Origin: Crossaster papposus
Lineage: Eukaryota; Echinodermata; Asteroidea; Velatida; Solasteridae
Direction: 5' to 3'
Assembly (NCBI GenBank): GCA_037893245.1
Contig: JBAIAA010000890.1
Location: forward strand, 1,054,001 to 1,118,000
Length of the DNA: 64,000 nucleotides
Shown here: in pieces, positions 1 through 64,000 of the stretch
Layout: every line of letters starts with the position of its first letter
How positions within the stretch are numbered: the stretch's first letter is position 1
Position numbers and translations under genes: made by a program
Notes under the pieces: generated by a model
Seen by the model: only the letters and a program-made list of their open reading frames with translations
Told to the model about the DNA's origin: nothing
The model's database searches: none

Positions 1-468
1 AACTGTTCACAAAGTTTGCAGCATGTCACAATGTGTACAATTCCGCTGAAGTCCTGACTGATGCTGTCATCAATAAGCTTGGTGAGTTCTGTAATGAGTT
101 TATGATGCCCTTTGGTTTATTTGTCGTTTGTCGTGTTGATCACTCCTTTCATGTATTTTTTTTTTATTCCATTTCCAGAAGATGATATTGCCTCCTACTG
201 CTTGTATTTTCGGAGTACATTCCCGACACAGACGTGCCCCCCCAAGTTCCATATGCTCGAGGAACATATTGTTCCTTTCCTCAGGAAATGGAAGTTTGGC
301 TTGGGGTTTCTTGGTAAACAAGGTGGTGAAGGTGTACACGCAAGACTTAACATCATAAGGCAGGACATGCGTGGATTCAGTGACGACTTAGCAATTCTCC
401 AAGCAGTCGTCGAGCGTCACTGGATCCAAACCAGTCCTCTGTGTACATCACCATCAGGAGAAGAATGA
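1..468 (+). CDS. C-terminal exons of a RAG1/Transib-like DDE transposase (cut by window edge)
   Basis: Two exons are visible: 1-81, ending in a GTGAGT donor at phase 1, and 179-468, after a TTTCCAG acceptor and ending in TGA. The last exon encodes a helix-rich tail with PKFHMLEEH followed by GLGFLGKQGGEGVHARLN. The same pattern (PKMHMLEDH, then GLLNEQGGELVHTEFN) ends the RAG1-like gene at 51916-56244, where the final intron lies at the same place and phase. The Glu in QGGE is the likely third catalytic acidic residue of the DDE triad. The N-terminal part lies outside the window, so presence of RAG1 zinc domains in this copy is unknown. No break is seen in what remains. It could instead be a CMC/Chapaev-type transposase. 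I am confident in the homology to the second locus, less so in the exact superfamily. Confidence 0.65.
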
Positions 469-1086
469 CACGAAAAAGAAGAAAATCTTATCCAGAAGAA
501 ATAAAATTGCCTTGTATTATCAGGCATCTTAAATTCTTAATTTGTGTTATCTGTGTGCATTATTGCAATACTTCTCTATGACCAGTTTGGGACAATTATT
601 GTTTCTATTATCACCGACACACAGCAAAATTATGACACAAATTTGTGTACCGGTATCGTATTAAATTCTCCCCCACAATGTTTAACGCAATAATAAATAC
701 ATTTTAAAAACCTGTGCTAGGCCGAAAATGTTGGGACTATAGTATAGTGCCGGGTTTTGTTTGCTAGGTTTTCCTATTTTCCCTCAGCTTAGGCCTACTG
801 ACAATAATACTAAATTAAAAATTAACCCTACAGGTCCCATCCAGTGTAAATTGATCTATTTTAAACATCAACAGCGGTTTAAATATACCTGTACTTATAA
901 AACCGGTAGTGTATACTGATGATACAAGACACAAATTTCGCCAATGCATTTTTGTTCACGGTCCTGTTTTCAATTTCATCTGAGTCAGTGATGACTGATG
1001 ACTCAGATGAGCCTGCAGCATTCTATCAAAAATATGTCAAAATATGTCAACAAAAGCACCCAGAGGCTCTTTATATGAATCATTTT
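469..1086. other. non-coding stretch between the transposase tail and the palindrome
   Basis: AT-rich sequence with an AATAAA just after the preceding stop (about 499) that may serve as its polyadenylation signal. A tandem AAAATATGTC pair sits at about 1029-1048. I see no further gene. Confidence 0.5.
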
Positions 1087-3761
1087 TAGTCCGTGGGCCA
1101 GAGGGGGCTACCGTGCACCCCCCCTATGATCCTACTTCTTGGGTGTCATCTTGTTCATTGGGATCCATAATATCAGAAAAAAGATGTTCCCAAAAAAAAA
1201 ACTCATTTGGACACTGTTTTTTTGCTCCTTATTTGAAGATATGTAAAAATTTCAGTTTTTCGTGTTTTGAACACTTTCTTAGGGTTCGTGAATTATGTGC
1301 TTACATTTTACCCTGTTTCTCAGCAGATATAACTCTAATCTCCACCAAATTAATACACAATCTTCATAAATCATACAACAATGGGTAGACAAAATTATTT
1401 TAATATGTTTTATTGTCTTCTATTATTAACGACGTCATAAATTTGCATATAATTAAATATGCAAATGTTCATCTCAAAATCTGTCAAAATCACCTGGAAG
1501 TTGTATTTTGTCTGCTATAATCATGAAATAAGTTTGCTAACCCCCTAATTTCGTGTAAAATTATTCATTGATATGTTATCTGATGTTTCCTACAAAAAAA
1601 ATAGTATCAGTCAACTCGTAATTAACCCCCTCCCCCGCATTACGGTTACTACATTCTGTATATTTAATGCACATTCAATCAAAGTTCCTGTTTATAAGAA
1701 CAAAAGCTCGACAAGCAGTATTTTAATGACTGTTAGGGCTAGCCTGTTAACATCAAACTAAATCAAATCAAATTCCAGTTCTCCTGAGAATACACATAAC
1801 ATATGCACACTATTTGAAATGCAATGTACTTTCTTTTCCCTTTATGATATCATGAAGGGAAGTACTCTGTACATCTTTGTTATTGTGAAGTAAAATGACA
1901 GTGATCTTCTTTCACTGTCCGTAGGATGATTTCTATTCCTATTATGTTTATAAATTCAATACAGTATATTACCGCATACAATATGTTTTTTTGATAGTTA
2001 TAAACATGTATCAGTCTGAAAGGGGGGCTCAGACCAAGCCAACTTATTCAACTGTTGGTCATTAATCGCATTATATGCTATAACACAGGGTTGATGATTA
2101 TACAAACGAACGAACGAACGTATACGGGGTGCAGTTTCATGAATTTCCACTGACATGACACACTGAGCAAAACCAATCAGTGAATGAATCTGATTATAAT
2201 CATGGTATATAACAAAAACTGATATTTAAATGTTTAACAACACCTTAAATGCACTACGTTTCTATATTTCTATTCATACTTTTTCAGAAACACTTACACA
2301 GGTACATTTTTTTCACTAGCACAAAATATTATGTAACTGCAACAGTGACAGAATGTTTTCCTCAAGTGCTTCATTCAAGGATAAACACATAAATGGCTTA
2401 TCAAACTCAAATTTAAGGATGACATAATGAGTATTGTTGAAACTTTGCATTCTTTGAAAATACATTTTAACGATGTGACCACTTTGGTGTCGACAATCTT
2501 TCTAGTTAATCTTATGCAGTTATCTGTTTATCGTACATAATGTACATTTATTATTTCAAGACGGAAGAATGAAGGGAAAGAAAATTAGATATCACAAGAA
2601 ATCATTACTGAAATTCCTTATACAGCATTGAGTGTCCTTCAGTTATAAGTGATAGAACATATATATATTTTTAATCAACTCTTGTTTACATGAATGGAGT
2701 AAAGGTGTAAGGAAGTAAACACCTACACGTGACAAAACTAACAGCACGTGATCTTTCTGTGTTGAACCAGATTTATATTGCTAATATTTACTTAAAATTT
2801 GATGGTTTGTCATTTTCTATGGGGCATGTTATTAACATTAATTATCACAAAGCAAAACATGTCATACTGTACTACTGAAACAAATAATGAAGCCTTTTCA
2901 GACTTCATCTTCGCTATCTGTGTCTTGGTCCGAGTCATATAGTACTGGACATCATGATCTGAATCGTAGTCGTCATCACTTGAGTCATCGTCTCCCATAC
3001 AGTCAAGAACATCTACCAACCTTGGGGGCAGAATGTCTCTCGTTGACCATAGTGGTTCTAATTTGTCTAAATTCTTTGTCCAACCATGACCATCTGTTGG
3101 TGGTGGAACGATGGGTTTAGGCTCATGAGCCCTCTTCCATATCGCCACCTGGTAGTTCACTCTCCTGATGTGTTGTTGAAAAATGTCCTTGCATGGAGGA
3201 AATAAAGACAAGTCTACGTGGACCACAGCCTGAGAAAGCATGTAGATGTAGTCCAATGAGTGCTGTGCAATATTCAGGGGGAGGACTGCTTGGCAAAATG
3301 AGTGACATCAATGAGCCGCTGCTTGTTTCCTCTCCCTGTGTGGAAGAGTAATGTGATGTCTGGAGTGAGATGCGCGTAATGAAGCAATATGAAAAATATA
3401 TCGGTGTCTGGGCTTTTGATCTGCACATGATCATAGCCTTGCTCCTTACCGTATTGGCAGTAGAGGATCACGCGTGAATCTGTTTCTTCTTGGGTTGAGT
3501 TTAGAGATGGAATCTCAGAACGCAGTGTCTCTCTCCCATTCTGAGAAGTGAGCAGTTGGGCTTCTCCTTCTTTGATGAATATCATCTTTTTCCCATACAG
3601 CCTCTAGTCTTAGCCATGTCATGCTCACTCCAGACATCCAGAATAACTTGAATAAGTTGTTTCTTATTCTCATCATTCGTTAGGAACTGCTTCCAGTCAG
3701 GTGGTCTTTTGGTTTTGCCTCCTGTAATCATCCTCTTCTCTGCACACCCACGCCGTGTCCG
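1087..3761 (+). repeat. left arm of a giant inverted repeat (palindrome)
   Basis: This 2675-bp stretch is the reverse complement of 4135-6805 with only scattered substitutions and small indels. The outer end reads TAGTCCGTGGGCC and its mate ends GGCCCACGGACTA. At the inner end CCACGCCGTGTCCG mirrors CGGACACGGCGTGG. Homology stops abruptly at both outer ends and at the 373-bp spacer. It carries an antisense copy of the 3' half of the gene that starts in the spacer. Such an arrangement can arise from an inverted duplication, from a transposon with very long terminal repeats, or from an assembly fold-back. The TA flanking both outer ends is compatible with a TA target duplication but is too short to prove it. 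Confidence 0.92.
2810..3761 (-). pseudogene. antisense copy of the repeat-borne PIN-like gene (3' part only)
   Basis: Reading the minus strand gives the same broken protein as 4135-5084: the segment beginning MIFIKEGEAQLL with NSTQEETDSR and SPDTDIFFILL, then in another frame RRVNYQVAIWKRAHEPKP and GHGW, then an Asp-rich tail. The frame breaks are shared with the right arm, so the gene was already decayed when the arm was duplicated. The N-terminal part (the spacer portion) is absent here. Confidence 0.7.
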
Positions 3762-3834
3762 GCAAGGGCTTCTGCGGTTGAGGGCCAGGGGATATCTTTA
3801 GACTCTTCAAATGCACCCAACTTGATCTACGAGA

Positions 3835-5084
3835 AATCATGAAATATTCTTTGACCCTGTTCCCTACTCAATTGGAACATCAGACAACTTCTTTGCTAAG
3901 ACAGATAAAGCTAAGGGCCTACACTATCTTCTGAAGGATGTAGAGAACTCGCAACCTCCACCCACTGACAAGACCTTGGTAGTGGAAGATGGTAATGCTG
4001 TTTTCTACTACCTAAAAGAGATGCCTGCAAACTTCCACGATATTTGCATCACAATTCACAATGTAGTGTCATCCAAATGCGATGTCATCTTCAGCACAGA
4101 CATGTACAAGCCAGACTCTGTGAAGTCAAGTGAACGGACACGGCGTGGGTGTGCAGAGAAGAGGATGATTACAGGAGGCAAAACCAAAAGACCACCTGAC
4201 TGGAAGCAGTTCCTAACGAATGATGAGAATAAGAAACAACTTATTCAAGTTATTCTGGATGTCTGGAGTGAGCATGACATGGCTAAGACTAGAGGCTGTA
4301 TGGGAAAAAGATGATATTCATCAAAGAAGGAGAAGCCCAACTGCTCACTTCTCAGAATGGGAGAGAGACACTGCGTTCTGAGATTCCATCTCTCAACTCA
4401 ACCCAAGAAGAAACAGATTCACGCGTGATCCTCTACTGCCAATACGGTAAGGAGCAAGGCTATGATCATGTGCAGATCAAAAGCCCAGACACCGATATAT
4501 TTTTCATATTGCTTCATTACGCGCATCTCACTCCAGACATCACATTACTCTTCCACACAGGGAGAGGAAACAAGCAGCGGCTCATTGATGTCACTCATTT
4601 TGCCAAGCAGTCCTCCCCTGAATATTGCACAGCACTCATTGGACTACATCTACATGCTTTCTCAGGCTGTGGTCCACGTAGACTTGTCTTTATTTCCTCC
4701 ATGCAAGGACAGTTTTCAACAACACATCAGGAGAGTGAACTACCAGGTGGCGATATGGAAGAGGGCTCATGAGCCTAAACCCATCGTTCCACCACCAACA
4801 GATGGTCATGGTTGGACAAAGAATTTAGACAAATTAGAACCACTATGGTCAACGAGAGACATTCTGCCCCCAAGGTTGGTAGATGTTCTTGACTGTATGG
4901 GAGACGATGACTCAAGTGATGACGACTACGATTCAGATCATGATGTCCAGTACTATATGACTCGGACCAAGACACAGATAGCGAAGATGAAGTCTGAAAA
5001 GGCTTCATTATTTGTTTCAGTAGTACAGTATGACATGTTTTGCTTTGTGATAATTAATGTTAATAACATGCCCCATAGAAAATG
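3835..5084 (+). pseudogene. decayed repeat-borne gene of unknown function, PIN/FEN-like features
   Basis: The gene starts in the palindrome spacer and reads into the right arm. I recognise a family abundant in marine invertebrate genomes and usually annotated as uncharacterized. Visible landmarks are VVEDGNAVFYYL, a basic block with FSTDMYKPDSVKSSERTRRG, NSTQEETDSRVILYC, SPDTDIFFILL, and RRVNYQVAIWKRAHEPKP with GHGW. The acidic residues in EDGNA, QEETD and DTD resemble the metal-binding spacing of PIN/XPG-like nucleases. That function is inference. Breaks are a frame change near 3870, a one-base loss in the A-run near 4308 just before MIFIKEG, and an apparent internal deletion with frame change near 4615-4690, where the segment after HAFSGCG should follow. 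It is not expected to make a functional protein. Confidence 0.6.
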
Positions 5085-6805
5085 ACAAACCATCAAATTT
5101 TAAGTAAATATTAGCAATATAAATCTGGTTCAACACAGAAAGATCACGTGCTGTTAGTTTTGTCACGTGTAGGTGTTTACTTCCTTACACCTTTACTCCA
5201 TTCATGTAAACAAGAGTTGATTAAAAATATATATATGTTCTATCACTTATAACTGAAGGACACTCAATGCTGTATAAGGAATTTCAGTAATGATTTCTTG
5301 TGATATCTAATTTTCTTTCCCTTCATTCTTCCGTCTTGAAATAATAAATGTACATTATGTACGATAAACAGATAACTGCATAAGATTAACTAGAAAGATT
5401 GTCGACACCAAAGTGGTCACATCGTTAAAATGTATTTTCGAAGAATGCAAAGTTTCAACAATACTCATTATGTCATCCTTAAATTTGAGTTTGATAAGCC
5501 ATTTATGTGTTTATCCTTGAATGAAGGACTTGAGGAAAACATTCTGTCACTGTTGCAGTTACATAATATTTTGTGCTAGTGAAAAAAATGTACCTGTACT
5601 GTGTTTCTGAAAAAGTATGAATAGAAATATAGAAACGTAGTGCATTTAAGGTGTTGTTAAACATTTAAATATCAGTTTTTGTTATATACCATGATTATAA
5701 TCAGATTCATTCACTGATTGGTTTTGCTCAGTGTGTCATGTCAGTGGAAATTCATGAAACTGCACCCCGTATACGTTCGTTCATTCGTTTGTATAATCAT
5801 CAACCCTGTGTTATAGCATATAATGCGATCAATGACCAACAGTTGAATAAGTTGGCTTGGTCTGAGCCCCCCTTTCAGACTGATACATGTTTATAACTAT
5901 CAAAAAAACATATTGTATGCGGTAATATACTGTATTGAATTTATAAACATAATAGGAATAGAAATCATCCTACGGACAGTGAAAGAAGATCACTGTCATT
6001 TTACTTCACAATAACAAAGATGTACAGAGTACTTCCCTTCATGATATCATAAAGGGAAAAGAAAGTACATTGCATTTCAAATAGTGTGCATATGTTATGT
6101 GTATTCTCAGGAGAACTGGAATTTGATTTGATTTAGTTTGATGTTAACAGGCTAGCCCTAACAGTCATTAAAATACTGCTTGTCGAGCTTTTGTTCTTAT
6201 AAACAGGAACTTTGATTGAATGTGCATTAAATATACAGAATGTAGTAACCGTAATGCGGGGAAGGGGTCAATTACGAGTTGACTGATACTATTTTTTTGC
6301 AGGAAACATCAGATAACATATCAATGAATAATTTTACACGAAATTAGGGGGTTAGCAAACTTATTTCATGATTATAGCAGACAAAATACAACTTCCAGGT
6401 GATTTTGACAGATTTTGAGATGAAAATTTGCATATTTAATTATATGCAAATTTATGACGTCATTAATAATAGAAGACAATAAAACATATTACAATTATTT
6501 TGTCTACCCATTGTTGTATGATTTATGAAGATTGTTTATTAATTTGGTGGAGATTAGAGTTATATCTGCTGAGAAACAGGGTAAAATGTAAGCACATAAT
6601 TCACGAACCCTAAGAAAGTGTTCAAAACACGAAAAACTGAAATTTTTACATATCTTCAAATAAGGAGCAAAAAAACAGTGTCCAAATGAGTTTTTTTCTT
6701 GGGAACATCTTTTTTCTGATATTATGGATCCCAATGAACAAGATGACACCCAAGAAGTAGGATCATAGGGGGGGTGCACGGTAGCCCCCTCTGGCCCACG
6801 GACTA
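4135..6805 (-). repeat. right arm of the giant inverted repeat
   Basis: Mate of the left arm, 2671 bp long. Differences seen by eye include the GTTC/GAAC microsatellite near 5773 (one arm has a C-to-T change in the run), an ACAGTACAGG/ACACAGG difference near 5595, and single-base changes in the outer 500 bp. Identity looks well above 95 percent across non-coding sequence, which implies a recent duplication, gene conversion between arms, or an artefact. Confidence 0.92.
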
Positions 6806-7326
6806 TTTCGTCTAAATGCAATATGAATACAGTTATACCACCATACTATTCACTAAAAGTCACTAAGCGAACTTATTTATTGCAAAAAATTCACGTGTTT
6901 TGTTTACCCTCAATTTCCTGGAGAAAATAATTCGAGCGATGAACTTTCACCCTTAAGACACAGTTTGCAGCCCCTACAAGTACTTTAAAAGTTGTATATT
7001 CTATAGAAAACTTTAAAAAAATTAATCGAGCAAATTTAATCTTAAAAATATTGTTTTGGAATTTTTTGCGTATTTTACTGGCTTTATTTCGTCGTGACTT
7101 GTTAACAAAAAAAATATAAAAATTTGCAGAAAAATATGTTCGTGATGAAAAAATATAGCCTAAATTTGATGTGTCAATCAAAAAATATGAATATTCATTA
7201 AGGATGGACGACGATTTCATTGGATTATACGTTCCTATAGTTTAGCATATTCATTTCCGGGTTTACGCCGCGCCCCATGTGGCAAGAAATTCGCGCATGC
7301 GCAAAACAGTTGGAACGGTTGGATCG
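6806..7326. other. AT-rich spacer, no gene seen
   Basis: AT-rich sequence with long A and T runs, then a GC shift at about 7262 leading into the tandem array. A GCGCATGCGC palindrome lies at about 7290. No coding sequence is supported. Confidence 0.5.
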
Positions 7327-7614
7327 CACGTGCCCGTACGCGCACGTGCCCGTACGCGCACGTGCCCGTACGCGCACGTGCCCGTACGCGCACGTGCCCG
7401 TACGCGCACGTGCCCGTACGCGCACGTGCCCGTACGCGCACGTGCCCGTACGCGCACGTGCCCGTACGCGCACGTGCCCGTACGCGCACGTGCCCGTACG
7501 CGCACGTGCCCGTACGCGCACGTGCCCGTACGCGCACGTGCCCGTACGCGCACGTGCCCGTACGCGCACGTGCCCGTACGCGCACGTGCCCGTACGCGCA
7601 CGTGCCCGTACGCG
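7327..7614 (+). repeat. 18-copy tandem array of a 16-bp unit containing CACGTG and CGTACG
   Basis: The unit CACGTGCCCGTACGCG repeats 18 times without a single change over 288 bp. Each unit holds the E-box palindrome CACGTG and the palindrome CGTACG, so the array offers 18 evenly spaced E-boxes at a 16-bp pitch. Because 16 is not a multiple of three and the unit has no stop, all frames stay open and create spurious Arg/Val/Ala-rich reading frames on both strands. The array lies about 80 bp upstream of the first Harbinger exon, so it could be a transposon promoter or subterminal array, or an independent minisatellite. Confidence 0.95.
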
Positions 7615-7697
7615 CTCAGTCGCATCAGCTTGACGGTACTGAAGTCATTATTTAATTATCTTCGGATGAGAAATGGAGAATGTCTTTAAGTTAAAAA

Positions 7698-9581
7698 ATG
7701 AGCTGCTGCGGCATTATTTCTTATTTTAGAGGACGAAACAGAGACAACAAAAAAAGATTGTGGGCAAGGAATTGGCTGCTACGAAGGAAAGATCAATGGT
7801 GTTTTTGTAACCTATTAAGGGAGCTTTCTGAAGAGGACACAACAATTAAGCTACAGGTACATTCGATTTATTTTGTAATTGGTCGGATGGTTGGTTGCAG
7901 TGTACAATATGTAGCCTAAGTGTCCTCCCTTCTCCTCGAAACATACCTGCATGGTTGCGACACATAGTTTACATTAAGGTCAAGTGGAAAATGGCCAGTC
8001 CGATTTTAACAGTTAGGGGCCTAGATGTCTTGGTTACAATTCAGTTGTCAGACTGCCATGTGTTTAAAAAGTAATCTTTAAACACTTTCTTTACTGTCGG
8101 GGCAGGGAAGGAAGTTCCGAATAAGGTATAGGCCTAATATAGCTAAAGTTCAAAACAGGGGCAACGTCTAGGCTCTTCCAATTCCTGTCGTTCAATTTAA
8201 CATAAGTCATGGCTTCGAATGGACCAAGAAACTTTCCAGGAGATTTGGAGGTCGTAGCTCCTGGCATTCAAAAGCAAGACACCTTGATGCGCGACAGCAT
8301 AAGCCCCAGTGAACGACTAGCAGTCACGCTTCGATACCTAGCTACTGGCGAAACTTTCAAATCACTCTCCTTCAATTTCAGGATCAGCAGGCAATCTATT
8401 TCCCAAATAGTTAACGAGACATGCCAAGTTATATTCGATCATTTGGGCAATAAATGCATAAATGTACCAAAGTCACAGAAGGAATGGAAAATCATCGCCA
8501 AACAATTTGGAGACATGTGGATTTTTCCAATGTGTCTTGGGGCTGTTGACGGTAAACACGTAGTTATTCAACCACCTCCAAGTTCTGGCTCCTACTACTT
8601 CAACTACAAAGGGACTCATTCCATCGTACTGATGGCAGTTGTTAATGCTGACCTCATGTTCAGATACATTGACATTGGCACCAAAGGAAGAGTAAGCGAC
8701 GGAGGTGTCTCTCATCAAGGCAAACACCAACCCCCTACGTTTTCGTGGCTGATGATGCCTTCGGGTTAAAGCCATACATGATGAAGCCCTATCCTGGAAC
8801 CCAACTCAGCAAAACGGCCCGCACTTTCAACTACAGGTGGGTTTTACCATCATTTTGCCTGAACTGTTTTCTTTTTATATCCGACACTGGAGACCAATCA
8901 AGGGTTAAATTTAAAGAGCACATAATTGTGAAACTGTCGATTGCTTATTCTGGCAATATGTTCTCTCCTACTAAACTGTTCTTTTTTAAACACCCTATGT
9001 TTTTGCTTAAAAACCAGCAGGCCTCCCACCACCCCCCCACCCCCCCCCCCCCCCCCCCCCCCCCAACAAAAAAGGACAAACACATCCACCACCCAAAGCC
9101 AAACTATACCAACTATTTCATATTAAAGTGAATATTGTATTATTTTGTCACTTCAAAATAAAAATCTTCCTTAATGCCACTCATCATCATATTTCAAAAC
9201 AGGCTGTCGAGAGCAAAAAGGTGCGTCGAAAACGCCTTCAGCATATTGGCAAATAGATGGCGGGTTTTCCGGGCCCCCATTAACCTTGGGCCAGAGAAAG
9301 TTTAGATAATGGTCATGGCAGCCTGCACGTTACATAATTATCTCCGTGCAAAGTCATCCAAACACCTCTACACACCGCCTGAAGCAATCGATTTGGATTT
9401 GCAGTCTTGCCGCATCACCCCAGGAGCATGGAGAGCTGACCTACCAACCCACTCTATGCTTCCAGTTAATCCCGGAGCGTCAAACTTCTACTCCTCCCAT
9501 GCAAAAGATGTAAGGTTGGAGTACGAAGAATATTTCAGTTCAGAAGTAGAAGTCAGTTGGCAAAACGAAAGCATCTATTAA
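7698..9581 (+). pseudogene. PIF/Harbinger transposase, broken
   Basis: DDE_Tnp_4-type transposase in at least three pieces. About 7698-7857 encodes the N-terminal Trp/Arg motif (RLWARNWLLRR, then LLRELSEED) before a GTACAT donor. About 8209-8750 carries KQDTLMRDSISPSERLAVTL and the first catalytic Asp in GAVDGKHVVIQPP. The second Asp lies in VADDAFGLKPYMMKPYPG near 8745-8790. The exon from 9204 has LSRAKRCVENAFSILANRWR with the catalytic Glu. Lesions: about twenty residues are missing with a frame change between SDGGV and the second Asp (about 8705-8740), and an in-frame TAG sits at 9303-9305. The intron at 8836-9203 contains a 25-base C run (9040-9064). Exon order and spacing match the family. 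The copy is probably inactive. Confidence 0.88.
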
Positions 9582-10413
9582 TAGGATTAAGTAAAGTCAG
9601 CTCTATCTCCAAGTTTGCTCAATTTTCTCATTGAACTTATACTTAAACACTAATTAAACTTATACTTCGGCTCAGGCATTAGTGCTGTTCTTGCAATTTG
9701 GTTTCTTGACTTCCATCAGACAAATTTAATAAATTGGGGGCAATGTTTGAAAATAGTCAGGTTTTTACAACGATTGTCGGCGGGAAATCGTTTAAAATTG
9801 ATACAAAATTCCTACTTTCTTAAAAAACACATCACATCAGGTGCCGTGATTTCACAGGATGCTTGACTGTTTTTAACTTAAAGGAATAAGATTTTTCATA
9901 ATAAGCACTTTTGTTGTTTGATGTTTGCAAACGCTGTATACGTAGAAAATCTGACAAATACACCAAGTACTGTGCAAACCCCTCAAAGATCAGAAACTAA
10001 ACATTTTGTATATAGGTTTTTCCGGTAAATGTTGGCAAATAAGCAGCAAATTTAATTTTCGTACGTTCGAATTAAAGCGACGTGGCCTCTTCGGTTTTTA
10101 CCCCGTTTCAAATTCAGAATTTGGGCATTCAATTTAGTTTTGAGGCATTCACATTCCTTTAGCAATGTGTTCAATTTAGCATATTGTCGTTCTTTTTCAT
10201 GACGCACAATCATCATTCAATTTAGCAAAGCTGGTTCGACTGAAGACATTTGCCAATTAATTGTTTTCAATTTCGTAAAGAGGCAATCAATTTTGCTAAA
10301 TGAAATTTCAAATAAGTACGAATAATTATGACAAATAAATGCGAACAAACAGATAAACAAATAAATTGTGCTAGACATCTGTTTCGTATCTTCACTTATA
10401 AGTCAGTCAAAAA
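9582..10413. other. Harbinger inter-gene region, non-coding
   Basis: AT-rich stretch between the convergent 3' ends of the Harbinger transposase and the BESS-like gene. The near-repeat CAATTTAGCA/CAATTTCGTA recurs four to five times between 10130 and 10300. No gene seen. Confidence 0.5.
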
Positions 10414-10690
10414 TTAATCTTCTCTGTCACTGCAATATTTCAACAAAACCTGCTGTATTTCCACTTTAGCCTGCTCTCTCACATATAGCCTAATTTTTTT
10501 TAGAGAGGCAGCAATGTGTTGCGCAAATAGATCTTCCCCTTCAGTTGGCTTAGGTTCAGGGGAAGTGAGGACACGAATAGCCTCGTCGAATAGTGTCTGC
10601 CAGGAGCACGTCGATCTTGCAGCCTTCTTTTTTCGTGGTGGTGTCTGGACAGCTGATTGGACAGTTTCCATGTTGGATGAAGTAGGGTTT
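10414..10690 (-). CDS. probable Harbinger second gene, BESS-like C-terminal exon
   Basis: The minus-strand exon follows a CTATTAG acceptor (about 10697) and encodes a basic stretch TPPRKKKAARST, an acidic/proline linker, then EDLFAQHIAASLKKIRLYVREQ and KVEIQQVLLKY before the stop. The last block looks like a BESS motif, found at the C-terminus of MADF/BESS DNA-binding proteins. PIF/Harbinger elements commonly carry a second gene for a Myb/MADF-like DNA-binding partner, convergent with the transposase as here. The upstream MADF exon would lie to the right of 10700 and I could not find it. A short 85-residue protein from the internal ATG is also possible. Confidence 0.5.
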
Positions 10691-10699
10691 GTCTAATAG

Positions 10700-12300
10700 G
10701 AATAAATACAATTTTATTTCAGTCACGCATTACTCCACATGGTGAATTGATCACAACAAATTGTTTGGAAGTTTCTTGCCTTAATGAATTTCAGTGCTGT
10801 GCTACGTGTACAGCTGTATACAATCGTGCAAGTTGTAATCCTAACCGACACATTTTTGAAAAAAGGGTATTGTGGTCAACAGCGGTTGTGTAGTGGTCCC
10901 TGATGGAAATAAGTGCACAATATTTTTGTTTAAATTGACTTCATGGTTTTGTAGTTGTTTTAAAATAGCCAGACGGGCACTTTTACAAATACTTAATGTG
11001 TGTAGAGTGATCCCATATGAATTGCAGCTACTTTTTAATGGTAAAATTATTTGTTGCATAAGTCCAAAATATATCAGTTTGCTCCAAATTAAAAACAACA
11101 TGATTACACACTCTCAATTTGTAAAATTCAAATTATTAACAGATTGAAAAGAGAAACACATTTTACTTCATGATCCTACTTTTATTTAATCTTTAAGATT
11201 TCATCAAAATCTCAATCTAATTTATTCAGAAAGCTGGTGGATGAGCAAAAACTACCGTTGTATAATTAAAGAATTCAGATGCAAAAACAGACAAATCCAA
11301 ATTGGTCATTGTCTGTAAAAGATGTTTTTTGTTTTTGCTCTCCAGGTAAAACTTATCAATTCTATATAGGGTGCTTCTGAATCAATGAAAGTCAAGTAAA
11401 TAAAGGACAGAATTTCAACAATCTAAATTTATTCAAAAACATTGAAAACATGTTTTTGTATTATAATTGGTGGCAAAAACAGACAAATCCTCTTAGATTT
11501 TTTTTTAACAAAACCAGATAAATCCAACATTTGTTTTAAAGTACATAAAAATGGCATGTATTATGACTTATTAACAATTCAAGATAAATGAGTATTAATC
11601 AATCTACAAAGTTGGACCAACAATCATGCATACGACTAGATTGTCTTGGCCAAAATTCTCAACCAGCCTACATCGAGATTCCACTCTTCTCTTTTTCGGA
11701 TTCGCTTCGGGAAAAAAGACGATAGTCAATTAAACAAAAACACTAATCATGCCAGGATTTTGCATCAAGCGGTATAATCCCAAGGGAGCTGAGATGGTGA
11801 TTGGAATGTTTCGTGGGCCCAGTGAACGGGGTAATAATATGAAGTGCTTTGATACTGTTGGTAATTATTAGTATTATTATTATGATAATAATTAGTATAT
11901 TCTATACCGAAATTCAAACATAATAAAGACAGTGGAAAAGATTCAATATGGTTCACAATCCCAGTACTGAATCGAATGTACCGGTTTGATTATATTTCAC
12001 TGAATCGGTAAAGTTTGTTTCAAGCAGTACAAAAATAATAGTTTGCTTGCTACCAGAGAAACACTTTGCTTAAGACCTAATGAAGATCAAATTAAACATC
12101 AAAGGGTTTGCCCTTCCTGGCGAATATTATTAAAATCCTTAAATTACGATCATTAACACTGTGTACTCAGTTCTTCTGAGTGCAGTGATAAAAAAATAAC
12201 ACGGCCATCGCCAAAAAATCAATGACCATCAAATTCAAAATGGCTGTTTGATTACATTCGAGTCTCGGCAAGCAAACTATCATTCTGAGTTATTGACTGT
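10700..12300. other. non-coding stretch, no gene recognised
   Basis: The motif CAAAAACAGACAAATCC recurs near 11283, 11475 and (as a variant) 11510. There are runs of TTATTATTA near 11870. Neither strand has a reading frame I can assign. Confidence 0.45.
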
Positions 12301-12959
12301 TCAGTCCTCATCACTGCTCTCCCCGAGGTCCTGTTTGTCAATGTCATGCTGACCCACATCAGCAAAGGCATCGTTATAGAAGTCGCGGACAGTTTCAGGA
12401 GCACCAATCTCATCAATAAGTTTGAGCACGTCATGTTTCTTGGCAGGCTTCACGCAGTTAACCATGAGAGAGACAGCTGGCTTGAACTGTCCCCATTTCC
12501 TGCCCTTCTTGAGAATAACGTGCTCACAGAAGTCACCGCCATACACCTGATTAAAGCCGACTTGATCCGAATTAATGCGTAGGATCTTGGCGTTACTGAT
12601 CTTAAAAGATCGCTTGGACTTGCAATGGGCTGTTGCTGCTGCCTTGAAATCGCGACTCTTCCATTCTGTACCGTACACGTGTACGTTACCATGTTTGGCC
12701 AGAATGGCAACGTAATCATCAGTAAGGAGAATCGTATTCTGTTTTCTGATGTCCTGCTCGATCCTCCCGAATGCCCGGTCCGCTGGCAGAAAACTGTGGC
12801 CGCGGACAGGAAATGTGTACTCGATGCTCAGCTGCGGAAAGTTTTGTTTTCGCATAGCAGCCAGCATTGCTAAAACTTGATGTTCTTGTTTTGGTCGAAG
12901 CAGGAGTCTGAAAACAAGCGCAACCTTTGTAACCAAGAGGGGTTAATATCAAAGATGAT

Positions 12960-15900
12960 ATTAAATAAGGGAACAGGGATGTGGCGGCATAATAATCCTT
13001 GATACAATGTACAATTTTATTTCTTAGGCAACTTCAGCCCAGTTACATTCAAATTTGTATTTATTATATATACAAGTTAAACGACAGTCAATGATACTAT
13101 CTGTAATAAACAAAACAAGAAAAAGTTAATTAATACATTGTATTTTCACCCAGACGTGACCATTTATCATTTCCGAGCAATAAATTCATTTGTTTAGTCA
13201 GATTGTTACTTACAAAATTAGTAAAATGATTCATGTATCTGCATTAGATTTTCATATCTCAAATTTACAAGATGAAACAGGTAAATTGTCTGATTTGAGT
13301 TACATATTATTTGCATAATACATTGTCAATAAACTGGAACAGTTGTTACATGGAGCACTGTGAATATCATATTTTGCAACATATCAACTGTTCACTGATA
13401 AACCATTTTAACAAGAGCAGAATTTCTATATGATATTTATAAAGTTAAACTTAGGTTTCAATTCCTAACAAAAAAATTCTGAAAAATTACATTCACCTAT
13501 AAAGACTTCAGATCCTAACTTCACTAAAGAAGCAAACGAGTTAACCTCAAAAGGATACAATCTCAGTGATGTACACAAAGATTCACCTCAAACTGTTCAA
13601 GATGTTATTGAAAAACTTATTAGGTAGCTACAAGAAATTGCCTATTTAAAAGAAATTGCCTATTTGAAAGTTACTTCATCAGTTCCTCAGAATAAAATTG
13701 GACCATCAATAGTATGTACATATGGTCGGTAGTGCGATAAAAGAGTGTCCGACACTAGTAAAACGAGATAACCTCAAATGGACCTTAAATCTAAAAACTC
13801 CCAATTCGGCCATTATCAGACATACGAAAAATCCTAATAAAATAAAGATCTGATTAATTGTTTCCAAACAAACTATTCCCTAAAAAATCATCCTATAATA
13901 TCAGTATTAAGAAAACAAATCCAAGTATCTGGCTACACATAAATACGTGTATTTAAAATTAAATCCTCTTCATGTATTTACAGGGCCCTTTAAACCCTAA
14001 CCTAAACATGTCTTTGGGTTTGGTAAATTTGGTTTTAGACGAAATTAGGATAAAAAGAAAATTCAGTTTACCAAGTACTGGTTATGCTATTAACACAGGT
14101 AAAATATAATGCAAGCATTAAAACGATCTAAAAATGTTTAAATTTGATTTATCCTAGATTTATATGAACAAGGGTCATTTCTCATTAAGGACTCGTACCT
14201 ATCAGTCCAAGGAGAAATTCACTATTTCATGCGGGTATTACCATAATTTGATTCCTACTACTTATGGGGTAGAAGATAATTTAAAAATAAATCCACGTGC
14301 TAGCTCCGATCCACTGAAAAAGAATTACAAGCCAGCATACCGTAACCTACGCAGCGTGTGCAAAGCAGCAGATACGTTGGTATAAATGTAGCGGTACACG
14401 GAAACGGAAGAGAAGCAAGCGGGTAGCAGTTGCTGTGAAGATAACGAGCTGGGAGAGGGAGCATGAGGTGCAGAAACCACAAGCGTCCTGTCCGAACTTC
14501 AACCTGCAAAATATGGAGAAAAAAATCAAACTACCACCGTGTTATTTTACAAATGCAACACTGTAAGTTTCAAGGTCTTGATGCTAAATGCAATAAGTTT
14601 GTCTGAAAGACCGCTGCTTATCCTCAAAATGTAAATGTTGGCTTAGCAAAATTGCCTGTCTCAGGGTTATACCGCAAACTAATCAAATAACTAATTAAGT
14701 ACGACAACAATAATACTTAGATTTAACAGTGTACCATATGCTTAACTCAATGTATCACACAAAGTACAATTTGGCACTAAACATATCTTAAGGTTTAACA
14801 ATTTTCTTTTCCAGACACTGTCACCAGTGTATGGCTATTTCAGTTCACCGTCAGTGAGGAAGCTCTGTAGCACACAGCATGCTCCACAAAGAGTAACCTG
14901 TGCTGAAGAATGGATCCTTCCAGTCTCAGATGAACAAAGTGTTCTCGAGAGGAGAAAATCCTGGAAGACGTTTTCCAAACTGAAAAAACCTTCGGTGTGG
15001 AAGCCTGAAGATGAAATGGGGACTAGATGACACCGACGAAATCTTGACTGCAGAAGACCAGATTGGCTAGATGTTGATTAATGTATCAACTGCTGCATCA
15101 GACCATCAACTCCAGATGATAACCCAGAAGTTGCAGTTCCGTCATATACAATGAAACCAATGACTGTCGTTTGAAATTGATAATACGATTGTTTTGCAAA
15201 ATGTCAAAAATGTATGATGCCATTTTTGACATCCTGCCGACTACGCCGATTTTGTAACCGATGCGGCCAAGGTTACGCAGAAAGAATGCGACATACATGT
15301 AGGGTGTTTTCCCATTTACAATCAAATATTTATTTTTACACACAAAAAACGACAGTCGTTAATCAACAGCTCCAGATGCTGCAAGAGGAGACTATCAGCG
15401 ATGAAATTAGCAGAAGTCCGGCCTTGACAAGAGTAACAGCGGAGCAGTTGTAGTCTCATACACCCATGCCTCACTTAATATAATGGACGACAATGTATCG
15501 TCAACGCCACGGCAAAGCTGGCAATATTATTATAAACTTCAAGAGAAGCAAATATTATGATGCAAGGTGTGGTTGCATGAACGCCAAGCAGTCAAGTACC
15601 TTACCCATGCTTGCTTACTCTCCAAGAAGACTATTATATAATGTAAGGAATGCGAGTCCGAGCAGCGTGTTTGTTAAAAATAGTAAAGCTGTCAAATTAG
15701 TGGAACCCACATACAATGCAAATGCCAATGATGTAATGCGATATCGCGATACAAAGTGAAGAACACAAGAGGGCGCTCGCATACGGTTCAACAAACTCTA
15801 AGGATAATATTTGCAAGTGCATGATTTAATTTTAGAAAATAACACAGACTATATACAAATGATGCTTGTACGGGGCCTGGCAGCATAATTTAGTAACAAT

Positions 15901-15960
15901 TAAGTCTGGCTGGTCACACCTTTTCAACTCATCCCCCACAACCGAAATGAAAAAGTGGTT
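12960..15960. other. 3 kb unassigned DNA inside the broken DDE-like gene
   Basis: Non-coding by inspection. It contains a short palindrome TGTCAAAAATG/CATTTTTGACA at about 15198-15228 and an inverted pair ATGACTGTCGTTT / AAACGACAGTC at about 15162 and 15346. A plus-strand open stretch at 14813-15030 follows a TTTTCCAG acceptor but matches nothing I know. It could be a large intron or an insertion that removed an exon. Confidence 0.4.
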
Positions 15961-16785
15961 TCAGGCTGAAGCCATCATGTTGCTGTCCTTGCGGTTCTGG
16001 CTTTCTAGCCAGACGTACAGATGAATGTCATCTTTTCCCTGTGGATTTCCACGACCGTGGTGATGAACGACACCAAAAACATAGAGGTAGAGCTGCCGCG
16101 AATAGAAGGTTTGTCCGATTGGAGACTTTGGCAGTACTAGATTTTCCATGATGTCAAAGCAAACGGTGAATGGATCTTCAACATTGTTTAAACTGTCATA
16201 GAAACTTCTTGCGCGACGCCTGTGAAGAATGTACATGGCCGTACAGTCCCGTTTCTTTTCATCCGTGATGGATGGATCCTTCAGTTGTAGCTTGAACTTT
16301 AGGCATGCACTGCAGATGTCCACAGCAGGATGACTAAAGGCCAAGTTGAAATCATACACAAAAACACTGTAGTATAGTGCGTATGATACCTGATCATGAT
16401 TCTGATCTTTGAACAGCTGGTCATCTTCTTGACACTTAGGTCAGTTGGCAAGTATTTCCGGCCAGGTGTACCTCGGCGAGCATAATGACTAGCACGACAG
16501 GTGAACGTTGTGATGTGGTCTTGAATTGCACGCTTCATGGCAAGGTTCCTCTCCACATTTCGGGTACCTCCACGATTTTCTGGCCTCGAAATTCCATTAT
16601 TGAACCAATATTTGGCAATGTTCGACAACCGATCTTTCTTGGCACCTGAAACAATAATATGAAAGAGCTAATAAGACAAAGAATATGGCAAGATTGGGGC
16701 ATATAATAAAAAACAATATGATGTGTGCTATCATTCCATTTGTAGCCTACTACCCACCATGGGGATAACCTAGAAATGCTTTCAA

Positions 16786-17141
16786 GGGGGGGGGGGGGGG
16801 GGGGGGGGGGGGGGGCTCACCCAAACGTGCGAGCTTCAGCGGGGGAGAAGGTTCCCCAGTATTGTGTTAAATTGAAGTTGATTTTAATTGAAGTTTAATT
16901 GAAGTGTCCATAATCGTCGATTTTGAACAGCATCCCCGTCGACAGAAGGTAGCAGCCCCCAGCCGCACACGCCCCCCCCCCCCCCCCCCCCCCAATCTAC
17001 AGATGGTACTAGCCGCAGTCACCCCCCCCCCCCCCCCCTATTTGATTTTACGCAGGCCAAATGTCAAAATTTCAGCACCGCCCTCTTCAAAAACAATTCC
17101 CCCCCCTAATTCAAAATTACCTTGCTACGCCACCGACTGGG
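16786..17141. repeat. G and C homopolymer cluster next to a CAGTGGCGTAG-type repeat end
   Basis: A 30-base G run (16786-16815), a 22-base C run (16972-16993) and a 17-base C run near 17022 occur within 260 bp. At 17123-17141 the sequence CTTGCTACGCCACCGACTGG is, in reverse, the CAGTGGCGTAG-like end common to short hAT-type elements in marine invertebrates. The matching left end was not found. The cluster lies in the intron between exons 1 and 2 of the broken DDE-like gene. Confidence 0.5.
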
Positions 17142-17903
17142 ACCATTTACAAAAATGTAGAAATTAATACGAGACTTGTGACCAAAGGTATTAATACTGG
17201 GTCCTGATTTATAACATACTTACCGAAAATGCTCATGAATGAGGCCTTGCACAATGGCACTTTCTCCTTGTTTACAGTCAAAGTGAAATACTTTACTGAA
17301 ACTTCCCTAGCATTCCTCTTGTCAACATCATCTACCTTGATGAGTCGCCTCCGCACACATGTATTGATATCCATGTACGAAAGCAGGGTTGCATCCTGTT
17401 TAACTTTGTCTACAGTCGAGTAAAGCTGATTATGTGCAAAGGTTAGATCTTCATTGGAGAGGGAAGTTGCCATGCACACGTTATGGTGTGCACACGAAAT
17501 GCTAGCGATTTTTTCATCACCACTATGAGTATGATTTTTTGCAAGGGAGCGCACCGAACTGCGTGAATTGTTTCCCTTTTTACGCCCAATTGGCGAAAGC
17601 ACCACTGCCTCATCCATATCATCAAAGACCTCCATTATTATAGGCGAATTTGCGGTGAAAATGTGCGGTTATTTTAGCGCGAAGCGAGAGTGAACACGGG
17701 CGCCGCAATCATGCATCACCTGACTAAATTATGGTGCGCTGATTGGCTGAATGGAGTCGTCGGCTTTTGGGGAAAAAATAGACTGGCGCATGTCGGTTTA
17801 TGAAACAAAACATCGAATTGCAAGGCATTTTACATAGGACATGACGGCATTTGCAACGAAACAGATTTGATGATTCGATAGAGGGCGCCACGGACTCTAT
17901 AAA

Positions 17904-18376
17904 GGGTGCACCACCCTAATTGAAAGGAGAATTTTGCATTGCATGAAATGTGCCCCCACAATTTCTTTTGAAAAAAGGATGCCGTTTGGTGAAAGAAATG
18001 GTGGGATTGTGTAAATATAGCATAGGATCAACTACCTGGTTTTTGAGCTTCAATCTGAGGGCAGACTTGACAAAATTACGGTTGAAAAATGGGTCCTAAT
18101 TGCCCTAGAACGTGGAGGGGTGCCATTTGTAAAATGGCTGCTTGCAGGCTCGGGAAGTATCACTTTTCGGAAGTTGAGTTTCTTTTGGTGTGAATATTAA
18201 AAAATGTAATCGGCTAACCTACTAAAAATTGAAAAGAAATGGGAAGATAAAGACCAAGACAATAATCTGATTGTTGTTTGAGAAACCCCAGTGATGTCGG
18301 TGTGCATGAAACTTGGTCGTGAACATTGTTGATTTTACACTGTTTTCAATGGGACTTGAATTAGGCTGGTGCACCC
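17904..18376. mobile_element. MITE family 1, copy A (473 bp)
   Basis: The termini are inverted: the left end GGGTGCACCACCCTAATT pairs with the right end AATTAGGCTGGTGCACCC. The body is collinear with 58155-58638, sharing for example TGTGCCCCCACAATTTC and ATGGGTCCTAATTGCCC. No reading frame is conserved. It is a non-autonomous DNA element. The flanks (ATAA on both sides, with one extra A at left) do not settle the target-site duplication length. Confidence 0.8.
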
Positions 18377-19289
18377 ATAATGGCAGAGCCGTAGATAGAG
18401 AGAGTTGCGACTACTACGGGATTAGAAGCCATTTTGTTTCCACGTAACGCCGCGCGCGCTATCCGTGTTTTTGTACTACACGCACTCGCTGCATGCGTTT
18501 TACGCACGACTTGGCTGATCAATCGTTGTCATTGAAAAACTGCTCATCAAAGAGACACAAACATATATAGCTAATTAACAAATAAAAAAGTTTCAGGTTA
18601 CAAAAGTAATTTGAAAAGTCATTTTCGAAGAGAAGAACTATTTACACAAGGAGCTGAAGCACTGATTTCGTGTTTTGTATTCTTTTGTTTTCCTTAAGAA
18701 TGTTTTGTTTGTTAATGCCAAGAATGAAGTATACTGTATATGATTTATTGAAATGCCAGGCAAAACAGAAATATATTTAGTAACAACAAACAAAAGTAGT
18801 CAAAAGTACGACCCAGCTGGATGTTTTAATTTCTTAGATATTTAATTTTCAGGTTAACACGTAAAAGTAAACCAATGAAATACATGTACAGTTAAAATCC
18901 ATTTGTTCTAGTAAAAAAAAAAAACTTGAATTATTATTATAATATTATGAATGATTTGTTTTCTTCAGAGTGCACTGTTCCTCAGGTGACACATCATTTC
19001 TAATACTGCTTGTTTGGAATGAACACACATGTTTTTACAAATCAAAGCTCATTATACAGCCACTCAAGTCAAAGCAGTTCAATTTGATCTGGCTAGGTCA
19101 ACAATATTTGTTTGTCTTTCAACTTATTGGGGCAAGTGTTCCTGACAAATTTTGATCCATGATAGCAGCAATTGATTTGAACCAGTAACATCAGTGTACT
19201 TCAAGTACCAGCAGCGTAATTTTTACGTGACCGTAAACCTACGTACTTTTGCTATTTTTATGCCTGGCGAGTTCTGGTTGTGCATGCGC
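18377..19289. other. non-coding stretch, no gene seen
   Basis: AT-rich, with a 12-base A run near 18913. No supported coding sequence. Confidence 0.4.
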
Positions 19290-19465
19290 AGTCCCTAGTT
19301 AATTGTATACAGTTCCTAGTATTTCGTATACACGACTTTTATACCTTTTTATATAAGACCATACCTATCTAGATCAAATTTTTAACCAATAATTTTGGTT
19401 AATAGAAACAGGTATAAATCGTGTATACGAAAAAACTAGGGACTGTATACAATTAACTAGGGATT
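19290..19465. mobile_element. 176-bp fold-back MITE with long terminal repeats
   Basis: The left end AGTCCCTAGTTAATTGTATA pairs with the right end TATACAATTAACTAGGGAT, and pairing continues inward through CGTATACACGA and AGGTATAAA, giving arms of roughly 55 bp around a short loop with a second palindrome (AACCAATAATTTTGGTT). No coding capacity. The target duplication is not clear. Confidence 0.8.
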
Positions 19466-19855
19466 GTTTCCATTTATTTTGGTGAATTATGGCTGTCAAC
19501 CGTCGTTGGTCTTTATTTGTTCTACGCGTATTGAGTTTCCCTTGTCTGTGGAAATCCTTGTGATAAGCTAGTTGTAGAGACTTGCAGGAACTTGCAGGAA
19601 TTTCAACTTTCTGTCAGCCTGTTGAGGCTTTCCTTGCCGTCAAGGAAAGTTCTCCTACACAAAGGGAAAAAAAGGGTGTTGTTAATACTAAATTTGAAAA
19701 GTGTAATCATTTGAACAGACACAACTATATTGCATGCTTAATACAAAATAAAAAAATGTAAAAGCAGTGTACATGCAATCCAGTTGGGCATACGGGTAAA
19801 TGTATTTTAAACCAGAACATTTGTATTTTCTGGTGCCATACAAATCAGAATACAG

Positions 19856-19924
19856 GTCAACTCGTACGCAAGCCAACTCGTATGCGAACCAACTCGTACG
19901 CGGTCCAACTCGTACGCATGCCAA
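19856..19924 (+). repeat. four-copy 17-bp tandem repeat
   Basis: The word CCAACTCGTACGC followed by four variable bases repeats four times with small changes. It is a minor minisatellite in otherwise AT-rich non-coding DNA between the MITE and the Kolobok element. Confidence 0.75.
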
Positions 19925-20539
19925 ATATTTCTTTGTTATCTTAAAAATACTAATCAAACGAAAACATTAGTCTAAAAATATATATTATTAAAAGAAGTTA
20001 TGTCAAACGATGATTACGAAATTAAAACCAAGATGTATAATAACTGTTACACTAATGCCTTTGTAAAAAGAAAGGTCTTAAGCAATAATATTCTTAAAAA
20101 CCGAAAGAGATGAGACTGAACAGACTGAATCGCATGCAACTTGTACATTGTTACATTTAATGGAAATAAAATTGTTGACGAAAATGTAAAGCCTAAATAG
20201 TATCCCTAACTTAAAGTGCGGCTGAAGTACGTGTGGCCGATCAATCTTAATTTTCCACTGTTTAATATGTGTTTATATATACTCATTACAAATTAAACAC
20301 TTGAAAAAAAATCAAACCCCCCAAAACTGGAAAATGTGTCTTTTTTGCTGAAGCGCTTTGGTCTCGAAATTGTAAAACAAAGGTCACAGCGGCCCCGCAC
20401 TGTTTTTGTGTGTGACGTCATTGTTTGGAGTTGTATGCACCGACTAGTCTAGTGTCTGTACCGCGTTAACGCTACACGCGCGGTACATTGTCAGATTGCG
20501 TGTACATTGTACATGTACATGTACACACGCGAAAACGAC

Positions 20540-21666
20540 ATGGCGGAGTCCGACAGCGACGATTCTTGGGAGACTTACAGCGTTGATTCTGATCGTTTTT
20601 CGTGCGAAAGTGGTACGTCGTCGTCGTCAGACAATGATATTAACGTTGAGGCCTCTGAAGAGGAAATCATTGTCCGGGGTGCTGAACCCTACCGGTTTGA
20701 GCCATTGGCAGCTAGACCTGACGAAAGTAGGGGAGAGAGCGCCGAAGATGACGAGGCCGACCATGCCGCCGGCGACGCAGCAGAGCCAGTGGGGGAAAAT
20801 CGTCTCGAAAATACCGACTGGTAATGTTTATAAAAATTGTAACCCAGTTAACTTGTTAAATTATGAAGTGTGTGTATGTTTATAAAGTTTGAAAACAAAA
20901 TACCATTGTGAATTTTACCTAAACAATTCTTTCTGCTTTCTTCCAGGTGTTCATGCGGACAATGTATTGTAATGGAAACTGTGGAAAACTGAAAGTGTTG
21001 CAGAGAAATGGATGTGTTTAAAGAAAAAATCAACCATACTGACATGGATCCAGAAACACTGCAGTGTTTCACAGATCATCCCTGGTATGAGGCAACCTGC
21101 CTAAATCCAGGAACCTTAGAAACTGCCTATTTCCATTTTAAGCAGCAGTATGGAGCACGGGCTGTAGAAGGAGACAGAGCAAGGTACATGTAATGATTAA
21201 AACTTACAATTCTAATTTCAGTTAGGGTTGGTTTATGCACTTTTAATATTTGAAGTACCGTACATCTTTAAAAACCAAAAGAAATACATGTACCTGAACA
21301 TGTCAGATAAACTAATTATTAATTCATTTAAGTGATATTTTTCCATTTCTTTACTGGTTGATTAGCATGCACCTGACATAATTCATGCTACTGTATGTCT
21401 TTTGTGTTAATGTTCAATACAAAATTGGGAATGCTTTGTGAGCACATATAACCTTTTATTCACATTTCTCTTCTTTCTTTTTTTTAATTGTATCTAGCAA
21501 ATACCAGCACGTGTCGTATCGTCAGGTTGTCAGGTGGTGTTGGGGATTTCTCGGCCGACACAACCGGGTACGTTTGCCATCCTGTATTATTAACAAGACC
21601 AGGACTACCTACCCTGACCCTGAAGGAAGCTACAAAGGATTCAGATATCCGGATTTAGATGAGTAG
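20540..21666 (+). CDS. P2X7 ballast-domain-like zinc protein carried by Kolobok, one in-frame TGA
   Basis: Exons 20540-20820, 20947-21183 and 21498-21666 join in phase with GT-AG borders and give 228 codons. The N-terminus is Asp/Glu/Ser-rich (MAESDSDDSWETYSVDSD). The C-terminal half has the Cys-rich pattern DWCSCGQCIVMET, KCCRE, and RQVVRWCWGFLGRHNRVRLP ending in YKGFRYPDLDE. This matches the Zn-binding cytoplasmic ballast domain at the C-terminus of vertebrate P2X7 receptors, which in invertebrates occurs as a free-standing protein. There are no membrane segments, so it is not a channel. An in-frame TGA (20990-20992, codon 109) lies between VEN and KCC, near where relatives carry a zinc-ligand Cys. 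Its role in transposition is unknown. The domain call is firm; integrity is doubtful. Confidence 0.82.
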
Positions 21667-21768
21667 CTATGTAACTTGTAAAACAAAAGAAATACAAAAT
21701 TGACTTGCCACATATTTGTCCTAAAGTACACTTAAATTACACTGCACTGTAGGCTAATTGTTGATAAT

Positions 21769-21859
21769 GACAATAATCGAGACCTTTCACTCTTGGAACT
21801 TTACCGTCAACCAGTCTGGTTCCAAGAGCGATATCCAATTATTATTGTCAATGTCAGGC
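21769..21859. repeat. inverted repeat between the two convergent Kolobok genes
   Basis: The outer pair GACAATAAT / ATTATTGTC and the inner pair CTCTTGGAAC (21790-21799) / GTTCCAAGAG (21819-21828) can form a stem-loop. It lies between the converging 3' ends, a position suitable for a bidirectional 3'-end signal. That role is inference. Confidence 0.5.
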
Positions 21860-22423
21860 GGAGTATGTTTGGGGATCAGATTGTCAACTGCCGTAACGAT
21901 AGCCACTGCATTAATCAATGTACTATGTACTACATAGCATTAATCGCTAAGGTCGGACATTGCAATTTATAAAAAACATTCTGATAATCAACTTACAATA
22001 TGATGTGGTCTTATTTATGTACTTAAATTACTGTCATGTCATTACTTGTACACATTACATACAATGTACCCATTTTGTTCGAATGGTTCCACAATTATAA
22101 CGATACCTCCTAGTCCTAATGTCTGCACAATTATCGTTACCCAGAATGTTCAATATCTTTACATGTAGTTTTGTTTCGGGGACCACCATATTTTGATCGA
22201 AAATTGTCTGACATAATTCTAAATACTACATGTATAGTTAATTTCTAATCCTTACAAGCAATCAACTTGATTTTGTTATTTATCACCACAACAAAATATT
22301 TTTTTGTTTTAAGCCATACCAAACTGAAGAAATACATTTACTAAACATTGTATTTCAAAGTGTGGATTCGGAATGCTAAATTGTTGAATTAAAGAGGACA
22401 ATTCATCTAGCCAAAATTATGTT

Positions 22424-25400
22424 TCAATTAGTTTTTTTTCCATGTTTAGATGTTGAAGGTCCAGGCTGATCGTCGTCATCAGGCTTCCTGTTCTTGCGTT
22501 TATCATCTTTGCTCTTCTTTTGCTTCTTCTTTTTCTTTTTTTTCTTTTTTTTGCCAAAGATGACTCGCTCCGGTACGGTTACATCTGAACATCCCTCTGG
22601 CCGCCTCACAGGCTGGATTCTGGCGAATCGAGAAACAAATTTCCCGACAGCTTCCTCTTTCTTGGGGCGTTCAAATTTCGAGGAGACAAAGCCCGGGTTA
22701 CTTGTAAGTTTCCGGTACTGGCTCCTTGTATCCTTCATTTTCCCACTGCATAACTCCAGTACATTGGAGAGTATACGGTGATTGAATTCTAATTGGGAAT
22801 AGAGAGGACATATTTGTAGCATTTTAGATTAATTATGTACTTGATCAATGTTCCAAGATGTTACATGCATGTCAATCAATGTCGTTTCATCGGAAGCTAA
22901 GATACACGAACAGTAACTTTTTAATTTATCAAGTATTTATTTTCATAGGACACATGTACTTACTGTAAGTAGTTTGCACTGGCACCTTCCTTACACTGTA
23001 TCCACCTGTGGTCTGTTTGGCCCTGGGAAAACTAATGGTGAAGGCAGGATTACCCTGTCTATCCAGTGCCTGTTGCCTCCCAGAGTTCTCATTGAAATGG
23101 AGGGCAGCCAGGTAGATTCTAAAATGTGGTTTTAAGGAACATGAAAATTAATGATGTTAAAATGTGGTTAAATAATGTACACCAAACCAATGGATTTGCA
23201 GTCAATCACCTTGAAATTAAATTTATATGTTCATGGTTCATTTCCCTTACCGGCACCACATGCCTTCAAATGAAAATGCTAGCATCTTCGGGGCATATTG
23301 GATGATGAGGGCATGAAATGCTTCCACACTCGATGTTTGCATTGATGGGGAGAGCTTCTTCACATCCTTGCGTACATAAGTCGCATTCAGAATATCCTGA
23401 AGCTTCTCTGCTGGTTGCGAGCCTGTCAAAGCAGTTCATGTACATGAATGTATTAACAATTTTTAAATACATGCTGTTCAAAATTTTTTAAGCAACCTAT
23501 GCAACAAACTGCAGCCTGCGTAAATCCAATTACATGGATGTACATGTACAAAGTAATAATAACATACCTGGAGTGAGCCATTTTCTGTCCTCCAGATGAC
23601 CATGTGCACATTGGGGAAACAAGATGCTGTCATGCTGGTGGATATTCAAAACATGGTTCACAACACTGGAGAACTTGGCTAGCATCAAGTCGCCATCCCC
23701 ATCGGGTGTTGATGCAGCAACCCAATACAGATTGGTCGTTATGCCCTGAATCCAGTTTTGAATATCCCCGCAGCCTGGTTTTCTTGCAGCAGCAGTGAGC
23801 TTCTTCTTTAGACCTTTGAGAAGTACAAATAAGAAAAACAGACACCGAATAAGCCAAGGTTCAAATTATCAGAGTAATGTTCAACTACACGCACCAGCTA
23901 AAATGGAAAGTTGCAAGCCAACGGTGTCTACAATCAACTTACCTTTGGCAACATGCCACATGTCATAGAAGTGTTTGATTCCCCGGGGACAGAGCTTTTC
24001 GCGGATGTACTTTGCGATTTGCCTGTGACGGTCCGTGACAATCGTTTCGACGTCCACTTTGTGTTTATCCAGCCAATGGACTGATCTGACGAGACCCTCC
24101 AACTCCATGAGGTTTGATTTATTGCCAGTGTCACTCTTCTGTGTACATGTAAAGTGTATAATGCATGTACATGTATCAACAGTATCATGATTTACATTTG
24201 ACTGCAATACACATAAAAAACAAATTGAAATGACTAAACGTAATTATTGCTATGGATGGAAAAGATATTCACCTGAACAAGCTCTACATGCAAGACTTTG
24301 CCTTGATTCATTTCAACGACACTGTAACTTCCATATTTTGCCGAATGACCCATCGAATCTGCCCGCATGTCCATGCCAAGAAATGCTTTAGTGTTGGTTG
24401 CTTTTAAGCTGGACAAGATGGATTGCTGTTCCCGGTGCCAAATCTCGACGATGGCTGGCTGCAGAAATCTAAACGGTAAAAGAAAAAGGCTGGAAAAGCA
24501 ATGTCTTTTCCTGATTTTTTTGTTTAGTTTTATGTTTTGGGGGTCGATTTTGTATTAGTATCAAGAGTACAACCAATGCATTACCTTCAAGCCACCCTCA
24601 TCAACTTTAAAAACATTTGGGCACTATTTGTGATTTTATTTTTAATTATACATTTACACGTACATGCACTTGCTCTGATATGATGGCATGGCAGGTAAAT
24701 CAAGCACCATGGTCCATTGTATTTAAAATTCAAAATTATTATTTGGTAACCAACCTTTGCTGATGAGTAAAGAATGTTCGGCTTGATATCATGGCAACAT
24801 TTATTGAGGTTAGTGCTTGCAAAAATCTACTAATGCAGACACCAGATATGAGAATGGAGGCTGATATCAAAATGTTGCCAGCACCAACATTCCCCACCAT
24901 AGGCTGGCTCCGCCATCTGCTTATGTGGCCGCAGGATCTAATGGTGCAAGTCTGTATGACTTCAACCATCATTCCACCGTGTGGTCGATGTAGTCGTTTT
25001 CTGGAGGGGCCTGCACACTTGCTACATCTGGTGAATAGCTGCAGGAGATGGGTTTCAAAAACGAGGTATTTCTTTTCCTCCAATGGCCCAACTTCTTCAC
25101 TGGGTTTGTCTTCTGATCTGCAAACATTTAATAAAACAAGAATTAGTGTAACTGGAGGTAGGCATGTAGTAATTGGAAGCTGTAAATCCTGACCCTCTGA
25201 ATCGTACTGCTCCCCTCCCCCATAATCCTCACCACCCCAAATAATAGTAAAATTAAGGGGAAACGAAATCAAAACCAACACAGAAGTACAATCCAACAAA
25301 CAAGTTTACAACAAGGCAGCCGAAAAGTGAATAATGGAATTACTCTTTGTCAAAGTTTGAGTCGGAGCTTGGGTCACTGGACACTTTGTAACTGTCGCTA

Positions 25401-27157
25401 CTGGAACTCTGCTCATCACTGTCCACTTCCTCCACTTCATCAATGCAATATTTGTTGCTTGGTGGAACGGACTTCTTTGTCGCCTTCAGTATTTCACACT
25501 GAATTTTTTTTGAGCGGCGATGAACTGCCTGAGCTACTGTAAGAAATACATTTTAATTGATTACATCCCTCTGAATGTCAATGAAAAATGTTGGAGGTAA
25601 AACAAATGAATCAAAATGTCAAATTCAAAAGCCATTATTTAATTAAAGTGTTGGATCGTAGTTAGCTTACCTTTGCGTTGTCGAGGAAATTTCCTTGGGG
25701 TTGTTTGGACGTGCCTGGACCTCTTAAAGACCTTTTTTGAAGGGCGCTGGGGATATATATTAACCTTTTCCATATCCAGTTGGATTGCTAGTGTCATAGA
25801 ACGTGTCTGAGTGGACACTTCATTTCCCGCACAGGCATCTTGGGCCTGGAAAATTTAACATTCCTTATTTTTGTGACTAAACACATTTCTTTAATTTGTT
25901 GACAAAAATTGTTTATATATCATTATATGTGTTTCCTAAATTAAATTTCAACGTTTTACACATAAACATAAAAAAAAAAACCCCGAAGAGTTAGCGTTTC
26001 AAACTGGTAAGGGGTTATTATTGGCCTGATGTAATGTATCTCGGCAATAAAACGAGAGAGAAAATGTTAATTACGTTTTAATTTTAATTTTTGTTTCGGG
26101 GGGAGGGGGAGAGGTGGTAGAAACATTGATCAATTGTACTTGAAGCAAAGTAAGATCTAAACTTAATTTACGTACCGGGAAATCTACGTTTTCTGCATCT
26201 TGCTGAGGCTCTGTAATTTTACAAAACTCTCGCTCTACTTCTTGGAGTATCTGTCAACAATAAATATTAAATATACGTGACTTTATTTCATCAGTCAGCA
26301 TACCAACCTAGTATCACTTGTCGCCTCGATAATCACAATTTGGTTGAATTGATCATGCTCAAGACGCTACAACATCGGTTGATGACGTTGATCACATCGA
26401 AAGATCTTGCAAATTGGCCAATTTAATTTTAAATAACGAACTTCAGTAACTTGATTCTAAAATTAATAATCTTCACGCTAGTATCATTTACTTGGTAACA
26501 TTCTTAGAGAAGTTAGAGCCTCTATTACTAGTTCACACAATTTCCAGAAATGTAGTTACTTTTAAAGTTTTAGTCCTACATGAGAATTATTAAATCATAA
26601 ACCAAATACTTTGTGGTTAAAACAATATTATGACAAAAACATCGCGACAACGTGGGACTAAATGCACAAGCACTTACCCGGGCCTTTTCCCGTTTTTGGT
26701 AGGCTCCCCCTGATCGCCTGCCGCGAAACGGGCCAGCGGTACCAGCAGGACTGTTGTCCCCGGCCAATTCAGCCTTGCTACGGCACGACGATTCACCTTC
26801 AGCAACAGACGACGTTGATGACGACGTGGCAACTGACAAAGTAGCACTAGCAACTAACGACGTTAATCCAGGCAGTGTCGGAGACTTCAGAGTTGGGATC
26901 GACCCATCTTTTAGTTTAAATCGGGCTTGAAGACCCAGACTTTTTTTTAATTTGAAGGTGTCGTCTAAACACTCATCTAGAAAATGCGCGGAGCAAATCT
27001 TTGAATAGTCCGAGATCTTAAAATTCGATCTCGTCGTACCGACAAACCGGATCCACTCTCGGCGAACAGCAGGATTTGGGGGGAATGAAAGCCAGAATAT
27101 GTCTCGGTTTTTCGTTGCGTTTCTTGTGCATCCACCAACGACACAGGAAATTGGCAT
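22424..27157 (-). CDS. Kolobok transposase with N-terminal THAP domain, intact 871-aa frame
   Basis: Exons (minus): 26678-27157, 26176-26250, 25671-25845, 25344-25536, 24755-25117, 24273-24468, 23943-24138, 23568-23813, 23251-23422, 22964-23118, 22424-22788. All borders are GT-AG and all phases agree, giving 871 residues. The THAP zinc finger is residues 1-90: C5, C10, W35, C55, H58 and SIPTL as the AVPT-box equivalent. An acidic linker follows, then a Cys-rich block (CSKC, CTIRSCGH), then the DDE core: Asp in DMRADSMGHSAKYGSYS, Asp in VTDRHRQI with HFYDMWHVAKG, and Glu in TSSVEAFHALI. The tail is Lys-rich (KKKKKKKKKKQKKSK), a likely nuclear localisation signal. The start is the only Met before the THAP C5. 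It would bind its own termini and cut at TTAA. Confidence 0.9.
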
Positions 27158-27402
27158 ATTCCCACTTTAGAGGCGATTATGATAAACAAGTTAGCGAACA
27201 AATAGACGATTATTTCTCAAGACGATCAATACAAAATGGCTAATGCGCTACCGATGTGTACATGTACATGTACATGGATTCGCATTTTTGTATCACTGTG
27301 GAGACATGGCTTTGTTCTCGTGTACAAAATGGTTAGAAAGTCGAGCACGTTTTTCAAAATGCTCCCATTTTAACCATATTTTTTTTCCTGGGTTGAAATT
27401 TC

Positions 27403-27470
27403 GACCCAATATACCCTATATTATACCCTAACCCAAACACTAACCCTAACCCACATCCTAATCCTAGTTT
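27403..27470 (+). repeat. short telomere-like CCCTAA-type run
   Basis: Degenerate ACCCTAA/CCTAAC repeats (TACCCTAACCCAAACACTAA and similar) within the Kolobok 5' flank. Too short and too irregular to be a telomere; it may be a simple interstitial repeat. Confidence 0.55.
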
Positions 27471-27540
27471 TTGAGTAATTTAAGTAAAATCCAAAAATCT
27501 AATTCGTGAAATTCCCAGTGGAGACCTATTCATCTATAGA

Positions 27541-27604
27541 AATTTACCCTCCGGAGACGTTTTGTCTCCATTGTACACATTGTGTTCATGTCTCCAGAGG
27601 GTAC
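27541..27604. repeat. inverted repeat CCTCCGGAGAC / GTCTCCAGAGGG
   Basis: Two near-complementary 12-bp arms about 40 bp apart, with a second inner pair GTCTCCATTGTACACA / TGTGTTCATG. It lies between the Kolobok transposase start and the right terminal repeat, so it may be a subterminal transposase-binding structure. That role is inference. Confidence 0.5.
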
Positions 27605-28892
27605 CGTATTTCGCACCACATTTACGTGTGTACAGTATAGTACAGTACGTGTGTATGTACAGTACATGTACCACCACACATGTACCACCATACGTACAGT
27701 TCATCAGTGAAAGTCTCGAGCTAGCTAACTCCAAACAATGACGTGTGCCGGGGGCAATGAATTCATTATGACGTCATACAAGCGTTTTGTTTTAGCTGGA
27801 TTTCCTTTGGCGAAAGGTTCAGTGTTTCGACCTTTTTTTCACGGTAAAACGTGGCTCATTAAGGTAAACTTTAACTGAATGTGGAATCAGTATAGACTTT
27901 AAAATCAGGAACAACACAATTTTGCCAAAATCGAGCTGGACTTCACCAGCACTTTAAGGTTCATCTGTGAAAAAATTTAAAAGAAGCTAATTTCAACTGA
28001 TTTGGGTAGGTATGGGTATGGACAACTACCAAAAAAAATGAAGGAGGGATAGGGGTTGGGGAATTTTTTTTATTAGAGGTTAAAGGTCATTGACCCCTGC
28101 CCAAATATGATCTTCGTGTCAAAATGCACAGAATTACAATAGAAGATGACATCAAATAATTATTGACTCTTGGTACCAAATCCTGACCTCCGAAAATGAG
28201 GTCAAAGGTCACAAAACAATTTTATTACTAAAATGTCATATTTATAGCAACAAAATATGATATATAGATGATCTTGGTGTCAAAATGCACAGGATTATGA
28301 AAGAAGATGACATAGAATAACTACTGACCCTTAGAAAAGAGGTCAAAGGTCAAAAATAGACGTATTACTAAAATGTCATATTAGTAAAATAACAGGAAAA
28401 TTACCATGAACAAAAAAAATCTAAGAGGCTAATTTCAACTTATTGTGGCGGGTATGGGGGTTATTATTTATTCCAAGAGCAAAGACGGAGGGGGAAATTC
28501 CCTTTCTAAGGGTCAAAGGTCTTTGACCCTGCACTAAAACATTATAAATTGTATCTCAGCAGCAGTATGTTTTTTATAGGCCTAGATGATCTTGGTGTCC
28601 AAATGCACAGAATTATACTAGGAGACAATATGAAGGAGACAATATGAAATGGATTCTTCACCACCAAAATACGAGGTTAAAGGTCAAAATGAGCAATTGG
28701 GCGGGGGGGGGGGTTAAAGTTCATTAGTGTCAAATAGTTTGTGTATGTAAAGTATATGTGCATTTATAATCATGTTTGGTGTTTATTGGGAAGGGGCGTA
28801 ATCATACATTCAGCCTACGTTTTTTATTATTAAAACGATTCTCGGTCACATGGGAAGGACATTAAATTGAAGGACGTCTAACGCTGGGTTAT

Positions 28893-29237
28893 GTGGAATT
28901 GTTATCTTTTTCTGTGAGACTATTAGGTTTTTTAGTTAAAGATGAAGTGCTTTTGCAAGAAAATAGCAAAGGGAAACCGGTTTATGCAGGCATACTTCAA
29001 GGAATGATCAGTTTATTTGTTGTTTGTAATTTGATCAATCCCAGAGTTAGCTGCAGTGAATCAGAACTCATTCTACTATGGGAAGGGGAGGGTGTTTATG
29101 GAAGTTGTCACAAGTCAGAACTATTTCTCATCGTTTTCATTATTGTTTTTGAGATGCTGCAACAGTTCTGCTGCGTGAAGTATCATAGGATTGTATGTTT
29201 GTTGCTGGTCTGCAGATATAAATCTGTATATTTATGA
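28893..29237 (+). other. unassigned 114-codon open stretch inside the fold-back element
   Basis: An open frame with several hydrophobic segments and no recognisable motif. The codon content looks like translated AT-rich DNA. Listed only to describe the stretch; probably not a gene. Confidence 0.15.
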
Positions 29238-29552
29238 TTTGCTGGTATGCCAGCAGTGTGGTTGCGTAACTATATTGCCCAGAGCGTAATTCTTAATGTA
29301 AGTTTTTCGTTATTTTCTTGAGACGCGGTTCTGCTGACAAGTATCATATGGATTATATTTGTGACTGGCAGAGTTAAATCTGTAATTGTACGTTATCTAG
29401 TGAGTATGCCCGGTATGCCAGAGAGTGGTTGTTTGACTGCCCTCTCCGGAGCGTAATTCTTAACTCTTTTTTTTTTTTTTTTGGCAAGGACAAATACCGG
29501 CTTTAGGGGGGTATTGATCGAAAGGAAGGCATCTTGACTTATTTATTTTGTT

Positions 29553-30060
29553 TTAGTCTTGAAAGCCATTTCTTAGATCATTGTTTTGTTCTTCCAATAG
29601 TTCCAATAGGATTTGCACATTCTCCTCATCCAGGTTGTTTTCTTCTTGGTTGGATTGTGGAGATGCTTTAGTCCTAGATCGAACAAGTTCATATTTTATG
29701 TTTTTGTGCCGTTTGTATTCCAAGGGTTGGGTATCAAATAGCCTACATGTATTTAGGTATTCGTTTTTACTAATCCAGTGCCAGTGTTTGAGGAGGGCCC
29801 GTTTGAGAGCTGGGTGCGCGACTCGTGGGTAGTATGGTAGGACGAACACCAGTGGGGTATTGTGGTGTGTTTTTTTGGGGTTTTTTCACGCTTAGAGTCC
29901 GCGGAAGGCTCGCCCCTTTGAGGAAGGGCTAGGTCTTCGTTTGTGTATCCGCGCTTTTTAAGTTGGTCCTTGAATAATTCAACCCTCTCCCCAAAGTCTT
30001 TTAAATGGGTACATATACGGTTGTTCCAGTCACTTCGCCCTTGATTAAGCCGCCAAATAC
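29553..30060 (-). pseudogene. 3' fragment of a Penelope-like reverse transcriptase
   Basis: The minus strand reads FVLPYYPRVAHPALKRALLKHWHWISK and later EYKRHKNIKYELVRSRTK, preceded in another frame by KDQLKKRGYTNEDLAL. This is the pattern at the end of the RT region in Penelope-like elements and relatives: an RGY block, then an FV.Y.P...L..IL..HW block, then a YKR.KN...LVR block. A frame change separates the two halves near 29850. Only this fragment remains, within the fold-back element. Confidence 0.5.
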
Positions 30061-31404
30061 CGACTTAGGGTGTGCTGAATCTCTCTGCTGTATACAAGAC
30101 TCTCTGCAAGATGCACCAAACTCCTCTTCTTATTAATAGGAAACTTTTGGGACATCTCACTTCACTGGGGTAACTAGTCAGGGTACATGTATGCTAACTA
30201 GGTGTTATGAGTAATCACTTCTTAAACAAAGACATAATTCATGTTGTTCTATGTTATACGTATATCTCTAGGGTGGTGCTTTGTGGGTTCAATATGGGGC
30301 TTCGAATAATGACCTTTGACCTTTAAGGTCATATGTGGCGGTCAATTTGTATCCTACATTTATATCACAAGAATTTACACTAGCTTCCAGTGTAATTATG
30401 ACCATTTTGACACCAAGATCATACAAGTACATATATTGTTGCCGAGATACAATTTATAGTGTTTTAGTCCAGGGTCAATGACCTTTGACCTCTGCTCCTA
30501 GAATAAATAATAACTCCCATACCCGCCACGTAAGTTAAAATTAGTCTCTTCGATTTGTTTGTGCTCATTTTTATTTTATGATAATTGTCCTGTTATAAAT
30601 ATGACATTTTAGTAATAAAATAGTTTTTTTACCTTTGACCTCATTTTCGGAGGTCAGGATTTGGTACCAAGGGTCAATAATTATTTGATGTCATCTTCTT
30701 TTGTAATTCTGTGCATTTTGACACCAAGATCATCTATATACCATATTTTGTTGCTGAAATATAATTTTTAGTGATTTATAGGCAGGGGTCAATGACCTTT
30801 GACCTCTAATAAAAAAAGTTCCCCAACCCCTATTCCTCCTTCCTTTTTTTTTGTAGTTGTCCATACCCATACCCACCAAAATCAGTTGAAATTAGCTTCT
30901 TTTAATTTTTTTCACAGATTGGCTCAATATATGGCTAATTTAGGGTTACTAACAACAGGATTAAACCATAGCCTAATTAATAGACTGCTATACATGTAGA
31001 GCATTACTATTAACTCTACATACCAGGCCCCTATCCTACCTTAGACTGCACTGTCCTTGACCTTGTTTATCTTCTTGACATTCCCGCCGTTCACGTCACA
31101 CGAGTTCAACGGTAATTCTCATTTTCGAGATTTGTTTTGGTATTTAACGGAAACAAAATGATGTCGTAATCCGAGTACCAGCGTGTTATTTACATATTTC
31201 ATGACAATTTCATGCATATTTTTGGCAATTTTTAAAACTCCATACAGCCGTATTTTGATTGACAAATACGGTGCTTTTTCGTACCGAAGCTATTTGTTTG
31301 TGTACACGTTTGTAACCACATGTCATAGTTTGACCGAGCTAATGGCGGACCACGCCTGTAGCTACCGTTGCTAAGTTACCTGAACAAAACTCGTAATCTT
31401 ATTG

Positions 31405-31822
31405 GTCAATGCGCGCGTAGTGATTGACAGGCCGGATCGAATATGTCGGGAGTCCTTCTCGATCGCTTGCCCAATGTCTTTGTGCGTTGTGAACCGGTTG
31501 CCTTTCTTTTTAAATGCTTCTTCGGGCGGAGGGGTTTATTAGAAAGTCTCTGCGTCACTCGTGTCGTCACGTCCATTCCAGCCTGTCTCAATCTGTTCTT
31601 TGTAGCCGCTTTTACATTTTGTCCGTTCAGGATATCTGAAGCAATACCAACCCCCGTCTTCAAAGCCTCCCGACCTAACATTTGTGCGCCTTTTTTAATC
31701 ATCGGTAAAGCAGATCTAATCAGTCCCCCTAGGATGTTTCCGAGTCCGTATCCTTTCTGAATGGGGGCACCTCTAAAAAAACATCACCACCTCCAGCCTG
31801 GTTTTTATAATATCTCTCGTAG
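31405..31822 (-). pseudogene. small basic protein of an unnamed repeat-borne family, frameshifted
   Basis: The minus-strand start at about 31822 reads MADYERYYKNQAGGG and the frame is lost in a T-run near 31775; the remainder, in another frame, is a Gly-rich then Ala/Lys-rich segment (GLGNILGGLIRSALP, GREALKTGVGIASDILNGQN) with a strongly basic C-terminus (KRKATGSQRTKTLGKRSRR). I remember this layout from short proteins repeated in cnidarian and echinoderm genomes, possibly linked to virus-like or Maverick-type elements, but I cannot name the family or prove a viral origin. It is broken by the homopolymer indel. Confidence 0.4.
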
Positions 31823-32379
31823 TCCGCCATGACCGTTTAAAATAACGAGTGGTGACATTTGCGAAAGTGTAGTGTTGTCGTGTGCTTTCCGCGCTGAAAT
31901 GCTACTTTTTCTAGTGCTAGTGTTTCAGCTTGACAGGAACGTAATGAGGAGTGCTGAACGTGCACTGCAAAAACTGTGGTGTTAAAGATGGACTACAACG
32001 AAAACTCACACATTAAATTTATTATCGGACCTTGTTTATGTTGTGTTCAGGTAACACTTTATTGTTACGGTCATGTTTTTCTCTAAATAATTTTGTTGCA
32101 ATTTGACCGACAAAATTAGACCTCGATTCTTCGATTTTGAAATTTCCTGCCCTGTACTGGTTCCCGGCAAAGATCCACTGAAAACCACAATGAAATCCAC
32201 GATATAGTACCAGCGGACTTGTAAACCAGCGAAAAGTGATGACGTACTACCCATGAGCAACCGAGAGTAAACAAAAAACGCCATGTTATTCCGTGTGTAT
32301 TATGTATGCGTTTTCATGCAGAGGCATTAAGTTTTTACGAATCTTTTTTTTTTATAGTGTATCACTATCAGCTACAATA

Positions 32380-32770
32380 ATGCCAACTTCATGTGTTGTT
32401 GGTGGATGCACGAGAAATTGTTCGAAGAATCCAGAGATTCATTTTGTGCAATTTCCGCGGGATCCTGCGTTATCAAAGGAATGGGTGAAGTTCGTAAATA
32501 TTACACGAAAGGATTTCACCTTCTGACCTTCTCGGCAAGAAGTAGGCCTTTGATTTGTTCAGCACATTTTCAGACTGTGTTGAACCTTCAAGTGCTTTGA
32601 AAAATTCACTGGGATTGACAACAAAGTTTCGTTTGAAGCCTGGATCGATCCCCACATTGAAAGCGCCAAACATCGAGAGAATTCGTACTACTACCACCAG
32701 GCCTACTGCTTCTACGTCGGCCGAGTCAACGGCAACCGCCGGGTCTGCCGTGGCCGCAGAGTCATCGCCT
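32380..32770 (+). pseudogene. THAP-domain 5' stub of a Kolobok transposase
   Basis: It starts MPTSCVVGGCTRNCSKN, aligning with MPISCVVGGCTRNATKN of the intact transposase, then WVKFVNITRKDF. A frame change near 32520 follows, and the match resumes with CSAHF and LKNSLGLTTKFRLKPGSIPT against LKKSLGLQARFKLKDGSIPT. After that comes a Thr/Ser-rich linker and the deletion junction. The zinc ligands are present but split between frames. Not functional as it stands. Confidence 0.8.
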
Positions 32771-32895
32771 TCTCTCTCGTCTGGTGAGCTCCCCTCATCG
32801 CTAGAGCTGCCATCACTGTCCTCAGAAGTACCTCCACGAAATGCCTCTTCCTCATCTATACTGTGGTCTTCCCAATACTCGCTGCTATCGGACAT
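32770..32895 (-). pseudogene. 5' stub of a P2X7-ballast-like gene in the Kolobok derivative
   Basis: The minus strand reads MSDSSEYWEDHSIDEEEAF followed by GGTSEDSDGSSSDEG. This aligns with MAESDSDDSWETYSVDSD and GTSSSSDND at the start of the companion gene in the large Kolobok element. The Cys-rich domain is absent because of the internal deletion. The inner limit is approximate. Low-complexity acidic sequence makes the alignment less certain than the THAP match, but its position and orientation are as expected. Confidence 0.55.
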
Positions 32896-33245
32896 TTTTC
32901 GCTGTTTTTCGGTCGAAAATAGTTGTACCAAAATATAGCCTAGCTTGTCAGCTGTTATTCCGCATTGCATTGTACGGTAAAAATGCACGCACACGATCGA
33001 CCCGAGTAAATCGTCATGGGTAGTACGTCACACACAACGTATGAATTATTCACGAGTTAAGGGCTTTTGCTGAAACTGAGTTTTTCTGGGTCGTAGAACG
33101 CCGATCAATTTTGTTGTTTTTTTGCATGAAGGAACAAGTTTTATTGAATACTAATGATATATTAGTAATCATTATACATTTCTCGAACAAAAAAAGGCAA
33201 CAAAGCCTTTATCATTATTCCGTTGTAGTCCATCTTTAAATTGCA

Positions 33246-33358
33246 CACCAATGGTGTAACATTTGATTATTTCCTGGTGTTTTTTTGGGGGGCAAGGATT
33301 TGGGTGTTGAATAACACCAGTTTGGGAATCAAATGATTTTAACACCAATTTTGGTGTA
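33246..33358. repeat. fold-back with ACACCAATGGTGT and ACACCAATTTTGGTGT
   Basis: ACACCAATGGTGTAACATTT at the left pairs with AATGATTTTAACACCAATTT at the right. The arms are themselves palindromic (ACACC...GGTGT). A small MITE or hairpin; no coding sequence. Confidence 0.6.
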
Positions 33359-33569
33359 CACCCTGATAGTAAAATTTCACGTGGATATCACGTCATTTTA
33401 GCGAAAAGATATAATGTTTTAACACTATAATTTTGTACATATTAACTGCATGGACAAATTACGTAATGAAATATTACCAAGAACTGACTTATTACACATT
33501 ACACATCCATATACAATAATAACCTATTCCTACTGAATACGTACTACACACATAGCTATTGCCGTTACA

Positions 33570-33950
33570 CTGTAAACATAAGTTGGTCATTTGGGCACAA
33601 ATATTAGTCAAAATTACTACTTTAGCTTAGTCAAGTAATTTTGACTAATTATGTGCCTCTTAGACTAACCTGTTAGTCAGATTGACTAATAATCTGTCAG
33701 TCAAATGTCAGTGTGTAATGACTGAGCATGGTTAGTCACATTTTCGAAAAAGTGCTATATTGGAACAATTCCGTTTTTCCTAGCAACTGTTTTTGATAAA
33801 TATAGCAATATGTGTATTTGTGTGTTATTCCAACACATTATTTTCAACCACTGATCACTAGTTTACGGATTCGTGTGATTTTTTCGAAATTTTGCGGAAC
33901 TTGAATGACTCTCCCTCTAGTCATAATGACTAATCTTGCAATGTTCCCAC
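33570..33950. repeat. inverted-repeat element rich in TTAGTCA/TGACTAA
   Basis: GCACAAATATTAGTCAAAAT (about 33597) is mirrored by AATTTTGACTAATTATGTGC (about 33636). A further six or so TTAGTCA, GACTAA and AGTCAT words follow, to CTAGTCATAATGACTAATC near 33917. It looks like a small fold-back element. The words resemble AP-1 half sites, but no function is implied. Confidence 0.5.
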
Positions 33951-36118
33951 GCATGTGCATTGTAACAAGGCCCCCCGCGTGACGCGGACAATTTTAAACC
34001 TTGTTTTGTCAGCCATCTTTGTTGCTCGGTGTACCGATGTTTCGCAAACTAAAAACAGACGGTTCAAACAATGTACGTATATGTTTCTTCTATCCATTTC
34101 AGAGTAATATAGTAGTTTTTATACAGTGAAAACGTCTGAGGCGTAGAGGTTTCTCTGTGCCGTCAAAATTTTAAAATATATTCCCGCCAAGTTCACGACT
34201 TGCTGTGAGTGTGATCATCATGGACGGTGATTGTGAAGGTTTCATCACCGCGGTATCAACATACGGTCAAGGCAGGCCTATACCGCCACGTTCACGGGTC
34301 TCTAGCCTAGATTACGAAGCCAGTAAATGTGTATTTATGTGCAACGTCGCGTTGTTTACCGGGACTCCGGGAGCGATTAGTTTGCTTGTTGTCTATATTA
34401 TACACATAATGTGGTAGTACATGTACATAACATTGTTGTACATGTATCATACATTATGATTATGTATTGTACTTGTACAGTTGTTGTAGGTGTGCTGTGC
34501 AGTGTGCGTACTAACGCGTTAGACCTATAGGCTATACAGTGTACATGTACATTATGTGAGCATGTACAGTTGTACACTGTACTTGATTATGTCTTGCACA
34601 TGTAAAACGATTAACATGTTGCAAACATGATGTATGTGCAAACAATACAAATTTATGTGTTACATTTTGTGTTTGTTTACAGTTTCAGGCCATCGGTGTT
34701 AGTATCACGACTAGGCCGTGTTGCCTGGTGGTACCTGACGGAGAACGGAATGAAAATTCCCATACATATAAATCGAACCACTGCGAATTCAAAAATCCAT
34801 CTTGTCGGAGCAAGGGAATGGAACAAAGGGGGGGGGGGATTAGCCCTCGAAAGAACCGTTGTTGGTCCTTAAATCGATGACGTCCCGCAACAGGCACAGT
34901 ATGGACAGCCATATTGACAAAAAGAAAAGAAAAGTGACAATGAATTTATTTAGGCTAATAATAGTAGCCCCCACCCCCAGTTACATTTCACAAATTGATA
35001 TACATTTCGAAATCATTTTGGTGAAAAGGATGCATCTTGAAAATAAATTTAAACTATACAAAGTTATGTCCCCCATTCCATTATTTACGATCGATTTCTA
35101 AAAGATGCGGCTTTCCATACAGAAGTGTGTCGATAGGTGGCGCACTATATGTAAACAAATGCATGCGCCATGCGTGAGTCAATATCTTTCTTGAATGAAC
35201 AAATTACAGTTTTTGTTTTTATTAATTTTTTACAGCATATCTTCTGGATCATTAGATGAAAATTTAAATCTGGAATTGGAGTAGCTCTTCAGTGCAGTAC
35301 TTGACTGTACCGACAGCACCAATTTCATTAACCGGATGATGACACAGGAAAAGACCCCATCTGTACAATTATATGTAGCTGGTAATAAACTAAATGTTAA
35401 TTATTTTATGCAAGTCATACATGTGATGTTTTGTATAAGCTGTGGTATTGGTTAATTTACTCAAACTGCAACATTATGATAGAATTGTTTACTTGAGGAT
35501 AAAAGCATGAATTTTGGCACACATTCAGAGTGTGTTATAAGAAAAATATTTGACCTTAGGAAAAATATAGGTAGAATAACATGCAATTGTAGCCATTTAG
35601 AATATTTTTAAAATGCCTGTTATATATTTTTTTTAAGGGGCAAATGTAGGATGGCCCTATAAATTTATATTCTAAAGACATAATATTTTGATTGTGTGAC
35701 AAATGTCAAGCTTTTATTATTTTTACCATGTTTGTTTCACCAATCTGCATGACTCAGTGGCGTACCTGGCATACCTCATCATGGGGGGCAAGCGATTTGG
35801 ACGAGCAGGGGGGGGGGGGGGGATGTGTGGCTGTGGAAAACTGGAAATGGGTCAAGGGGTAATAGGGGGTGTCCCAATAACAAAGTAGGGATTTTGTTGA
35901 TATTAGTATTTGCGATCGGGTGATTGTATATCTTTGGTCTGTTTTGATTTAAAAGAAGGAATTACCATTTTTTTTAAATTTTAAATGTATTGAATTTTGA
36001 CAAAATCAGTGGTTAACTTATCACTGGTAATGACAATGTTTCTATTAACCTACTTCTATTATTCCTCTTTGAAGAAGATTTTGACATATTATGTTCCCAA
36101 TTCTGCATATTTGGAGAT
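33951..36118. other. non-coding stretch with short open frames and G runs
   Basis: Short open stretches occur at 34205-34417 and 34690-34872, neither with recognisable motifs. There are poly-G tracts near 34829 and 35808-35822, many GTACATGTAC words (34420-34580), and a CAGTGGCGTACCTGG repeat end at about 35755. No gene can be supported. Confidence 0.4.
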
Positions 36119-36123
36119 GTAAA

Positions 36124-36287
36124 CAGGGGCGGATACAGGGGGGGGGGGGCCGTGGGGGGCGCACGCCCCCCCCTTTTGCTTGAGAAAAGAAAAAAAACGA
36201 AAAAAAACCCCCAAAAACGGAAAAATAAATGTTGTTGCTTGGTAAATTTTCACGCCCCCCGTTTGAAAAATCCTGGATCCGCCGCTG
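36124..36287. mobile_element. 164-bp MITE with CAGGGGCGGATAC ends and a 5-bp GTAAA duplication
   Basis: The left end CAGGGGCGGATACAGG pairs with the right end CCTGGATCCGCCGCTG. GTAAA immediately flanks both sides (36119-36123 and 36288-36292). The interior is a run of G and C tracts plus an A-rich block. The termini are a widely dispersed invertebrate type. Five bases of duplication is unusual for CAG/CTG-ended hAT elements, which make eight. Confidence 0.75.
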
Positions 36288-36654
36288 GTAAAAAAGTGTA
36301 TTTGACATTGAATTGAATTGTATTGATTTGCATTTGTTTCATTTCCACATGCACAATTAAAATTTTAAAAGAATATTCAGAATATGCATCTATTCACTCA
36401 TTGAAAATAAATGTAGTAATAAAAAGTAAGGAAAAAATGAAACATTAAAATGATATATCACTAGATATAAGAGAAATCACTCACTGGGAGGAATGTCAGA
36501 AGGTTGAGGGAAATGAAATTGGAGGAAGATAGGGTACAGAGAGATAGGGTATATAAGGTAGAAAGGGTGGTAATAACCCAAAAAAATGTTGAAGAATTGT
36601 TTTTCTGAAGAAATGATAGCTGTAGGTCAGACGATACAAGAAAAGCTAGGGAAG

Positions 36655-37255
36655 TTTGAGGATTTTGGCAAGGAGGTTAATAGCAGGTCAAAACAATTAA
36701 ACAGGGAGCACTTGCAGCTCTGATACTTGATTACAGGATACTTGTTAAATGAACAAAGCAGTTTCAGCAGACGGCATCAATAAAATTGTATACTATACAA
36801 TTTATTAATCTTTTGAAACTCATCTTCAACCAGTCTTCAAAAGTAGTATATTGTTTCAATAAGTTGTTCTTAGAAATCCACTATTTGACCTGTATAAACC
36901 AATGAATAGAAATCCAACTAGTTCTTACTAATGGCAAGTGGAAGAGGTTTGAGGCTTCTGGCAAGAACGTTAATAAATAGGTCAAATGAATAGTAAGCAC
37001 TCGTAGCTCTAATAAAACACATATATGATTACAAGCAACTAATTACTGAAATAAACACAGCAATTTCAGCACACAGCATCAATACAATTGTATACTATAC
37101 AATTCATTAATCTTTTGAAACTCAAACTCAACCAGTCTTCAAAAGTAGTAGATTGTTTCAATAAATTGTCTTTAGAAATCCAATGTTTGACCTTTATAAA
37201 CCAATGAATAGAACTCAAACTGGTTCTTACTAATGGTAAGTGGAAGAGACTTATA
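36655..37255 (+). repeat. direct tandem duplication of a 0.3-kb unit
   Basis: The first unit (to about 36955) and the second share long blocks such as TTAATCTTTTGAAACTCA, CAACCAGTCTTCAAAAGTAG and CCAATGAATAGAA with scattered substitutions. No coding role seen. Limits are approximate. Confidence 0.7.
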
Positions 37256-37479
37256 AAGGTTGTGTTTCCCTTCAACATATGTAACAAATTTCTCAAATAT
37301 CCACCAAGATTATGTATGTTTTATCTGTAAATTCAAAAGAAAGTGGGATAGTAGAGTTTGTAAAAGCGACTAAAAACAGTTGTTAATCATTGAGTGTATA
37401 GTCTGTGTCTCAGGCTTAAATTTACACTCTGTTTCGAGTGTTGATATTGTAACATTATTGGAAATTGCTAGTTCAATAT

Positions 37480-38660
37480 TTATATGTCTGCACGATTAGG
37501 CGCGCCATAGTGCAGCGCTAACGCTTGAGGGCGTTTTCGCGGCGGAGCATCATGCATAATACGTGGTGTGTGCAGGGAGTTGCTGGTTAGATCTTGACCG
37601 TGGAAGACGTACACGGTAAGCGCTCGAGGACGGAAACAAAGGAGGCGAATAGGACGAAAACAGAGGAGGCGCAAGGAAACTCGTGGCTAGCGCATCGGAG
37701 TCAGTGGACTACAGTAAGTATATGTGCTGTCCATGTACTGCTGGAGCGTACGTGGGCCATATACGGGGACCAGGGCGACACCCGGGACCGACGCCTCCAG
37801 TGGGCCGGACAGCTAGCCTGCTGGAGTGCTGGACTAACGGGAGGCGTGGAGTCATTGTAGTAGGACTGACGTAGGACTGACGTGAGGCGCGGAGTCAAGT
37901 GGTAGTGACCATCGGGGCCTCTTGCAGATCGCAAGGGCCATAGGAAGGAACGACTACAAGCGGACATCCACGGAACTAGCGCTGTCAAGAAGCACTCTGT
38001 CTAATTGGGCGAGGCCTCACACACAAGCGCGAGGGTCAAATAAATAAGGAGAAGCGCACCACACTGCTTGAGGCGTTGCTTGAGGCGTTACTTGAGGCGT
38101 TACTTGAGGCGTTGCTCGAGGCGTTACTTGAGGCACAACACACTGCTTGAGGCGTTGCTCGAGGCGTTACTAGAGGCGAAACCACAAGTTAATAAAAGGG
38201 ATAATAATCAGGGGTTTACCGTCTTATTTGACATTTAATAAATACTTGGAACGTTCTTCTGTTGTCACTGTGTCATAATTATTCTAGTCCGTCCCCGTAC
38301 TGTCTGTGTCGTGGAGTGGGTGAGTGGTCCGGGAGTGGGTTCAGGCATACGCGGTGGTATATTTTCAACAAACGGACCTGCACTTCGGCGCTGTGGGATT
38401 ACTCGCCCGCCAGCGAGTACCTGCCGAGGGACAACCAACCTGGCAAATAGTAAATCCGCCACAATATTGTAATGGACTTGAGGGTAGTGCTTTAGGGCCC
38501 TCAATAACCATTCCAGCTCAAGAAGTGTTTTTTTGCAGCAGCAACAACAAAAACTTACACACTTGGTTGTCATTTCTCACAATATGCATCCCTACATGGA
38601 CATGAAATAATGATATGCATCCAGTAAATAAGTTTCTGGTACAACAGAAAAATAATTAGA
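37480..38660. other. GC-richer block with a 12-bp tandem repeat, possible LTR-like remnant
   Basis: This 0.8-1 kb block is GC-richer than its surroundings and has no clear open frame. It contains the TTGAGGCGTTAC array, an AATAAAA near 38191 and a TAATAAATA near 38237. The composition resembles an untranslated retroelement part such as a solo LTR, but I found no matching TG...CA ends or target duplication, so this is a guess. Confidence 0.25.
38068..38186 (+). repeat. 12-bp tandem repeat TTGAGGCGTTRC
   Basis: About nine copies of GCTTGAGGCGTT / ACTTGAGGCGTT, with C-for-T variants (GCTCGAGGCGTT) and one interruption (GGCACAACACACTG). An ordinary minisatellite. Confidence 0.85.
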
Positions 38661-40057
38661 ACAAATATAAATTTAACAGTCATGAATTGAAATCGCTTCA
38701 ACATAACACTCTCTTAAGATATTTCTAATAGGCTTGCAAAAGATTGACACACTTAGGTTGGTTGTCATGTACAATAAAAATGTACCTTGTAGTTTGCGAC
38801 AAAAACTATGGCTAGAGCAAGGGGGAGGTTGGGCAGGTTGTTACCTGTCCAAGTCAATTTTCATATATATGATATTTGTAAATAAAGAATCTTTCCCTTG
38901 TACATGTATTACATTAAATACAACAATGATTTTTCATAATCCATGAGGAGTAAAAATGGGAAAGTGAGGTGATTTTCTCATCCACTAACTCTTGCATAGA
39001 GCCAATTTTATGTTTTACACTGTTTCCAACTATGCATGACTTAAAATGCTGTAACTTTCTTATGTCTTATCTTATTTTGATGTTGTTTTCATTGTTTTGT
39101 TTAATTCTACTCTATTTATTAAAGTCATATTAATATCGGGTGGAATTCTCCTATAATATAAAAGAGATCAAAATAAAAAAAGGTCGAAGCAGAGACCCTT
39201 TTCCGATGGATTCATGCTTACCTTTTTGACTTTCTTTGGTGCCATTTCAGATCTACTTAAGATCGTTGGTCAAATCAGCATTCCATGGCGCTGACTCGTG
39301 GTGGCGCTAGAATACACGTGGCAGGCACACAGACATAAATAACCTATAGACGGACAGCAGGGGGCGCCAGAGTGAAATTTTATGAACGCCGCCATTTTTA
39401 AAAAATCGTGGGCAAATTGTTTGTGTACACATAGTACGTACCATACGTACAGGCCGGCCGGCCGGTCAGTCACATCACGGGGGTTGCGCACCGTACTCGA
39501 CTGTCTGTGTTGTTATAGCCGGTCCTTGAAGAAAAACGGCACAGGGAAGGGTAAAATTTGCAGCATTTCTATTTCTTTTGTATATTAAAACAAACCTGAT
39601 AAAGTTAATGCATGATTTACGTGAGCAAGCAAGTAGTTTAGGGAATTTAATATTAATATTTTATCACGTTTTTCGGGCGATATTGTTGGCATGTACTGTG
39701 CGTCTTAATGCGATTGTGAACTCGGTGTGAACTTATCACTGAAATTCCGAAATTTTAATTAAAATTGCATGGTCAACCTTTTTCAAATCTGTCTGTTTTT
39801 TGTCATTACTAGGCTATAGTTAGAAATGCTTTAACTCGTCAGTTAATACATATTTTTGTACAACCACTTATTCCAGTATTCAAATTGAAAAGGGGGTTTC
39901 ACATCGCACATCCTAGTTAATATATCCCAAAATTATTTGTAATTCTTTTAGCACCTATTCACTACAAAATTGATAACCAATTTTGCTTACGAATGATTTT
40001 TTTAAAATAGTGGACCCTGTTTATCTGGTACTTGTTTTCCAGAACTGGTGATGCACA

Positions 40058-43000
40058 ATGCCTCGGACCTGTGTGGCATGGGGATGTAAACAGCGCTATT
40101 CCGTGGAAGCAAGGAAGAATGACATTACCTTCCACTGTATCCCAAAGGACCTCAACAGACAAAGACAGTGGGTGCATGCTATGCGGTTGGATGGCTACAA
40201 TCATTCTAATCAAGATAGCCTCTGCTCAAAGCACTTTGAGCCAGAGTGTTTCAAAGCAGGTGGTAAAACTAACATTCTCAAGAGAACTGCTGTGCCCACA
40301 CTGTTTGACTTTCCCAAGCATCTTCAGCCGAGGCCTCTTAAGGAGCGTCGAGTGCTAAACCTTCCTGTAGCTCGCGAAACAGCCAGTTCTCTTCTTGAAC
40401 ATGTAGAAGACCAGCATATGCAGAGACAAATAGTCACAGCTGTCCAGAATGATCATGGTTTCTACACACTGCCATCAGAGCTCCATCAAATGAAGAAGTG
40501 CGTGACTAATTGGAGGGATAAGTGCGAGTCTTTACAAGCTAAGATTAATGCACTGCGAGTAAAAGTTTCAAGAAAATCTCTTGCAAACACAGCACTCAAA
40601 GGGCTTCTGACAGACATCAAGCGTAAGGAGCTGCTAAGCGAAGAAGATGCCTTGGTGCTTGAAGAGCACTTTGAAGGTAAGATTATAAGAAATACATGTA
40701 CTGATTCCTAAAAACACTACATGTCACACATCAGAAAAACAAAACGGTTCTAAAAAACAAACTTAGTTCAAATGGAAAACCAAATATTCATTTCTTTGTT
40801 TTTAAAATTTTCTAAATTGTGTGTTTGCACCTTAAGTCAATCGAGCTACATTTAAATGCAGATTGATAGAACTTGATTTTTATTTGTACTAGAGAAATTA
40901 ATGAAATGTAAGAGAAATAACTGTACGGAACTCCAAGTCTTCAGGGTGTGTGCAAAAACAATTAAAGAATTTAGGACTATTACTTTTAGCATTAAATTTA
41001 AAGATAATGCATTAATAAAAAAAAAGGCTTTCTTTGTACTATCCACACTTAGGCTCAAAGCTGACTCTGGTGAAAACCTTGTTGAAAAAAGGTAGTCACA
41101 TGGCAGAATATGGGAAGGAAGTACGTCGGTTTGCCACAACATTGCACTTTTATTCACCGAGAGCCTACATATATGTACGAAGCCTCTTCAAGCTGCCCTC
41201 TGTGACTACTCTGCGCTCCTGGGTCACAAATATTGAAGCTCTACCAGGCTTTTCACAACATGCGCTAAACTATCTGAAGGAAAAGTGTACATCTGGAGAT
41301 GAGAACTTCAAGGTAAGGGTATTTTTAAATGTTTGCAAGATATTCAGTAAATGATTCTGTTGAACACTTTGAGGAGCTGTACACTTGACCAGGGTCAATT
41401 TGCAGACCATTTCCCCTTTGCAGACCAGTGCCATTATTAGGTCTTTTCAATGAAAGTAGTTTACTTGTGGCATACAAATATATCAGTTCACATAAAAATA
41501 TATTGGCAAATTACTGGACATAATGAAATGTCGGTGAAGCCATTAAAAAGAATGAATTAAAGATAATTTTTCAATGATAATTTGTTTTTTGTCAGATGGT
41601 CCAATAAGCTAAGGGTATAAGTATTCAATTGCTAATTCAACACTGGCTTCTGTTGTATTTACAGGTTGCTGCTCTTGTTATCGACAGTATGCATCTAAAG
41701 CAGCACATTGAATATGACCAAGGTCTCAAGAGAGCATTTGGCTATGTCGACTTGGGTAACTTGTCTGAAGAAGACAGCGAGGAGGCAGCTAAGGAGGCAC
41801 TTGTCATTATGCTTGTTGGGCTAAAGGGTCATTGGAAGATCCCTGTGGCCTACTACTTAGTAAATGGCATCACAGCCTCGCTACAAGCAGGCATTGTTAG
41901 GGATACAATCATCCAATGCCAAGCCTTCCACCTGCGTGTGATGTCCATTACTTGCGATGGGACTGAGCACAACATCAAATCCATGAAGCTGCTGGGTGCA
42001 AGCTTCAACAGAGATCAGCTCAGACCATACTTTGAACATCCTGGACATCCTGGTACTTCAGTATACGTCTTCCTCGATCCACCCCACATGATCAAGCTCA
42101 TGAGGAATCTTCTTCACAAGTTCAAGGCATTGAAGTGGCCTGGCCATGGAGTCATCCGATGGGAATTGTTGGTGCGTCTCAACAACCTCCAAGAGACTCA
42201 TCAACTTCAACTGGCTAATAAAGTCACTAAGAGGTGAGTTTTTTATGCTTGCAGTTAATAAAAGGCTTTTTCTAACATTTGTATACATATAAATAAGAAA
42301 TTGCCAACAAGCAAAAGCTTCTACTTTTAAGCAAAAGCAAATGCTTGTTTCTTTGAAGCAAATGTTCCCAAATTAGCAATTGCTTAAAAATATGTACATG
42401 TACATATGTAACCACAGCAGTTTGAACAACATCATGCTGCAGCCATTTTGCAAAACACGCATCTATAAGAAGCTTTACATTTACAATGATGCACATCTGG
42501 ATGTAGTGCACAGTGGCACAGTGCACATCTGGATGTAGCGCTATTGTTCAGAACCAAAGCATTTGCTTGGCAAGCTTAACCCTAACAGCCCTTAATCCTC
42601 CAACAGGCAAAGGATTGAGGACTGTTAGGGTTAAAAAAAAGCTGTTAGTCAAAGCAAAATTTAAGTATGTTTTTAAGAAATTTTGCTTTTGCTTGATTTA
42701 GCTTTTGCTTTCAAGCAATTGCTAGTTTTGGTGTATTCGGCCCATTATCACGTTCTCATATCATACACCTACACATGATCGAGTCTCGACAAATCAGAAG
42801 CTCTCAACTCCCATAGGTATTTATTAATTTTAAATTACATTGTGTAATTTTTTCAGACACATCGACTTCGACTACCAGAAAATGAAGGTCAAACTAGCTG
42901 TGCAGTGTGTTGCAAGCCACTCTGTAGCATGTGCCTTGAGGTTTTGCCATTTCAACGATGTGCCTGGTTTTGAGGGTGCCGATACGCTAGCTACAGCAGA

Positions 43001-44117
43001 AGCAGTTGACCTTTTAGATAAGACCTTTGACATACTTAACAGTAGATCAGTTCAAGCAAAGGGTTTCAAGCGTGCTGTTGTTCCCTCAGAAGGTTGCATT
43101 GAACGCACAGAAGAGGTCTTTTCAGCAAGTGAAGAAATGCTGCATTCACTTGAACAGCTCGATGGAACACTACTCCTTGATAGTAGACGCAAGACTGGCC
43201 CCATGGGACTACTTTGCTCCATCCAGGTTGTACGCTGCCTTCTTGCTGAGATGCGTGATGGCATCCTCCCTCTTAGGTACCTGCTGACGTACAAGCTTTC
43301 ACAAGACCATATTGAGCTCTTCTTTGGAACTGTGCGTCTTCGCAATGGCTGTGCATACAATCCAACGCCACGACAGTTTCGTACTGCTTTCCGTCGACTA
43401 TTGGTCCATGCAGGAAAGGGAGTTGTTCCGACGAATGGTAACTGTCAGGCACAAGATGACACAGCTGTTGTCACATTACCATGGCGTAATGCTTCATCAG
43501 TATCTGATCAACCTCAAGCCAGTGATCATGAAACCACTTCCCAGGTCCAACAACAGAGTGTTGAAATGCCACACTCTGGGTGCTTTGTCAGGGACTGTAG
43601 GGTGTGTTGTGCAGTTGTAGCTTACATAGCTGGTTTTGTTGTGCGCTCAGTTTCAGAGAGGATTCCATGTGCCGACTGCAACTCTGCCATGAGACATTCT
43701 CAGGCTGATCCATGTCCAGCTCTCTCGCTTATCACCATCAAGAATTACAAGAAGTATAAAGAGTGCAATTCTGCATCAGGGCTGATCTACCCTTCTGGTA
43801 GCGTGATGACCATTGTCCTAGAGACAGAGCAACAACTCAGATCTACTAGTCATCAGCTGTCTTCAAAAACGTGCATGGCTACAATCACCACCAATTCTCT
43901 AGAAAAGCTGGCTAACCAACCTCTTTTTCCAACATTGAGTGATCACATGTTTGATGCAGAGGGTATCGAGTCACATTTCTGGTTGCTCATGAAGAGGATC
44001 ATCCGCCGCTATGCCCTCACAAGAGTGAAAAAAATGTGTAGGGACAAACAGATGCAGCTAGGCAAAACAGGTCTGGGCAATAAGTTGCAAAGGACGAGGA
44101 TCTTTCTGAATTCATAA
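40058..44117 (+). CDS. P-element (THAP9-like) transposase, intact 889-aa frame
   Basis: Exons 40058-40676, 41092-41312, 41665-42233 and 42857-44117 join in phase (889 residues). The second acceptor is pyrimidine-poor, so that border is least certain. N-terminal THAP finger: C5, C10, W38, C56, H59 and AVPTLF. A coiled-coil stretch follows (about residues 140-205), where P transposases oligomerise. The RNase H core starts with the Asp in LVIDSMHL and passes MLVGLKGHWKIPVAYYLV and SITCDGTEHN. The second Asp is in VFLDPPHMIKLMRN; an inserted domain equivalent to the GTP-binding module follows, and the Glu lies in LSQDHIELFFGTVR with NPTPRQFRTAFRRLL. The protein would cut and join the 31-bp ends. 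Human THAP9 has a similar length. No stop or frameshift seen. Confidence 0.93.
42285..42730. repeat. fold-back sequence in the last intron of the P transposase
   Basis: The left part (ATTGCCAACAAGCAAAAGC) is mirrored at the right (GCTTTTGCTTTCAAGCAATT). Inside is a strong hairpin: TTAACCCTAACAGCCCTTAA (from 42576) against GATTGAGGACTGTTAGGGTT (to 42632). It looks like a small element inserted in the intron. It could influence splicing in the way that last-intron retention controls P transposase in Drosophila; that link is speculative. Confidence 0.55.
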
Positions 44118-47100
44118 TTGTGGTTATAGTGGGTGCATTAGGGTAATTTCACCAAGTTGGAACACGGCGCGTCAATTTTGCTTATGTTCTCCTTGACTAC
44201 TCTCCAACACTAGAGCCAAACAGCAGCACTGACTTGACATTGCTATTGAAGAGCCTGGTTTTAGTTTTGAGGCTGTACTGTTTGGACTTCCAGATAGGTT
44301 GAAGTCTGCTGAATGCTCCTCTAGCTTTAAGACAAGCCGTGATGTTTTTCTGATTACCACTATCACTGCTGATAAGCTGGAGTGCCTCTCCATCGATGGT
44401 AGTTTGAGGCTTTGCTGATAATACACATGACTTGGGTCTTCTGATTCTTGACATCTGTTAGTGTGTTGTCAAGAATGACACTACCTTTCTAGTGCTCATA
44501 TAATTTCTCAATTAAGGTGGCTTTCACCATGAATGCTGTCGAATGCTTTTATGAAGTTGATGTTAAAGGTGTGCTCCATTCAAGGCATCCCAAGCGATGT
44601 TCCGCAGAGCAAATAGGCCTTTTCCAAGTCTACTTTCATTTGCCAAAGTACTTCTTCTGTAGGTGCCACGGCCAGGCATGGACCCAAACTGTATTTGGTT
44701 GATGGTCACACTCTTCAGTACCCTCTCATTGACTTTAAACAACTGGTCCAATAGTTTGAGGTCACGGTATAGTTGGCTCGCAGTAATGCATCGCATGTTA
44801 AAATGGTACAAAACTTTTTATATTTATATTTTATATTTATATTTGCAATATTTTGTTTTCCTATGTAGTCTGGTTTCATTTACAAAATTCCCAACAAATG
44901 ACATTCAAAATGTTACTCGTTTATTGTCTAAAAATTTACTATGTCAAATGCATACATGTAATTTCTAAAGTTGGCTATGATTCAGTAATCTGATTGATCA
45001 ACATGAAACGTGTGTTTTATGAAACGTGAGTAACTCCGTCTTAAGAAAAAAACCATAAACTAAGTCCATCCAGTCATGTGTGCTTCAAACACAGTACTTA
45101 ATCTTCCTTTGGTAAGGGGGAACCTACATGTATTTTTTTGGTAATGTTTGTGTTGCCTAAACAAAAACTTTTGGGCAGTCCTAAATTATGTACATGTGTG
45201 TCAATATGCTGATATGCCCAGTACGTGCTTTTAGTTTTATGGATTTTAATAAAAATTGGTTTAGTAAGTGACCCTTGGGTGGGATATAGAGCCTTTAGGA
45301 ACCCCTGGCTTCGTCTTCAGGCAATTTTAGGCTCCAAACTGCAAGAACTCCAGCCACATTCTGGTGCCTGTTGTGATTCAGAAACATTCACTCTGTTGAT
45401 AGGAAGCCAAAAGTTTGACTATTTCCATTTGCTTCTCAATGATTCGGAAGTCTGAGGCGAAGACGAAACATAGGATTTTTGGGGCCAAAAGTGATGATGC
45501 AAAGGTCATTGTTATATATCCTTGTCTTTTTACAGTCAAATATATTTATTCCATTAAGCATTTATTTGGCGGTTTTGTTAACAGTGTATATACATGTATT
45601 ATATATATTTATTACATTATTAATATATTATTAACATCGGATTTTTGGGGCCAAAAGTGATGATGCAAAGGTCTAATTTATATATCCTTGTCTTTTTACA
45701 GTCAAATATATTTATTCCATTAAGCATTTATTTTGTGTTTTTTAACAGTGTGTACATACATGTAATATATAAATTTATTACATTATTATATTTACATGCA
45801 ATACAGAGAAATTACAAAATATGTCTGTGTGCTCGTTTGTTTCCTGGGTAATTTCAATTCCATGGTTTTCCAATTCCATTGCCTTCTTTTCACATTATTA
45901 AAGCGGAAATGTATTATTATTTATGTATGAAATGAACATTATTTTTGTAATATATGAAACCGTATAAAATCATAATAATTTATTTGTGTACAGTGGTATA
46001 TGCAATATTTTAAAGCTCATATTTATTTACTTTCGAACTAACGTAAAGTTGTGCCTATACACTAATATTTAAGTTTTAATGAATAGTAAAACATTGGGTG
46101 GAATGTTTTTTATAATTAGAGTGTGTACATATACAGAAATTTTTTTTTTTTCATTTCATAACAATTCTTTACAAAAATTATTCTATGAACTAAAGTTTTT
46201 TTTATATTAGTTTTTCTTTACGGAACGTGTATATTTTAACAGAGAAATTGAAAAATCTGTTTGTGTGCTCATTTGTTTTTAAGGTAATTTCAATTCCACA
46301 GTTTTGCCTGTTTGGTTTACAGTAAGCCAACATGTGTACATGAAGTTGTGTAAAAAATGAACAGGTTTATTCTGTAAATTTATAAACAGTATAAAATATT
46401 AATAATTTATTTGTGTACAGTGGTACATGTATGTACATGTATACCCAATATTTTGAAGCTCATATTTATTGACAAAAAGTATCCTATTGTTTTATTTTGT
46501 TTTTTAGGTTTTATGGTGTAGACATGTCGTCAACTTGTGTATTTCACAATAAAAAAAAAATTGTCAAGGTAATTTTAATTCAACTTGTTATATCATATGT
46601 CCTCAATATTTTGAAGCTTGTACATGCATATTTACATTTTAAACTAATGTCAAATTCTATCCATACAGATCTTTGTGTTTATATGATGAATGGTAAACAA
46701 ATTGTGTGGAATGTTTAGTATGTCGAGAACACACAGATGTTTTTCTTATTCTTAATATAAAAATATTCTATGAATTTCGTTTTGTTTTTATTCCGGTTGT
46801 TACAAATAAATTTACCTTGAAAGCAAATACACCTATTTGTGTATTATTGTAATTGCCAACAAACAGTGACAATGCACGCAGTATAACTGGCTTTCGCGTA
46901 TGCAACACCGCAGCCGGCCGGGGGGCTACAGATTGCTCGATTTTCTTTCAGAAAAAAAATACCTTAACAAAATGACTAAATTAAATGACGTACTAAAACT
47001 ACCAAGCCTCCCAATCCCATACTAAAAAAAACCACAAGGAACAGAACCTACTGAGACTATTACTGTTTATCAAAAAAGTGATCAGTCCAGACAGGGTAAG

Positions 47101-47498
47101 AAAAAAAGAGAATAGCCAACGAGTGTGTGCATGCAGGCTAGGAGTAGGAGAATAAACGTTTAGTCGTTGCAGAGCTCATCTTGGTACGGTCTGTACGTTA
47201 AAAATATGAAGAGTTTGTGTGCGCGTTGGCGTTGCAGTCAAAGTTCTAATTTGTGTAAAAACCCATTCTTCTTGATAACAAAACAACACATTTATAACTG
47301 TGCAGCATTATACAGTTAACAGCTGGAAGTGTTTTTAGTCGATATCAGTACGTTTTCAACCGAAATTACCGATTTGTGTCCGTCCTTCCGAAGTTTGTCC
47401 ATAGAGTCGTGCACATTTTTCAACCACTTCCGCCCACGATTTCATACTTAGTCAGGCGCCGTCGAAATTACGGTACCTGGACGTTGATTTCCATAGGC
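44118..47498. other. non-coding right half of the P element
   Basis: AT-rich sequence with no assigned gene. A 166-bp unit starting GGATTTTTGGGGCCAAAAGT is duplicated in tandem (45473-45638 and 45639-45804). Further partial copies of the TTATTTGTGTACAGTGGTA type occur near 45978 and 46405. The stretch may hold transposase-binding subterminal repeats. Confidence 0.5.
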
Positions 47499-47534
47499 GC
47501 TGTCCGTCTATAGGTTATTTATGTCTGTGGGCAG

Positions 47535-50500
47535 CATTGATCTCCATATAGACTGGATAGGACAACGCGTATGTGTTTGTGCACAAACGCGTGATCCGAA
47601 ACAATGGCGGCGTGCTTACTGCAGCGGGTAAACGCGGCATGTGTATTCACTCTGGAAACTAGTCAAGTAGTTATCGAGTTAATCGGATTTTTTTCGTATG
47701 GGGGTTATAAGGAACTTAAGCGCTCTACCAATAAAATCATTAAAAAACATTAAATTAACTAACGAATAACGATAGGGAGTCATGCAGACCTAACACAGCC
47801 AGCTTTTTCACACTTTCTTGATATGTAGGCCTAGGTCTACTATTTTTTTCCTGTAATGTAGCCTACACTTTTGGCCCTTCCCTGAACCTGGTTTCCAGTA
47901 TATTGCTCTTTTATTTTACCACCCCTATAGGTCGTTTCATAGTTCAGTTGGAGACAGACACAGAGTGAATTTAATGGTCGTATTGAATTTCTAAAATGAC
48001 ATAGAACACTCATAGGGCATACAACCATGGAAGAACGAGATTGAACCGCACAAGAACAATTATATTTATATTTTAAATGCAAAACAAATTTATTTATAAA
48101 CAGCAATACAAAAAGCAAAAATTAAAATCATTTAAAGTGGAGTTACTTATATAAACATTCAAAATTATAAAACGATGACGACAACTGAATTAATGAAGGA
48201 ATGTTATTCAAAACTTTTGCACCAGCATACTTATACGACTGCTTAAACAAATCAATATTGGGTTTATTTAGGGAAAACGAAATTTAAAGAGCAGCATTTC
48301 TGGTATTAAAGCCATGTCTATCGAAATACATTTCAATGTCATTACAAAATCTAATTAGAGCAATCCCATGAACACATTTATACATTGAACAGGCTAAGAA
48401 GAAATCTCTTCTTATTTCTAGAGTTTGCCAAGTAATTGTTGAATAATGTCTTTGCCATGATAATTAACATAGTCAAAATTATTAGAGACAATCCAAGCAG
48501 CTCTTTTTTTGCAATCTAAGAAGAGCCTTTTTACTGGTCAGGGAACAATTTTCCAACACGGAACAAGCGTAGTCAAAACATGGTTGAATGTCCGTCTTAT
48601 AAAGAGTGTCAAGTAACTGACTATATTAATAGTATGTCTAAGTCGGGATAATAAAAATACATGTACTTTGTAGGCAATTAATTTACAGAGATTTCTTACA
48701 TGTGGTTTCCAAGTGAGGTTATTATCAACTTCAAATACCGAACAGTTTACTTGTTCAAGCTGGGTGCCTTCACTCAAGAACAATATTCAATTTGTCAGAA
48801 TCGTTAGTTTGGAGGAGATTGCAAAAGCATGATTTTAGTTTAATTTTGATAAATGCACGAAGTCTATTATTATTATACCAAGTAAAATGTCTAAAATATT
48901 AGATTGTAACACCCGGTTTGTATCATGGACATTATTTCCTGTCACATAAATAACATCATCATCTGCGAAGATATTACAAGTACTAAAATTAAAATTGTGT
49001 GAAATGTCATTAATAAAAATAATGAACAATATAGGACCTAGTACACTCCCCTGTGGAACCCCAACAGTAATATCATTAGAGTTGGATAATTTATCATGGC
49101 AACTCACAACTTGTTTCCTATTTAGGATGTAATTCGTAAACCATTTATGTTCATTACCTGACGCACCGTACTCAGTTTAAAAATAAGAGATCATGATCAA
49201 TGGTATAAAAACCTTTAGATATATCAAGAAAACAAGAGCCAGCAACCTCATGTTAATTAAAAGCTTCATACAAATCATCAATTACACGATGCAAGCTAAA
49301 TTAAGTAGGATTAACAAAAATGCAAACTGATCAACATTAATCATATCATTATAGATTTGTGTAGTTCGAGCAAACTTCCAATCATCTGCAACAAAACCAG
49401 TCACGAGGGACATAATAACAATGTGACAAAGAGACTTATGAATATAAGGAGAGGCTAATCTCAGCAATTGGTATCAAAATAAAGAACATCCAAGTTGCTG
49501 TCAATTAATGATAAGATGAGATGAAGCGTAAACAATTGTATCATCTGGTTTGTGAGTGCATTCAGGATTCTTCCAATTCAGAGGGTTCTGTGAACGATTC
49601 AGAACGATCCAGACAGTAAAATAATAAATTATTCATATCAACACAATTTAGATCAGGATGGATACTCTTTACATACTTGCTATTACCTGTAACTTTATGA
49701 ACTTCTTTCCATTATTGTTTAGGGGAATTGTTGTACTTTGTGGACACCTGATCGAAATAATCACGTTTAGATTTCATAATAGACATGACAAGATTTCTGG
49801 TCTTCTTATACTCAGCTAAATGAGTCACGGCGATTTTTTTTAATTGAATGAGCTTTTAAAAATGATACAAATCCCTCTTATACATCAATTTAATAATACA
49901 AGAGGTCATCCAGGGACAGTAATCTCAGCTCTGCCCATCGCTTCAGTTTAGGTTCGTCTTCTTTCTCCAGGACCTGTAGCCTACAGCATTCTGACTCCAA
50001 ATGGTTTGAGCACACTGACCGCAGCCAGCTGCAGCTCGGTGGCAATACAATGTGGACGTCTTACAGTTACACGCACATGTCACCGCTTTCTAGCCGGTTG
50101 TTTTTCTGAGGAAATTAGGTGGGAAATAACTCAAAATTAATCAAACAATATAGGCCTACGCATTTTGGTTATTTACTTATTAAGTAGGCCTATTGCTAGG
50201 CCTAAATAACAGGCAAGTTTTACAAGGGTGCAACTCGAATGCATTTAAAAAAATGTTTTTCAACGGACTCTCTGCAATTCGAACAACTTAAACGTCGATT
50301 TGTCGCCGTACTCTGAAGCTACGGGAAATAATAAAGCGTCCGCGAGTGTGTATATACACTAGACCATACATTTACGTAACATCAGTAGTAGCAGTAGCAT
50401 CAAAAACGACTTACTTGTAAAATAATAGTCCATATTCCCGACTCAATGGACATCCTTCTCCGGGCACTTCACTGCTGCGCAGACCATAACCATTGTTCTT

Positions 50501-50710
50501 ATCTATTTTAAACAATTTGGGTGCAAAATCCTGTTTTTCCTCCAAATGTGACGAATTTAAGAAAAAAAGTCTTCCACTTTTCAAAAAACTTCCATAAGTC
50601 GTGCACAAACGCGGTCGCGTCACGTTCGTTCTTAACCCTTTGAAAAAAACACGCGCGCGTACGCCATTTAGACGCGAAGGCCTATCCAGTCTATATAATG
50701 GAGATCAATG
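47535..50710. mobile_element. second P-like element inserted in the P element's right target duplication
   Basis: The ends are inverted: left CATTGATCTCCATATAGACT (47535 on), right (reverse complement) CATTGATCTCCATTATATAG (to 50710), 27 of 30 bp with a 3-bp gap. A perfect 8-bp duplication GTGGGCAG flanks it (47527-47534 and 50711-50718). The 8-bp duplication, the CA start and the ATAGAC word shared with the larger element's ends suggest a P-superfamily non-autonomous element. Its interior is dominated by a LINE fragment and has no P transposase. Confidence 0.88.
48300..49960 (-). pseudogene. LINE reverse transcriptase fragment
   Basis: The minus strand encodes ITVGVPQGSVLGPILFIIFINDI (about 49010-49080) and CNIFADDDVIYV (about 48950), the RT motifs of Jockey/CR1-like non-LTR retrotransposons, followed by LTWKPHVRNLCK and a hydrophobic tail (about 48560-48720). 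Several frames and stops interrupt it, and no endonuclease domain is visible. It lies wholly inside the 47535-50710 element, so it inserted there or was carried in. Confidence 0.8.
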
Positions 50711-50718
50711 GTGGGCAG

Positions 50719-51915
50719 GCACGGCTGTTTCGAGCGTTTAAAACAGCGCCCTCAGTTGTTCGAATTTAGCCAGGCTAAAAAATGTCCGTTGCGGGTCGCG
50801 ACTGTTCACTGCATTTGCATTGTACAGAGCTTTATGTCAAATGCAAATGTTGACCTTTGACCTTTAGCGGAATTGTAATCGGTAGATCGGCAATTTGAAT
50901 ATGCAAGTTCCTTTAAATCCTTATTTGGTCAATATTTTGTGATGTCATACCATTTGTGGGCATATGATTGGCTTATTTTTGCATTAAAAGAATCGGGATC
51001 GACGACGTGACTCTCGTGGAAAAGTCCAGAAACTACGTGTGATGTACGAAAATTCTCCAGAAACAGCAGATGTTTTCGTTAGTTTTGAAATTTTTGAAGG
51101 TCAAAACCAAAGTTACATCGGTGAATGGAGATATTTATCGGAGGGTGTTATAAGAGTAAGTAGCGGGCAATGGCAATTTAGAGGAATATTAACGGTTTTG
51201 TTCCTAGCAATTAGCATTTTGCGACAATTGTTCAGATTGTCGTGCGCTGTATATCACATCATGTATAGTTTGCACGTGTTTGTGTACGTACGGTACATGT
51301 AATTTGTACATGTGTACATGTAATGTATGTATTTACAGGTACGTGCACTTTAACATAGGCCTAGGTGATTTTCTCATGCGTCATACGTACATCAAAACAT
51401 GTTGAACTCGGACATGCAACTATTTAAAATACACATAGAACCATAGAGCAAGGAAGAAACTACACTATTGTTTAATTGTGTTATTGGTAGGCAAAATGAT
51501 CATGTTCCTAACATAATTCAGCATATTACTTGTAATAATATTAAATGTTAAAAAAACTTGCAACCTCAGATTTCTAAATAGGCATCTCAGAAAAGGTCAG
51601 GCTTTTGCACAATGTGGAAAACTAAAATAAATAAATTTGGGACTGATCAATGTGTTCAATTTTGTGAGGAGGATCTTGTACTTGTAGGCCTTGTAATTTA
51701 ATATTTGTTTTAATCCGTTTGTTTGTGCTAAAGTTACTTTTTCTTTGTGAGGACACGTACGTTTGCAAAACAGTATTGGCTCAAGACAGACTTTTTAATT
51801 TTGTTGCTTCATTTTCACATTGAAGGAGCATATATCAATGTGAATTTTATATTTTTAATTGGAATAACTTGTTGCTATCATATACATTATTATGCTCCTG
51901 TGCTATATTCTTCTT
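50719..51915. other. stretch left of the RAG1-like gene; one possible short exon
   Basis: No kelch-type or other RAG2-like sequence is visible. A plus-strand start at 51039-51042 gives about 40 codons (YENSPETADVFVSFEIFEGQ and on) that run into a GTAAGT donor at about 51155. No following exon was recognised. CATGTAC-type repeats occur at 51275-51330. The AATAAATAAAT near 51627 on the other strand is unremarkable. Confidence 0.3.
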
Positions 51916-54900
51916 TTAATCTTCCTTTTTGCATGACGTCTGGATGCACGCCCGTACTTCGGGCGTAGTTGTGGTGTGATGACGTCGCATGATGCTGAGT
52001 AGCTTCTGGAGCGGATCTCGCATACCTTGAACAACTCGTCCTGCCCTGTTAAACTCAGTATGTACAAGTTCCCCTCCCTGTTCGTTAAGAAGACCAAACC
52101 CTACTTTGTACATAGCAAGCTGCTGTGTTGCATGGTCTTCCAGCATATGCATTTTGGGGCTGATGTTTACACTTGGAAATGAGGACCTGAAGCACCGCAT
52201 AAATTCTCGAATGCTGACATCTACAACAGAGTGCAAACCAAATGAGTTTATAATAAACAGACTATCAAGAAAAGTTAAATGGTGAAATAAGAAGATAAAA
52301 CAAAGTTGAGCTGGATAAGTAAGTATCTAAATAATAAAGCTACATTTTGAGTTAAAATTACAGTAGGTAAGCACAACTCAAAAGTATGAACACTTTTTTC
52401 ACAGGTGTAGCTCCCTGGTATATGCGACGTTTTGATGAATTCAACTTTGACTAGCAAGTAACACCCGAGGTCAGAAGAACGCAAGATAAACAGACCCAAC
52501 TGAAGAGGAGAGACCAGCTTGAGTAGGTAGAAGATAACCTTATTTTGCATCAGCTGCATGGTCGCAGACAATACAGGGTGCCAACACTTACCAATTTTCA
52601 TGTTGTCCTCGGGTGTGACTGGATTTGTGTGATTTATTCCATTATGAATATCAGCAAACTTGAGAAAAATTTCCTCAAATTTGTTACAGATATTTGCTGC
52701 TTCCCGACTTAACCTTTCCATTGCAGCAATGGGAATGTCATCAGATTTTGTGCTTGCAACAATTTTTGATGGCACAGATGTTAAATCTTTGATGACGTGT
52801 ACCTGTAAGCAAACAATTAAAATAATAATACAAATAATAATATTTATGCGGAATTACTTAATGCAGCTCAATATGCATTGTACCGACAACACACTAAAGC
52901 CAGTGCTCACCTGACAACACTTATGAACATGATTTCCCACGAAGGATTTGCCATGATAGGCTTGTCGGCAAACCTTGTGTTTGACGAGAGCACCATCAAG
53001 ACTGCTGGCTATTGGTCCTGTACCAAAAGGGAGCTGTGCGTTTTGGGATTGTTCCTTAAAAAAAAATATAAAAACAAATTATGACATGTGAACACATTGT
53101 TTTTACATGTTGTTTATGTGCATACTTGAAAACCACATGTATGTGAATAAGTGTAAACAATCCATATTTGAATATATCTCACCAAGTCATTAATCTCAGC
53201 TCGAAGTTGCCCAGCTTTGTGGATAGTCTCTCTGAATACATTGTTTGCATGACCTTGTAGCTGATGGAGAGGAAGGTCATCCCCTAACTGCTCAAGTTGA
53301 TCCCTCTTCATTTCAAGGCGAGTCTGTACATCTTGCTGTCTGTTGAACTCAGCTGTTACAGCATGGTCAAAATTGTTTTCATCATCATTGTCATCTGCAC
53401 CCTCAACTCGCAGCTTAAACAACTTAGTGTCAAGATTGTGGCATTCCAGCTCGTACCGGTCAAACAGCTTCTTGAATACTCCAAGTGAGATGTGCAGGCT
53501 TGGCAAAATAACCTGTTTTTCATAAGGTAACAAACATAAACATTAACAACAAAAATTGATATACATGTACTTGTGCAGATAACTTTGCAGTGACATGTAC
53601 ATGCATACTTTAGAGAGAGATTCAGATTACTGTAGTTTACACGTACATGGTCAATGTCGATGTTCAGCACTGGGGAATCGATGACACTGAAGGATACATC
53701 CTTGGCTCTGTTTCGTCTACAGCCATCTTTTACAAAAAGATTGTAGTTGTGGCGTATAGACTGAAGTGTCCTATTGGTGGATGAACCCCTGTCATCAATA
53801 GGCTTCTGCATCATTTCCTTGCTGGCCAAGCAGTAAAGGCAACAGTATCAAGCTTTTGGGAAAAACAAATTTGAAAAGGACCAATACTTAAAATGCTACT
53901 TTACACATTAAATGGAAAAACAATGGAAATGCACAATGTACACATTTTATGCATTACCATTTGCTCCATTGATGCCAAACAGCTTCGTTAAGAGCTCGTA
54001 GTCACCGAAGCAGAACAGATGAATGGTGTGCCCTCTGAAAATAATAAAAAATGGATAGCCAAAAATGAATTTGCATGACACCATATTGATAATGTCTGAT
54101 TAAATCGGGTAGAGTTTTCAGCAACAATACGTACATCACAAAGATCCACAGGTCAATCTTAAAAATACAAAGAAACCAAAAATGAGAAAAATTGGAACTT
54201 ACTTCCATTGTCGTTCACTCAGTTTGTTGATCTGGCTGGTGATTTTTGGCAATGTTCTTTTCAAATTCTGGATGGAGTAATTGCCCTCATTGACGATTTG
54301 ATATTCCATCTTAAAAGATGAACCACCTTTATCACCCCCAATTTTGACCCAAATTTCACTTGGGGGAATGACACCATTGTGCCAGGTCAGAGAGCCACAC
54401 CTGTAAAAGCATATCAAACAAAATTAAAGCAATCAGTTTTTCTCAAATTTATGTACATGTATGTACATCTAGTTTATTATTTTGATACTTACTCGTGCAG
54501 TCTGTCAAGGTAATCAAACACGTACCATCTTGCCAATATCATTCACGTAGGCATAGGGTACCATCCGTATTTCAAAGCCTCGAGCCGCATCGGCTTTAGT
54601 ACTTGGAAACATCAACTCCACCATCTCTCCCTCTAGATAGTCCTTTAGTAGCTCCTTCTGCTGACTTCTCATTGACCTTTCTGATGGTATTGTCGATCCA
54701 ACATACCTGTCACATAAAGACATATTTGAAAAAAAACAGATAAATTTGAATGTACATGTCACATTTTAGAACATTAAAGACTTATTTCATAAAATAATGT
54801 TGACATTTAATACTAATTTTGTCTAATGTACTTTTATTTTAGATAGATGAAATGGTACCTACCTTCGTATTTTCCTGACCTGGTCCCATGCGAGGTGGCA

Positions 54901-55068
54901 GTCTCTCATCATAGCCAAGGCTCTGTTTGCTTGCTGTTGTTTGGACGTGGAAGTTGAGGTCTTTTGACTTTCTTGTGTGTCACTTTTTTTCAGTATTTTC
55001 ACATTGGAACAAGGTGCATCACATTCTTGCTCTCGCTTGTTTTTAGACACCTGTTGAATATGTGCAGG
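51916..55068 (-). pseudogene. RAG1-like DDE transposase, catalytic core exons
   Basis: Exons: 54863-55068, 54493-54706, 54203-54400, 53958-54034, 53647-53852, 53183-53512, 52911-53054, 52592-52802, 51916-52221, all GT-AG. First Asp: VKIGGDKGGSSFK (codon 54331-54333), matching RAG1 D600. Second Asp: FCFGDYELLTKLFG (54001-54003), matching D708. A CCLYC zinc pair follows, then LPSLHISLGVFKKLF, LVKHKVCRQAYHGKSFVGN with HVHKCCQ, and Glu in NEQGGELVHTEFN (52069-52071), matching E962. So the DDE triad and the C2/H2 zinc elements are present. Lesions: a one-base frameshift near 54524 (DIGKM to YVFDYLDRL) and an in-frame TGA at 53848-53850 that a C-to-T change in CGA would explain. The end lacks the long vertebrate C-tail. 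The core could be RAG/Transib or CMC/Chapaev type. Confidence 0.85.
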
Positions 55069-55207
55069 CTGATGGGGAAAAGTTAAGAGTGGACTAATGC
55101 AATTTGTATACAAACTAGTGAATAACAGTTAGCTCGCATTGTAGTAAACACTACCAAATATATGTATCGTTATGAAATTGTTGCGATTTTAAATCTCTAT
55201 TTCTTAC

Positions 55208-56244
55208 CCGTCCTCCTGTGTTCAAAGTTGCCTCTTTGTTGAGCTGTTGTAGCTTCAGCCATGTCCACGTGTCAGTTGAACGCTCTATTTCATAAGGAAT
55301 TGGTTGTCCCCTTTGGTGTTTAAGTGCCTCCTCTCTTAAAATTCTTGCTGCGTTTATCACTGATAACGACTCTGATAACGATTCTTGACTATTTACAAAA
55401 TCATGCGACCTGACAATTTTCACCTTTGGTAGAGGAGTTGGGGGATTTTCACAAGTATGATAAACTATTTTTTCAAATTTCTTTCCAATTTTGTTGCACT
55501 GGGTACAAACTAGATGTAAGTTGTTTAGCTGTACATTAAGGATCCTAGAACTGCGGGATACTTGGTGAAAATCAATCTGTTCCTTGCATACCGGACATGG
55601 TACTTCCAACTGTTTTTGGAACTGAAAGTACTTGGTGAGGCACTCTACACAAAAATTGTCTTCACAAGGAGACTGCAAGCAAGGGGATGGCAATAAACAA
55701 AGACAGATGGGACATGTAAAAAGTGAATGTTCCTCCCGTCTTCCAAGTATCTCGACGTATGGATCAGACTCGGTGACATGCCAATAATGTCAAAGAATAT
55801 GTTGTTTGATACGGCAAAAAATGGTAGATCATTGAGTAAGCTGGATGAAAATTGTTTTCCAACAACTCGTTTCCTTTTAGGGGGTCGTCCAGCTTTGAGT
55901 GATAGTTCGAACCGTTCACATACAGCACAACTACCAACTCTATGGTGTTTTGCCCAAACTATTTCAGGTCTGCTCACATTAGTACTGTAATCTTGTGTTT
56001 GTGCCTTGTAGTGCCTTACTTTCCTGGAACAGTTTTCACAGAGAGAATTGGGGTGTTGATCTTGGACATCATTCCATGTGCTTATCTGAAAGACAGCAAA
56101 AATGTCCTTCCTGTTGTCCTTGCACAAAGTGGGTCCTTGTTTTGCGATTGTCAGTTGCCTGGCTGATGCAGTTCTACCCCCACATACTCGACACAGTTTA
56201 GAAATAATCTCTCTGTGGTGATCAAAACTCCAAGCTCTGTACAT
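55208..56244 (-). pseudogene. RAG1-like N-terminus: RAG1-type zinc motifs plus RING finger
   Basis: The minus strand starts MYRAWSFDHHREIISKLCRV. It follows the order of the RAG1 N-terminal region: CRVCGG, FAVFQISTWNDVQDQHPNSL, CENCSRKVRHYK, SCAVCERFELSL, then the basic RPPKRKRVVGK, as in the importin-binding part of RAG1. Next comes a RING-like finger, CPICLCLL, CEDNFCVECL, PCPVCKEQ, and a further CTQC...HTC pair as in the zinc dimerisation domain. The exon ends at 55208 with CGG|GTAAGA, in phase with the core exons. The two halves are in different frames: the switch lies about 55760-55800, and no AG-bounded intron explains it convincingly, so it looks like an indel. In RAG1 this part supports ubiquitin ligation and nuclear import. 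Confidence 0.82.
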
Positions 56245-56641
56245 ATTTAGCCTTCAGCATAGCAAAACTTGTAAACCGTAATTTATAATAAAATAGTAAA
56301 TTATAGTAACTTTAATACCAAGAACAAATTTACGTGACTGATTTTGTGTGTTGACCCTGCCTCTTGCGCGTGGAGCATATACGTACATGTACGTACGTAC
56401 ATGCGTGTACATGTACATGTACGTGTTTAAACTTCGCGCGCTATGTCTGTGTATGAGGAGCTCGACCAGTGGAGTCAACTCGACCGGTACTGGAACAGTG
56501 CACGATGCGCCGCGCCACGTCGGTCTCCTGCATCATGCATGCAGCCGCGTGGCCGTCGCGCACCGCGATGTGTTCCGTGGCGCATAACATGCCGTGCATG
56601 CCATAGAGCTATAACAACATATTTTATTTGTAGCTCCACGC
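56245..56641. other. upstream flank of the RAG1-like gene
   Basis: Probable 5' flank and promoter of the minus-strand gene. It contains a dense ACGTACATGTACGTACGTAC run (about 56382-56427) and a GC-rich block at 56490-56600. I found no terminal repeat matching 50719-51900, so the borders of any RAG-type transposon are not defined. Confidence 0.4.
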
Positions 56642-57367
56642 CAGGGGGGGGCGGAGGGGGGGCCCTTCGAGGCTGTGATTGCGAAACGCTGGGGTACCGT
56701 CCATTCTCAAAATAGGGGGAACAATTTTCTCACGGGAAAAATTAAGAGTTTTTGGCATCCAATCTTAAAATCTTGTCTTTTGTAGTTGTACAACGTTGTT
56801 ATTTACCTTAATTTTTATCATCCAATGACAACATTTGTATTGAAAATGAAAAAAAGCAGTCGAAATTTTTTTACGTTGACGTACCGTTGATGCACGTAGA
56901 GATTGTGCACAAATACTCAAACGACGTTGACAAATACCTCCCCTAAAAAGGGCAATAATAATCGATAAATTGTGAAAAATCGTGCTTCGAACCCACTCAT
57001 TTTTTTCCATTGATACGTTAAAAAAGGATGTAGCAGTGATATACTGAATTTTTAAAAAAATCTGCCTGTGAACCCCTTGCGTTTTATCGTGTTGTTTTCG
57101 AACGAAAATAGCAGAAAATGACATCGCCCCAACAAAAATTCGTGTAGATCGTGCCTGTGTACCTGGCTTTGCGGACGTTGCATGAATCACTGAAATCGGG
57201 TAGCGAGCGCGGAGAAAATTTGTACGTGTTTCAATGGTGCGCTTCGCGGTAGCGATCTATACGTATTTACTGTGTGAGATGTGTGGCTCATGAGCGTGGA
57301 AGAATGAATGAGATACATTTCAACGTTGGTGGCGCACTTTGTTGGGCCCCCCCTCCGCCCCCCCCTG
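56642..57367. mobile_element. 726-bp hAT-type MITE with G-rich ends and 8-bp duplication
   Basis: The left end CAGGGGGGGGCGGAGGGGGG pairs with the right end CCCCCCTCCGCCCCCCCCTG. CTCCACGC flanks both sides (56634-56641 and 57368-57375). CAG/CTG termini and an 8-bp duplication fit hAT. The interior has no transposase. The G-rich ends could form quadruplexes. Confidence 0.85.
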
Positions 57368-57375
57368 CTCCACGC

Positions 57376-58154
57376 CTGGTCATGCCTGCAATAGATTCGT
57401 GCCTAAAATAGGCAATACTACACGCTGGCGCTACGCTGTTAAACAAGTCGAAGTCGATTTGTATCGACGGTCGAGTTGTCTCAAGTCGAGTTTTCCCAAC
57501 GGTCGAGTTGTCCAAATTTTCTGTGTATATAGTTTTTGCGAAGTCTCCACGCGAAATGAATCGTGATTTTTTTGGGAAACCTTTGCCCGTTTTAAAGAAA
57601 TTGCGTCATTGCCCGCCTAATTTTGTTCAATAAATTTACAAAATAGGTCTTTCTCTGCCTGTAACTGAGTTTTTATATTTTACATAAATCTACAACTGTA
57701 AGAAAATAGGCTTTCAAAACAACACTAAACGTTAATTGGTTTTTTTCGAATTCTGTTGACTTTTTACGAAAGTTAAGGTTTTAAAGTTCGTTTAATACAA
57801 TTTTTCCACACAAAAAAGACACGATAGTATCAAAAGATGAAAGAACTCTTAATGTTTTAAAATCAGCGCCGACTGAAAAAGATATATTCAAAGGTTTGAA
57901 GGTGTAAAATTGACTAAGAAAGTAATTTTTCGTCGTTTGCTTTAGCGGCAAAGTGAGTCGCCATGTTGGTGCGTGACGTCACGCTTCATCACTGGAGTAA
58001 TGTTTGTGCAATTATTTGAACAATCGCACCAAAGGAACTTGTTTACACACTGTCTATGGCGGCAGGACAGCCGTGCAGGCCGGCCGGCTTGCCGGCCTAC
58101 GAACCCTAGCGCGCGCCGCGCCTGACCGGGGGCGGGGCGGCGCAGCCTACCCTA
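57376..58154. other. non-coding stretch, no gene seen
   Basis: It contains three GTCGAGTTGTC/CAAGTCGAGTT words near 57440-57510 and a GTGACGTCACGC palindrome at about 57974. A GC-rich patch (58070-58150) includes GGCCGGCCGG. Neither strand has a recognisable coding segment. Confidence 0.4.
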
Positions 58155-58638
58155 GGGGTGCACTGTCCTAATTGAAGGGAGAATTTCTCCGCGGTCTCAT
58201 TAGCATGAAATGTGCCCCCACAATTTCTTTTGAAAAAAGAGTCCGTTTGGTAAAAGAAATGGTGGGATTGTGTAAATTTAGCATGGGATCAACTCCCTGG
58301 TTTCTGAGCTTCAATCTGAAGGCAGACTTGACAAAATTACGGTTGAAAAATGGGTCCTAATTGCCCAAGAACGTGGAGGGATGCCATTTGTAAAATGGCT
58401 GCGTGCAGGCTGGGAAAGTATCACTTTTCGGGAGGTGAGTTTCTTTTGGTGTGAATATTAAAAAATGTAATTGGCTAACCCACCCAAAATTGAAAATAAA
58501 TGGAAAGATAAAGGCCAAGACAATAATCTGATTGTTGTTTGATAAACCCCAGTGATGTTGGTTTGCATGAAACTTGGCCCTAAACTTTGTTTATTTTACA
58601 CTGTTTTCAATGGGACTTGAATTAGGACAGTGCACCCC
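58155..58638. mobile_element. MITE family 1, copy B (484 bp)
   Basis: Collinear with 17904-18376. Ends: left GGGGTGCACTGTCCTAATT, right AATTAGGACAGTGCACCCC, an almost perfect inverted pair. The flanks are CCTA and TAGG, which leaves TA on both sides and is compatible with a TA duplication. Confidence 0.82.
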
Positions 58639-58818
58639 TAGGCCCCGTGCTCCTAACATTGTAGGCGTCTGTATGCAGGTCGTTGTACTAGCAATCGACG
58701 ATCTCGTTCGTGCTGGCGTACTACGTATGAAGCTTGAAGTACATAGTTCATGCAAAATGATGCAACCCCCTTCCCCTCCGTCAGTTTGGTGTTTGCTTGT
58801 GATAGTGATTACCTTTTT

Positions 58819-58910
58819 GGCTTTTTCGCAATTTTGCGAAAAAGCCTTTGTTTTTGTTCTTATTTTTTTTTTTTTTTTTTTTGGCTTTTTCGCAATTTTG
58901 CGAAAAAGCC
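58819..58910. repeat. two GGCTTTTTCGC hairpins followed by T tracts
   Basis: GGCTTTTTCGCAATTTTGCG closing with AAAAAGCC forms a perfect stem-loop at 58819-58846 and again at 58883-58910. Each is followed by TTTGTTTTTGTTCT and a long T run. Two further copies with shorter loops are at 61319-61344 and 61379-61405. It resembles a small hairpin repeat spread together with the A/B array. Confidence 0.8.
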
Positions 58911-58957
58911 TTTGTTTTTGTTCTGATTTTTTTTTTTCTTCTTTTTTTTTCTTTTAG

Positions 58958-61421
58958 TAACCTTAACCCCATAGACTTTGTGCACGTTTTTTTGCACAAG
59001 TACTTTTACCAGAAAACAAAGTCGTATTTCCATAAAACTTAACCCAGGTGAAGACCCTATAGTGAACTCGTGTCTCGCAGAAATACGTCATGGTGACGTC
59101 ATCAGGGGTCACGTGACGTCATCTTAAAGGTGTAATTGATTTAATCTTTGAAATTCAATAACAAATCAACCCCAAAAGACCGAAACTAAATTTTTGTGGC
59201 AATAGATAGAATAATCCAGGATCTTCATTTTATCTCGTGTGCGTGAAATCACGTGACCCTTCCTTCCGGTCTAAACCGGAAGTGCCTCATAATTTGAAAG
59301 TGAAAAATGATATGAACTTACTTTCAACGATGTTAGTGTCTGGCTACAATGTATTTTTCAAAAAAAATATTGGTGACGTCATAACATGTTATAGCGCCCT
59401 CTAGCGGCAGTTTGAAAAATTGTTAAAATGAATAATCTGTTGATGTGTGTGGCGAAGTTTGCTGAAATCACTTTATAACCGGTGTATTTAATCAGCTTCA
59501 TGCTAGGAACAAGTTGACGGGAAGAAAAAATTATGACGTCACCAGACCGGAAGTTAGAATGAAAAGACTCGTTTTCCTTTGAAAATTCCTAAAAAATTAA
59601 ACCTGACAGATACAATCTTGATTTTTGCTCTAAAGGTTAATGTAAAAGTAGTTCTCGAACTTCCCTGTGTTTTGGGGCACAAAACGAACTTGAACATACC
59701 CTGCGGCACCCTTGAAATGTAATCGTTTTGGCCTAGGTGCAAAAAGCATTGACCCCTTACGTGTGCATGGCACCCGTATAATATACATGCTAGTACATGT
59801 ACGTATACACTGATAGTGTATTATGTATTGAGCGAATGTATCACCACTGACATCGTTGGTGCAAGCACATGTACGCTTACCCAAGAGGACACTAGCCGCC
59901 AACCTGTGAAACAGGATGACGTCATCAAATTGCCCATGGGGAAGGGCGCCGCGTACGACAGGTAGGTAAACACGCTTTCGGCTACGCAGAATCCAACCCC
60001 GTAGACTTTGTAAACGTTGCTTGCACAATTCAAAGCACTTTTAACGGAAAAACAAAGTCGTATTCCCATAAACTTGACCCAGGTGAAGACCCAATAGTGA
60101 ACTGGTGTCTCGCAGACAGACGTCATGATGACGTCATCAGGAGTCACGTGACGTCATCTTAAAGGTTCAATTGATTTTATCTTTGAAAATCAATAAAACA
60201 TCAACCGCAATTGACCGAAACTTGAATTTTGTGGCAATTAATAGAATAATCCAGGATCTTCATTTTATCTCGTGTGCGTGAAATCACGTGACCCTTCCTT
60301 CCGGTCAAAACCGGAAGTGCCTTATAATTTGAAAGTGAAAAATGATATGAACTTACTTTTAACGATGTTATTGTCTGGCTAGAATAAACTATTCAAAAAA
60401 ATTCCGGCGACGTCATAACATGTTATAGCGCCCTCTAGCGGCAGGTTGAAAATGGTTAAAATGATTAATCTGTTGATGTGTGTTGCGAAGTTTGCTGAAA
60501 TAACTTTATAACTGGTGTATATAACCGGAAGTTACAATAAAAAATCCTTTAAACTGTAAAAAGTCGCTTAAAAATCAACCGCTATAGATATATCCAGATT
60601 TTTGCTTCAAATAGCAAAGTTAAGACTGATCTCGAGTTTCTGTTAATTACGTCACGATGACGTCATCAAGTGTCAGATTACAAGCAACCAAATATTTCTA
60701 AATTTAATCTTTGAAAATCAATATAAAATCAACTGTAAGAGATCTGATTTAGATTTTTAAGGAAATTGATAGATTAATCCATGGTCTTCATAATTTGTAT
60801 TACATGCAAAAAGACCTGACACTTCCTTCCGGTCCAAACCGGAAGTGCCTTATAATTTAAAAGTGGAAAACGATGCTAACTTACTTTCAACGATGTTAGG
60901 CGCTGGCTAGGTTGTAAGTAACGAACAAGTTGACGGTGACTTCTTAAAATGTTATAGCGCCCTCTAGCGGCATGGTTGACAAATGTTACACCATATTACG
61001 ATTATATTTGAATTATTACGTTTTTAGACGTTGAAGGCATATCTCAGAAACGGATCGTGTTAACATAACACCTCATTTTGTGTTGTTAGGTGATAGATAG
61101 TTGCACAAAAAGTTCACAAACGTGTGACGTCATCGTTTTAATCAGTTTTAATTCATTTTACTCTGTTTAAATTAACTTAAATTAGTTTTCAATGATTTTA
61201 AATTGTTTTGATGGTTTAAAAGTTCAATTTTTGAAATATTTAATAAAAAAAAATTGCGAATGCGAAAAAGCCCTATGTTCTGTTCCTCGAACAGACGTAG
61301 TTCTAGTTTTTCTTTTTTGGCTTTTTCGCTTGAAGCGAAAAAGCCTTTGTTTTTGTTCTGATTTTTTTTTTTCTTTTTGGCTTTTTCGCATTTTGCGAAA
61401 AAGCCTTTGTTTTTGTTCTGA

Positions 61422-61452
<31 letters not shown>

Positions 61453-63880
61453 TTTTTTTTCTTTTAGTAACCTAAACTCCATAGACTTTGTACACGTTTT
61501 TTTGCACAAGTACTTTTACCAGAAAACAAAGTCGTATTTCCATAAAACTTAACCCAAGTGAAGACCCCATAGAAAGCTCGTGCCTAGCAAACATACGTCA
61601 TGGTGACGTCATCAGGGGTCACGTGACGTCATCTTAAAGGTGTAATTGATGTAATCTTTGAAATTCAATAACAAATCAACCGCAAAAGGCCTAAACTTGA
61701 TTTTTGTGGCAATAGATAGAATAATTCAGGATCTTCATTTCAACTCATGTGCGTGAAATCACGTGACCCTTCCTTCCGGTCCAAACCGGAAGTGCCTTAT
61801 AATTTAAAACTGAAAAATGATATGAACTTACTTTCAAAGATGTTAGTGTCTGGCTAGAATAAACTTTTCAAAATAATTACCGGCGACATCATAACACGTT
61901 ATAGCGCCCTCTAGCGGCAGGTTGAAAAATGGTTAAAATGAATAATCTGTTGATGTGTGTGGCGAAGTTTGCTGAAATCACTTTATAACCGGTGTATATA
62001 ATCAGCTTCGTGCTAAGAACATTATTGAGAAAGAGATTTATTGATGACGTCACCAAACCGGAAGTTACAATGAAAAGACCTTAACACCTTAAAACGTCGC
62101 TTAGACTTTGTACACGTTTTTTTGCACAAGTACTTTTACCAGAAAACAAAGTCGTATTTTCATAAAACTTAACCCAAGTGAAGACCCTATAGAAAAATCG
62201 TGTCTCGCAGACATACGTCATGGTGACGTCTTCAGGGGTCACGTGACGTCATCTTAAAGGTGCAATTGCTTTAATCTTTGAAAATCAATAACAAATCAAC
62301 CGCAAAAGGCCTAAACTTGATTTTTGTGGCAATAGATAGAATAATTAAAGATCTTCATTTCAACTCATGTGCGTGAAATCACGTGACCCTTCCTTCCGGT
62401 CCAAACCGGAAGTGCCTTATAATTTAAAACTGAAAAATGATATGAACTTACTTTCAACGATGTTAGTGTCTGGCTAGAATAAACTTTTCAAAATAATTAC
62501 CGGCGACATCATAACACGTTATAGCGCCCTCTAGCGGCAGGTTGACAAATGGTTAAAATGAATAATCTGTTGATGTGTGTGGCGAAGTTTGCTGAAATTA
62601 CTTTATAACCGGTGTATATATAATCAGCTTCGTGCTAAGAACATATTGAGAAAGAGATTTATTGATGACGTCACCAAACCGGAAGTTACAATGAAAAGAC
62701 CTTAAAACCTTTTCTGTTAATTACGTCACGATGACGTCATCAAGTGTCAGATTACAAGCAACCAAATATTTCTAAATTTAATCTTTGAAAATCAATATAA
62801 AATCAACTGTAAGAGATCTGATTTAGATTTTTAGGAGAATTGATAGATTAATCCATGGTCTTCATAATTTGTATTACATGCAAAAAGACCTGACACTTCC
62901 TTCCGGTCCAAACCGGAAGTTCCTTATAATTTAAAAGTAAAAAACGATGTGAACTTACTTTCAACGATGTTAGGAGCTGGCTAGGTTGTAAGTAACAAAA
63001 ATGTACATTTTTGTTGTTTTTCTTTTAGTAACCTAAACTCCTTAGACTTTGTACACGTTTTTTTGCACAAGTACTTTTACCAGAAAACAAAGCCGTATTT
63101 CCATAAAACTTAACCCAGGTGAAGACCCTGTAGTAAACTCGTGTCTCTCAGACATACGTCATGGTAACGTCATCAGGGGTCACGTGACGTCATCTTAAAT
63201 GTGCAATATATTTAATCTTTGAAAATCAATAACAAATCAACCACAAAAGCCCTGAACTGGAAGTTTGTGGCAATTGATATAATAATGCTGGATCTTCATT
63301 TTATCTCAAGCGCGTAAATTCACGTGACCCTTTCTTCCGGTCAAAACTGGAAGTGCCTTATAATTTGAAAGTGGAAAATGATGTGAACTTACTTTTAACG
63401 ATGTTAGTCTCTGGCTGAGTTGTACTATTCAAAACAGTTGCCGGTGACGTCATAACATAGTATAGCGCCCAGGTTGAAAAATAGTTAAAATGAATAATAT
63501 GTTGGTGTGTGTGGCAAAGTTTGCTAAAATCACTCTACATAATTGATGTATATAATTAGCTTCATGCTAATAAGTTGAAGGAGAGAAACATTGATGACGT
63601 CACCAGACTGGAAGTTACGACAAAAAAGTTAAACCTTAAACAATTGCTGCAAAATCAACCGCGTACGATATAATTTAGGTTTTTGCTTCGAATGGTAAGG
63701 TTAAGACAGTTCTCGAGCTTTCTGCTATTGTCGTCACGGTGACGCCATCAAGTATCAGATTACAAGCAACCAAAGATATTTAAATACATTTTTGAAAATC
63801 AATATAAAATGTGATAAAAGATCTGATTTTGTTTTCTACGGGAATTGATAGAATAAATAAGGGTGTATTTTGTATATTAC
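58958..63880. repeat. A/B repeat array rich in CRE, CACGTG and ETS-type sites
   Basis: A-type units begin near 58958, 59990, 61468, 62101 and 63020 (each about 570-630 bp; they open ...AGACTTTGTACACG and carry GGTCACGTGACGTCATC). B-type units (about 290-340 bp) begin near 60640, 62710 and 63720 with ACGTCACGATGACGTCATCA. Both types share TTCCTTCCGGTCCAAACCGG, then AAGTGCCTTATAATTT, and most A units also have AGCGCCCTCTAGCGGCA. The order is A A B A A B A B. Units differ by a few percent. No conserved reading frame runs through them. The array continues to the window edge. Confidence 0.85.
61440..61460 (+). repeat. long T tract before an A unit
   Basis: After the fourth GGCTTTTTCGC hairpin a T-rich tract runs from about 61421 to 61463, with single C interruptions, and the A unit follows directly. 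The same order (hairpin, T tract, CTTTTAGTAACC, A unit) is seen at 58911-58965, showing that hairpin and A unit were copied together. Confidence 0.7.
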
Positions 63881-63899
63881 CTTTAAAATTACCTGACCC

Positions 63900-64000
63900 C
63901 TTAAATAATAATAATGTTAGTTCTTATATAGCGCTTTAGACTCCCATAATGTGGGTGTATCAAAGCGCTTTACATTATTACCCCGGTCATTGGGCCCATG
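63900..64000 (+). repeat. TATAGCGCTTT...AAAGCGCTTTACA dispersed repeat
   Basis: TTCTTATATAGCGCTTTAGA and CAAAGCGCTTTACATTATTA are a signature I recognise from short dispersed repeats in several marine invertebrate genomes. It starts after an AATAATAAT microsatellite and is cut by the window end. Confidence 0.6.

Follow-up and report, generated by a model that had tools for sequence, protein, structure and literature searches.

A 64,000-nucleotide stretch of DNA (the window) carries on its minus strand a coding region in which RAG1-like zinc motifs and a RING finger precede a transposase core of the DDE type. Does this locus represent a RAG transposon, another transposon with a RAG1-type front end or a host gene, and what does it say about the N-terminus of RAG1? 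Our analysis identifies it, with very high confidence, as a decayed copy of a multicopy animal (probably echinoderm, to judge from its relatives) Chapaev transposon, a cut-and-paste DNA element of the CMC group.

A decayed coding region within a transposon

The reading frame runs on the minus strand from a start codon at 56244 to a stop codon ending at 51916, through ten modelled exons with GT/AG borders. From N- to C-terminus it encodes CRVCGG, CENC, CAVC, GRPPKRKRVVGK, CPIC/CVEC/CPVC, GGDKGG, FGDYE, CCLYC, RQAYHGKSFVGNHVH and EQGGE; every motif quoted in the original prediction was found, on this strand and in the order given there.

55208..56244, minus strand: exon 1; N-terminal zinc (Chapa) domain, RING, post-RING finger, GGR; one frameshift
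55918..56193, minus strand: RAG1-like N-terminal zinc domain CRVC...CENC...CAVC (RAG1_imp_bd match; profile of relatives against the PDB)
55855..55890, minus strand: basic stretch GRPPKRKRVVGK (from the translation)
55586..55714, minus strand: RING finger (zf-RING_2 below cut-off; PDB RING matches)
55451..55507, minus strand: post-RING zinc finger C-x2-C ... H-x-C (C, C, H and C columns invariant across the 14 rows of alignment A2)
54863..55068, minus strand: exon 2; its first residue is the P of GGRP
54493..54706, minus strand: exon 3; one frameshift; 3' end set by comparing relatives
54203..54400, minus strand: exon 4; first catalytic Asp (GGDKGG) at 54331-54333
53958..54034, minus strand: exon 5; second catalytic Asp (FGDYE) at 54001-54003
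53647..53852, minus strand: exon 6; in-frame stop; C-x2-C zinc half-site at 53830-53841
53183..53512, minus strand: exon 7; LH motif; helical insertion
52911..53054, minus strand: exon 8; contains RQAYHGKSFVGNHVH
52592..52802, minus strand: exon 9 (modelled)
51916..52220, minus strand: exon 10; H-x4-H at 52132-52149; catalytic Glu (EQGGE) at 52081-52083; stop codon

Read through its breaks (X at each), the translation comprises 962 residues, 99% of which are covered by an Asterias amurensis protein at 46% identity, which as a sequence match is far beyond chance. Moreover, a 382-residue protein piece from Patiria miniata is 76% identical to the window over 380 columns.

Neither an intact gene nor the complete DDE core of the original prediction was confirmed. 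Exon 1 of the window copy has a frameshift at ~55770-55790, in a region across which relatives are open in one frame, and a second frameshift lies near 54525 in exon 3. Furthermore, a stop codon stands in frame at 53848-53850, at the start of exon 6, and the interval from the first to the second catalytic Asp lacks 16 residues that are present in all three aligned starfish proteins. The window copy is decayed and makes no working transposase.

Positions 51916-56244 are only the coding part of a mobile unit that extends from 50720 to 58075:

50720..58075, minus strand: whole Chapaev-type element, 7356 bp, with CACGGC...GCCGTG ends and identical 4-bp flanks; end type common to 18 relatives
58076..58079, unstranded: target-site duplication CCTG, 5' side of the element (flank comparison)
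50716..50719, unstranded: target-site duplication CCTG, 3' side of the element (flank comparison)
58067..58075, minus strand: 5' terminal inverted repeat CACGGCTGT (end comparison)
50720..50728, minus strand: 3' terminal inverted repeat, complement of CACGGCTGT (end comparison)
56642..57367, minus strand: 726-bp non-autonomous insertion of hAT-like type, nested in the 5' part of the element and interrupting it, with CAGGGG ends and CAGGGGGGGGCGGAGGGGGGGCCC inverted ends
57368-57375 and 56634-56641, unstranded: 8-bp duplication GCGTGGAG of the nested element (flank comparison)

CAGGGG ends and an 8-bp duplication are marks of hAT elements. Since the window copy has kept both of its own terminal ends, it could at most be mobilised by the enzyme of a relative. 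A host gene domesticated from such a transposon would account for the long conserved coding sequence with its starfish counterpart, yet this reading is hardly credible for a region that combines two frameshifts, a stop codon and the 16-residue gap with surviving transposon ends, a flanking duplication and many related copies.

The N-terminal region and RAG1

The N-terminal piece of the window matched the Pfam family RAG1_imp_bd with 23.7 bits (cut-off 23.3) and zf-AD with 20.4 bits, below the cut-off of 28, while its RING matched zf-RING_2 with 23.4 bits (E=7.2e-5), below the curated cut-off of 27.3. The RAG1 signal of the single sequence is weak because only five of the 14 relatives scanned match RAG1_imp_bd at E≤1 (best 4e-7); zf-RING_2 was matched by 12 of them. 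When a profile of 14 relatives was compared with the PDB (177,635 distinct sequences), the top matches were two full-length mouse RAG1 sequences (E=2e-24), which together with the RAG1_imp_bd match bears out the RAG1-like N-terminus of the original prediction. Profile positions 6-271 aligned to RAG1 101-377, placing the zinc domain, RING and post-RING finger in a single alignment, and the RAG1 N-terminal domain alone (21wb_A) was matched at 7.9e-11.

For the RING part alone, the lead of RAG1 in the PDB was narrow (1.6e-13, against 1.5e-11 for a RING2/BMI-1 chimera and 2.9e-11 for TRAF6), and by structure RAG1 tied with TRAF6 in the aligner and was placed below the LNX2 and TRAF RINGs by Foldseek. 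The RAG1 N-terminal domain chain was not among the 50 structure matches listed for the N-terminal model of P0018 (mean pLDDT 69.0), in which the zinc domain was barely covered. The specific evidence for a RAG1-like front end is the zinc domain and the domain order rather than the RING, and by these alignments the zinc domain, RING and post-RING finger qualify as homologous to the RAG1 N-terminal region. Of the nonamer-binding region, GGRP is present, and the corresponding profile (A3, 10 rows) had no PDB match at E≤10. A search with the A1 profile, whose N-terminal columns are mostly gaps, found seven proteins; most of its PDB matches were RINGs, and RAG1 chains appeared from E=0.0012.

Copies across the genome

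The genome-wide search for further copies that had been proposed for this locus gave at least 106 stretches matching the N-terminal part in the 1.02-Gb genome, a number in which some copies are counted as two. We fetched 20 copies and derived exact ends by comparing them with one another. Both ends were present in 18 of these as well as in the window copy, and all 19 have CACGGC/GCCGTG ends, and thus the pattern 5'-CAC ... GTG-3', with a duplication of exactly 4 bp. The duplicated sequence varies among copies, and of the lengths from 2 to 9 only 4 bp fits. Two fetched copies fall outside this set of 19: L040, whose second end was not located, and L035, whose ends were found only by using the duplication as a criterion.

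Within families, aligned stretches are ~97% to >99% identical (>99% for L026-L028 and for L039/L040), and this sequence identity suggests recent movement. What the zinc domain and RING do in transposition could therefore be tested outside the RAG system. In an analysis of selection on exon 1, differences were too few within families and saturated between them. Core exons were matched in 11 of the 20 copies (L026-L028, L033-L040).

Two copies from different families, L028 and L038, sit in tandem repeats of one kind on two contigs and occupy an identical position in the repeat, with 43-bp steps between repeat matches; in each, the 5' flank ends in TACAATCGGCATATCCCT and the duplication is CCCT. 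A distant relative of the N-terminal domain, 31% identical, is located ~3 kb left of the window on the same contig (G000:C890:1050730-1051086).

The core and the class of the element

In the published description, Chapaev elements duplicate 3-4 bp of the target, invariably end in CAC/GTG and encode the C(2)C, LH and H(4)H motifs; the duplication of Chapaev3 is a 3-bp TWA (PMC4079192). The window contains these motifs as CLYC, LHISLG and HMLEDH, and the corresponding columns of the A1 alignment are invariant or nearly so. As all published hallmarks are present and the duplication is 4 bp, neither 5 bp nor TWA, the element is Chapaev proper, an assignment made from those hallmarks, with named Chapaev elements compared by description only. 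Chapaev3 was ruled out by the 4-bp duplication of varied sequence.

The alternative of a true RAG-family (TransibSU/RAGL) transposon, whose RAG1L with a RING would fill the place of the missing type directly ancestral to vertebrate RAG1, has in its favour the RAG1-like N-terminus joined to a RAG1-like core fold, as well as the N-terminal fingers and RING described for mollusc and amphioxus RAG1L (PMC7204232). However, RAGL duplications are given in that source as 5 bp, without exception in protostomes and nearly so in deuterostomes, whereas a 5-bp duplication was found in none of our 19 copies. Beyond CAC, the CACGGCTGT ends depart from CACTWMCAAAC, the consensus of protostome RAGL. RAG1 and TransibSU cores are reported to be >30% identical (PMC4411706), while the window core had no match to the RAG1 core family PF12940 at E≤1. 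Moreover, no RAG2-like kelch was matched in 16 other ORFs of the element, all of them unspliced, at least 60 aa long and located outside the gene on either strand. The 4-bp duplication and the missing RAG1-core match led us to reject a RAG transposon as very unlikely. Consequently, one of the two readings offered originally, a CMC/Chapaev transposase with N-terminal domains of RAG1 type, stands, and the other, membership of the RAG transposon lineage, does not.

By fold, the core of this Chapaev element is distantly related to RAG1/Transib, since structure comparison found a RAG1/Transib-like core fold in a homologue. The core sequence search gave no significant RAG1 or Transib match, and its sole chain at E≤5 was a proton-ATPase subunit (E=1). 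In the comparison of the 14-relative profile with RAG1, second stretches of -0.6 to 2.6 bits placed the FGDYE/CxxC region opposite RAG1 ~696-747; with nothing significant, the idea that the core and RAG1 are directly linked by sequence was dropped. Searching the element's own genome with PF12940 gave no matches, and the controls likewise gave none.

In a core tree built from 24 of 39 database proteins and the window (21 rows used, without RAG1, Transib or a named Chapaev), the window grouped with two Asterias proteins (100/100); P0017, P0022, P0026 and P0027 were left out, as the core motif was not found in them.

In intact relatives, the encoded transposase would cut at the CAC ends by means of its D, D and E residues and the split C2/H2 zinc site, which would hold the fold, and would join the cut ends to the target with a 4-bp stagger. 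The zinc domain and RING are predicted to be accessory and regulatory, and the RING may act as a ubiquitin ligase that tunes the level or the partners of the transposase, as in RAG1.

Domain combinations among relatives

Relatives of the core were found in sea urchins, sea cucumbers, starfish, Hydra and the sponge Ephydatia. Domains were called in 39 proteins with profiles built here, in whose construction P0001, P0002, P0004, P0014 and P0016 were used. In these five as well as in P0027, P0028 and P0032, the zinc domain and RING accompany a complete or partial core. A RING and core without the zinc domain were found in P0006 (Patiria), P0023 (Hydra), P0029, P0030, P0033 and P0034 (sponge) and P0031; P0013, P0025, P0026 and P0036 have the zinc domain and core but gave no RING match. 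Domains absent from database proteins may be exons missed by gene models or really absent.

These combinations bear on whether a Chapaev core captured a RAG1-type N-terminus late, in echinoderms and independently of RAG1 ancestry. Named echinoderm proteins account for 13 of the 16 read-through homologues (the other three have no organism label), and the zinc domain is absent from many database models, as such a fusion would have it. We nevertheless consider it unlikely, because the RING is joined to the core also in the Hydra and sponge models, all three parts occur together in P0027, P0028 and P0032, and RAG1 has the same domain order, post-RING finger included, in one alignment.

Core-less derivatives

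Nine of the 20 fetched copies lack the core (L021-L025, L029-L032). Compared with the full-length copy L039, they have retained 2.3-2.8 kb on the 5' side, including the zinc-domain/RING exon, and ~0.85-1.4 kb on the 3' side, and are deleted from the first catalytic Asp through the end of the core. Four distinct deletion joints were found, one in L022 and L029-L032, one in L024 and L025 and one each in L021 and L023, and all nine copies have perfect ends and duplications. Joints common to copies at different sites demonstrate movement after the deletion, which does not extend to the single joints of L021 and L023. Exon 1 is open (374 codons) in five of the nine, while L029-L032 have common 30-bp and 11-bp deletions that break its frame. 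Since these frame-broken copies have multiplied as well, our data argue that the truncated protein is dispensable for the spreading of core-less copies.

Core-less derivatives offer a simple origin for transposons that consist of the N-terminus only. The Aplysia N-RAG-TP (Panchin and Moroz 2008) is described as entirely RAG1 N-terminal-like sequence (PMC8355894). It has in common with the present element RAG1 N-terminus-like sequence inside a transposon, and by this description it resembles the core-less L021-L025, not the window copy. We tentatively propose, as a possibility we hold to be less probable than its negation, that full Chapaevs repeatedly give rise, through internal deletions, to core-less transposons with a zinc domain and RING, which go on to multiply, perhaps since the truncated protein still acts, e.g. 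as a repressor or ubiquitin ligase. On this proposal, N-RAG-TP would be one of these derivatives rather than an independent donor, and RAG1 would have received its N-terminus together with its core from a common Chapaev/Transib ancestor, not by a later capture.

Relation to known systems

The RAG1 N-terminal part has been named the Chapa domain (PMC4411706). Chapaev elements with a Chapa domain and a RING go back to Kapitonov and Jurka 2007, as cited by Kapitonov and Koonin 2015 (PMC4411706), where two Chapaev subgroups have the Chapa domain followed by a RING and a common ancestor carrying the whole fusion is proposed. Among the literature searched, this was the only source to treat Chapaev, RAG1 and “RING finger” jointly. 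The element described here shares with published Chapaev the Chapa zinc domain, RING, DDE core with C2C, LH and H4H, CAC ends and 3-4 bp duplication. It differs in its broken state, in its host and in the core-less derivatives noted here, with Chapaev compared by description. With RAG1/RAG1L (TransibSU, ProtoRAG, RAGL) it has in common the zinc domain, RING and post-RING finger in equal order and the core fold; the 5-bp duplication and the RAG1-core sequence family were not found here, nor was a RAG2L partner among the 16 ORFs. Canonical Transib (HzTransib) has the core as its sole identifiable domain and 5-bp duplications (PMC4411706, PMC7204232), in contrast to the extra N-terminal domains and 4 bp of the window element.

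The locus was expected to bear on how RAG1 acquired its N-terminus. By itself it adds nothing new in this respect, because the copy is broken and its architecture, a RAG1-type N-terminus with a Chapaev core, had already been described in PMC4411706. It does lend independent support, without changing it, to the published view of RAG1 origin in which Chapaev transposons already combined a RAG1-type front end with a RAG-like catalytic core.

Surroundings of the element

A reverse transcriptase fragment at 48835-49176 of the window (RVT_1, 39.5 bits; cut-off 29.6) is probably a retrotransposon remnant near the element. Moreover, positions 58781-59005 and 61303-61515 are similar repeat stretches with long A/T runs, the translations of which both start with KYLCKKTCTKSM.
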